This document shows positions 1 through 64,000 of a DNA stretch of 64,000 bases, in pieces. Position 1 is the stretch's first letter. The number at the start of each line of letters is the position of its first letter. The translations under genes and the position numbers were made by a program. Source of the stretch: Pseudomonas putida (GTDB taxonomy: Bacteria; Pseudomonadota; Gammaproteobacteria; Pseudomonadales; Pseudomonadaceae); assembly GCF_009883635.2 (NCBI RefSeq), contig NZ_CP026115.2, positions 5,146,001-5,210,000 of the forward strand, written 5' to 3'. The notes beneath the pieces were generated by a model, which had not been told where the DNA came from, did not search any database, and saw only the letters and a program-made list of their open reading frames with translations.

Positions 1-417
1 CGTGCGCGCGAGGCCGGGCTGGCGGGGCGTGTGAGCTTCCAGCAGGCATCGGCCAAGGACTATCCGGGGCATGACCACGACCTGGTGTGCTTCTTCGATT
101 GCCTGCATGACATGGGCGACCCCGTGGGCGCGGCCAAGCATGCCTATCGGGCGCTGAAGGCGGATGGCACGGTGATGCTGGTGGAGCCCTACGCCGAAGA
201 CTCGCTGGAGGGCAACCTGACGCCTGTCGGGCGGTTGTTCTATGCGGCGTCGACGTTCATCTGCACGCCCAATTCGCTGTCCCAGGAAGTGGGGCTGGGG
301 TTGGGTGCGCAGGCCGGGGAGGCACGGTTGCGGGCGGTGTTCGAGGAGGCGGGGTTCACACGGTTCCGGCGGGCTACGCAGACACCGTTCAACTTGATCC
401 TGGAGGCCAGGAAGTAG
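1..417 (+). CDS. Class I SAM-dependent methyltransferase, C-terminal part
   Basis: The reading frame is open from base 1, so the start and the glycine-rich SAM-binding motif lie outside the window; 138 residues are visible. Seen: an acidic/aromatic stretch FFDCLHDMGDP after the SAM pocket, the strand-loop ALKADGTVMLVEP, and a C-terminal EEAGFTRFRR segment, the usual order in Rossmann-fold methyltransferases. Substrate unknown. A GTG at 31 could be read as a start but would remove half the fold, so the gene is treated as partial. It ends just before a REP hairpin and a shared terminator. Confidence 0.75.
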   Translation, partial: RAREAGLAGRVSFQQASAKDYPGHDHDLVCFFDCLHDMGDPVGAAKHAYRALKADGTVMLVEPYAEDSLEGNLTPVGRLFYAASTFICTPNSLSQEVGLGLGAQAGEARLRAVFEEAGFTRFRRATQTPFNLILEARK

Positions 418-430
418 GTGTAATCCCGTG

Positions 431-503
431 CCGGCCTCTTCGCGGGACAAGCCCGCTCCTACACGAAACCTGTAGGAGCGGGCTTGTCCCGCGAAGAGGC
501 CGG
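431..503. repeat. REP-type palindrome
   Basis: Two perfect 31-base arms (431-461 and 473-503) flank an 11-base loop. The arm contains the CCGGCCTCTTCGCGGG core and a TAGGAGCGGG segment typical of extragenic palindromes of the P. putida group. It lies between convergent genes, where it may protect 3' ends or help terminate transcription. Confidence 0.85.
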
Positions 504-516
504 GCCTGCAAAATGC

Positions 517-545
517 AGAAGGGGCGCCTGATTGGCGCCCCTTCT
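517..545. terminator. Bidirectional terminator hairpin
   Basis: Perfect 12-base arms 517-528 and 534-545 around a 5-base loop (TGATT), between the stop codons of two convergent genes. There is no strong T-run on either side, so termination is inferred from stem strength and position. Confidence 0.6.
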
Positions 546-555
546 GGCTTACGGC

Positions 556-1800
556 TTAGGCTTCAGCGTCCCAAGGACGATCGCCATTTTCATCTTTCAC
601 GCGGGTCGGCAGGCCCATCACGTCCAGCGCCTTGAGGAACGGCTCGGCTGGCAGCTCCTCGACGTTGACCATGCGCTTGGCATCCCACTCGCCACGGGCG
701 ACCAGCAGGGCCGCAGCCACTGGCGGTACACCGGCGGTGTAGGAGATACCCTGGCTGTCGGTCTCGGCGTAGGCTTCTTCGTGGTCGGCCACGTTGTAGA
801 TGAATACTTCACGCGGCTGGCCGTTCTTGGTGCCCTTGACCAGGTCACCGATGCAGGTCTTGCCGGTATAGCCTGGGGCCAGCGAGGCCGGGTCAGGCAA
901 CACGGCCTTGACCACTTTCAGCGGTACCACTTCCAGACCTTCGGCGGTCTTCACCGGTTGCTCGGAGAGCAGGCCGAGATTCTTCAGCACGGTGAACACA
1001 TTGATGTAGTGCTCGCCGAAGCTCATCCAGAAACGCACGTTCGGCACATTGAGGTTCTTCGAGATCGAATGAACTTCGTCGTGGCCAGTCAGGTACAGGT
1101 TCTGCGAACCTACCACCGGCAGGTCGTCGGTACGCTTGACTTCGAACATGGTGTTGCTGGTCCACTGGCTGTTCTGCCAGCTCCACACTTGCCCGGTAAA
1201 CTCGCGGAAGTTGATTTCCGGGTCGAAGTTGGTGGCAAAGTATTTGCCGTGCGAACCGGCATTGACATCGAGAATGTCGATCGAATCAATGCTGTCGAAG
1301 TATTGCTGCTGCGCAAGTTTTGCGTAGCTGTTCACCACACCTGGGTCGAAACCGACGCCGAGAATGGCGGTAATGTTCTTTTGTTGGCACTCTTCGAGGT
1401 GTTTCCACTCGTAGTTGCCGTACCACGGCGGGGTCTCGCAGATTTTGCCCGGCTCTTCGTGGATGGCGGTGTCCAGGTAGGCGACACCGGTATCGATGCA
1501 GGCACGCAGCACCGACATGTTGAGGAAGGCGGAACCGACGTTGATCACGATCTGCGATTCGGTCTCGCGGATCAGTGCCTTGGTCGCCTCGACATCGAGG
1601 GCGTTGAGCGAGAAGGCCTGGATGTCGGCGGGTACCTTGAGGCTACCCTTGGCCTTGACGCTGTCGATGATGGCCTGGCATTTGGAGATGTTCCGTGACG
1701 CGATAGCGATACGACCCAGTTCGTCGTTATGCTGCGCGCACTTGTGGGCCACCACCTTGGCGACACCTCCTGCACCAATGATAAGAACGTTCTTCTTCAA
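556..1800 (-). CDS. Carboxynorspermidine/carboxyspermidine dehydrogenase (saccharopine dehydrogenase family)
   Basis: Predicted NAD(P)H-dependent enzyme that condenses aspartate semialdehyde with a diamine to give carboxy(nor)spermidine, the first step of the alternative polyamine route. The 414-residue protein opens with the dinucleotide-binding motif VLIIGAGGVAKV and has saccharopine-dehydrogenase-like sequence throughout. The start is TTG at 1800, with AAAGGTAAA just upstream. It lies 33 bases downstream of the decarboxylase gene on the same strand, the order expected for an operon. Family annotation often says saccharopine dehydrogenase; the partner gene makes the polyamine role more likely than lysine metabolism. 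Confidence 0.85.
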   Translation of the reverse strand: MKKNVLIIGAGGVAKVVAHKCAQHNDELGRIAIASRNISKCQAIIDSVKAKGSLKVPADIQAFSLNALDVEATKALIRETESQIVINVGSAFLNMSVLRACIDTGVAYLDTAIHEEPGKICETPPWYGNYEWKHLEECQQKNITAILGVGFDPGVVNSYAKLAQQQYFDSIDSIDILDVNAGSHGKYFATNFDPEINFREFTGQVWSWQNSQWTSNTMFEVKRTDDLPVVGSQNLYLTGHDEVHSISKNLNVPNVRFWMSFGEHYINVFTVLKNLGLLSEQPVKTAEGLEVVPLKVVKAVLPDPASLAPGYTGKTCIGDLVKGTKNGQPREVFIYNVADHEEAYAETDSQGISYTAGVPPVAAALLVARGEWDAKRMVNVEELPAEPFLKALDVMGLPTRVKDENGDRPWDAEA

Positions 1801-1833
1801 TTTACCTTTTGCTCCTTACTTGGAAAGCCGGTC

Positions 1834-2931
1834 TTACGACAGGCTGGAAACGTAGTCTTCAAAGCCGAAATCGCGGACCACCTCGACGCTGCCGTCGAGC
1901 TGCTTGACCACGATCGATGGCATCTTCAGACCGTTGAACCAGTTTTTCTTGACCATGGTGTAACCGGCGGTGTCGATGAACGACAGGCGGTCGCCAATGG
2001 CCAGCGGACGATCGAATTGGTACTCGCCGAAGATGTCACCGGCCAGGCACGACTTGCCGCAGACCATGTAGGTGTGCTCGCCGTCGTTGGGGGCCATCTT
2101 GGCGTTGAGGCGATAGATCAGCAGGTCGAGCAGGTGCGCTTCGATCGAGCTGTCGACCACGGCCAGGTTTTTGCCGTTGTACAGGGTGTCGAGTACGGTC
2201 ACTTCCAGCGAGGCGCTGTTGGTGATGGCGGCTTCGCCCGGCTCCAGGTAGACCTGCACGCCATACTTCTCGGAGAAGGCTTTCAGGCGCGCGCAGAAGG
2301 CGTCCAGCGCATAGCCTTCGCCGGTGAAGTGGATGCCGCCACCGAGGCTGACCCACTCGACCTTGTGCAGCAGGTGGCCGAAGCGTTCTTCGATGTGCGA
2401 CAGCATCTTGTCGAACAGGCCGAAGTCACCGTTCTCGCAGTTGTTGTGGAACATGAAGCCGGAGATCTGTTCGATCACCTGTTCGATCTTCGCCGGGTCC
2501 CATTCGCCGAGGCGGCTGAACGGGCGGGCCGGGTCGGCCAGCAGGTAGTCGGAGCTGCTCACCTGCGGGTTGACGCGCAGGCCGCGAACCTTGCCTTCGG
2601 ACTGTTCGGCGAAGCGCTGCAGCTGGCCGATCGAGTTGAAGATGATCTTGTCGCAGTTCTCGAGCATTTCCTCGATCTCGTCATCGGCCCAGGCCACGCT
2701 GTAGGCGTGGGTTTCGCCAGCGAACTTCTGGCGGCCGAGCTTGAGCTCGAACAGCGAGGACGAGGTGGTGCCATCCATGTACTGCTGCATCAGGTCGAAC
2801 ACCGACCAGGTGGCGAAGCACTTGAGGGCGAGCAGCGCCTTGGCACCGGAGTTTTCACGCACGTAGGCGATCTTCTCCATGTTGCTCAGGAGCTTGGTTT
2901 TGTCGATGAGGTAGTACGGCGTCTTGATCAT
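1834..2931 (-). CDS. nspC: Carboxynorspermidine decarboxylase
   Basis: PLP-dependent decarboxylase of the alanine-racemase fold (365 residues) that removes the carboxyl group from carboxynorspermidine or carboxyspermidine. The PLP lysine is expected at Lys37 in KALLALKCFATW, and the sequence EWVSLGGGIHFTGEGY contains the glycine-rich phosphate loop. VYLEPGEA and VCGKSCLAGD are family motifs near the active site. It is first in a two-gene unit with the dehydrogenase downstream. Whether the product is spermidine or norspermidine cannot be read from the sequence. Confidence 0.87.
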   Translation of the reverse strand: MIKTPYYLIDKTKLLSNMEKIAYVRENSGAKALLALKCFATWSVFDLMQQYMDGTTSSSLFELKLGRQKFAGETHAYSVAWADDEIEEMLENCDKIIFNSIGQLQRFAEQSEGKVRGLRVNPQVSSSDYLLADPARPFSRLGEWDPAKIEQVIEQISGFMFHNNCENGDFGLFDKMLSHIEERFGHLLHKVEWVSLGGGIHFTGEGYALDAFCARLKAFSEKYGVQVYLEPGEAAITNSASLEVTVLDTLYNGKNLAVVDSSIEAHLLDLLIYRLNAKMAPNDGEHTYMVCGKSCLAGDIFGEYQFDRPLAIGDRLSFIDTAGYTMVKKNWFNGLKMPSIVVKQLDGSVEVVRDFGFEDYVSSLS

Positions 2932-3097
2932 TTAAAGGCCCCCGGCCAGGCCGGCCAAAAAAAAGACCCGCATTGTGCCTTCACTTGCCGCAGATCGAAA
3001 GGGCGGATGGTGTATTTCGTCTGCGTGGGGACAGTAATACAGGGGGAAATGAACATCCTGATGACAGGCTGACCAATAGTGGGTGTTCGTCATGGCG

Positions 3098-3352
3098 TTT
3101 TTGGCGCCTGTGAGATCGAGCGCCGCCCGCGCGGCGCATCGCGAGCTGCGCTCGCTCCTACGTTTGTTTCGGGCCAGTAACGCCTGTGGCAGGCGCGCGC
3201 GACCGCCTTGTTCGTACGACGCGGTCTCGTGCCATGCGCCAAGGCGTCCGCGCGCAAATCCCCCAGGAATGATTGGCCCGAAACAAACGTAGGAGCGAGC
3301 GCAGCTCGCGATGCGCCGCGCGGGCGGCGCTCGATCTCACAGGCGCCAAAAA
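3098..3352. repeat. Large perfect inverted repeat, 79-bp arms
   Basis: Bases 3098-3176 are the exact reverse complement of 3274-3352, with a 97-base spacer between them. Each arm contains the shorter palindromic core GAGATCGAGCGCCGC also found at 33711-33746, and a GCTCGCTCCTACG segment. With its flanks it fills the 434-base gap between nspC and the dehydratase gene; no gene is seen there. It resembles a paired REP-like (BIME-like) unit, unusually long and perfect. Confidence 0.85.
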
Positions 3353-3365
3353 TGCCGGGTCGAAC

Positions 3366-4283
3366 TCAATCGACCTGTTCCAACCACGCCCGAATCTGCT
3401 CCAGGGTCGCTGTAGCCCCGCCACACACCACCACCAGCACGTGCCGATACCCGGCCAGCGCACCCTCAGCATAAGCCACTGCCAACGCCGCCCCACACGC
3501 AGGCTCCACCAGCACCCGATGGTCCAGCAGGAACCGCTCGCAGGCCTCCAGTGCCGCCCGGTCACTGACCAGGTGGCTGTGCACGGGATGTTGCCGGGTA
3601 CAGGCAATAGCCTGTTCGGCCACGCGCTTGGCGCCCAGCGAACTGGCCACCGAGGCAATGCGTGGCAGTTCCACCGTGTGCCCGGCCTGCATGGCCGCAT
3701 GCAGCGAAGCGGCGCCAGTGGTTTCCACCGCCAGCACCGGCACATCGCCCCAGCCATGGCGCTGCAAGCCTTCGACCACACCGCTGAGCAGGCCGCCGCC
3801 GCCCACCGACAGCACCACCGCATCCGGTTTGAACCCGGTTGCCGCCACTTCGTCGACCAGGCTGGCATGCCCGGCCCACAGCAGCGGGTCGTCGAACGGG
3901 TGGATGAAGGCATCGCCGGCACCGACCAGGGTCAGTGCCAGCTCGTTGGCCTCTTGCCACGAGCTGCCATGCACCACCACCTTGGCGTCTTCCAGGCCCA
4001 GCAGCTGCCTGGCCCGCTCGGTGGTGGTCTCCGGCACCACCACGGTCACCGGCACCCCCAGCTTGCGTCCGGCATAAGCCACGGCCAGCCCGGCATTGCC
4101 GCCCGACGAAGAGACAAAATGGCGCGCGCCACGAGCGTGGTGCACCTCGCAGGCATGGCCGACCCCGCGCAGCTTGAACGAGCCGCAGGGCTGCAGGGCG
4201 TCGAGCTTTAGCCAGACCGAACGGCCAGCGGCCAGCGACAGCGGGCGGGATTCGATGAGGGGCGTCTGGATATGGAGGGACAT
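3366..4283 (-). CDS. PLP-dependent serine/threonine dehydratase-like protein
   Basis: Fold-type II PLP enzyme of about 305 residues, the size of catabolic serine dehydratases. Motifs: CGSFKLRG with the Schiff-base lysine, SSSGGNAGLAVAY (Ser-Gly-Asn loop that holds the substrate carboxylate), VLSVGGGGLLSG (glycine loop for the PLP phosphate) and a C-terminal VVVCGGATA. There is no C-terminal regulatory ACT domain. ATG at 4283 is preferred over an in-frame start at 4304 because AGAAGG lies at the right distance. The likely reaction is deamination of serine or threonine to a keto acid; substrate is inferred from family only. An amidase lies upstream on the same strand, separated by a hairpin. 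Confidence 0.75.
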   Translation of the reverse strand: MSLHIQTPLIESRPLSLAAGRSVWLKLDALQPCGSFKLRGVGHACEVHHARGARHFVSSSGGNAGLAVAYAGRKLGVPVTVVVPETTTERARQLLGLEDAKVVVHGSSWQEANELALTLVGAGDAFIHPFDDPLLWAGHASLVDEVAATGFKPDAVVLSVGGGGLLSGVVEGLQRHGWGDVPVLAVETTGAASLHAAMQAGHTVELPRIASVASSLGAKRVAEQAIACTRQHPVHSHLVSDRAALEACERFLLDHRVLVEPACGAALAVAYAEGALAGYRHVLVVVCGGATATLEQIRAWLEQVD

Positions 4284-4328
4284 GAAAGCCTTCTGATTGC
4301 GCAATACAAAGGAAGGATGTCATACCAG

Positions 4329-4364
4329 CTGGCCCCAACGCCGGCAAGTCGGCGTCGGGGCCAG
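4329..4364. terminator. Terminator hairpin after the amidase gene
   Basis: Arms 4329-4343 and 4350-4364 pair over 15 positions with one mismatch. It sits just past the amidase stop and before the dehydratase start; no T-run follows on the minus strand. Confidence 0.5.
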
Positions 4365-4369
4365 TGTGA

Positions 4370-6073
4370 TCAGCCCAGGGCTGGCGTGCGCGGTGGAATC
4401 ATCCGCCGCGAGCCGGTCGCCTCGAAGGCCGCAGCAAAGCTCAGCAGCGCATTGTCGCTATAAGCCTTGCCGGCAAAGGTCAGCCCCACCGGCATGCCGA
4501 TATCGGCCATCACGCCCATCGGCACGGTCACGGTCGGCACGCCCAGGTGGCGGATGGCCAGGTTGCCGTTGGCCACCCAGATGCCGTTGCTCCAGGCGAT
4601 GTCGGCCGAGGCCGGGTTGACATCGGCATCGGCCGGGCCCACATCGGCCACGGTCGGGAACAGCACGGCGTCCAGGCCCTGCGCGTCCATCCAGTCCTCG
4701 AGGTCCATCTTGCGGGTCTTTTCCAGCCCGCGCAGGCCATCGGGCAGGGTCTCGATCTGGTCCCAGGTCTTCAGGCCGCGCTTGGCCATGTTGACGTATT
4801 CGTCCATGCCGGCGGCCAGGTCGTCCTCACGATTGGGCAGGGTGCCCGGGTCGTGCGGGAAGATCTGCGGGCCGTCGACATCGGCCAGGCGATTGAGCTT
4901 GGGGTCATCGTTGGCGCGCAGGAAGTCGTCGAAGCCCCAGCCCGACAGTTCCCACAGTTCGTCATGCAGGAATTCCTTGCTGACGATGCCGCGATTGTAG
5001 ACGGTCGGCGCGCCCGGGCGGTCGCCTTCGCAATTGGACACCAGCGGGAAGTCGACTTCCAGTACTTCGGCACCGGCCGCCTCCAGGGCCTGGCGAGCCT
5101 GTTGCCAGAGGGCGATGACGCTGTCGCGGGTGATGACGCGCTGGCCGGTCGGGCCGCCGATGCCTGGCTTCTCGGAGGTGCCGGCTTCGGCGTCGGCATT
5201 GATGTACATGCGCGGTACGCCAAAACGCTTGCCCTTGAGCGAGCTGGCGTCGACGGCCAGGTCCAGGTAGGAAGCAGGGCGCACGGAGGAGGCGGCCGGG
5301 ATCGGCACCCACGGCTGCAGGCGCCACAGGTCGCCGCGCTTGTCGGCATCGTCGGCAACCACCACGTCGAGGATTTCCAGCAGGTCGGCCATGGTCCGGG
5401 CGTACGGCACCACCACGTCCATGGTCGGGGTCAGTGGCCAGTTGCCACGTACCGAGATCACGCCGCGCGAGGGGGTGTAGGCGCACAGGCCGTTGTTCGA
5501 GGCCGGGCCGCGGCCACTCGACCAGGTTTCCTCGGCCAGGCCGAAGGCGCTGAAGCTGGCGGCGGTAGCGGTACCGGCGCCGTTCGACGAGCCAGAGGCA
5601 AACGGAGCGGTCAGGTACTTCGCGTTGTACGGGCTTTCGGCGCGGCCGTAGACGCCACGCTGCATGCCGCCATTGGCCATCGGCGGCATGTTGGTCTTGC
5701 CCAGGCACACGGCACCGGCGGCGCGCAGGCGCTCGATGGTGAAGGCGTCGCGCTGGGCGACCAGGTCCTTGAACGCCGGGCTGCCGGAGGCGGCAGTCAG
5801 GCCTTTGACCAGGTAGCTGTCCTTGGCGGTGTAGGGGATGCCGTCCAGCGGGCTCAGGGCCTGGCCCTTGGCGCGGCGGGCGTCGGAGGCCTCGGCTTCC
5901 TTGAGCGCTTCAGGGTTGCGTACGACCACGGCGTTCAGCGCGGTGGCGGTGTCGGCTCCATCGTAGGCGTCGATGCGCGCCAGGTAGGCCTTGACCAGCT
6001 CGACCGCCGTCGTGCGGCCCGTTTCGAGTGCGTCGCGCAGCTCGGCAATGGAAACCTCGGTTACCTCGATCAT
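4370..6073 (-). CDS. Amidase, amidase-signature family
   Basis: A 567-residue member of the amidase signature (AS) hydrolase family with a Ser-cisSer-Lys triad. The lysine is in PYTAKDSY, the cis-serine in FASGSSNGAG, and the nucleophilic serine falls in ETWSSGRGPASNNG, which aligns with the usual TGGSIRGPA. The tryptophan and serine replacing the glycine pair are less common and may indicate a distinct substrate. Start ATG at 6073 (MIEVTEVS); the open frame extends further upstream but that extension is antisense to the glutathione transferase gene and is rejected. No signal peptide, so cytoplasmic. Natural substrate unknown. Confidence 0.82.
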   Translation of the reverse strand: MIEVTEVSIAELRDALETGRTTAVELVKAYLARIDAYDGADTATALNAVVVRNPEALKEAEASDARRAKGQALSPLDGIPYTAKDSYLVKGLTAASGSPAFKDLVAQRDAFTIERLRAAGAVCLGKTNMPPMANGGMQRGVYGRAESPYNAKYLTAPFASGSSNGAGTATAASFSAFGLAEETWSSGRGPASNNGLCAYTPSRGVISVRGNWPLTPTMDVVVPYARTMADLLEILDVVVADDADKRGDLWRLQPWVPIPAASSVRPASYLDLAVDASSLKGKRFGVPRMYINADAEAGTSEKPGIGGPTGQRVITRDSVIALWQQARQALEAAGAEVLEVDFPLVSNCEGDRPGAPTVYNRGIVSKEFLHDELWELSGWGFDDFLRANDDPKLNRLADVDGPQIFPHDPGTLPNREDDLAAGMDEYVNMAKRGLKTWDQIETLPDGLRGLEKTRKMDLEDWMDAQGLDAVLFPTVADVGPADADVNPASADIAWSNGIWVANGNLAIRHLGVPTVTVPMGVMADIGMPVGLTFAGKAYSDNALLSFAAAFEATGSRRMIPPRTPALG

Positions 6074-6182
6074 GCTTTCACCAAAATTTGTGCAGGTTGG
6101 GGCTAGTGCGAGGAGTGTACAAGAAGGGATCAGGGCTGGGAGGTTTGCGCGGGAGAAATGGTTTTTTGCAACGGGGCATTGT

Positions 6183-6203
6183 CGGGGCCGCAGAGCGGCC
6201 CCG
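6183..6203. terminator. Terminator hairpin after the glutathione transferase gene
   Basis: Perfect 9-base arms 6183-6191 and 6195-6203 around AGA, just beyond the stop of the minus-strand gene that ends at 6210. Confidence 0.55.
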
Positions 6204-6209
6204 TCAGTC

Positions 6210-7049
6210 TCAATCCAGGTCGGCCGCCGCGTGCCGTTCGGCCACCTGGCTGGCTTCATCGCCCCAGGTGCGGTTGACCCGGGTGCCACGCTGCACGGCC
6301 GGGCGCTGGGCAATGGCCTCGGCCCAGCGCTGCACATGCGGGTACTCGTCCACCGCCAGGAACTCGGCCGCGCCATATAGGTTGCCGCGCACCAGTTGGC
6401 CGTACCAGGGCCACACGGCGATATCGGCGATGCTGTATTCGTCGCCACCCAGATAGCGGCTGACCGCCAGGCGGCGCTCCAGCACATCGAGCTGGCGCTT
6501 GGCTTCCATGGTGAAGCGGTTGATGGCGTACTCGAACTTTTCCGGCGCATACACATAGAAGTGACCGAAACCGCCGCCCAGGTAAGGCGCGGCGCCCATC
6601 TGCCAGAACAGCCAGTTGAGTGTCTCGGTGCGTGCGGACGGGGTTTTCGGCAGGAACGCGCCGAATTTTTCCGCCAGGTGCAGCAGGATCGAACCGGACT
6701 CGAACACCCGCACCGGCGGCTCGACGCTGCGGTCGAGCAGGGCGGGGATCTTCGAGTTGGGGTTGACCTCGACGAAGCCGCTGGAGAACTGGTCGCCGTC
6801 ACCGATGTGGATCAGCCAGGCATCGTATTCGGCGCCGCTGTGGCCCAGGGCGAGCAGTTCTTCGAGGAGGATGGTGACCTTGACGCCGTTGGGGGTGGCC
6901 AGGGAGTACAGCTGCAGCGGGTGCTTGCCGACGGGCAGGTCCTTGTCATGGGTTGGCCCGGCGATCGGCCGGTTGATGCTGGCGAACTGGCCGCCGGACG
7001 CGGCATCGTTGCGCCAGACCTTGGGCGGGATGTAAGGGTGCTTGCTCAT
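6210..7049 (-). CDS. Glutathione S-transferase, YghU-like
   Basis: 279 residues. The N-terminal thioredoxin fold (about residues 40-135) has the strand QLYSLATPNGVKVTILLEE, the cis-proline segment NPNSKIPAL and ESGSILLHLAEK that binds the gamma-glutamyl part of glutathione. The helical C-terminal domain contains LNWLFWQMGAAPYLGGGFGH. These match the Nu-class YghU/YfcG proteins, which have disulfide reductase or peroxide-reducing activity. ATG at 7049 follows AGGAGAACCCTGC; the in-frame extension to 7148 has no such site. It stands alone between two hairpins. Confidence 0.85.
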   Translation of the reverse strand: MSKHPYIPPKVWRNDAASGGQFASINRPIAGPTHDKDLPVGKHPLQLYSLATPNGVKVTILLEELLALGHSGAEYDAWLIHIGDGDQFSSGFVEVNPNSKIPALLDRSVEPPVRVFESGSILLHLAEKFGAFLPKTPSARTETLNWLFWQMGAAPYLGGGFGHFYVYAPEKFEYAINRFTMEAKRQLDVLERRLAVSRYLGGDEYSIADIAVWPWYGQLVRGNLYGAAEFLAVDEYPHVQRWAEAIAQRPAVQRGTRVNRTWGDEASQVAERHAAADLD

Positions 7050-7178
7050 GCAGGGTTCTCCTGAGAAGGCGCGAAGGCAGTCAGCCAAAGACGTTGACCT
7101 GCATCTATGCCATGGGTTCGGAGAAAAGCGCAAATGCATCGGGCGCAAGCGTGGGCTGCATGGCGTAGCGGTGAGAGT

Positions 7179-7205
7179 GCATTCGCGGGGCAGGCCCGCG
7201 AATGC
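7179..7205. terminator. Terminator hairpin between two minus-strand genes
   Basis: Perfect 11-base arms 7179-7189 and 7195-7205. It lies just past the stop of the flavoprotein gene ending at 7212 and resembles a short REP element (TTCGCGGG core). Confidence 0.6.
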
Positions 7206-7211
7206 GCTGGG

Positions 7212-8414
7212 TCAGGCCACGGGAATGGTCGGGTCCGCCGCCGCCAGGGCAGCCGTACGGTCCGCCGTCGGTGGATAGATCCAGATCGAGTTGATCTGCG
7301 ATTTCAGCAGCTTGGCCTCGGCCTTGTCGGTCGGTGGCGACACGGTGCGCTCCCAGCCCTCGGTGTACACCGCGCCCCAGGCGCCAAGGTCGAGGCAGGT
7401 CACGTACTTGGGCTGGCTGTAGGTCATCGGCGCCACACCGATCAGTTCGGCCGCTGCGTTGTTGCCGGCATAGCGCCCCAGCGGAATGGCATGCTGGCAA
7501 GACATCACGGCGAAGTTGCCCTGGTTGTCGCAGGCGGCATAGGCTACGTCCCCGGCCGCGTAGACCGCGTCATTGCCCACGACCTTGAGGTTGCCGTCGA
7601 CATGCAGGCGGCCTTGGCGGTCGCGCTCGCCGCTGATCTGTTCGGTCAGCGGGTTGGCCTTGAAGCCCACGGTCCATATGACGGTGGCGGCGTCGATGCG
7701 CTGGCCGTTGTCCAGCAGCACCCCGTCGCGGTCCACCGAGGCGACAGTGGCGCCGCAGATCCACTCGATGCCCAGTGCCTCGGAGGCCTGTTCGATGGCC
7801 GGGCGGATGCCGTCTCCCAGCGCGGCGCCGATCTTCGCCCCGCGGTCGACCACAACCACGCGCAGCCTGGCGTCCTCACCGAGAATCGCGCGCAGGCGCG
7901 TCGGCAGTTCCGTGGCGGTCTCGATACCGGTAAAGCCGCCGCCGGCCACCACCACGGTGTTGCGTGCCGGGCTATCGGGCCAGTCGACCAGGGCTTTGAG
8001 GTGGGCTTCGAGGCGCGCGGCGCTATCGATCTTGTCGACATCGAAGACGTGTTCGATACCCACCATGTCCGGGCGATTGAGCACGCTGCCGCAGGCCATG
8101 ATCAGGCGGTCATAGGGCAGGTTGCATTCGGTGCCGGATGACGTGCGGTAGCGTACGTGATGGTCGGTTTCATCGACATGGAAGGCCGTGCCGTGGACGA
8201 AGCGCACGTTCACTGCATCGAACAGCTCCTGCAACGGTGCAGCCATGGTGTGCACTTCAGGCTCGTAGAAGCGCGGGCGCACATGCAGTTCGGCCTGGGG
8301 GGCGAGCAGTGTCACCTGGACATCCTTACGGCCGTGCAGGTCCAGCTGACGGATGGCGCTCAGGGCGCTCCACAGGCCTGCGAAGCCGGCGCCAATGATC
8401 AGGATGTTTTTCAT
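7212..8414 (-). CDS. NAD(P)/FAD-dependent oxidoreductase, type II NADH dehydrogenase-like
   Basis: 400-residue two-dinucleotide-binding-domain flavoprotein. FAD binding: ILIIGAGFAGLWSA at the N-terminus and a YAAGDVA motif near the C-terminus. NAD(P)H binding: VVVAGGGFTGIE near residue 160. VIWTVGFKANP is typical of the NDH-2 group. No obvious C-terminal membrane helix is seen, so whether it passes electrons to quinone is uncertain. ATG at 8414 follows CAGGAGCATAACG. The GlxA-type regulator gene lies 95 bases upstream on the same strand and may control it. Confidence 0.8.
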   Translation of the reverse strand: MKNILIIGAGFAGLWSALSAIRQLDLHGRKDVQVTLLAPQAELHVRPRFYEPEVHTMAAPLQELFDAVNVRFVHGTAFHVDETDHHVRYRTSSGTECNLPYDRLIMACGSVLNRPDMVGIEHVFDVDKIDSAARLEAHLKALVDWPDSPARNTVVVAGGGFTGIETATELPTRLRAILGEDARLRVVVVDRGAKIGAALGDGIRPAIEQASEALGIEWICGATVASVDRDGVLLDNGQRIDAATVIWTVGFKANPLTEQISGERDRQGRLHVDGNLKVVGNDAVYAAGDVAYAACDNQGNFAVMSCQHAIPLGRYAGNNAAAELIGVAPMTYSQPKYVTCLDLGAWGAVYTEGWERTVSPPTDKAEAKLLKSQINSIWIYPPTADRTAALAAADPTIPVA

Positions 8415-8509
8415 CGTTATGCTCCTGGGTTGTCCCATGGGGAAAGACCGCTAGACAAGGTAGACCGTAATTGCGGTCAACGATGTTACGAGCGACCAGG
8501 TGCCGCACC

Positions 8510-9565
8510 CTAGGCCAGAGAACCCTGAATTTCGGCCAAGGGTACCGTGCGGGCGAAGCGCGCCCGATAGTCGCGAGGGGTAACCGCCAGATGGCGCTGG
8601 AACGCCAGGCGCATGCGCTCTTCGCTGCCGAAGCCGCACTGGCGGGCAACATGCTCGATGTGGCCGTCACTGTTCTCCAGCAGGCGCCGCGCCGCTTCGA
8701 GGCGGAACACCTCGATAGCCTTGGCCGGGGTGCGGCCGGTTTTCTGTTTGTACACCCGAGTGAAGTTGCGCAGGCTCATGTGCGCCTGTTCGGCAAGGTG
8801 TTCGACGCTGAGCCGTGGGTCGTGCAGGTGCTGGTTGAGCCATAGGTGCAGCGCCTCGAACGCGCCCGTGTCCTGGCCCTGGGACTTGAGCAGTTCGCTG
8901 AACTGGGCCTGGCCACCGGGGCGCTTGAGGAACACCACCAGCTCGCGCGCCACCTGCATCGCCACGTCGCGGCCGCAGTCCAGTTCGACCAGGGCCAGGG
9001 CCATGTCGATACCCGCGCTCACGCCGGCAGAGGTCCAGACGCTGCCCTGCTGGACGAAGATCGACTCATGGTCCACCTCCACGGCCGGGAAGTCGCGGCG
9101 CAATACCTCGCACATGGCCCAGTGGGTGGCGGCGCGCCGGCCATCGAGCAGGCCGGCGCTGGCCAGCAGGAAGGTCCCGCTGCAGACCGAAGCGGTGCGC
9201 CTGGCGTGGTGGCTGGCACGGCGCAACCAGGTGATCAGCGGGCCGTGATCGGGGAGGCTGCGGATGATGTCGGGGGCGCCGGGCACGATCAGCGTGTCGA
9301 CGGTTTGCGTCATGACATCGTCCAGCCGCTCGCTGGCTACCACCAGGCCTTCGGCCGTTTGCTGCAGGCCGCCTTCAAGGCTGGCGGTGTGCAGCCGGTA
9401 GCCTGGCAGGCCGCGCTCGGCCATGGCCTTGGTCGCGGCCCAGAACACGGTCTGCGCACCGCTGAGGTCGAGCAGGCCCATCTGCGGATAGGCGACGAAG
9501 ACCAAGACCCTTGGGTGGTCGACGGGGAGCAGCGGTGGGTCGAGTTGCTGGTTGGGCTCGGTCAT
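8510..9565 (-). CDS. GlxA family transcriptional regulator (DJ-1/PfpI-like domain + AraC HTH)
   Basis: 351 residues. Residues about 18-195 form a DJ-1/PfpI-like fold with the nucleophile-elbow sequence TASVCSGTFLLASAGLLDG and DTLIVPGAPD, as in CdhR/GbdR/ArgR-type regulators of amino acid and betaine catabolism. Residues about 235-335 hold two AraC helix-turn-helix motifs (LSVEHLAEQAHMSLRNFTR and IEHVARQCGFGSEERM). It probably senses a small metabolite. Same strand as the flavoprotein gene downstream and the XRE-cupin gene upstream (39-base gap); its target is not evident. Confidence 0.85.
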   Translation of the reverse strand: MTEPNQQLDPPLLPVDHPRVLVFVAYPQMGLLDLSGAQTVFWAATKAMAERGLPGYRLHTASLEGGLQQTAEGLVVASERLDDVMTQTVDTLIVPGAPDIIRSLPDHGPLITWLRRASHHARRTASVCSGTFLLASAGLLDGRRAATHWAMCEVLRRDFPAVEVDHESIFVQQGSVWTSAGVSAGIDMALALVELDCGRDVAMQVARELVVFLKRPGGQAQFSELLKSQGQDTGAFEALHLWLNQHLHDPRLSVEHLAEQAHMSLRNFTRVYKQKTGRTPAKAIEVFRLEAARRLLENSDGHIEHVARQCGFGSEERMRLAFQRHLAVTPRDYRARFARTVPLAEIQGSLA

Positions 9566-9604
9566 TGTATAGGGCGTCGCCTGATGGTGATGGCGTCCTT
9601 GGAT

Positions 9605-10207
9605 TCAGAAAGTAGGCGGGGTGATCACCCAGATGATCACGGCATCTACCTCGCCAGGGTTGCCATAGCGGTGCGGCTCCTGGCTGGAGAAGCTGAAGCT
9701 GTCGCCTTCGCCCAGCAGGAAGTGGCGCTCGCCGACCCACACCTCGAAACTGCCCGAGAGCACGTAACCCGCTTCGTCGCCTTCATGGCTGTAGCTTTGC
9801 TGGCTGTAGGTGCCTGGGGGAAAGCGCGAGTGCAGCATCTCCAGCTGGCGGTTGGGCTGCGGGGTGAGCAGCTGGTCGACGATGCCGTCCTCGTAATGCA
9901 CGCTCAGCCGGCTGTTGCGCCGCACCACGTAACCCTGGTCTTCGGGGGCGGTGGTGGCTTCGCTGGCGAAGAACCACTGGATGGTCACGCCGAGGCTGCG
10001 GGCAATGTTGAACAGTGCCGGGATCGACGGGTACGACAGGTTGCGCTCCAGCTGGCTGATGTAGCCGGCGGTCAGCTCGCTGTGCGCCGCCAGCTCCGCC
10101 AGGGTCATGCCGCGGCGCTTGCGCAGGCCGCGGATGCGGCCACCGAGGAACTGCGGCGCGCTGCCGCCGTCTTCGGCGGCGGGCGGGAACTGGGGTTGCT
10201 GGCTCAT
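9605..10207 (-). CDS. XRE-family regulator with C-terminal cupin domain
   Basis: 200 residues: an XRE helix-turn-helix at about 25-80 (GMTLAELAAHSELTAGYISQ, then LERNLSYPSIPAL) and a cupin fold at about 110-198 with GDEAGYVLSGSFEVWVGE and GEGDSFSFSSQEPHRYGNPG. Such regulators bind an effector in the cupin barrel and usually repress adjacent catabolic genes. It lies 39 bases from the stop of the broken flavin oxidoreductase on the same strand. A 29-base palindrome at 12253-12281 upstream of that oxidoreductase is a plausible operator (inference). Confidence 0.85.
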   Translation of the reverse strand: MSQQPQFPPAAEDGGSAPQFLGGRIRGLRKRRGMTLAELAAHSELTAGYISQLERNLSYPSIPALFNIARSLGVTIQWFFASEATTAPEDQGYVVRRNSRLSVHYEDGIVDQLLTPQPNRQLEMLHSRFPPGTYSQQSYSHEGDEAGYVLSGSFEVWVGERHFLLGEGDSFSFSSQEPHRYGNPGEVDAVIIWVITPPTF

Positions 10208-10246
10208 GCGCTTCGGTCCATCGGGAAAGCCGCAGTATGGACAGGC

Positions 10247-12198
10247 TCAGAGCGCCCAGGCAACTGTCAGGCCTTCATGGATCGCTTCCTCGACCGTGCG
10301 TGGGGCCAGGCAGTCGCCGATGCGTCGCACCTCCACCAGGCCTGCCAGTTCTGCGGCCAGGGTGTCCTGAGGTTGGTGGCCAAGGCACAGCACCAGGGTG
10401 TCGATACCTTCGAAGATCATCGGCTCGCCGCTGGCGGTGTGCTGCAGGTAGACGGTGTTGTCGTCGCAGCCGTACAGGCGGGCGTAAGGCGTGATCGGGA
10501 TGCCCAGGCGGTGCAGCTCGCCAGCCAGCTGATCGCGAACATACAGCGGCAGGGTTTCGCCACAGTGGGTGCCGTTTACCGCCAGTTGCACCTGGTGGCC
10601 GTCGCGGACCAGGCGCTCGGCGATGCCGGGGCCGATCCAGTCGCAGCGCCAGTCGATCACCAGTACCGAGCGGCCGAGGGTGACGTCATTGCGCAGGACC
10701 TGCCAGGCATCCACCACCTGCAGCTCGCCGCTGCGTTCGAACGTTGGCCAGTAGGGCGTGGCGCCGGTGGCGGCAATCACCAGGTCGGGGCGTTCGCGTT
10801 CGACCAGGGCGCGATCCACTCGCGTATTACGTACTACGAGTACGCCGGCCAGTTCCATTTCCCGCTGCAGGTTGGTGCTGGCACCGCCGAATTCGGCGCG
10901 CCGGGGCAGCAGTTGCGCGAGCTGTATCTGGCCGCCGAGTTGTGTACTGGCTTCGTACAAGGTGACGTCATGCCCCCGGGCAGCGGCAACAGCTGCGGCC
11001 TTCATGCCGGCGGGGCCACCCCCGCCACCAGAATGCGTTTGCGCGCCGTAGCGGGGGCCGGGGTTTCGTACTGCAGCTCGCGGCCGGTTTCCGGGTGCTG
11101 GATACAGGAGATCGGCAGCCCCCGGTGGAAATGGCCGATGCACGCCTGGTTGCAGGCAATGCAGGCGCGCACATCCTCGACCTGGCCGCGTTCGGTCTTG
11201 GCCGGCATCTGCGGGTCGCAGATCAGTGCGCGGGTCATGCCGCAGACGTCGGCCTGGCCACGGGCCAGGATCAGTTCGGCTTCCTGCGGTTGGTTGATGC
11301 GCCCGGTGACGAACAGCGGGATGTCCAGGTGCTGCTTGAAGGTGCCGGCCTCGCGCGCCAGATAGGCCGGGGCGATGGCCATGGGCGGCACGATATGCAC
11401 GGCGCCACCCAGCGACGCCGAGGTGCCGGCGACGATGTGCAGGTAGTCGACCTGGTCTTGCAGGGCCTGGGCGGCGGCGAGCGATTCGTCTTCGCTCAGG
11501 CCCTCACTGTCGCGCTCATCGGCGCTGATGCGCAGGCCGACGATGAACTGCTCGTCGGTGGCCGCCCTGACCGCTGCCAGCACCTCACGCAGGAAGCGCA
11601 GGCGCTGTTCGAGGTCGCCGTTGTAGCCGTCGGTGCGCTGGTTGACCCGCGGGTTGAGGAACTGCGCCGGCAGGTAGCCATGGCTGGCCACCACCTCGAC
11701 ACCGTCCAGACCGGCCTGGTGCAGGCGTCGGGCGGCGCTGGCGTAGCCCTGGACGATCTCGTCGATCATTGCCTGCTCCAGCGCCCGTGGCATGACCCGG
11801 AAGCGCTCGTTGGGCACCGACGAGGCCGAGTAGGCCACCGCCAGCAGGCCGTCCGCCGACTCCATGATCTCCCGTCCCGGGTGAAACAGTTGCGACAGCA
11901 CCACCGTGCCGTGGGCATGGCAGGCCTCGGCCAGGCGCCGGTAGCCGTCGATGCAGGCGTCGTCGGTGGCCATCAGCACGTGCGAGGTGTAGCGGGCACT
12001 GTCATGCACCCCGGCCACCTGCAGTACGATCAGGCCGACACCGCCGGCGGCGCGGGCGCGTTGGTAGGCGATGAGCTTGTCGTTGACCAGGTTATCGGTG
12101 GGCAGGCAGGTGTCGTGGCCGGTCGACATGATGCGGTTCTTCAGGCGTTTGCCGCGGATCTGCAGGGGCTCGAACAGGTGGGCGAAGGCGGTCGTCAT
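10247..12198 (-). pseudogene. NADH:flavin oxidoreductase (TMADH/2,4-dienoyl-CoA reductase type), frameshifted
   Basis: Read 12198 to 10247 this would be a protein of about 650 residues: an FMN TIM barrel, a 4Fe-4S motif CIACNQAC with a further cysteine 12 residues on (CxxCxxxCx11C), then a two-part dinucleotide-binding region. The frame breaks at a C5 run on the plus strand (11019-11023). One frame reads RKRILVAG then VAPPA and stops; the other frame resumes GGPAGMKAAAVAAARGHDV, the second half of the FAD-binding glycine motif. One extra base in the run restores a continuous protein. Everything on both sides is well conserved, so the lesion is recent or a sequencing error. Relatives demethylate N-methylated compounds or reduce dienoyl-CoA; substrate unknown. 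Start ATG 12198 follows GGAGCTGCCCGC. Confidence 0.85.
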
Positions 12199-12252
12199 GC
12201 GGGCAGCTCCGGTACGGTATCGTTCTTGTTTTTCTCATGAAAGTGTAGCTTC

Positions 12253-12281
12253 AGTAAAAAATCAAATTGTTTTTTTACTGG
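12253..12281. promoter_or_regulatory. AT-rich 29-base palindrome, candidate operator
   Basis: Arms 12253-12266 and 12268-12281 are complementary over 14 positions with one mismatch around a single A. It lies in the divergent gap between the flavin oxidoreductase (minus) and the binding-protein gene (plus), and is much more AT-rich than its surroundings. It is a candidate binding site for the nearby XRE-cupin regulator. Confidence 0.45.
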
Positions 12282-12386
12282 CGCCCGACTAGCTTTTTCC
12301 CAGCCACGGCAGTGGCGCATGACCTCACTACAACAAGAAACGGGCCTTCGAGCTGACGCTGGAAGGTACCGACAGGAGGCAACTCG

Positions 12387-13430
12387 ATGCAGGCATTTCC
12401 TCGTAGTACCGGCCTTTGCGCAGCGCTGCTGGCCTTGGGCCTGAGCAGTGCGCAAGCGGCGCCGCAGATGGTCGTGGTCGGCTATGGCGGCGCCGGTCAG
12501 AAAGCCCAGGATGTGGCGATCTTCCAGCCTTTCAGCGCCCAGGACGGCAGCAAGTTGATCCAGAGCGAATACAACGGCGAGATGGCGCGGATCCAGGTGA
12601 TGGCCGATACCGGCAATGTCGACTGGGACGTGGTGCAGATCGAAGGGCCTGACCTGATGCGCGGCTGCGACGAGGGCATCTACGAGCACCTCGACTGGCA
12701 GCGCCTGGGGCATGCCGCCGAACTGATCCCCGCTGCAGCCCAGGACTGTGGCTCGGCGGCGCTGGTGTGGAGCGTGGCGATTGCCTATGACCGCGACAAG
12801 CTAGCCCAGGCGCCGACCTCGTGGGCTGATTTCTGGAACGTGCAGAAGTACCCGGGCAAGCGCGGCCTGCGCAAGCGTGCGGTATACAACCTGGAGTTCG
12901 CCTTGCTGGCCGACGGGGTCAAGGTCGAGGACGTGTACAAGGTCTTGTCGACGCCGGCGGGTGTCGAGCGTGCCTTTGCCAAGCTCACCGAGCTCAAGCC
13001 GTATATCCAGTGGTGGGATGCCGGCGCGCAACCGGCGCAGTGGCTGACCGCAGGTGACGTGGTGATGACCTCGACCTACAGCGGCCGCATCGCCGTGGCC
13101 GCCCAGCAAGGCAGCCCGCTGGCGGTGGTGTGGCCCGGCAGCCTGTATGGCATGGACTACTGGGCGATCATCAAGGGCTCGAAACATGTCGACCAGGCCA
13201 AGCGCCTGATCAGCTATGCCAACCAGCCGGATACCCAGGTGCGTTACGTCGAGCAGATCCCTTACGGGCCGACCAATACCCAGGCGGCGGCCAAGCTGGA
13301 CCCGGCGCTGGCCAGTTGGGTGCCGACCTCGCCGGAGAACCTGCAGGGTGCCTTGGCAATGAATGTGGAGTTCTGGGTCGACCATGGTGAAGAGCTGGAA
13401 CAGCGCTTCAATGCCTGGGCCAGCAAATGA
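12387..13430 (+). CDS. ABC-type substrate-binding protein, polyamine-like family
   Basis: 347 residues with a clear Sec signal peptide (hydrophobic CAALLALGLSS, cleavage after AQA near residue 24). The mature part resembles periplasmic PotD/PotF-type binding proteins: NVDWDVVQIEG, VAIAYDRDKL, PTSWADFWNV and PGKRGLRKRA are typical. ATG at 12387 follows GACAGGAGG. No permease or ATPase of an ABC transporter is adjacent, so it is an orphan in this window; the NCS1 permease downstream is convergent and of another class. Ligand probably a polyamine or other cationic or small carboxylate compound. Confidence 0.8.
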   Translation: MQAFPRSTGLCAALLALGLSSAQAAPQMVVVGYGGAGQKAQDVAIFQPFSAQDGSKLIQSEYNGEMARIQVMADTGNVDWDVVQIEGPDLMRGCDEGIYEHLDWQRLGHAAELIPAAAQDCGSAALVWSVAIAYDRDKLAQAPTSWADFWNVQKYPGKRGLRKRAVYNLEFALLADGVKVEDVYKVLSTPAGVERAFAKLTELKPYIQWWDAGAQPAQWLTAGDVVMTSTYSGRIAVAAQQGSPLAVVWPGSLYGMDYWAIIKGSKHVDQAKRLISYANQPDTQVRYVEQIPYGPTNTQAAAKLDPALASWVPTSPENLQGALAMNVEFWVDHGEELEQRFNAWASK

Positions 13431-13466
13431 TGTAGTTTACCGGCCGCCTAGCCTGCTCCCATCCAG

Positions 13467-13492
13467 CAAGCCAGCTTCTGCAAGCTGGCTTG
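13467..13492. terminator. Hairpin between convergent genes
   Basis: Perfect 11-base arms 13467-13477 and 13482-13492 with a CTGC loop, between the stops of the binding protein and the permease gene. Confidence 0.55.
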
Positions 13493-13510
13493 TTGGCGAA
13501 GGGCGGGTGA

Positions 13511-14908
13511 TCAGCGTACCTGTGGCACGATCATGCTGGCCGGCGCATCGGCGGCACGTCGGCGTGCCACGCAGTAATAGAGCACGCTGGGCACCACCAG
13601 CCCGATCAGCCACGACACATCCACGCCGCCCAGGTGCGCGACCATGGGGCCGGTGTACAGCTTGGTGTCGATGAACGGCATCTGCACCAGCACGCCAAAG
13701 GTGTAGACACTGATGCCAGGCCAGTTCCAGCGGCCATAGCGGCCCTCCGGGTCGGCCAGGGCCGGGATGTCGTAGCGCTCCTTGGTGATGAAGTAGTAAT
13801 CCACCAGGTTGACCGCGCTCCAGGGCACGAAGAAGGTCAGCAGGAACAGGATGAACGACTTGAACGCGCTGAGGAACGAGTGCTGGCCGAGCAGGGCGAC
13901 CAGGGTGGCAGCGCCGACGATGGCCAGCACGAACACCAGGCGTTGCATGCGGCTGATCGTCAGGTGGCCACGGAAGCCGCTGATGATGGTGGCGATGCAC
14001 ATGAAACTGCCATAGGAGTTCAGCGTCGAGATGGTCACCTTGCCGAAGGCGATGCTGAAGTACAGCAATGCCGCAGTGGTGCCGGCCCCGCCGAGGCCGA
14101 CGATATAGGCCACTTCACGCCCGCTGAATTGCCCGCCGGCGATGGCTGCAGCGAACACGCCGAGAATCATCGACGCCTGCGCGCCGACGACCGAACCCAG
14201 GCCAGCGGCGAGGAAGGTCTTCACTGGCGACGTGCTGCTCGGCAGGTAGCGCGAGTAGTCTGCCACGTAGGGGCCAAAGGCGATCTGCCAGGAGGCGGCC
14301 AGCGACACCGAGAGCAGGAAGGTGGCCCAGCTGAAGTGGCGGTTTTCCAGCAGCTGGCCGATGTCGGCGAGCATCAGGATGCGGCTGAACAGGTAGACGA
14401 AGGCGATGATGCCCAGCACGCTGGCGACCCGGCCGATCCAGTGGATCACCCGGTAGCCGGCCAGGGTGGCGAGCACGATCACCGAGGCGAAGATGAGGAT
14501 GCCGGTGCTGTCACTGACGCTCAGCAACTGGCCGATGGCTTGCCCGGACAGCACCGTGCCGGTGGCAGTGAAGCCCAGGTACATCAGGCATACCAGCACC
14601 ATCGGGATGGCCGCGCCATACACACCGAACTGCACGCGGCTGGAGATCATCTGCGGCAGGCCCAGGCGCGGGCCCTGGGCCGCATGCAGGGCCATGACCG
14701 CGCCACCGATCAGCTGGCCCAGCAGCAGACCGATCAGCGACCAGAACACGTCGCCGCCGAGCACCACGGCCAGGGCGCCGGTGACGATGGCGGTAATCTG
14801 CAGGTTGGCACCTAGCCAGAGGGTGAACTGGCTGTACAGCTTGCCATGGCGCTCGGCTTCGGGAATGTAGTCGATAGAGCGCCGTTCGAGCACGGATTTG
14901 CGGGACAT
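13511..14908 (-). CDS. NCS1-family permease (cytosine/hydantoin/purine-type)
   Basis: 465 residues with about 12 membrane helices. Family features: the N-terminal cytosolic segment with RRSIDYIPEAERHG, helix 1 LWLGANLQI, an unwound FGPYVADYSRY region and VDYYFITKERYDIP near the C-terminal part. These are cation symporters for nucleobases, hydantoins, allantoin or vitamins; the substrate cannot be deduced. ATG at 14908 is chosen because GTGGAG sits 6 bases before it; a GTG at 14920 would overlap that site. It is convergent with the binding protein and divergent from eamA. Confidence 0.82.
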   Translation of the reverse strand: MSRKSVLERRSIDYIPEAERHGKLYSQFTLWLGANLQITAIVTGALAVVLGGDVFWSLIGLLLGQLIGGAVMALHAAQGPRLGLPQMISSRVQFGVYGAAIPMVLVCLMYLGFTATGTVLSGQAIGQLLSVSDSTGILIFASVIVLATLAGYRVIHWIGRVASVLGIIAFVYLFSRILMLADIGQLLENRHFSWATFLLSVSLAASWQIAFGPYVADYSRYLPSSTSPVKTFLAAGLGSVVGAQASMILGVFAAAIAGGQFSGREVAYIVGLGGAGTTAALLYFSIAFGKVTISTLNSYGSFMCIATIISGFRGHLTISRMQRLVFVLAIVGAATLVALLGQHSFLSAFKSFILFLLTFFVPWSAVNLVDYYFITKERYDIPALADPEGRYGRWNWPGISVYTFGVLVQMPFIDTKLYTGPMVAHLGGVDVSWLIGLVVPSVLYYCVARRRAADAPASMIVPQVR

Positions 14909-15031
14909 TGAGGGCTCCACTTGATTGTTTTTGTGTCAGGGAGAGGGCCATCGCCTGCACGCTGCGCGGATGGCGTCTGCCTGATATCAGCATGTCTATA
15001 CAAGTAAGGTCAAGTGAAGCTTGCAAGCCAT

Positions 15032-15046
15032 AACAGAAAATCTGTT
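15032..15046. promoter_or_regulatory. Short palindrome in divergent promoter region
   Basis: AACAGA (15032-15037) and TCTGTT (15041-15046) form a perfect inverted repeat around AAA. It lies in the 234-base gap between the NCS1 permease and eamA, which is more AT-rich than the flanks. Possible operator; nothing else supports it. Confidence 0.25.
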
Positions 15047-15142
15047 GTGCAAGGGTTGGCCATAACTGTGCTGGTCCCTGGTCGGAGAATGGCCTTATGC
15101 TGTTACGAAATGTGTCTAGAAAGCCTGAAGAAGGAAGTTGCA

Positions 15143-16030
15143 ATGCCGCTCAAGGATCTGCTGATCGCCCTGGTGGTGATTGTCGCCTGGGGAGTCAATT
15201 TCGTGGTCATCAAGGTCGGCCTCGATGGCCTGCCGCCGATGCTGCTGGGGGCATTGCGCTTTCTGCTGGTGGCGTTTCCGGCCGTGCTCCTGGTCAAGCG
15301 GCCGAAGCTGCCGTGGCGCTGGCTGATCGCCTATGGCGCGACTATCTCCCTGGGCCAGTTCGCCTTTCTCTTCCAGGCCATGTACAGCGGCATGCCACCG
15401 GGCCTGGCTTCGCTGGTGCTGCAGTCGCAGGCGTTCTTCACCCTCGGTTTTGCCGCGCTGTTCCTGGGTGAGCGGCTGCGCCTGGCCAGTGTGCTGGGGC
15501 TGATGGTGGCTGCCAGCGGCCTGGCGCTGATCGGCAGTGAAGACAGCGGTCATGTGCCGCTGGTGGCCTTGCTACTGACCTTGTGTGGCGGGGCCATGTG
15601 GGGCATGGGCAACATCATCACCCGCCGCTTTGGCTCGGTGGACCTGGTGGCGCTGGTGATCTGGGGCGGGTTGATTCCGCCGCTGCCGTTCTTGGCCTTG
15701 TCGTGGTGGCTGGAAGGGCCGGAGCGCATCGGCCATGCGCTGGCCAATATCAGCTGGAGCTCGGTGCTGGCGCTGGCGTACCTGGCATTCGTCGCCACCA
15801 TGATCGGCTACAGCCTGTGGAGCAAGCTGCTGTCGCGCCACCCGGCGGGCAAGGTGGCGCCGTTCTCGCTGCTGGTGCCGGTGATCGGCCTGAGTTCGTC
15901 GGCATGGTTGTTGGGTGAGCGGCTGACGTCAGTGCAGGGCTGGGGCGCGCTGCTGGTGATGCTCGGCCTTTTGGTCAATGTGTTCGGGCCGAAGCTGGGG
16001 CAGCGGTTGCGGGCGGCCAGCGCGCAGTAG
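15143..16030 (+). CDS. eamA: EamA-type exporter (O-acetylserine/cysteine exporter homologue)
   Basis: 295 residues, ten predicted membrane helices in two EamA repeats, drug/metabolite transporter superfamily. The sequence follows E. coli EamA closely, including VVIVAWGVNFVVIKVGL, GLASLVLQSQAFFTLG and APFSLLVPVIGLSSSAWLL, so an inner-membrane exporter of cysteine-pathway metabolites is likely. ATG at 15143 follows AAGAAGGAAGTTGCA; an in-frame ATG-like start at 15014 would add 43 residues without a membrane or ribosome-site rationale. Confidence 0.85.
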   Translation: MPLKDLLIALVVIVAWGVNFVVIKVGLDGLPPMLLGALRFLLVAFPAVLLVKRPKLPWRWLIAYGATISLGQFAFLFQAMYSGMPPGLASLVLQSQAFFTLGFAALFLGERLRLASVLGLMVAASGLALIGSEDSGHVPLVALLLTLCGGAMWGMGNIITRRFGSVDLVALVIWGGLIPPLPFLALSWWLEGPERIGHALANISWSSVLALAYLAFVATMIGYSLWSKLLSRHPAGKVAPFSLLVPVIGLSSSAWLLGERLTSVQGWGALLVMLGLLVNVFGPKLGQRLRAASAQ

Positions 16031-16089
16031 CAGAAGCGGCCGACGCATTTGTTAGACTTGGCCTTTTTTGCAAGGCCAAGGAGCGCAAC

Positions 16090-16410
16090 ATGATCATCAC
16101 CACTACCAGCCAGCTCGAAGGCCGCCCTATCGCCCAGTACCTTGGCGTGGTCAGCTCCGAATCGGTGCAAGGCATCAACTTCGTGCGCGATTTCTTCACA
16201 CGTTTTCGCGACGTGTTCGGTGGCCGTTCGCAGACCCTGGAAAGCGCCTTGCGCGAGGCCCGCGAGCAGGCCACCGAGGAACTCATTGCACGGGCACGGC
16301 AGTTGCAAGCCGATGCCGTGGTAGGCGTGGACTTCGAGATCAGCATGCCGTCGGTGCAAGGCGGCATGGTCGTGGTCTTCGCCACCGGTACGGCCGTGCG
16401 GCTGAAGTAG
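16090..16410 (+). CDS. YbjQ/UPF0145 family protein
   Basis: 106 residues, the full family length. Typical features: N-terminal MIITTTSQLEGRPIAQYLGV, the middle RSQTLESALREAREQATEEL helix, and AVVGVDFEI followed by a C-terminal beta-rich VVVFATGTAVRL. The family forms pentamers and is annotated as heavy-metal-binding, without a settled function. It follows GGCCAAGGAGCGCAAC and starts 60 bases after eamA, so the two could be cotranscribed. Confidence 0.85.
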   Translation: MIITTTSQLEGRPIAQYLGVVSSESVQGINFVRDFFTRFRDVFGGRSQTLESALREAREQATEELIARARQLQADAVVGVDFEISMPSVQGGMVVVFATGTAVRLK

Positions 16411-16545
16411 CCAAATGCCATTGGTCGGGTCTGTAGGTTTCGTCCAGGCAGTCCGCTTGTGACCGGCTAGTCTCACTGGCATAGGTCGCGTTTTTCAGGT
16501 CAGCCCATTGCTGGCCGACGCGGGCGCCACGGAATGGAGACAGGC

Positions 16546-16734
16546 ATGAGCGACACATTTTTCGAAGACACGAACGATGCATTCCCGATCAACAGCCAGG
16601 TACGTTGCGGTCAGGCGGCGTTCAACCTGGGCTTCGCCCACATGACCCTGGACGACTCGGAAAACCTCAAACCTGCCCATCTTCAGCGCATCAAGAAGGG
16701 CCGTTTCACGCCGCGGGTGCCAGCCAGGAAGTAA
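16546..16734 (+). CDS. Small hypothetical protein
   Basis: 62 residues, acidic N-terminal half (SDTFFEDTNDAFPINSQVRC) and a basic C-terminus (RIKKGRFTPRVPARK). ATG at 16546 lies behind GGAGACAGGC; an ATG at 16534 is also in frame but would overlap that site. Codon use has the high third-position GC of the surrounding genes. No domain recognised. A strong terminator follows at 16837. Confidence 0.55.
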   Translation: MSDTFFEDTNDAFPINSQVRCGQAAFNLGFAHMTLDDSENLKPAHLQRIKKGRFTPRVPARK

Positions 16735-16836
16735 GCCTCGAAAAAGTGAACCTGTTCACACCACCCCGTCCGATGTTATTCCCCCCAGTGGGAGATACAT
16801 AGTTAGAGCTTTTTAAGGCAGTTAACTCATCAAAAG

Positions 16837-16859
16837 CCCCTCATCAGAGGGGTTTTTTT
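16837..16859 (+). terminator. Intrinsic terminator
   Basis: CCCCTC (16837-16842), loop ATCA, GAGGGG (16847-16852), then seven T residues. An A-run precedes the stem, so it may work in both directions. Confidence 0.8.
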
Positions 16860-17056
16860 ATTCAGAACTCATAAAGCTATACCATTTTTTGCATAGTATG
16901 TGGGCAACACCATTCCTATGTTCCTCTTCCGCCACTCACTTCATCCTCCTGAAAGTCGAGAGAGCTTTCGATTTTTCACTTCGTTGCTTCGCTGTCATGT
17001 GTCTTGTAACTTAAGCCGGCTTGGCGCCTCTCACCTTCGTCGATTGGAGCAATGCA
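16860..17056. other. AT-rich stretch before the insertion sequence; no gene seen
   Basis: Markedly lower GC than the neighbouring core genes. It contains an imperfect inverted repeat, ATACCAT (16879-16885) and ATAGTAT (16893-16899), of unknown meaning. No convincing coding region is present until the small open frame that starts at 17057. Confidence 0.4.
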
Positions 17057-17165
17057 ATGCCTACTGCCTACTACTTGGCGTGCCTCGAAACCCAACGTTA
17101 CGTCTGGATTGGCACACTTGGCGACACAATGTCTGCAACTGGTGTCCACGCAGACCTCGTATCTA
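17057..17165 (+). pseudogene. 5' fragment of a small gene cut by the insertion sequence
   Basis: ATG at 17057 follows GGAG at a 7-base spacing and encodes a plausible start, MPTAYYLACLETQRYVWIG, for 36 codons until the IS boundary at 17165/17166. If the element and one copy of the TA duplication are removed, the frame continues for 26 codons to a TGA that lies inside the 3' end of the MFS gene. This suggests either a small gene interrupted near its middle or a remnant whose 3' part is already lost. No family recognised. Confidence 0.35.
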
Positions 17166-18112
17166 GGTTCTGTACGAAATCCCGAGAAACTGAATTGACG
17201 CCCCTCGGAAGCTGAAATTCTGTAGCGTTCCCCGCCATCTACGGAAAGGAATTCTGTGATGGCGAAGCGTTACGAACTCTCGGATGAGGCCTGGATTGTG
17301 GTTGCTGATCTCTTCACCGAAACCCATGGCCGGGGGCGGCCCCGCCTGAGCGACCGCCTGATGCTCGACGGCGTGCTCTGGGTGCTCTGCTCGGGTGCTG
17401 CGTGGCGAGATATGCCGGAACGCTTCGGCCCGTGGTCAACGGTGTATCAACGGTTTCGGGGCTGGCGAAACCAGGGGACATTCGATCAGATGCTCAAACG
17501 CTTGCACCTGAGATTGAATGAGCAAGGCTTGATCGATTTGCAAACCTGGATGATCGACTCAACTGCTGTACGCGCAACCCGAGCCTCTTCCGGCGCCGGG
17601 AAAAAAGGGGGCCTGACGAGCCTGCCGATCACGCTCTAGGCCGCAGTCGCGGTGGCCTGACAACCAAGATTCACATGCTCTGCGACGCCAACGGGACACC
17701 GTTGCGCTTCCTCCTCTCTGGCGGTCAGGCCAGTGACATCAGCTACGCGCAACCACTGCTGGACGAAGTCAGCATTCCATCGGCCCAACGTGGCCGCCCG
17801 CGTAAACGCTGCAAGTGGTTGCTTGCAGACAAGGGCTACGACGCTGAAGCGCTGCGCCGCTACTGCGACCAATATCGAATGCAACCCGTCATCCCGATGC
17901 GCTCGATGAAGCGCAAGCCCAAGCCTGGCTTACCCAGACTGTTTGATCGGCCCAAGTATCGGCAGCGCAACATCATCGAGCGCATGTTTGGCTGGCTGAA
18001 AGAGAACCGTCGGATCGTGACACGCTTTGACAAGCTCGCGAAAAGCTATGCCGCCATGGTCTCGCTGGCTTGTTCCATGCGGTGTTTGCGACATCTCTTT
18101 TCGTACAGAGCC
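17166..18112 (+). mobile_element. IS5-family insertion sequence (IS427-like)
   Basis: About 947 bp. Terminal inverted repeats: GGTTCTGTACGAAAT at the left end (17166-17180) and, as reverse complement, GGCTCTGTACGAAAA at the right end (18098-18112), matching at 13 of 15 positions. A TA dinucleotide flanks both ends (17164-17165, 18113-18114), consistent with the short target duplication of this group. It carries one transposase in two frames joined by a frameshift site, and looks intact. Confidence 0.85.
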
Positions 18113-18115
18113 TAA
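17259..18115 (+). CDS. IS5-family DDE transposase, two frames joined by -1 frameshift
   Basis: The first frame starts at ATG 17259 (MAKRYELSDEAW) and would end at 17639. The second frame, one base back, runs on to TAA at 18113-18115. The frames overlap at a slippery A6G5 run (17601-17611); a -1 shift there gives one continuous protein of about 285 residues. The DDE residues are present: Asp in WMIDSTAVRA, Asp in LLADKGYDAE, and Glu in IIERMFGWLKENRR. Programmed frameshifting is normal in the IS427 group, so this is not called a pseudogene. The stop codon borrows the flanking TA. Confidence 0.82.
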
Positions 18116-18162
18116 TAGCCCCCGAAAAAGCTGGAACGCCCCAGTCGGAAGATGCACCAAGG

Positions 18163-19368
18163 TCAGCCTTCAGCGTTCCATTGCATATCGCTGACGGTCT
18201 TGAACCGGCTGATCAGGATCACGATTGCCGTCAACACGGCCGATGTGCCGCCGAGTATGAGGGCGCTCAGTACGCCGAAGTGGTCGACAACCAGGCCGCC
18301 GGCCAGCGCGCCGATGCCGATCGATACCTGCGCACTGGACACAAAGATGGCCCCCATGGCTTCCAGCCTCTCCGGGGCCATGGCGAACAACCAGCTCTGC
18401 ATGGCAATCGGCAGCAGACCGAAACCGACACCCCACAACATGACGAGCATGACCACGGCCGGAGCGATGGGTGCCACGCCTGCCAGCAGGATCATCGGTA
18501 TGCCCATCAGCAACGCCGTGCCTTTCAACGTCCAGGAAGGGCTTCGCGTGATCGCCCAGCCGCCCGCCAGATTGCCGATAAACCCGGCGATACCGAACCC
18601 CAACAGGATTGCGCTGAGCGATACCGGCGACATCGCCGCTTCGTTGAGCAGGTAGGGAGACAAGTAGGTGTAGGCGGCAAATTGCCCGATAAAAATCAGG
18701 AGCACCGCCAACAGACCGAAGCGGGTCTTGCGCAGGCGCAGGACGTCGGCCAGAAGGCCGAGGCCAGTGCCAGGTTGCGCAGGCAATCGGGGCAGGTTGC
18801 GCCACAGCAGCAGGGTGACGATCAAGGAAAGACCGGCCGCCACCGCAAACACTACGCGCCATCCCAGCCATTCGCCCAGCAAGGTGCCAGCGGGCACGCC
18901 GGCAACGGTGCCGATCGAGACTCCGGAAAAGATCAGCGAGGTGGCTTTTGCGGCCTGCTCGGGACGCAGGCGCGGCCCCAGTGTGCCGCCAATGGTCCAG
19001 AATCCACCGACGGCGATACCGAGCAGCGCGCGACCCAGCAGTAACATCCATAGGTTCGAGGCCAGAGCTACTGTCACGTTTGATACGGCGAGCAGTGCCA
19101 ACAGCACACACAACACGCGGCGCCGGTCGAGCGTGCGAGCCCACAGCAATGTCAGGGGGGCGGTCAGCGCGGCCAGCAAGCCGGGCAATGTCACCATCAG
19201 CCCGGTCTGTCCTTCGGTGATGGTCAGTTCCCGAGCCACCTGCGGCAGCAGGCCGACGGGCAGGAACTCGGTGGTTACCAGCGCAAAGGCGCCAATGCCC
19301 ACCGCCGCGACCGACAACCAGGAAGAGGCTGCTGGAGAAGAAATCAAAGGTTGCACAGGATGCTCCAA
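18163..19368 (-). CDS. MFS transporter, DHA1 family
   Basis: 401 residues, about 12 membrane helices. LLWARTLDRRRVLC is the loop 2-3 signature, and GRALLGIAVGGFWTIGGTLGPRL and VFAVAAGLSLI are typical of drug or sugar efflux proteins of the AraJ/YdeA kind. It is last in a minus-strand cassette with a dinucleotide-binding oxidoreductase and an SDR, all divergent from a LysR gene. The IS ends 50 bases from its stop. Substrate unknown. Confidence 0.82.
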   Translation of the reverse strand: MEHPVQPLISSPAASSWLSVAAVGIGAFALVTTEFLPVGLLPQVARELTITEGQTGLMVTLPGLLAALTAPLTLLWARTLDRRRVLCVLLALLAVSNVTVALASNLWMLLLGRALLGIAVGGFWTIGGTLGPRLRPEQAAKATSLIFSGVSIGTVAGVPAGTLLGEWLGWRVVFAVAAGLSLIVTLLLWRNLPRLPAQPGTGLGLLADVLRLRKTRFGLLAVLLIFIGQFAAYTYLSPYLLNEAAMSPVSLSAILLGFGIAGFIGNLAGGWAITRSPSWTLKGTALLMGIPMILLAGVAPIAPAVVMLVMLWGVGFGLLPIAMQSWLFAMAPERLEAMGAIFVSSAQVSIGIGALAGGLVVDHFGVLSALILGGTSAVLTAIVILISRFKTVSDMQWNAEG

Positions 19369-19398
19369 AAGCGAGGCCGCCTCACAGCGGCCCGCTTG

Positions 19399-19992
19399 TC
19401 AGTTGTGTTTGACGAGATTGAGTCCGGGGATCGGGCCACCGGGAAACTGAGTCAGCTCACCCTGCTGCAAGCCGCCCAGATCGACACCGAAAAAGCCCAG
19501 TCGCGTGATCAGTTCAGCGACCTTGTGTTTGGCGTCAGCGTCTTCACCGGCGTAGAACAGCACTCGCTTTCCACCTTCGGCAGCAGGGGCCGAAAGCAAT
19601 GGAGGCGCCAGATGGTTGAAGGCCTTGACCAGGCGAGCGCCGGGCAACATTGCCGCAACGACGTGGGACGAGGTTTCGTTACCCAGATCGAACGGTTTGA
19701 ACAGTGGGGCTTCGATCGGATTGTTGGTGTCCACCACGATGCGGCCATTCCAAGGCCCCAGACCTTCCACCGCCTGCGGAAGCTTTGACCAGTTCACGGC
19801 CAGAAATACGATGTCAGCCTGACTGGCCTGGCGGGCCGTGACCGCTTGTGCAAGTGGGCCCAGTTCTGCGACCAGTGGCGCAAGCGTTTCCGGCCCACGA
19901 CGGTTGGCAATGCTGACGTTCAAACCAGCGTTGACGAGCAGGCGGGCAATGGCCGAGCCAATGGCGCCGGCACCAATGATGCTGATGTTCAT
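19399..19992 (-). CDS. NADPH-dependent F420 reductase-like (NAD(P)-binding) oxidoreductase
   Basis: 197 residues. The N-terminal Rossmann motif ISIIGAGAIGSAIARLL is followed by SIANRRGPE (phosphate-binding residues suggest NADPH), VVDTNNPIE and VKAFNHL, all characteristic of the family related to the Fno F420H2:NADP reductases. Bacteria of this type lack F420, so the true partner is unknown. ATG at 19992 follows TGAGGAGGCAGTC. It starts 10 bases after the SDR stop and 30 bases before the MFS start, so the three genes are probably one operon. Confidence 0.8.
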   Translation of the reverse strand: MNISIIGAGAIGSAIARLLVNAGLNVSIANRRGPETLAPLVAELGPLAQAVTARQASQADIVFLAVNWSKLPQAVEGLGPWNGRIVVDTNNPIEAPLFKPFDLGNETSSHVVAAMLPGARLVKAFNHLAPPLLSAPAAEGGKRVLFYAGEDADAKHKVAELITRLGFFGVDLGGLQQGELTQFPGGPIPGLNLVKHN

Positions 19993-20002
19993 GACTGCCT
20001 CC

Positions 20003-20755
20003 TCAGGCGGTGAAGCCGCCATCGACCATCAATTCGGCGCCGCTGACGAAACCGGCTTCCGGGCTGGCCAGGTAAGCCACTGCACTGGCGATGTCTTTGC
20101 CTTCGCCATAGCGGCCGACCGCAATATTAGGCCGGACGAAGTCGGCGACAGGGCCATCGCCAGGGTTCATGTCGCTGTCGGTAGGGCCGGGGTGAACGGT
20201 GTTGACGGTGATCCCGCGAGGGCCGAGATCACGGACCAGTCCACGGCTGAAACCGGCGACTGCGCCTTTGGTCAGGGTGTACGCGGACGCCGTACCGAAC
20301 GCCGCGTACTGCACCATGGAACTGCCGATATGGATGATGCGGCCGCCCTGGCCCATGTGTTTGAGTGCTTCCTGCGTGGCGACAAACACGCCGGTCACGT
20401 TGACGGCGAGAATCCGCTGGAAGTCGTCGAAGGCGATGTCTTGCGGTGCGCCCAGCACGCTGATACCAGCGTTGTTGACCAGGATGTCTACTTTGCCGAA
20501 GCGTCTGGCGACCTCGCCCACGGCGGTACGCACCGCGTCAGGGTTACCGGCATCGGCAGCCAATGCGACGGCCCGACCGCCTGCGTCAGTGATGTCTTTC
20601 ACGACCGACTCGGCGCGGTCGGGCGATGCGTTGTAGGTAATGGCAACAGTGGCGCCGTCCGCAGCCAGGCGCTTGGCGATGGCTGCGCCGATGCTGCGTG
20701 AGCCGCCGGTGACGATTGCGATCTTGCCGGTGAGTGGGAGGGTGGTTGCGTTCAT
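20003..20755 (-). CDS. SDR-family oxidoreductase
   Basis: 250-residue classical short-chain dehydrogenase. NAD(P) motif IVTGGSRSIGAAIA, NNAGISVLG, catalytic YTLTK preceded by IIHIGSSMV, and the C-terminal VSGAELMVDGGFTA all present. ATG at 20755 is preferred over an upstream in-frame start at 20845, which would lie over the promoter and operator. First gene of a minus-strand operon facing a LysR gene; expression is probably controlled by that LysR protein. Confidence 0.85.
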   Translation of the reverse strand: MNATTLPLTGKIAIVTGGSRSIGAAIAKRLAADGATVAITYNASPDRAESVVKDITDAGGRAVALAADAGNPDAVRTAVGEVARRFGKVDILVNNAGISVLGAPQDIAFDDFQRILAVNVTGVFVATQEALKHMGQGGRIIHIGSSMVQYAAFGTASAYTLTKGAVAGFSRGLVRDLGPRGITVNTVHPGPTDSDMNPGDGPVADFVRPNIAVGRYGEGKDIASAVAYLASPEAGFVSGAELMVDGGFTA

Positions 20756-20840
20756 GTGGGTTGCCTCGGTGTGGGTGAGAAGTGAGGCTATGAGACGCTT
20801 TTGATTCGCTATCCAGTAGTGGGTAGTCGCTATAATTGCT

Positions 20841-20857
20841 TTCAAGTATTACTTGAA
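20841..20857. promoter_or_regulatory. Perfect 17-base palindrome, candidate LysR operator
   Basis: TTCAAGTA and TACTTGAA are perfect mirror arms around a single T, ending 11 bases before the LysR start codon. A TATAAT at 20831-20836 lies next to it. In a divergent LysR/SDR region this is the likely autoregulatory and activation site. Confidence 0.55.
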
Positions 20858-20867
20858 GGCTGAACTC

Positions 20868-21806
20868 ATGGAAACATTGGGAAACCTGCTGTCCTTCGTT
20901 CGCAGCGCCGAGTCAGGCAGCTTTTCAGCCGCGGCACGGCGTCTAGGACTGACGCCGGCTGCGGTCAGCCGAAACGTTGCCCAGCTTGAAGCTAATCTGG
21001 GTGTGCAACTGTTCCAGCGCAGCACGCGCCGGGTCACGTTGACCGAAGCGGGGGAGCGTTTTCTGGGGAATATCGAGCCCGGTCTCGAAGGCGTTCAGGC
21101 GGCGATTGCCGACATCACTAGCCATGCCGGAGAACCGGCCGGAGTGCTGCGTGTCAGTGCGGCACCGAGCTTCGGGCGCGATTTCTTGCTGCCACTGATG
21201 CCTGCCTTTCTGGCGCGCTACCCGAGTGTGATTCCGGAGTGGTATTTGGACAATCGGCAGGTCGACCTGGTCGCCGAGGGCTTTGACGCGGCGATTGGCG
21301 GTGGTTTTGAACTCGCTCCGGGTCAGATCGCCAGGGAGATCGCACCGGCGCATCTGATCCTGGTGGCGTCGAAAGAATATATGACTGGCAAAGGTCGTAT
21401 TTCCGATCTTGATCAGGTGGCACGACTTGATCACCTCGCTATGCGTTCAGGTCGAACCGGCAAAGTCAGAAGCTGGATGCTGCAAGGGCCCGAAGGGCAG
21501 CAACGGCCTCTGGAAATGAAGCCCCGTTTGCTCGTCAATGACCCGCAGGCGCTCTGCCAAAGTGCTGTGCTTGGCTTGGGCGTTGCGTTGTTGGCCGTCC
21601 CGGACGTGCTCAGGCACTTGGAGGATGGCAGCCTGGTGCGGATCCTCCCGGAGTGGTACGTGAATGCCGGACAGATCTCGCTGTACTTCTCCAGTCAGAA
21701 ACTTCTGCCGCCCAAGACCCGGGCCTTTGTGGATTTTCTGGTAGGTCATGCCCGGCAGAACCAATGGGCTCAGCGTTTCGATGCAAGAGCGTCTGCCTTC
21801 GGATAA
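20868..21806 (+). CDS. LysR-family transcriptional regulator
   Basis: 312 residues: N-terminal winged helix (LLSFVRSAESGSFSAAARRL, then LTPAAVSRNVAQLEANLGVQ) and a substrate-binding-like effector domain from about residue 90 with GVLRVSAAPSFGRDFLLP. ATG at 20868 is chosen; a TTG at 20853 would lie inside the palindromic operator. Divergent from the SDR/oxidoreductase/MFS operon, which it probably regulates. Confidence 0.85.
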   Translation: METLGNLLSFVRSAESGSFSAAARRLGLTPAAVSRNVAQLEANLGVQLFQRSTRRVTLTEAGERFLGNIEPGLEGVQAAIADITSHAGEPAGVLRVSAAPSFGRDFLLPLMPAFLARYPSVIPEWYLDNRQVDLVAEGFDAAIGGGFELAPGQIAREIAPAHLILVASKEYMTGKGRISDLDQVARLDHLAMRSGRTGKVRSWMLQGPEGQQRPLEMKPRLLVNDPQALCQSAVLGLGVALLAVPDVLRHLEDGSLVRILPEWYVNAGQISLYFSSQKLLPPKTRAFVDFLVGHARQNQWAQRFDARASAFG

Positions 21807-21842
21807 CCGCGCCGTGCAGTGATTGATCACCTGTCTGCTTCT

Positions 21843-22028
21843 GGCCGATTCTGTTGAAAAAGTCGGCCATGGTTTCCACGGTAGAAAAGTACGTGCTTGA
21901 GATTGAAATCTTTACATTGAGCAGAGGATTCCGGGCTCAGATTTCGCGTAGCGGCGCGCAAAAAAGACGTTTTCAAGGGGCAGTATGCGGGCAGTCTGGA
22001 AGAACCGACTTTTTCAACAGAATCGGCC
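21843..22028. mobile_element. MITE-like element with 24-bp perfect terminal repeats
   Basis: Bases 21843-21866 and 22005-22028 are perfect inverted repeats that begin GGCCGATTCTGTTGAAAAAG. The 186-base unit has no gene. The GATTCTGTTGAAAAAGTCGG type of end is like those of larger Pseudomonas insertion sequences, so this may be a non-autonomous derivative moved in trans. No clear target duplication is visible. Confidence 0.6.
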
Positions 22029-22059
22029 GTTCTCTGCCGGTCATGTCCGCGAAGCGTGC

Positions 22060-22104
22060 TGGTCAAATCCGATGCAAATGATTGGTCAGGCCGAATGCAA
22101 ATGG
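22060..22104 (+). repeat. Two imperfect tandem copies of a 22-base unit
   Basis: Copies at about 22060-22081 and 22083-22104 share TGGTCA, CCGA and TGCAAATG. Repeated short units of this kind occur at the ends of some insertion sequences, so this may be the remains of an element end next to the MITE. With the MITE it makes up most of the 406-base gap before the HEPN-like gene. Confidence 0.35.
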
Positions 22105-22212
22105 GCGGGCAAGTCGGTGCAATTACCCAACTGCTGCGTCATGAATCAGAGGGTGGGGTAATTCCTATTGTTCAGTTACATTCTCAAACGCTCAATCGTG
22201 GGGAGATATCTG

Positions 22213-22926
22213 ATGGAAGTTGCTTGGTTTCTGAAACAGCGCGTTATCTTCATCCGCCACTTGTATCGCGATTCCACTGCACCCTTTGTCGAACGTATGC
22301 GTTTAATCGAAGCGGGTGAGCCTCCTTTTACGCCGCCTTATTGCGAGGACGTCGGGCCACCTTACGAGATCGAGTGGAACGAGGCATCCGATGCCGTTCA
22401 AGTGCTCGGTCATTCGTGCCTGTCGATGCTGGCCGGCACTCTTAATGTTTATCTCGAAACTTGGGAACAGCAAGTCGGGATAAAGATCGACCCGGAGGAA
22501 CGGAAGTCGTTATTCCGCAAGGGGTGGTTGCACGGTTACAGGACGGTGTTCTCGAATTCCATTGGTGTGCAGTTCGACGACAGCGGTGCGAATCTCGGCA
22601 TGCTTGAGCAACTGGTTTTAGCCAGGAACCGGGCGCAGCATCCAGGGAGTCTGACGCGTATCACTCCAACGCATGCGGCGAAGGATCTGAAGAAACACCC
22701 AAGCCCATTTTTCCTTTCTGACCAAGAACGCGATCTACTTGCTGACATTGAGACCAGTGGTTTAGATGTGGACTCAATGTGGATGATCGAGCCCACGCTG
22801 CACGTCGACGCCGATAAGCTCAATACAGTCCTCGCTGAGGTCGAGGACTTCGCTACATGGTTCGATCAAGCATGCTTCGATTGGATTTACGGTCCTAAAG
22901 GGGTAGACGTCAAAGATCAAGGGTAA
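22213..22926 (+). CDS. Hypothetical protein with HEPN-like R-x4-H motif
   Basis: 237 residues, not assigned to a named family. ATG at 22213 follows GGGGAG at 7 bases; an upstream start at 22168 lacks this. Seen: a long helix around residues 62-86 (QVLGHSCLSMLAGTLNVYLE) and a second helix ending LEQLVLARNRAQHPG, where Arg138-Asn139 and His143 fit the R-N-x3-H signature of HEPN ribonucleases and their relatives. That arrangement, helix pair then RNxxxH, suits a HEPN fold in toxins and phage-defence proteins. The gene has lower GC than its neighbours and lies among mobile-element remains. No partner antitoxin is adjacent. Function unproven. Confidence 0.5.
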   Translation: MEVAWFLKQRVIFIRHLYRDSTAPFVERMRLIEAGEPPFTPPYCEDVGPPYEIEWNEASDAVQVLGHSCLSMLAGTLNVYLETWEQQVGIKIDPEERKSLFRKGWLHGYRTVFSNSIGVQFDDSGANLGMLEQLVLARNRAQHPGSLTRITPTHAAKDLKKHPSPFFLSDQERDLLADIETSGLDVDSMWMIEPTLHVDADKLNTVLAEVEDFATWFDQACFDWIYGPKGVDVKDQG

Positions 22927-22973
22927 AGGCAACTGGAAAAATAGCGGCATCGCCGCCGCTTAGGAGTTGCGAT

Positions 22974-23003
22974 GCCTTACGATGTACTTCTACATCGTAA
23001 GGC
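22974..23003. other. Perfect 13-bp stem with CTTC loop
   Basis: Arms 22974-22986 and 22991-23003 are exact complements. It lies 48 bases after the HEPN-like gene and has no T-run, so it may be an RNA hairpin protecting the transcript end, or a protein-binding palindrome. The remaining 22927-23204 gap shows no gene. Confidence 0.5.
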
Positions 23004-23204
23004 TATGATGGTCGAATGTCGAAAACAGCAAGCTCTACAGGCCCGACCTCACAAACTATGTACCTTTAGGGTATAAGTCATATCGGCGGGGTTTTTTGTG
23101 GGTGTTGCTTGATCCTGCTCATGGTAACCGTGGGTAGCCCTCGCGATGGCGGCGCAGTTGTGGTCTTCTGGCGCGGCATCCAGGAAAGAGAGGATTGATT
23201 TTTC

Positions 23205-23501
23205 ATGCGAGTCAGGGACGAGACCTATTGGCAGTGGGCCGACGCACGGCTGCACAGCCGCTGCCATGACGAAGTGCTCAGCGACGGCACTTCGCTGGAT
23301 ATCCAGGTGCGCCTTTCACGGCTCGGCGCGACGCAGCTGTTCCTTGGGTTGTACGGGCAAGACGGGCGGGCACTGCTGGAGGAGTACTACGCGTCGCGGC
23401 CGGGCGAGACCATGACCCGCGCGTTGGTGTGGGGTGTCGACCGGGCCCGGGCGCTGGCCACGGGTGCATTGCCCATGCCGCGGCAGCGACGGCGGGCATG
23501 A
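23205..23501 (+). CDS. Conserved-type hypothetical protein
   Basis: 98 residues, cytoplasmic, with DETYWQWADARLHSR at the N-terminus and a basic tail PMPRQRRRA. Codon use is typical of the chromosome. ATG at 23205 follows AGAGAGGATTG at a rather long distance. A terminator hairpin starts directly after the stop. No domain recognised. Confidence 0.6.
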   Translation: MRVRDETYWQWADARLHSRCHDEVLSDGTSLDIQVRLSRLGATQLFLGLYGQDGRALLEEYYASRPGETMTRALVWGVDRARALATGALPMPRQRRRA

Positions 23502-23503
23502 AA

Positions 23504-23529
23504 AAGCCCGGCCTATGCGGGCCGGGCTT
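23504..23529. terminator. Terminator hairpin between convergent genes
   Basis: Perfect 10-base arms 23504-23513 (AAGCCCGGCC) and 23520-23529 with a 6-base loop and an A-run on the left that serves as a T-run for the minus strand. Confidence 0.75.
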
Positions 23530-23548
23530 CATAAGTGGCGGCGAACCC

Positions 23549-23881
23549 TCAGTTCAGCGGTTCGATCACCTTGACTGCCTGCCGCTCACGGGCGGCGGGC
23601 CATTCTTGTTGCAGGGTCTGCAGCACGCGGCCCACGAACTCGGTGTCGGCGGCGGCCTTCTTGCCGACGTAGCCCTGGCCACGGCGGTAGACCTTGAAGC
23701 GGGCGCGCATGCTGGGCAGGTGCGCTTCGAATTCATCTTCGACCGTGTTCGGCGGCAGGCGGTCGATGCGCACCTCGCCGGTCTGGCTGACCCACAGCAG
23801 GTGGTCGTCGAGGCTGTCCTTGCGTACCGCGAACAGCTGGGCCAATTGGTCGATAGTCGGATTGTTGTTCAAGTTCATCAT
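23549..23881 (-). CDS. Hypothetical protein, 110 residues
   Basis: Soluble, starts MMNLNNNPTIDQLAQLFAVR. WVSQTGEVRIDRLP and RARFKVYRRGQGYVG suggest a small beta-containing domain followed by a helical C-terminus. Start at 23881 with GGGGG upstream; ATG at 23878 is equally possible. No family recognised; codon use looks native. Convergent with the 98-residue gene. Confidence 0.6.
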   Translation of the reverse strand: MMNLNNNPTIDQLAQLFAVRKDSLDDHLLWVSQTGEVRIDRLPPNTVEDEFEAHLPSMRARFKVYRRGQGYVGKKAAADTEFVGRVLQTLQQEWPAARERQAVKVIEPLN

Positions 23882-24185
23882 AAAGCCCCCATCACCTATT
23901 TGTTGTTGATTTTCACAGTTGGCGCCACAGGTTGTAGCGCACTACCAAGGCTGCTACAGCAGCATCGCAACAGGGGCTTTCTCACGCTGCCTTTTGGACA
24001 GATTCCCTCTCCACGGACGGCCTGCGTTACCGCGCAAGCCGTCTGGAACACCCTTGCCACCGCTCCCGATCAGGGAGACGGCTTCATCATGCACAAGGCT
24101 GATGAACGGCGTCAATGGTTTTGTAGTGAATATTTTTTGGCACTACATTTTTGTCATATTGTCTGGCAATCCATTCGGCGGTGAC
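23882..24185. other. Intergenic region with a short inverted repeat; no gene seen
   Basis: The 304 bases between the 110-residue gene and ampC contain TGTAGTG (24122-24128) and CACTACA (24141-24147) around an AT-rich 12-base spacer, and TTCATCA/TGATGAA nearby. One of these may belong to the promoter of the downstream minus-strand gene. No coding region is supported. Confidence 0.4.
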
Positions 24186-25322
24186 TCAGCGGTCGAGGCT
24201 GGAAAGGATCTGGAAGGCCGCGCGCACTCGGGCTTCGTTGGGGTAATTGCGGTTGGCGAGCAGGACAATGGCCTTGCCTTCGGACGGGATGAAGGCGGCG
24301 TAGGCGCCGAAACCGCTGGTGGCCCCGGTCTTGTTGTACCAGGCGGCGGGCAGGGCCGGGAGCGCGGGGTTCAGGCGCTGGGTGGCCTGGGGCTCACGAA
24401 TCAGGCGCGGGCTGTTGCCATCGACCAGCGTCTCCAGCGCAACCGGGTACGGGTAGCGTTCCCAGCCCAGGCCCTGGGTCATGGCGCCAACCTTGAAGTA
24501 GCCGGCCTGGGTGATGGCGGTGGCCTTGCGCAGTGCCGGTGGCAATTCGGCTGGCTGCATGTGCAGGCGCACGTAGCGCAGCAGGTCGCTGGCGCTGGTC
24601 TTGATGCCGTAGGCTTCGTCGGCGAAGGGGCCAGGGCTGACGCGCACCGGGTGGTTCTGCGCGTCATAGCCCTGTGCATACAGCGCCTGTGCGGTTTGCG
24701 GCACTTGCAGGTAGGTGTGCTGCAGGCCCATCTGCGGTAGCAGGTGCTCGGTCATGACGGTTGCGAATGGCTTGTGCTGTGCACGTGCCGCGAGGTCACC
24801 GAACAGGCCCAGGCTCGGGTTGGAGTAGCAGCGCTGGGTACCCTGTTTGGTGCGCGGCTTCCAGTTGCGCAAGAACGCCAGCGTCTGCTCCGGCGTCTGT
24901 ACTTCGTCGGGGAACTGCAGCGGCAGGCAGTCTGCGCTGAAGGCGCCAAGCTCCAGCACGCTGGCCTCGCCCAGGGGCGAGCCGGCCAGGGCGGGCTGGT
25001 AACGCCGGGCAGGGGCCTCAAGGTCGAGTTTGCCTTCGGCACTGGCCAGGGCGGCGAGGGTGGCGGTGTAGGTCTTGCTCAACGAACCGATCTCGAACAA
25101 GGTGTCGGCGGTTACCGCGCTGCCGTCGGCTTTGCTGGCCACGCCATAGCTGAAGTAATGGGCCTGGCCGTTGGCGTAGACCGCGACGGCCATGCCGGCG
25201 ATGTCCTGCTCTTTCATGAGGGGCCGAATGACTTCGTCTACCTGGGCTTGCAATGGATCGGCAGCGTGCGCGCAGGCGGTGCCGAACAGGATGAGCAGTG
25301 GAGCAAGACGTAAGAGCGGCAT
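24186..25322 (-). CDS. ampC: Class C beta-lactamase
   Basis: 378 residues with a Sec signal peptide (cleavage after AHA, about residue 20); periplasmic serine hydrolase that opens beta-lactams, chiefly cephalosporins. Motifs: SLSK with Ser80 and Lys83, YSN at 166-168, and KTG at 331-333 (YNKTGATSGFG), plus LPLQFPDEV. ATG at 25322 follows AGGACCCTTGC. Odd: the segment before LPLQFPDEV reads AFSADC instead of the usual T-AGG type, and a second cysteine (165) directly precedes YSN, so Cys132 and Cys165 might form a disulfide. No ampR regulator is adjacent. Confidence 0.9.
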   Translation of the reverse strand: MPLLRLAPLLILFGTACAHAADPLQAQVDEVIRPLMKEQDIAGMAVAVYANGQAHYFSYGVASKADGSAVTADTLFEIGSLSKTYTATLAALASAEGKLDLEAPARRYQPALAGSPLGEASVLELGAFSADCLPLQFPDEVQTPEQTLAFLRNWKPRTKQGTQRCYSNPSLGLFGDLAARAQHKPFATVMTEHLLPQMGLQHTYLQVPQTAQALYAQGYDAQNHPVRVSPGPFADEAYGIKTSASDLLRYVRLHMQPAELPPALRKATAITQAGYFKVGAMTQGLGWERYPYPVALETLVDGNSPRLIREPQATQRLNPALPALPAAWYNKTGATSGFGAYAAFIPSEGKAIVLLANRNYPNEARVRAAFQILSSLDR

Positions 25323-25456
25323 GCAAGGGTCCTTTTTTTGGGTGTGGCCGTCGTGGGTGTGTCCGTTGAGCGACACCGATGGGGGTTCCGGCGTTAGCAG
25401 GAAAAAACCCAAGACCTTATCGTCTGGCCTCGTACAACGACAAGATGGAAACTGTT

Positions 25457-26449
25457 ATGAAGTATTTGCGCATGTTGTTCGACAACTTCACCCTGTGCCT
25501 GCTCGGGGTGGTGCTGATCGCCACCGTGCTGCCTTGCTCGGGCGACGGCGCGGTGTATTTCGGCTGGCTCACCAACCTGGCGATCGGCCTGCTGTTCTTC
25601 CTGCACGGCGCCAAGCTGTCGCGCGAGGCGATCATCGCCGGTGCTGGCCACTGGCGCCTGCACCTGCTGGTGTTCTCCTGCACCTTCGTGATGTTCCCGC
25701 TGCTGGGCCTGGCGTTCAAGCCGCTGTTCGTGCCGCTGGTGGGCAACGAACTGTACCTCGGTGTGCTGTACCTGTGCGCGCTGCCTGCCACCGTGCAGTC
25801 GGCCATCGCCTTCACCTCGCTGGCCCGCGGCAATGTGCCGGCAGCCATCTGCAGCGCGGCGGCTTCCAGCCTGATCGGCATCTTCCTGACTCCGCTGCTG
25901 GTGGTGATGCTGCTGGGCGCCAGTGGTGATACCGGTTCGGGGCTGGACGCGGTATTGAAGATCACCCTGCAGTTGCTGGTGCCGTTCGTGGCCGGGCAGG
26001 TCGCACGCCGTTGGATCGGTGCCTGGGTAAAGAAAAATGCCCGCTGGCTGAAGATGGTGGACCAGGGCTCGATCCTGCTGGTGGTGTACACCGCGTTCAG
26101 CGAGGCCGTGGTCACCGGCCTGTGGCATACCGTGTCGCCGCAGCACCTGGCCGGGCTGTTCGCCGTCTGCGGCATCCTGCTGGCGGTGGTGCTGTTCGCT
26201 ACGCGCCTGCTGGGCAAGGTGCTGGGCTTCAGCCTGGAAGACCGTATCACCATCCTGTTCGCCGGCTCCAAGAAGAGCTTGGCCACCGGGGTGCCGATGG
26301 CCCAGGTCCTGTTCGTGGGGAGCGGCATCGGCGCGATGATCCTGCCGCTGATGCTGTTCCACCAGATCCAGTTGATGGTGTGTGCGGTGCTGGCGCAGCG
26401 CTACGCCAGTCGCGAGCAGGTGGGTGAGGGGGCTACTGCTTCTTCCTGA
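25457..26449 (+). CDS. Bile acid:sodium symporter (BASS) family transporter
   Basis: 330 residues with 9-10 predicted membrane helices. The family motifs for two sodium sites are recognisable: LPATVQSAIAFTSLARGN and FAGSKKSLATGVPMAQVL. It resembles the YfeH-type bacterial members, whose substrate (organic acid or steroid-like anion) is not settled. ATG at 25457 with TGGAAA upstream; a longer in-frame start at 25379 would overlap the divergent ampC promoter region. Confidence 0.85.
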   Translation: MKYLRMLFDNFTLCLLGVVLIATVLPCSGDGAVYFGWLTNLAIGLLFFLHGAKLSREAIIAGAGHWRLHLLVFSCTFVMFPLLGLAFKPLFVPLVGNELYLGVLYLCALPATVQSAIAFTSLARGNVPAAICSAAASSLIGIFLTPLLVVMLLGASGDTGSGLDAVLKITLQLLVPFVAGQVARRWIGAWVKKNARWLKMVDQGSILLVVYTAFSEAVVTGLWHTVSPQHLAGLFAVCGILLAVVLFATRLLGKVLGFSLEDRITILFAGSKKSLATGVPMAQVLFVGSGIGAMILPLMLFHQIQLMVCAVLAQRYASREQVGEGATASS

Positions 26450-26463
26450 AAGATGTGTGTTGC

Positions 26464-26512
26464 CTGTACCGGCCTCTTCGCGGGCACGCCCGCTCCCCAG
26501 AGGCCGGTACAG
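26464..26512. repeat. REP-type palindrome
   Basis: Perfect 14-base arms 26464-26477 and 26499-26512 (CTGTACCGGCCTCT type) enclose an inner GCGGGC/GCCCGC stem. It lies between convergent genes. Confidence 0.75.
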
Positions 26513-26513
26513 G

Positions 26514-27107
26514 TTATCGCGCCTGCCCGGAACTGCGCTCGCGCAATGCCTTCCCCACCTCGGCCTCGATCTTGTAGGCCGGCCCTTCCAGCTCCTCGTA
26601 GTTGCGTGTATAGCGCCGGGCAAACTCATTCACCCCCAGTTGCTGATACTGCTGCACATGCTTCAGCTCATGGGCCCACAACGCCACGTTGTCCTCGGCG
26701 TCGCTGGCGTGGCGGAAGATGATGGTGTCGATCAGCGTCACCGCGTTCACGTCCGGGTTCTGCAGCATGGCGTTGGCCGCTGTGACCTGTTGCTCGTCAC
26801 CGACCCGGTAGCGCGCGGCATCGAGCACGGCAAAGTCATACCAGGGCTCCAGTTGCGCGCGAATGTGCAACGGGATCGGTTGAGTGCCGCTGGCAGTGGC
26901 CTCGTCGCGAGCCTGTTGCAAGGCAAACGCCAGGCTGCCTGACGCCACGGTCTCGACATCCTTGAGCACCTGCCCGGCCTGGCCGGGGTCGATCGGTGCG
27001 CAGAAACAGCCCATCAGGCACACCTGATACTGCCCAGGCGGGCAGGCCTGTTCGGCCAGGGCAGGCGCTGCCAGCAACAGCCCCAACAGCAGGTTAATCC
27101 GCTTCAT
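26514..27107 (-). CDS. Secreted DUF4157-like putative zinc metalloprotease
   Basis: 197 residues with a signal peptide (LLLGLLLAAPALA, cleavage near residue 18). A cysteine-rich stretch CPPGQYQVCLMGCFC follows. The C-terminal part contains WAHELKHVQQYQQLGV then FARRYTRNYEELEGPAYKIEAE, an HExxH-like zinc site plus downstream glutamates as in the DUF4157 domain found in toxins and injection-system cargo. Here it stands as a single exported protein. It overlaps the TetR gene by 14 bases, so they may be cotranscribed. Confidence 0.7.
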   Translation of the reverse strand: MKRINLLLGLLLAAPALAEQACPPGQYQVCLMGCFCAPIDPGQAGQVLKDVETVASGSLAFALQQARDEATASGTQPIPLHIRAQLEPWYDFAVLDAARYRVGDEQQVTAANAMLQNPDVNAVTLIDTIIFRHASDAEDNVALWAHELKHVQQYQQLGVNEFARRYTRNYEELEGPAYKIEAEVGKALRERSSGQAR

Positions 27108-27657
27108 TCAACGCCCTGTCGACAAAGCCTTTGCTGGCATCGAGCAACTGCTGTTGCACCGCTTCACTGGCCAGCATGCGCCCGACCACCAGGGCGCCGA
27201 CACACTGACTGATCAGCACCCAGGCCAGCGCCGGGTCATCCAGGGTTTCGCTCCACGCGGCATGCAGGCTCACCAGCCAGTGCTCGGCCTCTTCGCGCAC
27301 AGGTTGTTCGGCGCGGGCGATTTCCACCCCCAAGGGCGGCAGCGGGCAGCCGCCTTCGGCATTGTGCAGGTGTGCCAGGCTCAGGTACTGCTGCAGGCAG
27401 CGGGCCAGGCGTTCGCGGCTGGCACCCTGGTTGGCCAGGCGGGCCAACGGGCTGTTGCACAGTTCCTGGCGGACCACTTCGGTGAACAGGTCGTCCTTGG
27501 ACGGGAAGTGGTTGTAGAAGGCGCCGCCGGTCAGGCCGATGGCCTTCATCAGCCCGGCCACACCGGTGCTGGAAAAACCGCCGCGCTTGGCCAGCGCGCC
27601 GCTGCTGGCCAACAGCTTGTCGCGGGTCTGCTGCTTGTGTTCGGTGGAGTAGCGCAT
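27094..27657 (-). CDS. TetR/AcrR-family transcriptional regulator
   Basis: 187 residues; N-terminal helix-turn-helix at about 12-58 with GVAGLMKAIGLTGGAFYNHF followed by PSKDDLFTEVV. The C-terminal domain would bind the inducer. It is divergent from an SDR gene with a perfect 15-base palindrome between them, so it very likely represses itself and the SDR/isomerase pair. ATG at 27657 follows GAAGAGG. Confidence 0.87.
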   Translation of the reverse strand: MRYSTEHKQQTRDKLLASSGALAKRGGFSSTGVAGLMKAIGLTGGAFYNHFPSKDDLFTEVVRQELCNSPLARLANQGASRERLARCLQQYLSLAHLHNAEGGCPLPPLGVEIARAEQPVREEAEHWLVSLHAAWSETLDDPALAWVLISQCVGALVVGRMLASEAVQQQLLDASKGFVDRALNEAD

Positions 27658-27707
27658 GCACGACCTCTTCGCGCTGCTTGACGATGGGGGCGATCATAAC
27701 ATAGCGT

Positions 27708-27722
27708 TCGTTTACTAAACGA
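27708..27722. promoter_or_regulatory. Palindromic TetR operator candidate
   Basis: TCGTTTA-C-TAAACGA, a perfect 7-1-7 palindrome midway between the divergent TetR and SDR genes, in a locally AT-rich spot. Confidence 0.65.
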
Positions 27723-27744
27723 TCATTCATCAATGGGGGCAGGC

Positions 27745-28476
27745 ATGGCAGAACAACAGAAAGTGGTGCTGGTGATCGGGGCGGGGGACGCCACCGGTGG
27801 TGCAATCGCCAAACGCTTTGCCCGTGAGGGTTATGTCGCGTGTGTTACCCGCCGCCAGGCTGAAAAGCTGCAGCCTTTGATCGATGAGATCCGCGCTGAA
27901 GGAGGCCAGGCCCATGGCTTCGGCTCGGATGCGCGCAAGGCAGATGAGGTGGCCGAGCTGGTGGAGACCATCGAGCGTGATATCGGCCCGATCGAGGCGT
28001 TTGTCTTCAACATCGGCGCCAATGTGCCGTGCAGCATTCTCGAGGAGACACCGCGCAAGTATTTCAAGATATGGGAAATGGCCTGCTTCGCCGGCTTCCT
28101 CACTGCCCAGGCCGTGGCTCGGCGCATGGTCACCCGTGAACGCGGCACCTTGCTGTTCACTGGCGCCACTGCAGGCACCCGCGGCGCTGCCGGTTTCGCT
28201 GCCTTCGCCGGGGCCAAGCACGGCTTGCGCGCCTTGGCCCAGAGCATGGCGCGCGAGCTCGGCCCGCGGAACATCCACGTTGCCCATGTAGTGGTGGATG
28301 GTGCCATCGACACGGCGTTCATCCGCGACAGTTTCCCGGAACGCTACGCACTCAAGGATCAGGGCGGCATTCTCGACCCGGCGCACATCGCCGACAGTTA
28401 CTGGTTCCTGCATGCCCAGCCCCGTGATGCCTGGACCTTCGAACTGGACCTGCGCCCGTGGATGGAGCGCTGGTAA
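27745..28476 (+). CDS. SDR-family protein with altered active site
   Basis: 243 residues. The dinucleotide motif is present (VVLVIGAGDATGGAIAKRF) and FNIGANVPCS replaces the usual NNAG. At the catalytic position the sequence is FAGAKHGLRAL, that is Phe in place of the general-acid Tyr of YxxxK, and FTGATAG instead of a serine-containing strand. It may therefore be a binding protein, or an enzyme with another mechanism. ATG at 27745 is preferred, with GGGGGCAGGC before it. It is followed 26 bases later by the isomerase gene and faces a TetR regulator. Confidence 0.75.
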   Translation: MAEQQKVVLVIGAGDATGGAIAKRFAREGYVACVTRRQAEKLQPLIDEIRAEGGQAHGFGSDARKADEVAELVETIERDIGPIEAFVFNIGANVPCSILEETPRKYFKIWEMACFAGFLTAQAVARRMVTRERGTLLFTGATAGTRGAAGFAAFAGAKHGLRALAQSMARELGPRNIHVAHVVVDGAIDTAFIRDSFPERYALKDQGGILDPAHIADSYWFLHAQPRDAWTFELDLRPWMERW

Positions 28477-28502
28477 GCCTGACCAACCAAGGAGTGTGAT
28501 GC

Positions 28503-29096
28503 ATGAGCAAGACCGTGGAGTTCTATTTCGACCTGGGCAGCCCGGCCAGCTATCTGGCCTGGACCCAGCTGCCTGCTATCTGCGCCCGGCATGGTGCGAC
28601 TCTGGTTTACCGGCCCATGCTGCTGGGCGGAGTGTTCCAGGCCACCGGCAACGCTTCGCCGGCGATGATCCCTGCCAAGGGCCGCTACATGTTCACAGAC
28701 CTTGGCCGTTATGCCCGCCGGTATGGCGTGCCATTCGGCATGCCGTCGGGGTTCCCGGTGAACACCCTGACCCTGATGCGCGGCGCCATCGGCATGCAGG
28801 TTCGCGCTTCAGCCCAGTTCGAAGCGTTGTTGGCCGCGCTGTTCAAGGGACTGTGGGAACAGCGGCGCAACTTGAGCGATGGCTCGGCACTGGATGAAAC
28901 GCTCGGCCAGGCCGGCTTCGACCCTGCGGCGTTCCATGCGCTGGCGGCGGATAGCGAGGTAAAGGCCGAACTCAAGCGGGTGACCGAAGAGGCAGTTTCG
29001 CGAGGTGTGTTCGGGGCGCCGACCTGCTTTGTCGACGGGGAGATGTTCTTCGGCCAGGATCGCCTGGATTTCGTCGAACAAGCGCTGAGCCGTTGA
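28503..29096 (+). CDS. 2-hydroxychromene-2-carboxylate isomerase / DsbA-family protein
   Basis: 197 residues, thioredoxin-like kappa-GST type. FYFDLGSPASYLAW contains the catalytic Ser13, RPMLLGGVFQATGN and YGVPFGMPSGFPVNT are family motifs, and GVFGAPTCFVDGEMFFGQDRL closes the fold. In naphthalene degraders this family isomerises a chromene intermediate using glutathione; here no aromatic pathway is adjacent, so the substrate is unknown. It is cotranscribed with the SDR. Confidence 0.82.
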   Translation: MSKTVEFYFDLGSPASYLAWTQLPAICARHGATLVYRPMLLGGVFQATGNASPAMIPAKGRYMFTDLGRYARRYGVPFGMPSGFPVNTLTLMRGAIGMQVRASAQFEALLAALFKGLWEQRRNLSDGSALDETLGQAGFDPAAFHALAADSEVKAELKRVTEEAVSRGVFGAPTCFVDGEMFFGQDRLDFVEQALSR

Positions 29097-29134
29097 GACG
29101 GGATGGCCTCGCCATTGGCGAGGCCAAACCTGGC

Positions 29135-29680
29135 TCAGAAATTCGCCGGGGTATTGGCGCTGATGATTTCCGCCTCGTCCTGGCCAATGTTCTTGAAGCT
29201 GTGCGGCAGGGTAGTGGGGATGTAGTAGCCATCGCCCGAGTTGAGGATGCTCACCTGGCCATCGACCCACAGTTCCACGGTGCCGCGGGTGACCAGGCCA
29301 CATTCTTCGCCTTCGGCATGCACGATCGGCTCGCCGGAATCGGCACCTGGGGCGTAGAGCTCGCGCAGCATGCGCATCTGCCGGGCCTCGACGCTGGCAC
29401 CGACCAGCAGCATGCGCAGGCCATTACGGCCCAGGTCCGGCTGCTCGCTGGCGCGGAACACGAAGCGCTCTTCGCGCACCGGCTCGTCGAAGCTGAAGAA
29501 TTCGGCCAGGGTCATGGGAATCCCTTCGAGCAGCTTTTTCAGGGAGCTGACCGACGGGCTGACACGGTTCTGTTCGATCTGCGAGATCGTCGAATTGGTC
29601 AACCCGCTGCGGCGGGCCAGTTCCCGTTGGGAGAGGTTGTTGCGTTCACGCACCAGTTTGAGTCGCGTCCCCGTGTCCAT
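29135..29680 (-). CDS. XRE-cupin regulator, PuuR-like
   Basis: 181 residues: helix-turn-helix ERNNLSQRELARRSGLTNST then ISQIEQNRVSPSVSSLKKLL, and a cupin domain with EPIVHAEGEECGLVTRGTVE and GDGYYIPTTLPHSFKN. The length and the PSVSSLKKLLEGIPMTLAEFF-type region match the putrescine-responsive PuuR regulators of pseudomonads. ATG at 29680 follows AAGGCGGCT. No puu genes lie beside it, so the assignment is by similarity only. Confidence 0.75.
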   Translation of the reverse strand: MDTGTRLKLVRERNNLSQRELARRSGLTNSTISQIEQNRVSPSVSSLKKLLEGIPMTLAEFFSFDEPVREERFVFRASEQPDLGRNGLRMLLVGASVEARQMRMLRELYAPGADSGEPIVHAEGEECGLVTRGTVELWVDGQVSILNSGDGYYIPTTLPHSFKNIGQDEAEIISANTPANF

Positions 29681-29699
29681 AGCCGCCTTGTAATCAGAG

Positions 29700-29732
29700 G
29701 TGTTTAAAATAATTAGCGACGCATTAAAACAC
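29700..29732. promoter_or_regulatory. AT-rich inverted repeat upstream of the PuuR-like gene
   Basis: GTGTTT (29700-29705) and AAACAC (29727-29732) flank an AT-rich stretch 20-50 bases before the start codon. Candidate promoter/autoregulatory site. Confidence 0.35.
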
Positions 29733-29758
29733 ACTCTGCACGCTTGCGCGCTGTGCTT

Positions 29759-30964
29759 TCAGGCGCGTTGGTCACGCGGCAGCGGCCACAGCCCGACCAG
29801 CAGCAAAAGCACTGCCACCGCCAGGAACGGCAGGCGAGGGTCCAGGGCATAGACCAGCGTTCCGGCCAGCGGGCCGATCACCGCGCCCATGCCCTGGGCG
29901 GCGCCAATCGAGCCTGCGGTGGCACCTTGTTCCGAGGCCTGCATGGCATTGGCCGCCAGCGCGGAAAACGCCGGGAACACGAAGCCCATGCCGGCCGCGG
30001 CGACAAAGTAGCAACTCCACAGCCAGGGCGCCGTGGTGGCCAGCGCGCCACAGGCGAAGCCCAGCGCCGACACACTGGCGCCGACCCGGATCATCTTCAA
30101 CGGCGGCCACTCCAACTGGCGCAGCAGCACCTGCGACAGGATCAGCGCCACCCCGACGGTGGTCAGGGCGATACCGGCAGCCTGGGCCGCGTCGGTCGGC
30201 GCCAGCTGCAGGCGGTCGAGGGCGAAGAAACCGACGACGATCTGCGACACCGTGACGCTGAGCATGGCGCTGAACGCCACCAGCAGTGGCCGGCGCAGGC
30301 GAGGGTCGCTGAGCCGGACGGGGCTGGGCGCATGGTTTTGCGCAAGGGGCTGGGGCTTGAGCTTGAACAGCAGCACCAGGAAGGCGCTGGCCGGCAACAA
30401 CGACATGACGTGGAACGGGAGGCTCAGGCTGTGCTGTGCCAGCACGGCCGCCAGCGCCGGCCCCACCACCAGGCCCACGGCATTCGCCGCGCCCAGCGAA
30501 GCCATGGCCCGCGCCCGGCGCTGAGGCTCGACATGGTCGGCGATCAGTGCGTTGCAGCCCACCGGGATGGCAGCGTAGAAGGCGCCGATGCAACCGCGTG
30601 CCAGCATCAGGCCGACGAACGCCAGGCCTGCCCCCGGCAGCCAGCGCAGCGCCCCTTCGACGAACAGGCACAGCAGCCAGTAGGCCAGGGTGAAGCCGGC
30701 GCTACCCAGCAGCAGGATACGGCGGCGCCCCAGGCGGTCAGACAACCGCCCCCACGGGCGCGCCAGCAGCACCCAGACCACGCCGGCCACGGTCACTGCC
30801 GCCCCGGCTTGCCACGTGGCCATGCCCAGCAGGCGCGAGATCGGCCCGATCAGTGCGACGAAGGCCATCATCGACATGGTGCAGGCCATGTTGGCCAACA
30901 GCAGCGGGCGCATGTCCAGGGTGTTGGCGGGTGTCAGTAATGCAGGGTCCTTTGCGACGTTCAT
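29759..30964 (-). CDS. MFS transporter, probably iron-regulated
   Basis: 401 residues, about 12 helices, with GRLSDRLGRRRILLLG as the signature loop and PVGCNALIADHVEPQRRARAM in the central region. It has the look of DHA1 exporters, some of which export siderophores. A Fur-box-like sequence lies 39 bases upstream, suggesting expression under iron limitation. Substrate unknown; export of an iron-related compound is an inference. Confidence 0.8.
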   Translation of the reverse strand: MNVAKDPALLTPANTLDMRPLLLANMACTMSMMAFVALIGPISRLLGMATWQAGAAVTVAGVVWVLLARPWGRLSDRLGRRRILLLGSAGFTLAYWLLCLFVEGALRWLPGAGLAFVGLMLARGCIGAFYAAIPVGCNALIADHVEPQRRARAMASLGAANAVGLVVGPALAAVLAQHSLSLPFHVMSLLPASAFLVLLFKLKPQPLAQNHAPSPVRLSDPRLRRPLLVAFSAMLSVTVSQIVVGFFALDRLQLAPTDAAQAAGIALTTVGVALILSQVLLRQLEWPPLKMIRVGASVSALGFACGALATTAPWLWSCYFVAAAGMGFVFPAFSALAANAMQASEQGATAGSIGAAQGMGAVIGPLAGTLVYALDPRLPFLAVAVLLLLVGLWPLPRDQRA

Positions 30965-31002
30965 AAGGCAGTCCAGGGCAGGTCGACAAGAAAGCTGTCG
31001 AG

Positions 31003-31021
31003 CTTAATGAGAATAATTGCT
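31003..31021 (-). promoter_or_regulatory. Fur-box-like site
   Basis: The 19 bases CTTAATGAGAATAATTGCT agree with the Fur consensus (GATAATGATAATCATTATC) at about 12 positions, including the TAATGA-AAT core. It lies just upstream of the MFS gene. Confidence 0.55.
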
Positions 31022-31051
31022 GTTTGTCGAGCCCGCCCGGGCATCAGCTTG

Positions 31052-31585
31052 TCATTCGCTGCGCCGCACGGGGCCTGGCCACATGCTACGCAACACGCCG
31101 TCCCGACGCACCAGGGCATGCATCAGCGCCGCCCCCAGGTGCACCAGCACGGTGGCGAACAACAGGTAGCCGGCCCAGCCATGGGCCTGGCGCAGTACGG
31201 CATACAGTTGCAGGTCGTGCGGGGCGATGGCTGGCAGTTGCAGGGGGCGTGGGTAGCCGCCTGCCGACAGCATCGCCCAGCCCAGCAGCGGCATGGCCAG
31301 CATCAGGCCGTAGAGCAGCAGATGCGAGGCGCCGGCTGCAAAGCGCTGGAATGCCGGCAGGTCGGTGGGCAGTGGCGGATGTGGCAAGGTCAGGCGCAAG
31401 CCTATGCGCACGATCACCAGTACCAGCAATGCCAGGCCCGTGGCCTTGTGCAGTTCGACCAGCTGCGGGTGGCGCGGTGACAGGTCGCCGACCATGCTCA
31501 CGCCGATGAACAGCATGCTGATGATCAGGATTGCCATCAGCCAGTGCACCAGGCGCGCCAAGGGGTGAAAGACTTCAGGTTTCAT
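31052..31585 (-). CDS. Cytochrome b561 family protein
   Basis: 177 residues, four predicted membrane helices. Histidines that can bind two b hemes: HWLMAILII, LHKATGLALL, SHLLLYGLM and AHGWAGYLLF. It overlaps the catalase-like gene by 4 bases (ATGA), so the two are translationally coupled. The cytochrome may deliver electrons from the quinone pool to the peroxidase partner; that is inference. Confidence 0.85.
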   Translation of the reverse strand: MKPEVFHPLARLVHWLMAILIISMLFIGVSMVGDLSPRHPQLVELHKATGLALLVLVIVRIGLRLTLPHPPLPTDLPAFQRFAAGASHLLLYGLMLAMPLLGWAMLSAGGYPRPLQLPAIAPHDLQLYAVLRQAHGWAGYLLFATVLVHLGAALMHALVRRDGVLRSMWPGPVRRSE

Positions 31586-32634
31586 CGCTGTGCTCCTGCG
31601 CCGAGAGACTCGCGGCTGCGGCGGTTGAAGGATTCCGAATAGGCCGCCGAACGGGCGGCGAGGATCGGGTCGGCGGACGGCTCGATGCCGCTGGGCAGGA
31701 TCAACGGGTCGAAGTTCAGGTCACGGCAGGCGCCTTGCTCGGGGGCGTCGACCTGTTCGACCACCAGGGTGCCGGCATCGACGCTGCGGCGCTCGGCTGG
31801 CCATGGGCGGGCCGGGTCGTCCACTGCATCGCCCTGGTCGGCCAGCACCAGGCGCAGGGTCCAGCGCAGCGGCCCTTGGGCCAGGCGCTGTTGCAGGTCG
31901 TGCTGGAGGAACTGCTTGTCGTCGACCTGGCCGGGCAGGGCGGTGAATGGCGTTTGTGGTTCAAGCTGCCAGCGCACCGGGTGCGCCGTGCCGCTGGCAT
32001 CGATCAGGCGGAAGGCGTTGATGCTGTGGTACTGGGTGCTGGCGAAGCTGTCGCTGGGCTTGTAGCTCGCCGCCCATTGGCGAAATGCCGCGCTTTCGGG
32101 GTGGGCGGCGAAGAATGCCTGCAGCTTGGCCGGGTCCGGCTTGCCGGTGGCCGGGTCTGGCGCGCCTGCCAGCACCTGGTCGTAGAAGCCCTGCGGGTTG
32201 CTGACGGCCAGCACCGGTGGGTTGTTCATGCCGGTGCGCCAGATCTGACCGTCATCGGTACTTAGCTGGATCGCCAGGCTGCGCACCGGTACGCCGGTGT
32301 CCGGGGCGAACGGGTTGGCACCGCCGATGGCGAAGCGGCCGATCACCGGCACTCGGGCCTGGCTGAAGGCCCGTGCGGTCGACAAGGCTGCGGCCTGGCC
32401 GCTGGGCTGGAAGTAGCCGCTGACGCACAGGCCCTTGGCGTGGTTCTTGCGATAGCCCGGGTGGTGGCCGGCCTGGGCCTCGAAGGTGTCGATGATGCGT
32501 TGCGGCGTCAGCTGCTGCCCGCCGATCCAGCCAGCGGCATAGGCGAAACCGGCGCCCAGCGCCAGCATCACGGCGCCTATGCCGGCCAGGCGCAGCGCCT
32601 TGGCGGGGCCTTGCAGCGCCGCGAGCGCTTGCAT
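31582..32634 (-). CDS. Catalase-family peroxidase (SrpA-like), membrane-anchored
   Basis: 350 residues. An N-terminal hydrophobic helix (AGIGAVMLALGAGFAYAAGW) anchors or exports it. The distal heme region is YRKNHAKGLCVSGYF, and PVIGRFAIGGANP and VRSLAIQLSTDDGQIWR follow the catalase fold. The usual length of this family (about 350) is met. ATG at 32634 is directly next to the remains of an ECF sigma gene, and no good ribosome site precedes it, so its own promoter and perhaps a few codons may have been lost. Cotranscribed with cytochrome b561. Confidence 0.82.
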   Translation of the reverse strand: MQALAALQGPAKALRLAGIGAVMLALGAGFAYAAGWIGGQQLTPQRIIDTFEAQAGHHPGYRKNHAKGLCVSGYFQPSGQAAALSTARAFSQARVPVIGRFAIGGANPFAPDTGVPVRSLAIQLSTDDGQIWRTGMNNPPVLAVSNPQGFYDQVLAGAPDPATGKPDPAKLQAFFAAHPESAAFRQWAASYKPSDSFASTQYHSINAFRLIDASGTAHPVRWQLEPQTPFTALPGQVDDKQFLQHDLQQRLAQGPLRWTLRLVLADQGDAVDDPARPWPAERRSVDAGTLVVEQVDAPEQGACRDLNFDPLILPSGIEPSADPILAARSAAYSESFNRRSRESLGAGAQR

Positions 32635-32928
32635 GCTCGCTGGCTGTCGTGGTTCGGCCGCAGCACCGTGGAACACGAAGCGGTGGGCGACAATACCGAG
32701 GATATCGTCCTGGCCCAGGCCGACTTGCAGGCCTTCGCCCACCTGTCGACCGAACAGCGGGCCTTGCTGCTGCTGGTCAGCATCGAGGGGCTCAGTTACA
32801 AGGAGGCGGCCGCAGCCCTGGAAATCCCCATCGGTACGGTGATGTCGCGCCTGTCGCGTGCCCGTGCCGCCTTGCGCGAACTGACCGAGGGCAACCCCCA
32901 GCCGCCGGCCTTGCGGAGACTCAAATGA
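32635..32928 (+). pseudogene. ECF sigma factor, 5'-truncated (region 4 only)
   Basis: The frame reads ARWLSWFGR, then LSTEQRALLLLVSIEGLSYK and IPIGTVMSRLSRARAALREL: a complete sigma region 4 with its DNA-binding helix-turn-helix. Region 2, which binds core polymerase and the -10 element, is missing. Upstream of 32635 the DNA is coding sequence of the catalase-like gene on the other strand. The frame stays open there but reads as antisense. The gene ends in an ATGA overlap with the anti-sigma gene. Most likely a deletion fused the sigma gene to the catalase start region. Confidence 0.75.
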
Positions 32929-33677
32929 CACGCCTTATCCCTGGTGAAGACGAGCTGCACGCCTACATCGACGACCGCCTGGAGCCGGCGCGGCGCGCCG
33001 AGGTACAGGCCTGGCTGGCGGCCAACCCGCAGGAAAGCGCGCGGATCGAAGCCTGGCGCAACGACGCCCGGCGCCTGCGCGCGGCCCTGGCAGGGTTTGC
33101 CGAGCAGCCTGGGGCGGCCACGCTTGACCTGCGGCAGGTGCAGCAGCGGGTGCGCCAGCGCCGGCAGCGGCGGCTGGCTTCGGCGGCGGTGTTGCTGCTG
33201 GCCATGGGCGTCGGTGGGTTGGGTGGCTGGCAGGCACGGCAGGTGACCTTGGCCAGCAATGAACTGCCGATGGCCGATGCGGTGCAGGCCCATCGGCTGT
33301 TCGCCGGCAGTGAGGCACTGGATATCCAGGCCAGCGACCCGGTGCAACTGCGCGACTGGCTGGGCCGGCATTTCAGCCGCGTGGGGCAGCTGCCGGACCT
33401 GGCGGGTTACGGCTTCCAGCCGGTGGGCGCGCGGTTGCTCAGCAACGAGCAGGGGCCGGCGGCGCTGCTGGTGTTCCAGGATCGCAACGGCCAGCGCATC
33501 AGCCTGTTTCTGCGCTCGCCCGGTGACCGCTATGAGCGCATGCCGCACGGGCAGCGGGTCGATGGGCAGCTGGAGGCGCGGTACTGGTCGCACGGGGCGT
33601 ACAACTTTGCCTTGGTCAGCGCGGCGGACGACGGGCGTGGGGCGGGGGTAGGGGAGGCGTTGCGCCTTGGGTTGTAG
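32925..33677 (+). CDS. Anti-sigma factor
   Basis: 250 residues. The N-terminal cytoplasmic part (LIPGEDELHAYIDDRLEPAR, then VQAWLAANPQESARIEAWR) is the anti-sigma domain, followed by one membrane helix at about residues 86-106 (ASAAVLLLAMGVGGLGGWQ) and a periplasmic C-terminal domain. It starts within the stop codon of the sigma gene (ATGA), the usual coupled arrangement. Its cognate sigma factor is truncated here, so it may have no target. Confidence 0.8.
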   Translation: MTRLIPGEDELHAYIDDRLEPARRAEVQAWLAANPQESARIEAWRNDARRLRAALAGFAEQPGAATLDLRQVQQRVRQRRQRRLASAAVLLLAMGVGGLGGWQARQVTLASNELPMADAVQAHRLFAGSEALDIQASDPVQLRDWLGRHFSRVGQLPDLAGYGFQPVGARLLSNEQGPAALLVFQDRNGQRISLFLRSPGDRYERMPHGQRVDGQLEARYWSHGAYNFALVSAADDGRGAGVGEALRLGL

Positions 33678-33710
33678 CGGGTGTGTACGGCTCGAGTGTT
33701 CCGGTGGGTT

Positions 33711-33746
33711 TGAGATCGAGCGCCGCCTGCGCGGCGCTCGGTCTCA
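33711..33746. repeat. Short palindrome related to the 79-bp inverted repeat
   Basis: Arms 33711-33726 and 33731-33746 pair over 16 positions with one mismatch. The left arm TGAGATCGAGCGCCGC is identical to bases 3110-3125, the core of the large inverted repeat near 3.2 kb, so both belong to one repeat family. Confidence 0.7.
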
Positions 33747-33784
33747 CAGACGACACATTCCTGACGGCATGTACCCCAGACAAC

Positions 33785-34597
33785 TCAACTCAATTCGAGC
33801 CAGATCGGCGCATGGTCGGAAGGCTTTTCCATCCCGCGCAGCTCATAGTCCACGCCGGCCGCCTTGATCCGTGGCACCAGAGCCTGGGAGGCCATGATCA
33901 GGTCGATGCGCAGCCCGCGCTTGGGGTCATCCTCGAAGCCGCGGCTGCGGTAGTCGAACCAGCTGAAGCGGTCGGCCACCTCCGGGTGCAGGTGGCGGAA
34001 GCTGTCCACCAGGCCCCAACCCTTGAGGCGCTCCATCCACTCGCGCTCCTCCGGCAGGAAGCTGCACTTGCCGGTCTTCAGCCAGCGCTTGGCGTTGTCC
34101 GGGCCGATACCGATATCGCAGTCCTGGGGCGAGATGTTCATGTCGCCCATCACCAGTACCGGCTGGTCGTTCTTGAACTGCCCTTCGAGCAACGCTTGCA
34201 GGTCGCTGTAGAAACGTTGCTTGGCCGGGAACTTGGTGGGATGGTCACGGCTTTCGCCTTGCGGGAAGTAGCCGTTCATGACAGTGATCGGGTTGCCGTC
34301 GGCATCGGCGAAGGTGCCCCAGATGAAGCGCCGCTGGGCATCTTCTTCATCCGTGGCAAAGCCCTTGAACAGGCTCAGGGGAGCCTGGCGCGAGAGCAGG
34401 GCGACCCCGTAGTGGCCTTTCTGGCCGTGGTAGTGCACGTGGTAGCCCAATGCCTGGACATCGGCCAGGGGGAACTGATCGTCGCTGACCTTGGTTTCCT
34501 GCAGGCCGATCACGTCCGGCTGGTGCTTTTCGATCAGCGCCGCCAGCTGGTGCGGGCGGGCACGCAGGCCGTTGATGTTGAAACAGACGATCTTCAT
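33785..34597 (-). CDS. xthA: Exodeoxyribonuclease III
   Basis: 270 residues, full family length. AP endonuclease and 3'-5' exonuclease of base excision repair. Metal and catalytic residues are seen: Asn in FNING, Glu34 in LQETKV, Asp-Asn in MGDMNISP, and Asp261-His262 in SDHAPIW. Stands alone after a hairpin. Confidence 0.93.
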
Positions 34598-34760
34598 GGA
34601 AAGACAATCCTGGTAAAAGGCCGGATGCTAGCCGACATCGGCGTTCATCACCAGCGTGGCGGCTTGGCCAAGGCGCTGCTAACGTGCTGGATGAGGTGAA
34701 CGATGCGCTGTGGAGCACCTCCAAGGCACTGACATGCCCTTTCCAGGAGGACGACCCACC

Positions 34761-35411
34761 ATGCTCGAAGCCACTGCCGCCCAGGCGCGCATCTGCACCC
34801 TCGATGACGGTTACAGCCGTGAGGCGCGTTCGCTGCTGTACAACGCCTACCGCCACGAACCGACCTTCGCCTATATCTTCGAGGCCCAGCGCCCTGGCTA
34901 CGAACGCCGGCTGCGGGTGATGGTGCGCGAGTGGGTACGCCAGCACTTCTATCTACAGTTGCCGGCCATCGGCCTGCTGCTGGAAGACCGCCTGATCGCC
35001 CTGGCCCTGATCGTGCCGCCGCAACGCCGCCTGGGCGTGGCCGACAGCTGGGCCTGGCGTTTGCGCATGCTGCTGGGCACCGGCCAGCGCTGCACCCGGC
35101 GTTACATGGACTACCAGGCGGCGCTGGCCAGCTGCCTGCCGACCGGGCAGGTGCACATGCTGCCGCTGCTTGGGGTGCATCCGCAATTTCGTGGCTGTCA
35201 CTACGGCGAACAATTGTTACAAGCTGTTCACGACTGGTGCGCGGAAGACCCCAATACCCAGGGCGTGGTGCTGGACTCTGGCAACGAGCATTACCTGGCC
35301 TTTTACGCGCGCCAGGGCTATGAAGAGATAGGCGAGGTGGCTGTAGGGCCAATCCGGGAAAGGGTGTTCTTTCATTCCAATCCAGTGTCATCCATGTCAT
35401 CAATTGCTTGA
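34761..35411 (+). CDS. GNAT-family N-acetyltransferase
   Basis: 216 residues. The acetyl-CoA site is LPLLGVHPQFRGCHYGEQLL (an R-x-x-G/A-like pyrophosphate loop), followed by VVLDSGNEHYLAFYARQGYEE, a typical motif B. The N-terminal part carries YNAYRHEPTFAYIFEA. Substrate unknown. ATG at 34761 follows CAGGAGGACG; an earlier in-frame ATG at 34710 has no better site. Confidence 0.8.
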   Translation: MLEATAAQARICTLDDGYSREARSLLYNAYRHEPTFAYIFEAQRPGYERRLRVMVREWVRQHFYLQLPAIGLLLEDRLIALALIVPPQRRLGVADSWAWRLRMLLGTGQRCTRRYMDYQAALASCLPTGQVHMLPLLGVHPQFRGCHYGEQLLQAVHDWCAEDPNTQGVVLDSGNEHYLAFYARQGYEEIGEVAVGPIRERVFFHSNPVSSMSSIA

Positions 35412-35455
35412 AGAAGGCCGCCAGGCGCCTCCCTTGAGCGCCTGGCTCTGGTAGC

Positions 35456-37207
35456 ATGCGCCGCATGACGTATTCAGGAAGACTAACCTGGGGCCTGGTT
35501 TTCTGGGCCGCCAGTTTTGCAGCATGGGGCCAGAGCGAGTTGCTGGTGAAGGTAAAACCTGCCAACAAGGAGCTCAAGGCCAATGTCGAAGGCTATATCG
35601 GTACCCTTGGCGACCGCGATGAAGAAGCGCTGCTGCGTTTCAGCCGCGGGGCCCAGGAGCAGGCGCGCAAGGCCGCGCAGGCACTTGGCTACTATCAGGC
35701 GCAGATCGACACCGAGGTCAAGCCGCCTGCCAAGGCCGATCAGCACCCACAACTGATCATCAAGATCGACCCTGGCGAGCCGGTGCGCCTGCGCAACGTG
35801 ACCGTGCGCATCGAAGGGCCGGCCAGCGAGATGAAAGCCTTTCGCGTGCCTGACAGCCGCGCCCTGCGTGCGGGCGAACAGCTCAACCACGGCCTGTACG
35901 AAGATGCCAAGCGGCTGATCCAGAACCAGGCTTCGCGTTATGGCTTCTTCAGTGGCCACTTCACGCGCCAGCGCCTGGCGGTCGACCCTCAGGCCGGTGT
36001 GGCGGATATCGAGCTGGTTTACCAGAGCGGTCCGCGTTATCGCCTCGGGGCGGTGAAATTCAGTGGCGACACGCCGCTCGACGAAGACCTGCTGCAGCGC
36101 ATGGTCTCGTTCAAACCCGGTACGCCCTACGACTCCGAACTGATCGCCCAACTCAACAACGACCTGCAATCGAGCGGCTATTTCGAAGGCGTGCGGGTCG
36201 ATGCCGCACCGACTGCGGCGGTAGGCGAAGACATCCCGGTGGACGTCCGCCTGGACACTCGCAAGCCCCGTACCATGGGCCTGGGCCTGGGCTTCTCGAC
36301 CGACGTGGGGCCGCGTGGCAAGGCCAACTGGACACGGCACTGGGTCAACCCGCAAGGCCACAGTTATGGCTGGGAAACCGAGCTTTCGGCACCGCGGCAG
36401 AACGTCGGCCTGTGGTACGACGTGCCCTTGGACCCACCCTTGACCGATAAGCTGCGCTTCGCCGGCGGCTACCAGAACGAAGAAATCGCCGGCACCGACA
36501 CCCTCAGCAAGCTGCTGACCGTCGGCCCGGAGTGGCACAGCAAGCTGGCCAGCGGCTGGCAGCGGGTGATCTCGCTCAAGTACCAGCGCGAAGAGTATCG
36601 CCTGGGCGATGATTCGGGGCTGAGCCACCTGCTGATGCCTGGCGTGAGCTTTTCCTACCTGCGCAGTGACAACCGCATCGACCCGCACAACGGCTACCGT
36701 TTGCAGTTCGATACCCAGGTGGCCAAGGAAGGGCTGATGTCCGACACCAACCTGTTGCATGGCAATGTCCTGCTCAAGGGCCTGACCACCCTCGGCCACA
36801 ACCACCGACTCCTCGGCAGGGTGCAGTTCGGTGGCAGTGCCACCAACGGCTACAAGAACAACATTCCGCCGTCGCTGCGCTTCTTCGCCGGTGGCGACCA
36901 GAGCGTGCGCGGCTACGACTACCAGACCCTGTCGCCGAAGAACAGCGACGGCGACCGCATCGGCGGCCGCTACCTGGTTGCCGGCAGTGTCGAGTACCAG
37001 TATTCGCTGGCCGAAAAATGGCGAGTAGCGACCTTCATCGACCAGGGCAACTCCTTCAACACGTTGGAGCTGCCCAGCCTCAAGACCGGGGTCGGTATCG
37101 GTGTGCGCTGGGTGTCGCCGGTCGGGCCGCTGCGCCTGGACCTGGCCAAGGCACTCGATGACGACGGCGGTATTCGCCTGCACTTCTCCATGGGGCCTGA
37201 GCTGTGA
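35456..37207 (+). CDS. tamA: Autotransporter assembly factor TamA
   Basis: 583-residue Omp85-family outer-membrane protein. Signal peptide LTWGLVFWAASFAAWG, three POTRA domains (about residues 28-270), then a 16-strand barrel with the family motif FFAGGDQSVRGYDYQTLSP and the terminal strand GGIRLHFSMGPEL. With TamB it helps insert autotransporters and transfers lipid between membranes. The stop codon overlaps the tamB start (TGATG). Confidence 0.92.
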   Translation: MRRMTYSGRLTWGLVFWAASFAAWGQSELLVKVKPANKELKANVEGYIGTLGDRDEEALLRFSRGAQEQARKAAQALGYYQAQIDTEVKPPAKADQHPQLIIKIDPGEPVRLRNVTVRIEGPASEMKAFRVPDSRALRAGEQLNHGLYEDAKRLIQNQASRYGFFSGHFTRQRLAVDPQAGVADIELVYQSGPRYRLGAVKFSGDTPLDEDLLQRMVSFKPGTPYDSELIAQLNNDLQSSGYFEGVRVDAAPTAAVGEDIPVDVRLDTRKPRTMGLGLGFSTDVGPRGKANWTRHWVNPQGHSYGWETELSAPRQNVGLWYDVPLDPPLTDKLRFAGGYQNEEIAGTDTLSKLLTVGPEWHSKLASGWQRVISLKYQREEYRLGDDSGLSHLLMPGVSFSYLRSDNRIDPHNGYRLQFDTQVAKEGLMSDTNLLHGNVLLKGLTTLGHNHRLLGRVQFGGSATNGYKNNIPPSLRFFAGGDQSVRGYDYQTLSPKNSDGDRIGGRYLVAGSVEYQYSLAEKWRVATFIDQGNSFNTLELPSLKTGVGIGVRWVSPVGPLRLDLAKALDDDGGIRLHFSMGPEL

Positions 37208-40200
37208 TGCGTGTGTTGAAATTCATTCTGCTGGGTGTGCTCGGCAGTGTGTTGCTGGTGGCCCTGGCCCTGGGCGTGTTGCTGGGGACCGAAGGGGGGA
37301 GCCGCTGGGCACTCGGCCGGGTGCCAGGGCTGACTGTCGACGATTTCCAGGGCCGCCTGGCGGGCACCTGGCAGGCCACCCATTTGAGCTGGATCGACGG
37401 CGGCAATAATGTGCAAGTGGAGGCGCCGCTACTGAGCTGGTCGCCTGCCTGCCTCCTGCGCGCCACGCTGTGCATCGACCAGTTGCAGGCCCAGCGGGTC
37501 GACATGGCCTTCGCGCCCAGCGATCAGCCGGCCGATGGCGGTCCGCTGCAGTTACCCGCGCTGCGCTTGCCGGTGGCGATTGAGGTCGGTGAGGTAAAGG
37601 TGGGGCAGTTGCGCCTGGATGGCAGCGATCTGCTCGGTGATCTGCACCTGGCGGCGCATTGGACCGCGAGCGGCCTGCGTATCGACAGCCTGCAACTGCA
37701 GCGTGACGATTTGCGCCTGCAAGTGCAGGGCGATGTGCAGCCAGAGGGCGATTGGCCGGTACAACTTCAAGGTCAGGTGCAGTTGCCTGAGGTGGAGGGC
37801 AAGGCTTGGCAGCTGGCGCTGAACGCAAAGGGTGAATTGCAGAAAACCCTGTCCATCGACGCCACCAGCAGCGGCTACCTTGATGCCCGCCTGAGCGGGA
37901 CGGTACAGGCCCTCGCCGAACACCTGCCGGCGAAACTGCAGATTCGCGCCGATGCCTTCAAACCAACGGCATCGCTGCCCGACACGTTGCAGCTCAATCA
38001 GCTCGTGCTGGATGCCCAGGGCGATCTGCTCAAGGGCTACCAACTGTCGGGTAGTGCCAGCCTGCCGGCCGAGCAGGCACCGATCGCACTGGCACTGACC
38101 GGCATGGTCGACGCCAAGGGCGCCAGGCTGGATGCCCTGGACCTGACGGCCAGCGACGCCCAGCGCGTCAAACTGCAGGCCAACGCTGACTGGCAGCAGG
38201 CGTTGAAGGCCGACGCCCAGCTGGAGTGGCAGGACTTTCCGTGGCTGCGCCTGTACCCGCTGGAAACACCGCCGCAGGTTACTCTCAAGCGTCTCAATGC
38301 CCAGGTCCAATACCAGAATGGCAATTATCAAGGCACCTTCAACGGTGACCTTGACGGCCCGGCCGGGGCGTTCACCCTCGCCAGCCCGTTCGAAGGTGAC
38401 CTGGGCCAGGTGCGCCTGCCGCAGCTGGCGCTGACGGCCGGGCAGGGCAAGGCGGCGGGCAGTGTCGCGGTGCGCTTCGCCGATACTTTGGCGTGGGACG
38501 TCGACCTGCAGTTGTCGGCCCTGGACCCGGCGTACTGGCTCGCGGAGTTGCCCGGCACCCTGGCCGGGCCGCTGCGCAGCAAGGGCGAAATGAAAGACGA
38601 GCAGCTCAGCCTGGATGCCCAGCTCGACCTCAAGGGGCGCCTGCGCGGGCAGCCGGCGGTGCTCAAGGTCGAGGCACAAGGTGCCGGGCAGAGCTGGACC
38701 CTCGGTGCGCTGGCGGTACAACTGGGTGATAACCGTATCAACGGCAGCGGCAGCTTGCAGCAGCGCCTGGCCGGGCGAGTCGACCTAGACCTGCCTCGGC
38801 TCGGCCAGCTGTGGCCGAGGCTGCAAGGGCAGGTCAAGGGGCGCCTGGACGTCAGTGGCACACTGAACGCGCCGCATGGCAACCTGACCCTGCAGGGCCA
38901 GCAATTGGCACAGGAAGAAAACCGCCTCCAGCGACTCGACCTGGAGGCCCGCCTGGACAGTGCCCAACGGGGTCTGATCGACCTCAAGGCCAGCGGTATC
39001 CGTCTGGGCGACACTTCGCTGGGCACCTTGCAGGCCAATGGCAAGGGCGACATTCGCCAACAGGCGCTGAGCCTGGCGCTGGATGGCCCACAGCTCAAGC
39101 TCGATCTGGGCTTGGATGGCCAGCTTAACAAAGGTGACTGGCGTGGCCGCCTGGCAAGCGGCAGGATCCAGGCCGGCGGCCAGGACTGGCAGCTGCAGGC
39201 ACCCGCCCGGCTGCAGCGACTGGCCAGTGGCCAAATGGATTTCGGTGCCCACTGCTGGCGCTCCGGCCAGGCCAGCCTGTGCGGCGAGGATCAGCGCCTG
39301 GCGCCCGAGCCGCGCCTGCGCTACCACCTCAAGCAGTTCCCGCTGGAGAGCCTGGCGCAATGGCTGCCGAAGGACTTCGCCTGGCAGGGCATGCTCAATG
39401 CCGACGTGAACCTGGATATTCCGGCCAGCGGCCCGAAAGGCACCGTGCGTATCGATGCCAGTGGCGGTACGTTGCGCGTTCGCGACAAGGGCCGTTGGAT
39501 CGACTTCCCTTACCAGGCCCTGCGCCTGGACAGCACCCTGGCGCCACGCCGGGTCGATACGCGCCTGGATTTTCGTGGCGAACGCCTGGGCGAACTGAGC
39601 CTGAACACACGCCTCGATCCACTGGGCAAGGACAAGCCGCTGTCGGGCGACTTCCGCCTGGCCGGGCTGGAACTGTCGATCGCCCGTCCGTTCATGCCGA
39701 TGGTCGAGCGCCTGGCTGGGCAGTTGAATGGCAGCGGGCGCTTGACCGGCACCTTGCTGGCGCCACAGGTCAACGGCAACCTGATGCTCAGTGGCGGCGA
39801 AGTCAGTGGTGCCGAGTTGCCGGTCAGCCTGCAGGACCTTTCGCTGCAGGCCTTGATCGCCGGCGAGCAGGTGCAGGTCAACGGTGGCTGGCGCAGCGGG
39901 GAAGCCGGTCGCGGCCAGCTCAACGGCCACCTGACCTGGGGCCAGGCGCTGGGCATGGACCTGCGCCTGCAGGGCCAGCAGTTGCCCGTGAACGTCGAGC
40001 CCTACGCCACATTGGAAGTCGCGCCAGACCTGAACTTGCGCCTGATTGATGACAAGCTGGCGGTGTCCGGTAAAGTGCTGGTGCCCAAGGGCAAGATCGT
40101 TGTGCGCGAGTTGCCTCCCTCTACCGTCAAGGTCTCGGACGATGCCGTCATCGTCGGCCACCAGACCGAAGAGGGCAAACCGCCCATGGCGATGGCCATG

Positions 40201-40878
40201 GATATCGACGTGGTCGTGGGGCAGGACAAGCTGTCATTCAGCGGCTTCGGCCTGACCGCCAACCTGCTTGGCCATGTGCACATCGGTGACAACCTGGACA
40301 CCCGTGGCGAATTGAGCCTGGCTGATGGTCGCTATCGTGCCTATGGCCAGCGCCTGACCATTCGCCGCGCACGGCTGTTGTTCGCCGGGCCAATCGACCA
40401 GCCCTATCTGGATATCGAGGCTATCCGCAAGGTCGACGATGTGATTGCCGGTATCCGCCTGAGTGGCAGTGCCGAGCAGCCGAGTACCAGCGTGTTCTCG
40501 GAACCGGCCATGAGCCAGGAGCAGGCGTTGTCCTATCTGGTGCTCGGGCGCCCGCTGGGGACTTCCGGTGAGGACAGCAACATGCTTGCCGAAGCGGCAT
40601 TGGGTCTGGGCCTGGCAGGCAGTGCCGGGATTACCGGCAGCCTGGCATCGGGCCTGGGCATCGAAGACTTCCAGTTGGACACCGAAGGCTCTGGTAACAG
40701 CACCAGTGTGGTGGCCAGTGGCAACCTGACCGAGAAGCTCAGCTTGCGCTATGGGGTCGGGGTGTTCGAGCCGGCCAATACCGTTGCGCTGCGCTACAAA
40801 CTGAGCAAGAAGGTGTATCTGGAAGCCGCCAGCGGGCTGGCAAGCTCGCTGGATATCTTCTACAAGCGAGACTTCTGA
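37207..40878 (+). CDS. tamB: Translocation and assembly module inner-membrane protein TamB
   Basis: 1223 residues. One N-terminal membrane helix (FILLGVLGSVLLVALALGV), a very long beta-helical AsmA-like body of repeated short strands, and the C-terminal DUF490 domain (RGELSLADGRYRAYGQ, then ISLR-type strands and SLRYGVGVFEPANTVALRYK) that contacts TamA. Start ATG at 37207 overlaps the tamA stop; a GTG at 37204 is one codon earlier. Confidence 0.92.
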   Translation: MRVLKFILLGVLGSVLLVALALGVLLGTEGGSRWALGRVPGLTVDDFQGRLAGTWQATHLSWIDGGNNVQVEAPLLSWSPACLLRATLCIDQLQAQRVDMAFAPSDQPADGGPLQLPALRLPVAIEVGEVKVGQLRLDGSDLLGDLHLAAHWTASGLRIDSLQLQRDDLRLQVQGDVQPEGDWPVQLQGQVQLPEVEGKAWQLALNAKGELQKTLSIDATSSGYLDARLSGTVQALAEHLPAKLQIRADAFKPTASLPDTLQLNQLVLDAQGDLLKGYQLSGSASLPAEQAPIALALTGMVDAKGARLDALDLTASDAQRVKLQANADWQQALKADAQLEWQDFPWLRLYPLETPPQVTLKRLNAQVQYQNGNYQGTFNGDLDGPAGAFTLASPFEGDLGQVRLPQLALTAGQGKAAGSVAVRFADTLAWDVDLQLSALDPAYWLAELPGTLAGPLRSKGEMKDEQLSLDAQLDLKGRLRGQPAVLKVEAQGAGQSWTLGALAVQLGDNRINGSGSLQQRLAGRVDLDLPRLGQLWPRLQGQVKGRLDVSGTLNAPHGNLTLQGQQLAQEENRLQRLDLEARLDSAQRGLIDLKASGIRLGDTSLGTLQANGKGDIRQQALSLALDGPQLKLDLGLDGQLNKGDWRGRLASGRIQAGGQDWQLQAPARLQRLASGQMDFGAHCWRSGQASLCGEDQRLAPEPRLRYHLKQFPLESLAQWLPKDFAWQGMLNADVNLDIPASGPKGTVRIDASGGTLRVRDKGRWIDFPYQALRLDSTLAPRRVDTRLDFRGERLGELSLNTRLDPLGKDKPLSGDFRLAGLELSIARPFMPMVERLAGQLNGSGRLTGTLLAPQVNGNLMLSGGEVSGAELPVSLQDLSLQALIAGEQVQVNGGWRSGEAGRGQLNGHLTWGQALGMDLRLQGQQLPVNVEPYATLEVAPDLNLRLIDDKLAVSGKVLVPKGKIVVRELPPSTVKVSDDAVIVGHQTEEGKPPMAMAMDIDVVVGQDKLSFSGFGLTANLLGHVHIGDNLDTRGELSLADGRYRAYGQRLTIRRARLLFAGPIDQPYLDIEAIRKVDDVIAGIRLSGSAEQPSTSVFSEPAMSQEQALSYLVLGRPLGTSGEDSNMLAEAALGLGLAGSAGITGSLASGLGIEDFQLDTEGSGNSTSVVASGNLTEKLSLRYGVGVFEPANTVALRYKLSKKVYLEAASGLASSLDIFYKRDF

Positions 40879-40884
40879 GGGGCG

Positions 40885-41442
40885 TCAGCGTACGGTGGCG
40901 GCCTCGATGAATTCGTTGATTTCGGTGGACGCAGGTGCGTCGGGCTTGCGTATTGGCGTAACCAGCCTGGTGTATTCCTCGATCAGGCGGTTGAGCGCTT
41001 CGGGTGGTTCGCTGGCATGAAACTGCATGCGGATCTGCACTTCGTCAGGGTCCCGGGCTTCGCCTTGGCGGCCCTGGGCGCCGATCGTCACCTTGAAACT
41101 GGCGGCGCTGGCCCGCCCACATTCTTCGCGTATTGCGCGCAGCTCCTCGGTGGCATTGACGCGCACCGACAGGTCTACCTGCATGCGTTCCAGGGTCAAA
41201 CCCTTGGGCGCCACCAGGGCGAACAGTGGCACGCGCATCACGTGCCTGTCGTCCATGGCGACCTCGACCATCTTGGGCTTCATCGGGCTGCCTAGCGCCT
41301 GGGTGTCATAGTCGAAGAATTGATCAAACAGGTTGATGTACTGCTGGGCTATCAGGCTGTTGGTGGCCGCAGCGGCCTCCTGCAGACCGCGTGTGATATC
41401 CCGCAGATCGATGGCGGTCATGGGCGCTGGTGGGTTGTCCAA
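40885..41442 (-). CDS. DUF2589-domain protein (second of a pair)
   Basis: 185 residues from a TTG start at 41442, which has AGGAG at the right distance; ATG at 41421 has none. The central block MRVPLFALVAPKGLTLERMQ then VDLSVRVN is the DUF2589 signature, and EPPEALNRLIEEYTRLVTPI near the C-terminus matches its paralogue upstream. No signal peptide. Last gene of a Mor-like/DUF2589/DUF2589 unit; role unknown. Confidence 0.7.
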   Translation of the reverse strand: MDNPPAPMTAIDLRDITRGLQEAAAATNSLIAQQYINLFDQFFDYDTQALGSPMKPKMVEVAMDDRHVMRVPLFALVAPKGLTLERMQVDLSVRVNATEELRAIREECGRASAASFKVTIGAQGRQGEARDPDEVQIRMQFHASEPPEALNRLIEEYTRLVTPIRKPDAPASTEINEFIEAATVR

Positions 41443-41515
41443 GGGGCTGGCTCCTGAAGCAGGAAGAGGCCCCGCTGGGAGGAGCAGGGCGAGCGATCAA
41501 GCATCGGGTTGACCG

Positions 41516-42178
41516 TCAGACGGTAGTGGAACCCTTGCCAGCGTCGCTCTCTATGCCGGGAGTGGGTTTAAGGGTGTCGGCCTGCGAGATGGTGTCCGGA
41601 CTTTCCAGTGTTGAGTTTTTGACCACTGTCGGCTTGGTGGCGGCTTCGGTGAGGAAGTCGATCACCCGCATCATGGCCTCTGGTGGGTCCTGGCGACGCA
41701 GCGAGGTATTGAACGCATAGCGTGCCCGGGTATCGGTCTTGCGGGTTTGTGTGGACTTGCTGCTGATACTGCCTTTTACATCCAGTTTGAACGGGCCCCA
41801 TCCCAGCGAAGCAGCCAGTTCGCCGCTCTTGCTCGACTCGCTGAAGTCCTCGGCCATCTGACTGATGGTCAGCTCGAATTCGACGTTACCTTCTTCTATG
41901 GTGATGTTCGGGTGGGTGATGGCTGCCAGCAGGGGCACCTTCATGGACTTGCTGACTATGCCTTTGTACTCGCCTTGTTCGTCAACGATGGTTTCGTCGT
42001 AGTCGAACTGGATGGCAACGGCTTTGCCATCTTGTACGCAAACCTGCATGAGGAAGTCCGCATAGGATTTGCTGGCAGTGACCTGTGCCTGGACCATCGC
42101 TTGCAGCGGTGCGGCGATCATGCGGTCCATGGGCAGCGCATTGATGACCGAACCGATAAGGCTGTTATCGATAGACAT
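41516..42178 (-). CDS. DUF2589-domain protein (first of a pair)
   Basis: 220 residues. Block SMKVPLLAAITHPNITIEEG then VEFELTIS is the DUF2589 signature. A charged, serine-rich middle follows, and DPPEAMMRVIDFLTEAATKP parallels the downstream paralogue. The tail (LESPDTISQADTLKPTPGIE) looks disordered. ATG at 42178 with AAGAGA upstream. The pair presumably works together; the 73-base gap between them suggests one transcript. Confidence 0.72.
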   Translation of the reverse strand: MSIDNSLIGSVINALPMDRMIAAPLQAMVQAQVTASKSYADFLMQVCVQDGKAVAIQFDYDETIVDEQGEYKGIVSKSMKVPLLAAITHPNITIEEGNVEFELTISQMAEDFSESSKSGELAASLGWGPFKLDVKGSISSKSTQTRKTDTRARYAFNTSLRRQDPPEAMMRVIDFLTEAATKPTVVKNSTLESPDTISQADTLKPTPGIESDAGKGSTTV

Positions 42179-42242
42179 GGAGGTTATCTCTTTTTGCAAG
42201 GCTAAGGAGGCGGCCAATCAGGGTGACCGCGCATGAGCACCT

Positions 42243-42623
42243 TCAGCGAGCGCAATGCTCCTGACGGCGAATGTTGCCTATCTGGCGCAGGCTCAGGCCG
42301 TACTTGTCGGCCAGCAGGCTCCGGGACAAGCCGTTGGCGCTTTCTTTCTGGATCTGCAGGTTGCGCAGCTGGCGCAGGAAATGGTCTGCCTTGGGAATTT
42401 CCAGGGCCACGCCGGCAAAGCGTTTGATCAAGGCGTCGAGCGCATCGGCCGGGAGTACGTCGGCCAGCTTGGTGCGCTCTCGGTGCTTGGGAATGTACTT
42501 GGGCCTGCCGCCGTAGGCGCAGGTCAGCTGGTAGGCGTTTTCAAGGCCGATGCATTCGATCAGGGCCTGCAGCGAATGCGGTAACTGGCCGATGTCGATG
42601 GCGGTGAGATCTGGCAGTTCCAT
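42243..42623 (-). CDS. Mor-type transcriptional regulator
   Basis: 126 residues resembling phage Mu Mor/C activators. Features: GLENAYQLTCAYGGRPKYIP, FAGVALEIPKADHF, and a C-terminal helix-turn-helix SRSLLADKYGLSLRQIGNIR. Phage members activate middle or late promoters; chromosomal copies are often unlinked to prophage. ATG at 42623 follows GAGGAAG. No other phage gene is near. It probably controls the two DUF2589 genes that follow. Confidence 0.72.
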   Translation of the reverse strand: MELPDLTAIDIGQLPHSLQALIECIGLENAYQLTCAYGGRPKYIPKHRERTKLADVLPADALDALIKRFAGVALEIPKADHFLRQLRNLQIQKESANGLSRSLLADKYGLSLRQIGNIRRQEHCAR

Positions 42624-42856
42624 ATGAGACTTCCTCGCGGTGGATGGGGCGCGATGCCTGTCGTTGGCATGGGGGAATTCTCGGTGAGCGACGAATGCTG
42701 TCGCTAGGCGCCAAGTGGGCTGGCAGTTGTAGTTTTGATGAGCAGGGCTTGCAGGCAACGATGCTTAGCGGTGTAGGAAGATGCCTCAGCGCTGCCGTAC
42801 AGGCCCGATGTCACATAGGGTTGCATTGTCTACCGTGTCTATAAGTGGCCCCCCCC

Positions 42857-43315
42857 TTACTTGCATGGATAGCTGTTCAGCAGGCTTGCACTGCCGAGGT
42901 AGGCATGGGCTTTATCGGCCTGCTCCTGCGGCAAGGTGCGCCAGTCGATGATCAGGCAAAGGCTGTTCAAGGGTTGACCATCGAGCAGGCCAATGACCCT
43001 GTCGGGGAAGGTACGCCGATAGCGGGCGAGGGTGCGGTTTACGGTTTCTACCTGATCCGCTTGCGCCAGCGTCTGACGAGCCAATTCCGGCAGCTGCGGC
43101 TGGGGGATCGTGAAGTGGGCTTTCCCGGATGTGGCTTGCAGGTGCCCTGCAGCACGGGTTCTTTGCCAAAGTTGTTGCCATTGGCTGCTGCCTGCATGAG
43201 CCGCCAGCTGGCTACCTAACTTGAGCAATTGTTCAGGCGCGGCCTGGCCGGTGTCCAGGGCATGAATGGGAAGAGAGGGTGTGAGCAGCATGATGAAAAG
43301 CGCGAAATTGCGCAT
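42857..43315 (-). CDS. Exported hypothetical protein
   Basis: 152 residues with a Sec signal peptide (FALFIMLLTPSLPIHA). The mature part is helical with PRQTLAQADQ-like repeats of Q and L and ends SASLLNSYPCK; one cysteine near the end and one in LCLIIDW might pair. ATG at 43315 follows GGAGG. No family recognised. Same strand as the Mor-like unit but 233 bases away, so it need not belong to it. Confidence 0.55.
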   Translation of the reverse strand: MRNFALFIMLLTPSLPIHALDTGQAAPEQLLKLGSQLAAHAGSSQWQQLWQRTRAAGHLQATSGKAHFTIPQPQLPELARQTLAQADQVETVNRTLARYRRTFPDRVIGLLDGQPLNSLCLIIDWRTLPQEQADKAHAYLGSASLLNSYPCK

Positions 43316-43463
43316 GGTGCCTCCAGCATGGATTGGGGAAACCCATGCTTTCAGGCTGAGCTCGCCACGCTAAGCAGGAAATACAGCGCCGCAAGCCATG
43401 GCCGTTGTATCATTGCGCCTGCTCATTGCGAGCCAAATGCCCCCGATGTTGAAGGAATTTTCG

Positions 43464-43652
43464 ATGACACACGTGCAGCGCCTCAAATACTCGCTTCTGA
43501 TCATCCTGGTGGTGCTGGGCCTCATGCTGGGCCTGTCGCATCTGCAGAAGCAAGGCACGATCAGTGAGCAGACCTTCCAGATGCTGGCCATTGCCATTGC
43601 CGTAGTCGTGGTGGTGATCAATGGGATTCTGCGGCGCAAGGTCAAGCCCTGA
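43464..43652 (+). CDS. Small two-helix membrane protein
   Basis: 62 residues: MTHVQRLKYSLLIILVVLGL opens the first membrane helix and FQMLAIAIAVVVVVI the second, with a short periplasmic or cytoplasmic loop QKQGTISEQT and a basic tail RRKVKP. ATG at 43464 follows TTGAAGGA; an ATG at 43446 is less well placed. Function unknown. Confidence 0.6.
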   Translation: MTHVQRLKYSLLIILVVLGLMLGLSHLQKQGTISEQTFQMLAIAIAVVVVVINGILRRKVKP

Positions 43653-43687
43653 CGCCTGCCAGCCGGCCACCCCAGGCCGGCCTTCAG

Positions 43688-44062
43688 TCAGCGCGGCAAG
43701 GGCTGCTCGAGCACGGCGCGTGCTTCTGGCTTGAGGCTGTAGCACTTGTCGCTGCCAAGGCTGATCACACCCTCTGTGCACAGCCGCTTGAGCACCTCGC
43801 GTACGCTCAGGAACGACAGCGGTATGTCCAGTTGTTCCAGTTGCGCATGCACGCCGCGTACGCCAATGCTGCGCCCGGTGCGGTCTGCGTTGTAGAGCGC
43901 ATCGATCACCTTCAGGCGAATGAGGCTGGTACGCAGGCCGTATCCGCGCAGCAGTTCGCGAATCTGCACGTTGCCGGCACGCTCGTCCACGCAGGCGGCC
44001 GCTCCGTCGGCCGCTTTGCCCGGGGCGCGTCCGGTCTGCACTGAGGGTTGCGGGTTGTACAT
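43688..44062 (-). CDS. Fur-like winged-helix protein lacking clear metal sites
   Basis: 124 residues. The core LLRGYGLRTSLIRLKVIDAL followed by GVRGVHAQLEQL and SFLSVREVLKRLCTEGVISL has the layout of the Fur N-terminal DNA-binding domain. The C-terminal dimer domain and the histidine/cysteine metal ligands are absent. It may be a truncated or specialised regulator. ATG at 44062 follows AAAAGGAGCATTCAC. Divergent from pvdQ. Confidence 0.6.
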   Translation of the reverse strand: MYNPQPSVQTGRAPGKAADGAAACVDERAGNVQIRELLRGYGLRTSLIRLKVIDALYNADRTGRSIGVRGVHAQLEQLDIPLSFLSVREVLKRLCTEGVISLGSDKCYSLKPEARAVLEQPLPR

Positions 44063-44265
44063 GTGAATGCTCCTTTTCGTGGACTGTCCCGAAATATGGG
44101 TGGCTCACTGATTAGGACGAATGAGAACGGCAAATCTGCAGCTTCTGCCTGAAAAAAGATTTCTGCCGGTTTTTCTTAAAGACGGTTCGCGGCGCGCGTG
44201 CGCGTAAAATTTTCATCCAGCCATTCGTCTGATCGGGAATGACCCCCTGAATCCGAGGAGTGCCC

Positions 44266-46578
44266 GTGTTGCCAATTTCGCGTCCCTTGACCTGTGCCAG
44301 CCTGGCGGCTGCCCTGGTCGCCTCCAGCGTAGCCGTGCAGGCGCGGGAACCCAGCGCTGATGCCAGTGCGCAGATCCGCCGTACCAGTTTTGGTGTGCCG
44401 CATATCGTCGCCAAGGACGAGCGCGGCCTGGGCTATGGCATTGGCTATGCCTATGCCCAGGACAACCTGTGCCTGCTGGCCAACGAAGTGTTGACGGTCA
44501 ATGGTGAGCGCTCGCGCTATTTTGGCGTCCAGGGCAAGACCCTCGAGCAACGCGACAACCTGGCCAGCGACCTGTTCTTTACCTGGCTCAACACGCCGGC
44601 GGCAGTCAGCGGCTTCATGCAGGCCCAGCCAGCGCAGGTGCGTGAACTGCTGGAGGGGTATGCCAGCGGCTTCAATCGTGCCCTGGCCGAGCGACGCAGC
44701 CAAGGCCTGCCAGCGGAATGTGGCGATGGTCAGTGGGTACGCCCGATCACCAGCCAGGACCTGGTCAAACTGACCCGTCGCCTGCTGGCCGAAGGCGGCG
44801 TGGGCCAGTTCGCCGAAGCGTTGGCGGGCGCCCAGCCCCCCAAGCTGGCTGCTCAGCAAGCTGCCCCGTCCTTTGACGTGGCACTGGCCCAGCAGCAGCG
44901 CTTCGCCTCTGAACGCGGCAGCAACGCCGTGGCCGTGGGGGCGCAGCGCTCGGCCAATGGCCGTGGCCTGCTGCTGGCCAACCCGCACTTCCCGTGGATG
45001 GGCGGCATGCGCTTCTACCAGATGCAGCTGACCATTCCTGGCAAGCTGGATGTGATGGGGGCGGCCTTGCCTGGCCTGCCCGTGGTGAACATCGGCTTCA
45101 ACCGCCACCTGGCCTGGACCCACACGGTGGACACCTCGAAGCACTTCACCCTGTACCGCCTGCAACTGGACCCCAAGGACCCGACCCACTACCTGCAGGA
45201 TGGCCAGTCCATCCCCATGGCACAGCAGACCGTGAGCGTCACGGTCAAGGCCGCCGATGGCTCACTCAGCCAGGTCGAGCGCCAGGTCTACAGCTCCAGT
45301 TTCGGGCCGGTGGTGCAGTGGCCCGGTCGACTGGATTGGGACACCCAGGCGGCCTATAGCCTGCGCGATGCCAACCTGGACAACACGCGCGTGCTGCAGC
45401 AGTGGTATCGCATCAACCAAGCCGACAGCCTGGATGTCCTCAAGGGGTCCATCGAGCAGTTGCAGGGTATCCCATGGGTCAACACCCTGGCGGTCGATGC
45501 CGCAGGCAAGGCGCTGTACCTGAACCAGTCGGTGGTGCCCTATGTCGATCAGCAGCTGCTGAGCGAATGCAGCAACCCGGCGGCGCAAGGCCCGCTGGTG
45601 GTGCTGGACGGGTCGCGCAGCGCCTGCCAGTGGAAGGTCGATGCTCAGGCCGCACAGCCTGGTATCTTCCCGGCGCAGATGCTGCCAAGCCTGGAACGCA
45701 ACGACTTCGTGCAGAATTCCAACGACCCGGCCTGGATGGCCAACCCGGCCCAGCCGTTGACCGGGTTCTCGCCCTTGATCAGCCGCAGCGACCAGCCGCT
45801 GGGCATGCGCGGGCGTTTCGCCCTCGAGCGCCTGCAAGGCAACGCCAAGCTGGGCGTCGATGACTTGCAGCGCATGGTGCTGGATGACGATGTATACCTG
45901 GCCAGCCTGGTGCTGCCTGACCTGCTGCAGTGGTGCAAGGGGGCTGAGGCAGACCTGCAGGCCGTGTGCGCCAGCCTCGCCGTGTGGAATGGCAAGGCCG
46001 ATTTGAACAGTGGTATCGGCCTGGTGCATTTCCAGAATATGGTCGAGAGCATGGCCAAACACCCGCAAAGCTGGCGCGTGGCCTTCGACCCGGCAGACCC
46101 GCAGCACACCCCGCGTGGCTTGGCGGTGGAGCAGGCGGCGGTACGTAAACTCTTGCGCGAAGCGGCCTTGGCGTCACTGCAGCAAGTGGCCAAGGCGGGC
46201 GTGGAGGAGGGCAGCCGTTGGGGGCAGATCCAGCAGGCCGCCGATGGCACGCCGGTGCCGGGTGGGCCGCAGCAGCTGGGGGTCTACAATGCGATGTTCA
46301 GCGTACCGCACGGGCCGGGCAAGCGCCTGGTGGTCAGCGGTACCAGCTATCTGCAGTTGGTGAGTTTCACTGAAAAAGGGCCACAGGCGCGTGGGCTGCT
46401 GGCGTTCTCGCAGTCCAGCGAAGCCGGTTCAGCGCATTTCAGCGACCAGACCAAGGCGTTTGCCGCCAAGCAACTGGCAGCGATGCCGTTTACCGAGGCA
46501 CAGATCAAGGCGGACCCGGAGTATCGGCAGTATGTGATCAGTGAGCGGGATAAAGGAGTGGTGGCTAACCGGCCTTGA
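44266..46578 (+). CDS. pvdQ: Acyl-homoserine lactone acylase PvdQ
   Basis: 770 residues, Ntn-hydrolase of the penicillin acylase family, exported to the periplasm (signal peptide LTCASLAAALVASSVAVQA). The proform is expected to cleave before Ser219 in ERGSNAVAVG to give alpha and beta subunits; Ser219 becomes the nucleophile. GGMRFYQMQLTIPGKLDVMG and GFNRHLAWTHTVDTSKH form the acyl pocket region. In pseudomonads this enzyme removes the fatty acyl chain from pyoverdine precursors and hydrolyses long acyl-homoserine lactones. GTG at 44266 has AGGAG 5 bases before it; GTG at 44260 overlaps that site. It is not in a pyoverdine cluster here. Confidence 0.88.
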   Translation: MLPISRPLTCASLAAALVASSVAVQAREPSADASAQIRRTSFGVPHIVAKDERGLGYGIGYAYAQDNLCLLANEVLTVNGERSRYFGVQGKTLEQRDNLASDLFFTWLNTPAAVSGFMQAQPAQVRELLEGYASGFNRALAERRSQGLPAECGDGQWVRPITSQDLVKLTRRLLAEGGVGQFAEALAGAQPPKLAAQQAAPSFDVALAQQQRFASERGSNAVAVGAQRSANGRGLLLANPHFPWMGGMRFYQMQLTIPGKLDVMGAALPGLPVVNIGFNRHLAWTHTVDTSKHFTLYRLQLDPKDPTHYLQDGQSIPMAQQTVSVTVKAADGSLSQVERQVYSSSFGPVVQWPGRLDWDTQAAYSLRDANLDNTRVLQQWYRINQADSLDVLKGSIEQLQGIPWVNTLAVDAAGKALYLNQSVVPYVDQQLLSECSNPAAQGPLVVLDGSRSACQWKVDAQAAQPGIFPAQMLPSLERNDFVQNSNDPAWMANPAQPLTGFSPLISRSDQPLGMRGRFALERLQGNAKLGVDDLQRMVLDDDVYLASLVLPDLLQWCKGAEADLQAVCASLAVWNGKADLNSGIGLVHFQNMVESMAKHPQSWRVAFDPADPQHTPRGLAVEQAAVRKLLREAALASLQQVAKAGVEEGSRWGQIQQAADGTPVPGGPQQLGVYNAMFSVPHGPGKRLVVSGTSYLQLVSFTEKGPQARGLLAFSQSSEAGSAHFSDQTKAFAAKQLAAMPFTEAQIKADPEYRQYVISERDKGVVANRP

Positions 46579-46596
46579 GGCTTTAGCCTGCACAGG

Positions 46597-46624
46597 CTTC
46601 TTCGCGGGCGCGCCCGCGAAGAAG
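46597..46624. terminator. REP-type perfect palindrome between pvdQ and lpxH
   Basis: 28-base perfect palindrome with CTTCTTCGCGGGC arms, between convergent pvdQ and lpxH. It may terminate both. Confidence 0.65.
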
Positions 46625-46637
46625 TCGGCTCGGACTT

Positions 46638-47360
46638 TCAGGAGAACTCGAACGGCTCCAGGGCAAAGCCTTGCCCATCGACCTGCAAGGTCCAGCCCCT
46701 GCGGTCCCAGTCCCCCAGCACGATGCGCCGTGCCGGTTCGCCATCCACCACCAGCTTGTGAATCGCCGGCCGGTGGGTGTGGCCATGCACCAGGGTGCGC
46801 ACGCCGTGCGCCGCCATCACCTTCGGCACTTCTTCCGGTGTGACGTCGACAATCTCGGTAGCCTTCATACGCGTCTGCGCCCGGCTTTCGCTGCGCAGCT
46901 TGCGCGCCAGTTTCTGCCGGGTGGCCAGCGGCAGATGCCGGAGGATCCACAGGCTCACTGGGTTGCGCAGGTAGCGGCGCATCTTCATGTAGGCCAGGTC
47001 GCGGGTGCACAGGGTGTCGCCATGCATCAGCAGTACCTGTTCACCGCCCAGCTCGATCACGCTCGGGTCGGCCAGCAGCGTGCAGCCGGCGGCCGTGCAG
47101 AAATCCTGGCCAATCAGGAAGTCGCGGTTGCCATGCATCAGGTAGATCGCCGTGCCGCTGTCGCTGAGCTGGCGCAAGGCCTGGCAGATCGACTGCTGGA
47201 ACGGGGTCATGGCATCGTCACCGATCCACGCTTCGAAGAAGTCACCGAGGATGTACAGCGCCTTGGCGTGACGGGCGCGGCCGTCGAGCAGATCTAGAAA
47301 CGCCCGGGTTATGTCCGGGCGTTCTTCTTGCAAATGCAGATCAGAGATCAGCAGAATCAC
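46638..47360 (-). CDS. lpxH: UDP-2,3-diacylglucosamine diphosphatase
   Basis: 240 residues, calcineurin-like metallophosphoesterase that hydrolyses UDP-2,3-diacylglucosamine to lipid X in lipid A synthesis; cytoplasmic membrane-associated. Metal ligands: Asp7 and His9 (ISDLHL), Asp40 (LGDFFEAW), Asn78 (HGNRDF), and the histidines in LMHGDTL and HGHTHRP. It starts with GTG inside the ppiB stop (GTGA), so the two are coupled. Confidence 0.93.
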
Positions 47361-47860
47361 TCAATGATCTCGGCTTTCTCGATGATCACGTCTTCTTTCG
47401 GCACGTCCTGGTGGCCAGCTTTGGAACCGGTGGCAACCTTTTCGATAGCGTCGACGACTTCACGGCCTTCGATCACTTCACCGAATACCGCGTAGCCCCA
47501 GCCCTGAGTGTTCTTGCCGCTGTGGTTGAGGAAGTCATTGTTGGAGGCATTGATGAAGAACTGCGCGGAGGCGGAGTGCGGGTCCATGGTGCGGGCCATG
47601 GCGATGGTGTACTTGTCGTTCTTCAGGCCATTGTCGGCTTCGTTCTGGATGCTGGCACGCTTGTCACGCTTTTCGTTCATGCCTGGCTCAAAACCGCCGC
47701 CCTGGATCATGAAGCCCTTGATCACACGGTGGAAGACGACATTGCTGTAATGGCCGGCTTTGACGTACTCGATGAAGTTGGCCACGGTAATCGGGGCTTT
47801 TTCAGCGTTCAGTTCAATGACGATGTCGCCGTGGTTGGTGGTCAGTTTGACTTTGGACAT
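47357..47860 (-). CDS. ppiB: Cytoplasmic peptidyl-prolyl cis-trans isomerase B (cyclophilin)
   Basis: 167 residues, cyclophilin fold with the catalytic region [18 protein letters not shown], the QFFIN segment in [13 protein letters not shown], and [15 protein letters not shown]. No signal peptide, as expected for PpiB rather than PpiA. ATG at 47860. Upstream of lpxH in one operon and divergent from glnS. Confidence 0.92.
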
Positions 47861-48108
47861 GCTGAAATTCGCTCTTTCAAGGCATACGGGAATAGGTTGC
47901 GCAGGGCGCGTGTAGTCACCTGACGCAGGATCGGGCAACCGCGACACATGTTCATGGCACAGGGTGCACGACGATCATTTTGCACGGATCGCGATAAAAC
48001 GCGCCAGTTTGTCGGTGCCCGGCTGTCAGCAGCTTGACTGCTTCGGCTATGATAGGCCCTTTGATTCAATCGGCCTACCCAGGCCGGACACGTGCATTCA
48101 AGGATCCT

Positions 48109-49812
<1,704 letters not shown>

Positions 49813-49821
49813 GGAATCGCC

Positions 49822-51204
49822 GTGCTTACCATCTACAACACGCTGAGCAAGACCAAGGAAGCCTTCAAGCCGCTCGATGGCAACAAGGTGCGCATGTACG
49901 TGTGCGGCATGACCGTGTACGACTACTGCCACCTTGGCCACGGCCGCAGCATGGTGGCGTTCGACCTGGTGACCCGCTGGCTGCGTAAAAGCGGCTACGA
50001 CCTGACCTACGTGCGCAACATCACCGACATCGACGACAAGATCATCAACCGCGCCAACGAAAACGGCGAGGCGTTCGACGCCCTGACCGCGCGCATGATC
50101 GACGCGATGCACGAGGACGAGCGCCGCCTGAACATCCTCAAACCAGACCTGGAGCCGCGTGCCACCGACCATATCGCCGGCATGCACGCGATGATCCAGA
50201 CCCTGATCGACAAGGGCTATGCCTACGCGCCGGGCAACGGTGACGTGTACTACCGGGTCGGCAAGTTCGTCGGCTACGGCAAGCTGTCGCGCAAGAAGAT
50301 CGAGGACCTGCGCATCGGTGCCCGCATCGAGGTCGACGAGGCCAAGCAGGACCCACTGGACTTCGTCCTGTGGAAAGGCGTCAAGCCGGGCGAGCCATAT
50401 TGGGATTCGCCGTGGGGCCCGGGCCGTCCGGGCTGGCACATCGAGTGCTCGGTGATGTCCACCTGCTGCCTGGGCGAGAGCTTCGACATCCACGGTGGCG
50501 GCAGTGACCTGGAGTTCCCGCACCACGAGAACGAGATCGCCCAGAGCGAGGCAGCCACTGGCAAGCAGTACGCCAACAGCTGGATGCACTGCGGCATGAT
50601 CCGCATCAATGGCGAGAAGATGTCCAAGTCGTTGAACAACTTCTTCACCATTCGCGACGTGCTCGACAAGTACCACCCGGAGGTGGTGCGCTACCTGCTG
50701 GTGGCCAGCCACTATCGCAGCGCCATCAACTACTCCGAAGACAGCCTGCGCGATGCCAAGGGCGCCCTGGAGCGCTTCTACCACGCCCTGCGTGGTCTGC
50801 CACGGGTTGCCGCCAAGGGTGGTGAAGCGTTCGTCGAGCGCTTCAGCGTGGCGATGAACGACGACTTCGGTACGCCAGAGGCCTGCGCCGTGCTGTTCGA
50901 CCTGGTGCGCGAAATCAACCGCCTGCGTGACAGCGATGTCGACGCGGCGGCCGGCCTGGCCGGTCGCTTGCGCGAGTTGGGCGATGTGCTGGGCGTGCTG
51001 CAGCTGGAAGCCGATGACTTCCTGCGTGCCGGTGCCGAAGGCAAGGTCGACGCGGCTGAGGTGGAAGCCTTGATCCAGGCGCGCCTGCAGGCGCGTGCGG
51101 ACAAGAACTGGGCGGAGTCCGACCGCATCCGTGACCAGATCACTGCCATGGGTGTGGTGCTGGAAGACAGCAAGGGTGCCACTACCTGGCGCCTGGCTGA
51201 CTGA
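49822..51204 (+). CDS. cysS: Cysteinyl-tRNA synthetase
   Basis: 460 residues, class I. HIGH-type motif [14 protein letters not shown] loop [10 protein letters not shown], and zinc ligands Cys in YVCGMTVYD, Cys in [15 protein letters not shown] and His in [10 protein letters not shown]. Downstream of glnS; a strong terminator follows at 51214. Confidence 0.95.
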
Positions 51205-51213
51205 TCGGCGTCA

Positions 51214-51236
51214 TTGGGGCCGCAAAGCGGCCCCAA
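51214..51236. terminator. Bidirectional terminator
   Basis: Perfect 10-base arms 51214-51223 and 51227-51236 around AAA, between the convergent stops of cysS and the sensor kinase gene. Confidence 0.75.
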
Positions 51237-51238
51237 CT

Positions 51239-52630
51239 TTATTTGGCCAAACCGGCCAGGGGGCAGTGCAACACCAATTTCGCCCCTCCCAGCTCGCTCT
51301 CGCCAATCTCCAGCCCGAACCCATGCAGGTCGACGATCGCCGCAACGATCGACAACCCCAGCCCGAACCCGGAATGGCGGTGGCCTTCCTCGCTGCGATA
51401 GAAGCGCTTCAACACCGCAGCCCGCTCTTCTTCGGGAATGCCCGGCCCGCTGTCTTCAATGGCGATGTGCACACCCAGCTCATCCTGAGTCGCCTTGATG
51501 GCAACCCGGCCGTCTTCGGGTGTGAACTTGATGGCATTGCCCACCAGGTTGGCCAGCGCTTCGAACAGCAGCTCGCGATCACCATGCAGCGCCGGCAACT
51601 GGGCAGGCTGTTCGAGACTCAGGCGGATGCCGCCATCCTCGGCCAGCGGCAGGTAGAAGTCGTGCAGTTCCACCAGCAGGTCGTGCGGATCGAGCTGAAC
51701 GAAGCCGGCGCGACGCTGGCGGTCTTCCAGCTCGCTGATGCGCAGCAGGCCACGGAAGCGTGCCATCAACGTGTCGGTCTCGCCGATCGCCTGGTCCAGC
51801 GCTTCGGCTTGTGGCGAGTCGTGCGTGCTCTGCTGGCGAATACGGTACAGCTGAGCCCGCAGGCGGGTGAGGGGTGTGCGCAGGTCGTGGGCGATGTTGT
51901 CGCAGACGCCTTTGACCTCGTGCATCAGCCGTTCGATGCGGTCGAGCATGGCGTTGACGATATCGGCGAGCATGTCCAGCTCATCGCGGCGGGCCGACAG
52001 CGGCAAGCGGTGGGTGAGGTCGCCGGCGACGATCAGCTCGGCTTGGGCCTGAATGGCACGAATGCGCTTCAGCGGCCGGCGGCGCAGCAGGTACCAACCG
52101 GCAAACCCCGGAATCAGAGTCAGCGAGATACCCCACAACAAGGCATGCAGGATGATGCGGGTGACCACGAACAACGAGCCATTGTCGCGGAACAACACCA
52201 GCCAGCGGCCATCCTGCACCTTGATCGCCACAGCATCGCAGCTGTCACGTGGCATGTGCGGGTCGTCAGCGTCCAGGCAGCGCTTGAGCTCGTGCACCTT
52301 GCCGTCCAGGCCAAGGTCAGGGGGAATCGCGCGAATGCGCCCGCCCACCGGGTTGAGCTGGGCGTCGAACAGGCCGTAGGCATCGAAACTGCGCTCTTCG
52401 AACGCCTGGCTGGCGATCAGGGCATCGTCCAGCTGTTTGCCACTCATATGCGCGAACAGGTGCTGGCGCTGCAGCATGGAGTGACGGGTGAGCTTGTTCA
52501 GGTAACTGGAAACCTCGAAATACAGCACCCCCATGAGGATGCTGCTCCAGGCCACGAACAGGAAACTGTACAGCGCCAACAGGCGACTGGTGGACGAACT
52601 CCAGCCCTTAGACGGGTTCAGCAATGGCAT
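51239..52630 (-). CDS. Two-component sensor histidine kinase
   Basis: 463 residues. Two membrane helices (about 15-40 and 156-180) border a periplasmic domain of about 115 residues that includes a CDAVAIKVQDGRWLVLF strand. A HAMP domain follows, then HisKA with the phospho-acceptor His248 (CDNIAHDLRTPLTRLRAQL), and an ATPase domain with N box NLVGNAIKFTPEDG, G1 DSGPGIPEEE and G2 GFGLGLSIV. Its gene overlaps the regulator gene by 23 bases. Signal unknown. Confidence 0.88.
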   Translation of the reverse strand: MPLLNPSKGWSSSTSRLLALYSFLFVAWSSILMGVLYFEVSSYLNKLTRHSMLQRQHLFAHMSGKQLDDALIASQAFEERSFDAYGLFDAQLNPVGGRIRAIPPDLGLDGKVHELKRCLDADDPHMPRDSCDAVAIKVQDGRWLVLFRDNGSLFVVTRIILHALLWGISLTLIPGFAGWYLLRRRPLKRIRAIQAQAELIVAGDLTHRLPLSARRDELDMLADIVNAMLDRIERLMHEVKGVCDNIAHDLRTPLTRLRAQLYRIRQQSTHDSPQAEALDQAIGETDTLMARFRGLLRISELEDRQRRAGFVQLDPHDLLVELHDFYLPLAEDGGIRLSLEQPAQLPALHGDRELLFEALANLVGNAIKFTPEDGRVAIKATQDELGVHIAIEDSGPGIPEEERAAVLKRFYRSEEGHRHSGFGLGLSIVAAIVDLHGFGLEIGESELGGAKLVLHCPLAGLAK

Positions 52631-53288
52631 AACCCGAGCCCCGTACCGTACGGATCAGCGGCGACTGGCCGGCGGAGTCGATCTTCTTGCGCAGGCGGCC
52701 GATGTGCACGTCAATCAGGTTGGTGCCCGGATCGAAGTGGTAGCCCCAGACTTCCTCGAAGATCATCATCCGCGTGATAACCTGGCCGCTGTGGCGCATC
52801 AGGTATTCCAGCAGCTTGTACTCGGTGGGCAGCAGGTTGAGGGTGTGCTCGCCGCGGCGGGCCTCGTGGCTGATCAGGTCCAGCTGCAGGTCGGCGACCT
52901 GCAGGCGGGTCTGGGTCATGGGTACGCTGTTGCGCCGCAGCAGCACTTCGACCCTCGCCGCCATCTCGTCCGAGGCGAACGGCTTGGTCAGGTAGTCGTC
53001 GCCACCGGCCCGCAGGCCGCGCACGCGCTCATCCACGTCGGACAGGGCGCTGATCATCAGGATTGGCGTCGCGATCTTCAGGTTGCGCAGGGTAGTGACG
53101 ATCGTCAGGCCATCGACCTCAGGCAGCATGCGGTCTACGGTGATCAGGTCGTAACCGCCGGCAATGGCCTTGGCCAGGCCCTCGCGGCCATTGTCGGCCC
53201 AATCCACTTCCAGGCCGTGGCTGGAGAGTTCGGCGACGATTTCCTGGCCGGTGACGGCGTCGTCTTCGATGGTCAGTACGCGTGGCAT
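52608..53288 (-). CDS. Two-component response regulator, OmpR family
   Basis: 226 residues. Receiver domain with acidic pair EDD at 8-10, phospho-acceptor Asp52 in ITVDRMLPEVDG and the conserved lysine in YLTKPF. A winged-helix effector domain follows (TRMMIFEEVWGYHFDPGTN, then VRGSGYAI). Cognate of the kinase downstream. Targets unknown. Confidence 0.9.
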   Translation of the reverse strand: MPRVLTIEDDAVTGQEIVAELSSHGLEVDWADNGREGLAKAIAGGYDLITVDRMLPEVDGLTIVTTLRNLKIATPILMISALSDVDERVRGLRAGGDDYLTKPFASDEMAARVEVLLRRNSVPMTQTRLQVADLQLDLISHEARRGEHTLNLLPTEYKLLEYLMRHSGQVITRMMIFEEVWGYHFDPGTNLIDVHIGRLRKKIDSAGQSPLIRTVRGSGYAIAEPV

Positions 53289-53382
53289 GCTCGTTCCTGG
53301 GCGTCTATTTGGAGATTTGATTGTGCCAAAGAATAGCCAAACAGCGATTTAAGAAAAATTCATCTACGGCGGGTAAAACAAA

Positions 53383-53413
53383 ACGGGGCATGCCAGTGTC
53401 TGGCATGCCCCGT
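53383..53413 (-). terminator. Terminator after ilvE
   Basis: Perfect 14-base arms 53383-53396 and 53400-53413 with a TGT loop, 20 bases past the ilvE stop. The A-rich stretch on the plus strand side becomes a T-rich tail for the minus transcript. Confidence 0.8.
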
Positions 53414-53434
53414 CGATCAGCGTGGCGCAGCGGC

Positions 53435-54454
53435 TCAGGCGACCTTGACGATCCAGCCTGCCGGTGCTTCGACGTCACCGCTCTGGATACCGGTCAACTC
53501 GTTATAGAGCTTCTGGGTGATCGGGCCGACTTTTTCCAGGTCGTGGAACACGTGCAGCTTGCCGTTGTACTCGATGCCACCGATCGGGGTGATCACCGCA
53601 GCGGTGCCGCAGGCGCCGGCTTCGATGAAGCGGTCGAGTTTGTTGATCTCGACGTCGCCTTCGATCACGGTCAGGCCCAGGCGCGATTGCGCCAGTTCCA
53701 TCAGCGACAGGCGGGTGATGCCTGGCAGTACCGAGGCCGATTTCGGGGTGACGAATTCGTTGTTGGCGGTGATGCCGAAGAAGTTGGCCGAACCGACTTC
53801 CTCGATCTTGGTGTGGGTCAGCGGATCGAGGTAGATGGCGTCGGCGAAGTTGGCCTTCTTGGCTTCAGCGCCCGGTTGCAGGCTGGCCGCGTAGTTGCCA
53901 CCGACCTTGGCTGCGCCAGTGCCCTGAGGGGCGGCACGGTCGAAGCTGGAGATCTGGAAGTTGTGCGGCTTCATGCCGCCCTTGAAGTACGAGCCAACCG
54001 GGATGGCGAAGACCGAGAAGATGAACTCGGGGGCGGTGCGCACGCCGATGTTGTCGCCGGTACCGATCACGAACGGGCGCAGGTACAGGGCGCCTTTGCC
54101 GTGCGGCGGGACGAACTTCTCGTTGGCCTTGACCACTTGCTTGCACGCTTCGATGAACACATCGGTCGGCACCTGCGGCATCAGCAGGCGCGCGCAGCTG
54201 CGCTGCATGCGGGCGGCGTTCTGGTCTGGGCGGAACAGGTTGATCGAGCCGTCCTTGCAACGGTAGGCCTTGAGGCCTTCGAAGCACTGCTGGCCATAGT
54301 GCAGGGCGGTGGAGCCTTCACTGATGTGCAGCACGTTGTCTTCGGTCAGGGTGCCTTTGTCCCACTCACCATTGCGCCACACGGACAGGTAGCGCTTGTC
54401 GGTCTTGATGTAGTCGAAACCCAGCTTGTCCCAGTTAATGCTTTCGTTACTCAT
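53435..54454 (-). CDS. ilvE: Branched-chain amino acid aminotransferase
   Basis: 339 residues, fold-type IV PLP aminotransferase catalysing the last step of leucine, isoleucine and valine synthesis. Motifs: FEGLKAYRCKDGSINLFRP, the region with PLP contacts GGNYAASLQPGAEAKKANF, and EVGSANFFGITANNEFVTP. ATG at 54454. Stands alone. Confidence 0.92.
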   Translation of the reverse strand: MSNESINWDKLGFDYIKTDKRYLSVWRNGEWDKGTLTEDNVLHISEGSTALHYGQQCFEGLKAYRCKDGSINLFRPDQNAARMQRSCARLLMPQVPTDVFIEACKQVVKANEKFVPPHGKGALYLRPFVIGTGDNIGVRTAPEFIFSVFAIPVGSYFKGGMKPHNFQISSFDRAAPQGTGAAKVGGNYAASLQPGAEAKKANFADAIYLDPLTHTKIEEVGSANFFGITANNEFVTPKSASVLPGITRLSLMELAQSRLGLTVIEGDVEINKLDRFIEAGACGTAAVITPIGGIEYNGKLHVFHDLEKVGPITQKLYNELTGIQSGDVEAPAGWIVKVA

Positions 54455-54614
54455 GACACCCTCGATTGTCTTGCAAGTGCCCGATCGCTCGGGCTGCTGT
54501 TATATGCGCACCACGCCACGATAATACAAAGCTCGCGGATCGGGAACGGCCAGTCACGAATTGGGTGAGGCCTGGGTGCAGGACGGGGGATTTTCAGCGC
54601 CTGGCTACCCAGCC

Positions 54615-54980
54615 TTACTCTTCAATCTGCTGACAAAACCGCAACAGGTTGCCGAACGGGTCACGGATCTGCATCTGCAACCCCCAATCGACCCGTTCGA
54701 CCTGGGGCCGGGCATAGCCGTACTGCTTGTCCAGCAATTCCCGCTCCAGTGCGCGCAGGTCTTCGGTGCGGGCGAACACGGTCGAGCCTGGGCAGGCATC
54801 GCCGTGGTGTTCGCTCAGGTGCAGGATCAACCCGTCACGATGAATCTGCGCATAGAGCGGCAGGTCGGGGCTGAAGCGGTGTTGCCAGTCAAGCTGGAAG
54901 CCCAGGAAGTCCAGATAGAACTCCCGGGCCTTGTCGATGCAGAAGATACGCAGTATGGGAATGGCAGGGGCCAGGGGCAT
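54615..54980 (-). CDS. VOC-superfamily (glyoxalase/bleomycin resistance) protein
   Basis: 121 residues with two beta-alpha-beta-beta-beta units: FYLDFLGFQLDWQHRF and the metal-site-like ILHLSEHHGDACPG in the first half, and RDPFGNLLRFCQQ at the end. It resembles the bleomycin-binding and glyoxalase family; substrate unknown. Confidence 0.78.
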   Translation of the reverse strand: MPLAPAIPILRIFCIDKAREFYLDFLGFQLDWQHRFSPDLPLYAQIHRDGLILHLSEHHGDACPGSTVFARTEDLRALERELLDKQYGYARPQVERVDWGLQMQIRDPFGNLLRFCQQIEE

Positions 54981-55046
54981 GTGCTGTCCTTGTGAGGTTG
55001 TCGGTTGTGTCTAGGCTAATACGTCTGCAACGAGCAAATACGCAGG

Positions 55047-57980
55047 ATGAACGGTATGACCAGGAACGCTGAGGCCCTCCATCGCGGCACACCCGACGTG
55101 ATGGTGACAGATAACAGGGGACTGGGTGTGCGCGAAGTTGCTTACCACCGGCATCCGCAAGCGTTGGCCCGGACCGACCCGCGTATCACCCGCCATCGTT
55201 TCAACGCGCTCGGGCAACGGCTGAGCAGCGTCGACCCACGTTTGCACGAGCATGCTCAGGGCGAGGACGAGGAGTTGGTCAATTGCTCGATCCTCTGTTC
55301 ATTCAGTGGGCGACTGTCACGAACCGATTGCGTCGATGCCGGGACCGATATTTCCCTGGCCAGTATCGACGGCCGCGCGCTGCTGCAGGTCAACGGAATG
55401 GGCGTCACGCGTCGGCAGCACTATGAGGTAGCACCGTTAGCCGGTCGTTTGACCCATGCCAGCGAGCAGGTCAGCGCACAACCACTGGTTATCGTGGAAC
55501 GTTTCAACTGGGGTGATGCATCGTCGGCGATGAAGGCGCACAACCTGGCCGGGCTGTGCGTCCGTCACTACGACACTGCAGGTTGCCTCGGCCAGGACCG
55601 CGTGGGCATCACCGGGGTGGCGCTGGCGACCTCCAGAAGGTTGCTCAAGCCCGGTGGAGAGGCCGATTGGCAAGGCGCAAGCGAGGAGCAGTGGGACCTG
55701 CTGTTGTCGCTGACGCCCTACACCACCTGCTATGCGGTGGACGCCACAGGAGTGTTGCGCGAGCAGATCGATGCGCAAGGCCATCTGCAGCGGCATGCAT
55801 ACGATGTTGCAGGTTCATTCGCCAACAGCTGTCTGACTCTCAAGGGCGGCATCGAACGGGCCGTGCTCCATTCGCGGGCCTATGCGGCCAGTGGCGAGAC
55901 CCAGGGTGAAGTGCACGGCAACGGTGTAGTCACGCTCTACAGCTACGAGCCACGCACTCAGCGCCTTTCCGGCATGCGTATACAGCGACCTGCCGGGCAT
56001 GCGTTCGGGCCAAGGTTGCTGCAGGATCTGCACTACGAGTATGACCCCGTGGGCAATGTGCTTGGTGTCTACAGCGACGCCGAAGCAACGCGATTCTGGA
56101 GTAACCAGAAGGTGATGCCCGCGCAGCATTGTGAATACGACACCCTCTATCAACTGGTCTCGGCCAGCGGACGCGAAATGGCTGAAAACGCGCAACACAA
56201 TCCCGCCTTGCTCCCTCGGTCCATCCCCCTGCGTGGCCAGGACGGCTCGCTGGTGAACTACGTTCGCCAGTATGCCTATGATCGTGGGGGCAATCTGAAC
56301 CGCATCAGCCACTTGTCGCCCCTGGGCCGGGGCAGCTACACGCGGGCCATGACCGTGTCCGGGCGCAGCAACCGCGCTGTGTCGAGCGCACTCACCGAAA
56401 ACCCGCTGCAAGTGGATGCGCTGTTCGATGCGGCAGGTAATCAACGTTTGCTGCAGCCAGACCAGGCGCTGTCCTGGACCTCTCGACAGGCCTTGCAAGA
56501 GGTCGTGCTGGTCGCCGGCGAGCACGGCCTGGTGGAGGGAGAGCGTTACCGCTACGACGGCAATCGGCAGCGCACGGAAAAGATCTCGATTCGCGCTGCC
56601 GGCAGCGGACATGTGCTGTATCTACCCGCCCTCGAGCTGCGCACCTGGCGTCATGGCGCGGATGTCACCCAGGCGTTGCAGGTGTTGCAGGTCGGTGGGA
56701 CGGGTAGGGTTCAGGTGCGGGTGCTGCAGTGGCAGCTCGGCCTGCCGGCAGGCATCGAGAACGGCGCATTGCGGTACTCGTACGGCAACCTGACCGCAAG
56801 TGTCGGCCTTGAGCTGGACGGCAGCGGGCAGGTAATCAGCCGTGAGGAGTATTACCCCTACGGCGGTACGTCTGTGTGGTCGGCTCGCAACGAAGTGGAG
56901 GCAGGTTATAAAACGCAGCGTTTTGCCGGCAAGGAACGTGATGCGACGGGGTTGTATTACTTCGGGCAGCGCTATTACCAGCCTTGGGCCGCGCGCTGGT
57001 TGAGTGCCGACCCGGCAGGCTGGGTGGACGGCATGAATGTCTATCGGATGGTGCGCAACTCTCCGCTGACGTGGGGGGATGGCGACGGGTTGTCGGCAGA
57101 GAAGGATATCTACAGGAAGTACAAGGCAGTCAGGGAGGCCGGGGGAATTCTGCGGACGCTGAAGGAGCGCAGTCGTGATTTCCTGGAATCGAAAAAGCGA
57201 ACCGTCACCTATGGTGCACTCTTCTCCGGCCTCAAGGCTGCCACAGTGTCGGCAGGCAGCTTTATGGGTGCCGCAGTCGGCTCGGTGGTACCGGTGGTGG
57301 GTACGCATGCAGCAGGCCTGGTTGCAGGTCAAGTGACCTCAGCCATCATTCCGAACTATCTGCCTTCGCCGGAGGTCGAGGTGGCCAAAAAAATCGATCG
57401 CCTGTCAAAACCCGGAGCCCTCCGTCAGGCATTGGACAGTATTGGCCTAGACGTAGGGGCGGGGGGGGAAGAGGTGACTGGCAACACCTTCGCCGAAACA
57501 ACGGAGCATACCCTGATGGGCGAGTTGGCCAGTGTGGTGCCGCTGGTGCCCGTGGTTGCCATGGTCCAGATTCCCTGGAAGGTCGTCAAAGCAGTCAGGT
57601 TATCCAAGGAAGACCTGGTGGTGCAGCTTGAGGCCGAGCTGGATCAGGTAGAGTCGGTTCTCAACGGGTTGATAGATCACATGAACAAAGCGTTTGAAAA
57701 AGATGGCCGTGACCTTGCGTTTTACCCACTGCCCTGGTCCCTGAAAAAAAGCCATGCCATCGGGCTGCGCGTACAGCGGCGCTCCTTGTTGTCGCCTGCA
57801 GTCGTGACGCAAAGCAGGTTCAACACGCATGCGACTCGCGCCAGAGCAGAAATTGGCGAATTGCGAGGACTGATCGCACAGCGAAATCTGGGCATCCTGA
57901 AAAGCCACCGTCATGTCTCGCACCATGATAATCCCGCTCACCCTACATGGCTCCGCCACGGATCACTCGCACGCAGCTAA
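55047..57980 (+). CDS. RHS/TccC-like toxin protein
   Basis: 977 residues. From about residue 15 to 684 it is an RHS/YD-repeat shell of the TccC (Tc toxin C component) kind, ending in the core signature GLYYFGQRYYQPWAARWLSA then DPAGWVDGMNVYRMVRN and DGDGL, where the family cleaves itself. The last ~293 residues are the variable toxin region: a hydrophobic block SFMGAAVGSVVPVVGTHAAG and VAMVQIPWKVVKAV then a helical, basic tail. No match to a known enzyme. No TcA or TcB partner, secretion system or obvious immunity gene is adjacent. ATG 55047 and 55056 are both possible starts. Confidence 0.75.
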   Translation: MNGMTRNAEALHRGTPDVMVTDNRGLGVREVAYHRHPQALARTDPRITRHRFNALGQRLSSVDPRLHEHAQGEDEELVNCSILCSFSGRLSRTDCVDAGTDISLASIDGRALLQVNGMGVTRRQHYEVAPLAGRLTHASEQVSAQPLVIVERFNWGDASSAMKAHNLAGLCVRHYDTAGCLGQDRVGITGVALATSRRLLKPGGEADWQGASEEQWDLLLSLTPYTTCYAVDATGVLREQIDAQGHLQRHAYDVAGSFANSCLTLKGGIERAVLHSRAYAASGETQGEVHGNGVVTLYSYEPRTQRLSGMRIQRPAGHAFGPRLLQDLHYEYDPVGNVLGVYSDAEATRFWSNQKVMPAQHCEYDTLYQLVSASGREMAENAQHNPALLPRSIPLRGQDGSLVNYVRQYAYDRGGNLNRISHLSPLGRGSYTRAMTVSGRSNRAVSSALTENPLQVDALFDAAGNQRLLQPDQALSWTSRQALQEVVLVAGEHGLVEGERYRYDGNRQRTEKISIRAAGSGHVLYLPALELRTWRHGADVTQALQVLQVGGTGRVQVRVLQWQLGLPAGIENGALRYSYGNLTASVGLELDGSGQVISREEYYPYGGTSVWSARNEVEAGYKTQRFAGKERDATGLYYFGQRYYQPWAARWLSADPAGWVDGMNVYRMVRNSPLTWGDGDGLSAEKDIYRKYKAVREAGGILRTLKERSRDFLESKKRTVTYGALFSGLKAATVSAGSFMGAAVGSVVPVVGTHAAGLVAGQVTSAIIPNYLPSPEVEVAKKIDRLSKPGALRQALDSIGLDVGAGGEEVTGNTFAETTEHTLMGELASVVPLVPVVAMVQIPWKVVKAVRLSKEDLVVQLEAELDQVESVLNGLIDHMNKAFEKDGRDLAFYPLPWSLKKSHAIGLRVQRRSLLSPAVVTQSRFNTHATRARAEIGELRGLIAQRNLGILKSHRHVSHHDNPAHPTWLRHGSLARS

Positions 57981-58201
57981 TGATCTAAAGGGGGGCAACG
58001 TGCCGCCCCCACACCGTGCATCATTCTGCGACCTGCCGAACAACAGCCAGAGTTTTCATTTGCTTTCACCTGCGTACTTGGCCCGCAACCTGCTATATCC
58101 AGCCAGCGAAATTTGATCGAGTGGACAGCCCGCCAGCGTCGCCCTAAATGGCGCCAGCCTCTCTGATCTCTCGGCGGGCCACGGAATTCAGGGGCTATAG
58201 G

Positions 58202-59035
58202 ATGTTACTGGCAAAGCAGGTGGAACACTCTGAAGAAGATGCAGGCTGGAGCGCTCACCTGCAACTGCGCTTCATTGAGCGCAATGGCGTGACCCGCCTT
58301 GGTGCGCGTCGGCATTTCGGCCCGCTTTTGGTGCAGCGGCCGTTCTACCCGGAAGGCTCGCCGTGCCACGTTTATGTGCTGCACCCACCCGGCGGCATCG
58401 TCGCCGGCGACCGCCTGGAGCTGGACATCCACCTCGAGCCCGGCAGCCATGCGCTGCTGACCATGCCTGGGGCCAGCAAGTTCTACCGCAGCATCGGCCC
58501 AACCGCACGGCTGGCCCAGCGCTTCCACCTGCAGGCTGGCAGCACGCTGGAATGGCTGCCCCAGGACAGCATCTTCTTCAGCGGCGCCCGCGCCAGCCTC
58601 GACAGCCGCTTCACCCTGGAACCGGGTGCGAAGTTGTTGGCCTGGGAAACCCTGTGCCTGGGCCGGCCGGTGATGAGCGAGCGCTTCGAGCAGGGCGCAC
58701 TGGACAGTCGCTTGTGCATCGAGCTGCCCGACGACCCCGGCCTGCACGAGCGCCTGCGCATCGCCGGCGGGCAACTGGCCAAGGTCGGCGGCCACCCGCT
58801 GGTCGCCACCTTCTGCGCAGCGCCGGCGACCCCGGCCGTGCTGGAGCAGATACGCACGCTACTCGATGAACTCGACACCCCCGCAGGCGCGACCTTGCTC
58901 GGCTCGCTGCTGGTGATCCGCCTGCTCGACCACGACAACCAACACCTGCAACGCACCCTGCAGCGCCTCTGGCATGCCTTGCGCCCGGCCGTTCTCGGTC
59001 TGGTCGCGTGCCCGCCGCGCATCTGGGCCACTTGA
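58202..59035 (+). CDS. ureD: Urease accessory protein UreD
   Basis: 277 residues. Scaffold that binds apo-urease and, with UreF and UreG, delivers nickel. Typical GARRHFGPLLVQRPFYPEG, VLHPPGGIVAGDRLEL and TMPGASKFYRS segments. ATG at 58202 follows CAGGGGCTATAGG; a longer frame from 58148 is not needed. First gene of the urease cluster, 10 bases before ureA. Confidence 0.92.
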   Translation: MLLAKQVEHSEEDAGWSAHLQLRFIERNGVTRLGARRHFGPLLVQRPFYPEGSPCHVYVLHPPGGIVAGDRLELDIHLEPGSHALLTMPGASKFYRSIGPTARLAQRFHLQAGSTLEWLPQDSIFFSGARASLDSRFTLEPGAKLLAWETLCLGRPVMSERFEQGALDSRLCIELPDDPGLHERLRIAGGQLAKVGGHPLVATFCAAPATPAVLEQIRTLLDELDTPAGATLLGSLLVIRLLDHDNQHLQRTLQRLWHALRPAVLGLVACPPRIWAT

Positions 59036-59044
59036 GAGAGCGCC

Positions 59045-59347
59045 ATGGAGCTGACCCCGAGAGAGAAAGACAAACTGCTGCTGTTCACCGCCGCGCTGCT
59101 GGCCGAACGGCGCCTGGCCCGTGGCCTGAAGCTCAACTACCCGGAGGCGGTGGCGCTGATCAGCGCTGCGGTGCTCGAAGGTGCCCGTGACGGCCGCACG
59201 GTGGCCGAGCTGATGAGCCTGGGCCGCGAAGTGATCGGCCGCGAGCAGGTCATGGAAGGCGTCGCCGAGATGCTGCATGACGTGCAGGTCGAGGCGACCT
59301 TCCCCGACGGCACCAAGCTGGTGACCGTGCACGACCCTATCGTCTGA
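59045..59347 (+). CDS. ureA: Urease gamma subunit
   Basis: 100 residues, full length. [19 protein letters not shown] and [20 protein letters not shown] are family hallmarks. Structural subunit of the (alpha-beta-gamma)3 urease. Confidence 0.95.
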
Positions 59348-59366
59348 CCTGGAGCAGGAGCCCAGC

Positions 59367-59680
59367 ATGATCCCAGGTGAAATTCAGGTCGCCGCCGGCG
59401 ACATCGAACTCAACGTCGGCCGTGACACGGTCGGCGTCAGCGTGGCCAACCATGGTGACCGGCCGGTGCAGGTCGGTTCGCACTACCACTTCTACGAGGT
59501 CAACGCTGCGCTGGTGTTCGAGCGTGAGCCGACCCGTGGCTTTCGCCTCGATATCCCGGCCGGTACTGCCGTGCGCTTCGAGCCGGGCCAGTCGCGCACC
59601 GTGCAACTGGTGGCCTATGCCGGCAAGCGTGAAGTGTACGGCTTCCAGGGCAAGGTGAATGGCGCACTGGAGGGCAGGGC

Positions 59681-59684
<4 letters not shown>
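59367..59684 (+). CDS. ureB: Urease beta subunit
   Basis: 105 residues, all-beta structural subunit: [36 protein letters not shown] and [12 protein letters not shown]. Its stop overlaps the ureC start (ATGA), ensuring matched synthesis. Confidence 0.95.
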
Positions 59685-61384
<1,700 letters not shown>

Positions 61385-61394
61385 AGGAGTGAAG

Positions 61395-61892
61395 ATGATT
61401 GTCCTGACCCGCCGGATCGAGGCATCCGAGACCGTCACCGGTACCGTGACCCTGGACGTCGACAGCCGTATCAAAAGCCGCCTGCGCGTGACTCTGGACG
61501 ACGGCCGCGAAGCCGGCCTGATGCTCGAACGTGGCCACTTGCTGCGCGGCGGCGAGTTGCTTGCCGATGCCTTGGGAGAGCAGGTGATCCGCGTGCTGGC
61601 TGCACCTGAAGCGGTATCGACCGTGCGTTGTGCCGACCCGCACCTATTGGCCCGCGCCGCCTATCACCTGGGTAACCGCCACGTCCCCCTGCAAATCGAT
61701 CCGGGCCTGCTGCGCTATCAGCATGACCATGTCCTTGACGACATGCTGCGCGGCCTGGGCCTGACGGTGGAAGCCGAGCAGGCACCGTTCGAGCCGGAGG
61801 CCGGTGCCTACCAGAGCGCGTCTCACAGTCACAGCCGCAGCCATAGCCATGGCCACGACCATCCGTTCGTGCGCCTGCCAGCCCATTCCTGA
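61395..61892 (+). CDS. ureE: Urease accessory protein UreE (nickel chaperone)
   Basis: 165 residues. The N-terminal peptide-binding and metal-binding domains end in a histidine-rich tail (SHSHSRSHSHGHDH) that stores nickel. ATG at 61395 follows GAAGGAGTGAAG, 10 bases after ureC. Confidence 0.93.
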   Translation: MIVLTRRIEASETVTGTVTLDVDSRIKSRLRVTLDDGREAGLMLERGHLLRGGELLADALGEQVIRVLAAPEAVSTVRCADPHLLARAAYHLGNRHVPLQIDPGLLRYQHDHVLDDMLRGLGLTVEAEQAPFEPEAGAYQSASHSHSRSHSHGHDHPFVRLPAHS

Positions 61893-61916
61893 ACACTTCA
61901 TTAAAAGGAACCCACC

Positions 61917-62462
61917 ATGAAAAAGATTTTCGCCCTTGCCTTGCTGATGGTTGCACTGCCGGCCTTTGCCCACCCTGGTCACGACGGTAATCCGTTGCAG
62001 GACGGCCTGCTGCACCCGCTGACCGGCCTCGACCACCTGCTGATGCTGCTGGGTACCGGTGTGCTGGCCGCGCTGACCCGACGCAACCTGACCCTGCCGC
62101 TGGCCACCCTGGCCTCGATGTTCGCCGGCGCCGTGTGCGGCCACCTGTTCGGCGATGTGCTGGGCATGGAAACCCTGATCGCCGTGTCGGTGCTGGTGGC
62201 GGCCACTGCGGTGCTGCTGCCAAGCCGTCAGCTGCTGCTGGCCATGGCCATGCCGGTGTTCGCCCTGTTCCACGGTTGGGCCCACGGTGTGGAAGCCACG
62301 CCGAGCGCCTTCTGGATGTTCAGCGCCGGCTTCGTCACCGTCAGTGGCCTGCTGCTGGCCGTCGGCTTTGGCGTCGGCTGCCTGCTGCGCCGCCACAGTG
62401 GCCTGCAGAAGGCCTTCGGTGGCGGCATGCTGGCCGGCGCCGCACTGGTGCTGGCCGGTTGA
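61917..62462 (+). CDS. HupE/UreJ-family membrane protein
   Basis: 181 residues with a signal-like N-terminus (FALALLMVALPAFA) and about five further helices. The characteristic HPGHDGN and GLLHPLTGLDHLLMLLG carry histidines that suit nickel binding, and LFHGWAHGVEA adds more. Family members are nickel (or cobalt) permeases. It lies between ureE and ureF and overlaps ureF (TGATG), so it is an integral part of the urease operon and probably imports nickel for it. Confidence 0.85.
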   Translation: MKKIFALALLMVALPAFAHPGHDGNPLQDGLLHPLTGLDHLLMLLGTGVLAALTRRNLTLPLATLASMFAGAVCGHLFGDVLGMETLIAVSVLVAATAVLLPSRQLLLAMAMPVFALFHGWAHGVEATPSAFWMFSAGFVTVSGLLLAVGFGVGCLLRRHSGLQKAFGGGMLAGAALVLAG

Positions 62463-63136
62463 TGAGCAGCGACCTGGCACTGCTGCGCTTGCTGCAGCTG
62501 GCCAGCCCCGGCCTGCCGGTGGGTGGCTTCACCTACTCGCAAGGGTTGGAGTGGGCCGTCGAGGCGGGTTGGGTGCAGGGCACTGCCGGCTTCAGCGCCT
62601 GGCAGCGTGAGCAGATGCACGACACCCTGGCCTGCCTGGACTGGCCGGTGCTGGCGCGCCTGTACCGCGCCTGCGAGGCGGGCGACGCGCAAGCGTTCAG
62701 CCACTGGAGCCACTTTCTGCTGGCCAACCGCGAAACCGCCGAGCTGCGCCTGGAAGAACAGCAGCGCGGCTCGGCCTTCGCACGCCTGCTCGATGGCTGG
62801 CAGCTGGGCCAGGACCCGGCCTGGCGCACCAGCCTTGCACTCAGCCAGCTCGGCGGTATGGCCTGGCTCGCCGCGCACTGGCAGATCCCGCTGCGTCAAC
62901 TCGCCCTCGGCCATGCCTTTGCCTGGCTAGAAGGTGCGGTGATGGCAGGGGTCAAGCTGGTGCCGTTCGGCCAGCAAGCAGCGCAGACCCTGCTGCGCGA
63001 CCTGGGCGCCGAACTGCCTGGCGTGCTGGACCAGGCACTGGCATTGGCCGACGAACAGCTCGGCGGAGGCCTGCCGCTGCTGGCAATCGCTTCTTCGCGT
63101 CACGAAACCCAATACACCCGTTTGTTCCGTTCCTGA
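62462..63136 (+). CDS. ureF: Urease accessory protein UreF
   Basis: 224 residues. [20 protein letters not shown] near the N-terminus and [17 protein letters not shown] at the end are family hallmarks. Acts as a regulator of the UreG GTPase within the UreDFG complex. The start overlaps the stop of the HupE/UreJ gene. Confidence 0.93.
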
Positions 63137-63147
63137 GGACTGCATCC

Positions 63148-63771
63148 ATGCAAAGCTATCAGCAACCCCTGCGCGTCGGTGTCGGCGGCCCGGTCGGCTC
63201 TGGCAAGACCGCGCTGCTCGAATGCCTGTGCAAGGCCATGCGCGATCACTACCAGATCGCCGTGGTGACCAATGACATCTACACCAAGGAAGACCAGCGC
63301 ATCCTCACCGAAGCCGGCGCCCTGGAGCCTGAGCGGATCGTCGGCGTAGAGACCGGCGGCTGCCCGCACACCGCCATCCGTGAGGATGCCTCGATGAACC
63401 TGGCCGCCGTCGAAGCGCTGGCGCGCAAGTTCGGCAACCTGGAAGTGATCTTTGTCGAAAGCGGTGGCGACAACCTCAGCGCCACCTTCAGCCCGGAGCT
63501 GGCCGACCTGACCATCTATGTCATCGACGTGGCCGAGGGCGAGAAGATCCCGCGCAAGGGTGGGCCCGGCATTACCAAGTCGGACTTCCTGGTGATCAAC
63601 AAGACCGACCTGGCACCTTATGTCGGCGCCTCGCTGGAAGTCATGGAGCGTGATACCCAGCGCATGCGCCCACAGCGGCCCTGGACCTTCAGCAACCTGA
63701 AAAAGGGCGAAGGCCTGCAGGCGGTGATCGACTTCATCGTCGAGCGGGGCATGCTGGGCGTGAGGGGCTGA
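63148..63771 (+). CDS. ureG: Urease accessory GTPase UreG
   Basis: 207 residues. P-loop [18 protein letters not shown], metal-binding CPH in [12 protein letters not shown], switch-type ESGGDN, and NKTDLA for guanine recognition. Couples GTP hydrolysis to nickel insertion. Last gene of the cluster in this window. Confidence 0.95.
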
Positions 63772-63775
63772 CCTT

Positions 63776-64000
63776 TCACTCATGGCAGCAGTGCGGTTTG
63801 TCGGGTTGCCCATCATAGCGATCATGATGCCGCACCCAGTCCATGGTCCCGGCTTCGTTGCGCCCCAGTGGCGCGATGTCGAGGAAGTTGTAGGTGTTGA
63901 CCAGGATGTCCAGGCCGCGGGCGTAGGTGGAGTAGGTATGGTAGAGCGTGCCGTCGGTTTCTTTGTAGAAGGCGCTCAGGCCTGGCAGCTCGGCTTCGTT
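63776..64000 (-). CDS. DUF899-family (thioredoxin-like) protein, C-terminal part
   Basis: The minus strand frame is open from the window end to TGA at 63776-63778; the last 74 residues of the protein are visible. GLSAFYKETDGTLYHTYSTY then ARGLDIL and FLDIAPLGRNEAG are typical of the DUF899 family near its C-terminus. Ends DKPHCCHE. Its 5' part lies beyond the window. Convergent with ureG. Confidence 0.8.
   Translation of the reverse strand, partial: NEAELPGLSAFYKETDGTLYHTYSTYARGLDILVNTYNFLDIAPLGRNEAGTMDWVRHHDRYDGQPDKPHCCHE

Follow-up and report, generated by a model that had tools for sequence, protein, structure and literature searches.

According to the accessible sections of two reports, most ECF26 sigma factors are accompanied by anti-sigma factors of the COG5662 type, and their -35 and -10 elements carry GAA and GT motifs (PMC3511301). 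A cross-species promoter consensus for the group, GGAATA/GT, is placed upstream of the sigma operon (PMC6180224), and in Sinorhizobium meliloti the sigma factor RpoE1 is described as activating its own operon (PMC3511301, PMC6180224).

The locus considered here lies in Pseudomonas putida (assembly GCF_009883635.2), within a window of 64,000 nt, that is, the whole stretch of DNA that was analysed (NZ_CP026115.2:5,146,001-5,210,000, forward strand), and all coordinates are relative to this window (Table 1). In its intact state, as seen in relatives, the locus consists of an ECF26-like sigma gene and an anti-sigma gene read rightwards, and of a peroxidase gene and a cytochrome b561 gene read leftwards, with divergent promoter-like sites between the two pairs. 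The intact locus of P. putida KH-21-134 (L035), whose DNA is 95.8% identical to the window over 10.4 kb, has the same gene order, and it possesses 352 bp that the window lacks, containing the peroxidase start, the two promoter sites, and sigma codons 1-65 with most of codon 66. The reading favoured here, with a probability of about 85%, is that the window holds a recently inactivated ECF sigma/anti-sigma switch, in which a fresh pseudogene is accompanied by a silenced pair of operons.

Table 1. Coordinates of the features at the truncated sigma locus, relative to the window.
Feature	Position	Strand	Remarks
Cytochrome b561	31052..31585	-	PF01292, E=4.4e-32; downstream of the catalase-like gene, 4-bp overlap
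Catalase-family peroxidase	31582..32634	-	PF00199, E=3.7e-23; native start and first 4 codons lost
Deletion junction	32615..32616	.	1-bp (A) overlap at the joint; ~352 bp of the relatives' DNA absent
ECF sigma remnant	32617..32928	+	last 103 codons and stop: linker and region 4
Anti-sigma gene	32925..33677	+	250 aa, intact; start overlaps the sigma stop as ATGA

When positions 32400-33100 of the window are aligned with the relatives, the break is sharp and corresponds to a single 352-bp deletion at 32615/32616. Every one of the 101 two-sided alignments leaves 345-558 bp between the aligned blocks (340-554 bp net of unaligned window bases), and because extra DNA is present in all of them the joint is not a chance likeness. 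These 101 loci are drawn from L004-L110, with some genomes present in both locus sets (for instance, L004 and L035); outside them stand L103, where the stretch is unmatched, and L106-L110, which are alphaproteobacterial and unmatched on the peroxidase side. The first-pass annotation had proposed that a deletion joined the two divergent genes, removing region 2 and the promoter region, and had suggested alignment with related Pseudomonas loci; that alignment bears the proposal out, as close relatives keep the intact form and the missing sigma 5' segment and promoter region are found in 101/101. The estimate of ~250 bp that came with it was too low, the missing piece relative to L035 being exactly 352 bp (L035:4340-4691), with a single A common to both sides. 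Exactly 352 bp are also missing relative to L033, L037, L040 and L041, and 351 bp relative to L036; for L034, the exact junction string was not found, and its alignment leaves a gap of 353 bp together with 1 unaligned window base.

In L035 coordinates, the catalase-like gene contributes 13 nt to the 352 bp, the intergenic DNA 142 nt and the sigma gene 197 nt. The catalase-like gene thus loses its native start and the sigma gene 65 2/3 codons, or nearly all of region 2, and nothing is left of the intergenic region. A deletion between direct repeats was rejected, the joint having an overlap of 1 bp only. Relocation of the missing piece was likewise rejected, as a genome search for the deleted segment, in which 40 of 158 candidates were scored, returned a sole match of 23 bp that is also present in G077. 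The event is an ordinary loss-of-function mutation, though a very clean one.

Region 2 is the part of a sigma factor that provides the principal contact with core RNA polymerase and recognises the -10 element. In the full-length sigma of L035, region 2 occupies residues 6-70 and region 4 residues 104-152. The window gene is 94% identical to residues 64-169 of a full-length relative, with the front absent, and from the position of the joint its retained codons therefore begin at 32617. A full region 4 had been noted at 32635-32928 in the first-pass annotation, and Pfam profile searches recover it at 32635-32925 (PF08281, E=7.1e-16; PF04545, E=2.8e-10). The absence of region 2 holds as well, since no region 2 model matched at the remnant, where the Pfam hits were limited to the region 4 models and a partial match to PF07638. 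An ECF sigma factor carries both regions; the window gene has one of them, and judged from its sequence it is a broken former member of the group.

Candidate starts for the remnant are TTG 32629, GTG 32668 and GTG 32683, and by inspection none has an AGGAGG-like site in the 25 nt upstream, so that they look as poor as ATG 32634 on the opposite strand. Replacement by a paralogous sigma was considered and rejected: the best match in the genome by E-value is 30% identical over residues 14-148, and a second match, at 41% identity, covers region 4 only. The whole genome has 21 region-2 matches, and from these comparisons no other ECF appears to be an obvious substitute for the broken sigma.

The intergenic region of the relatives, ~140 bp in length, carries two divergent sites of the form GGAATA-N(15-18)-GTC. 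The sigma-side site is found in 69/72 loci, its mirror image on the peroxidase side in 70/72, and both together in 67/72, counts that are inflated by common descent, to which the shared sites are partly due. In 200 single-base shuffles per sequence (14,400 in total), the frequencies are 0.17% for the sigma side, 0.11% for the peroxidase side, and 0 of 14,400 for both. By analogy with the ECF26 consensus, the sites would be promoters read by this sigma factor, an arrangement that would imply autoregulation. Two loci, L058 and L081, are without a peroxidase-side motif within 200 nt of the sigma start; their gaps are longer (558 and 466 bp), perhaps through insertions. The intact relatives thus have predicted GGAATA ... 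GT sites upstream of their own operon and may be regarded as ECF26-like on the grounds of promoter and gene order; the best NCBIfam match of the intact sigma, PRK12511, is below cut-off. In the window, a motif search of 32301-33100 found neither promoter-like site, and no GGAATA box is left in 32001-33700.

Genome-wide, the exact motif occurs 5, 6 and 5 times in G000, G045 and G077, respectively, as compared to 1, 4 and 1 times for the reversed control, in a search that would miss degenerate sites. In each of the two intact genomes, the divergent pair accounts for two of these sites. Another two are shared by all three genomes, one lying within a coding frame and the other across the start of a small ORF, and therefore neither looks like a promoter. 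On the sequence matches, the present locus would be the only clear target of the sigma factor found, with the excess in G000 (5 versus 1) leaving room for others.

In one event, a single deletion of 352 bp took away the start and nearly the whole region 2 of the sigma gene, the native peroxidase start and the two promoter sites. A remnant without region 2 could not be expected to act as a sigma factor, and neither operon would be appreciably expressed without its promoter. The four-gene module is most likely silenced, as it has lost its activator, its two promoters and the native starts. The anti-sigma gene is still coupled to the remnant by the ATGA overlap pointed out in the first-pass annotation, with its ORF starting at the sigma stop. 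It shares 96-98% identity with its counterparts in the five best named loci and is gap-free in comparison with seven close relatives; it has no Pfam match, and two anti-sigma models match weakly (E about 1e-6, below cut-offs). A hydrophobic stretch, ASAAVLLLAMGVGGLGGW, is visible by eye in its translation. Since its promoter was lost together with the sigma, the anti-sigma is probably silent and not an active orphan. Both the active orphan and a decoy or DNA-binding fragment, which had been offered as outcomes, are unlikely: the local sequence yielded no promoter (in a weak scan), no ribosome site and no GGAATA box, and a decoy would depend on a start, a promoter and target boxes.

The age of the event can be gauged from private changes, which were scored against seven close relatives and three outgroups. 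There are no private substitutions in the sigma remnant; the anti-sigma gene has 3 synonymous and 2 non-synonymous changes, the latter both in codon 38, the peroxidase gene has 0 and 1, and the b561 gene has 1 and 1, numbers that are too few for a relaxed-selection test. Relative to the seven close relatives, the remaining genes of the window copy are gap-free and their ORFs intact. As these genes show no visible decay, the deletion is read from their sequences as probably recent. Intact ORFs with few private changes would fit a recent event, but would also fit continued use. In L040, a close relative, a private W169* change introduces a stop codon close to the end of the b561 gene.

The peroxidase of the relatives begins with MNSPLQGPAK or MTTMNSPLQGPAK (the latter, for instance, in P0123), and L035, L082 and L094, the three Pseudomonas loci checked, share the order peroxidase then b561. 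With the native start lost, the window gene can be read from an in-frame ATG at 32634 as MQALAALQGPAK, so that MQALAA... replaces MNSP..., and the hydrophobic N-terminal stretch, on the basis of which the protein is probably exported, is kept. The first-pass annotation had the sigma frame meeting the start of the catalase-like gene at this position; an in-frame ATG is indeed found there, but it is not the native start, and the joint is at 32615/32616, which falls ~19 bp into the present reading of the catalase-like ORF. From the alignments, ATG 32634 is a chance replacement start within former sigma DNA.

Such a replacement start raises the question of whether the locus has been rewired, with peroxidase and b561 expressed through ATG 32634 from a fortuitous promoter or by read-through. 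This is unlikely, even with a start codon that is in frame, a hydrophobic stretch that is retained, ORFs that are undamaged, and a gene upstream on the minus strand (33785-34597, labelled exonuclease III-like from its translation) that could give read-through. No sigma-70-like promoter turned up when 32400-34000 was scanned for the consensus, a weak test in which the shuffles also have a mean of 0.0, and by inspection no AGGAGG-like ribosome site is present in the 25 nt before 32634; the new promoter that had been suggested for the pair thus finds no backing in this stretch. Between the exonuclease III-like gene and the locus there is also a palindrome at 33717-33740, although a scan for terminators found none. 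Marginally less probable still is a one-step natural rewiring in which a probably exported peroxidase and its b561 partner would have been freed from ECF control, taking their start from antisense sigma DNA and being expressed constitutively or by read-through. The palindrome, which is perfect, GC-rich and of the type CGAGCGCCGCC-N-GCGCGGCGCTCG, lies between the anti-sigma gene and the next gene; with 18 copies in the genome versus 0 for the reversed control, it is probably a dispersed repeat.

Among the genomes and loci compared, the truncation appears to be confined to this genome. The sigma gene is full-length, encoding 169-173 aa, in 72/72 named loci (L033-L105 minus L103), and a conserved short form in close relatives, which would have spoken against a deletion, is thereby rejected. 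In a protein search of the genus, with one genome per species, 289/398 genomes matched, and in a hand count of the best 150 of the 289 matching rows, 149 begin at residues 1-5 and this genome alone begins at residue 64. Two outliers by best E-value, G060 and G260, were considered as second truncations and rejected, their matches being nearly full-length and 44% identical. The junction motif, with up to 3 mismatches allowed, is found in 2/398 genomes, exactly in this genome and with 3 mismatches in G301, where the locus has no match to the window over 150 bp. A deletion seen in one genome only might be an assembly error, with the 352 bp present in the organism but dropped from the assembly. This is very unlikely, as the assembly is a single contig rated 100% complete, about 10 kb of flanking sequence is colinear with L035, and, unlike a repeat collapse, the missing stretch is not a repeat here and the joint has a 1-bp overlap.

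A few region-4-only entries are present in the protein database for more distant relatives, namely P0061 and P0062 (91 aa; 68-69% identical) and P0040 (77 aa); P0062 comes from a contig of 60 kb and P0040 from one of 12 kb. Either their starts were mis-called or they are further truncated copies from this family of sigma factors. Maintenance of the remnant as a protein made up of region 4 alone, binding -35 sites or titrating the anti-sigma, can be set aside as extremely improbable: its region 4 is intact and free of private substitutions and the three entries do exist, but inspection shows neither a good start codon nor a ribosome site for the remnant, the two local GGAATA boxes have been lost, the named relatives have the full-length gene, and several other short entries (P0003-P0007 and P0013) come from contigs of 0.6-3.8 kb or bear a partial label.

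The inactivated switch would represent a natural knock-out of a small and little-studied ECF system, in which the sigma, both divergent promoter sites and the start of the target were lost at once. The comparison with intact relatives exposes a conserved divergent GGAATA-GTC pair that ties an ECF26-like sigma to peroxidase and b561 across Pseudomonas, and the pair, as predicted promoters, provides a concrete hypothesis for the switch. Among the papers listed in a literature search, none dealt with this Pseudomonas switch or its signal. Beyond the genus, sigma and anti-sigma pairs are found in L106-L110 (a Hyphomicrobiales MAG, Bradyrhizobium and Tardiphaga) at 41-44% and 31-33% identity, respectively, with no peroxidase or b561 match in the fetched locus; the regulator pair is therefore conserved more widely than the neighbour pair.

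Set beside the S. meliloti systems, as far as these are covered in the accessible sections of the reports, the Pseudomonas loci are alike in that the RpoE1, RpoE3, RpoE4 and RpoE6 genes with their EcfR anti-sigmas also have the sigma gene followed by the anti-sigma gene (PMC3511301, PMC6180224), and the promoter-like sites of the Pseudomonas relatives match the ECF26 consensus GGAATA/GT (PMC6180224). The neighbouring genes differ, with sulfite genes beside RpoE1 and RpoE4, whereas the Pseudomonas relatives have a divergent catalase-family peroxidase and b561. The window differs from the S. meliloti systems in a further respect, namely that its sigma is broken.
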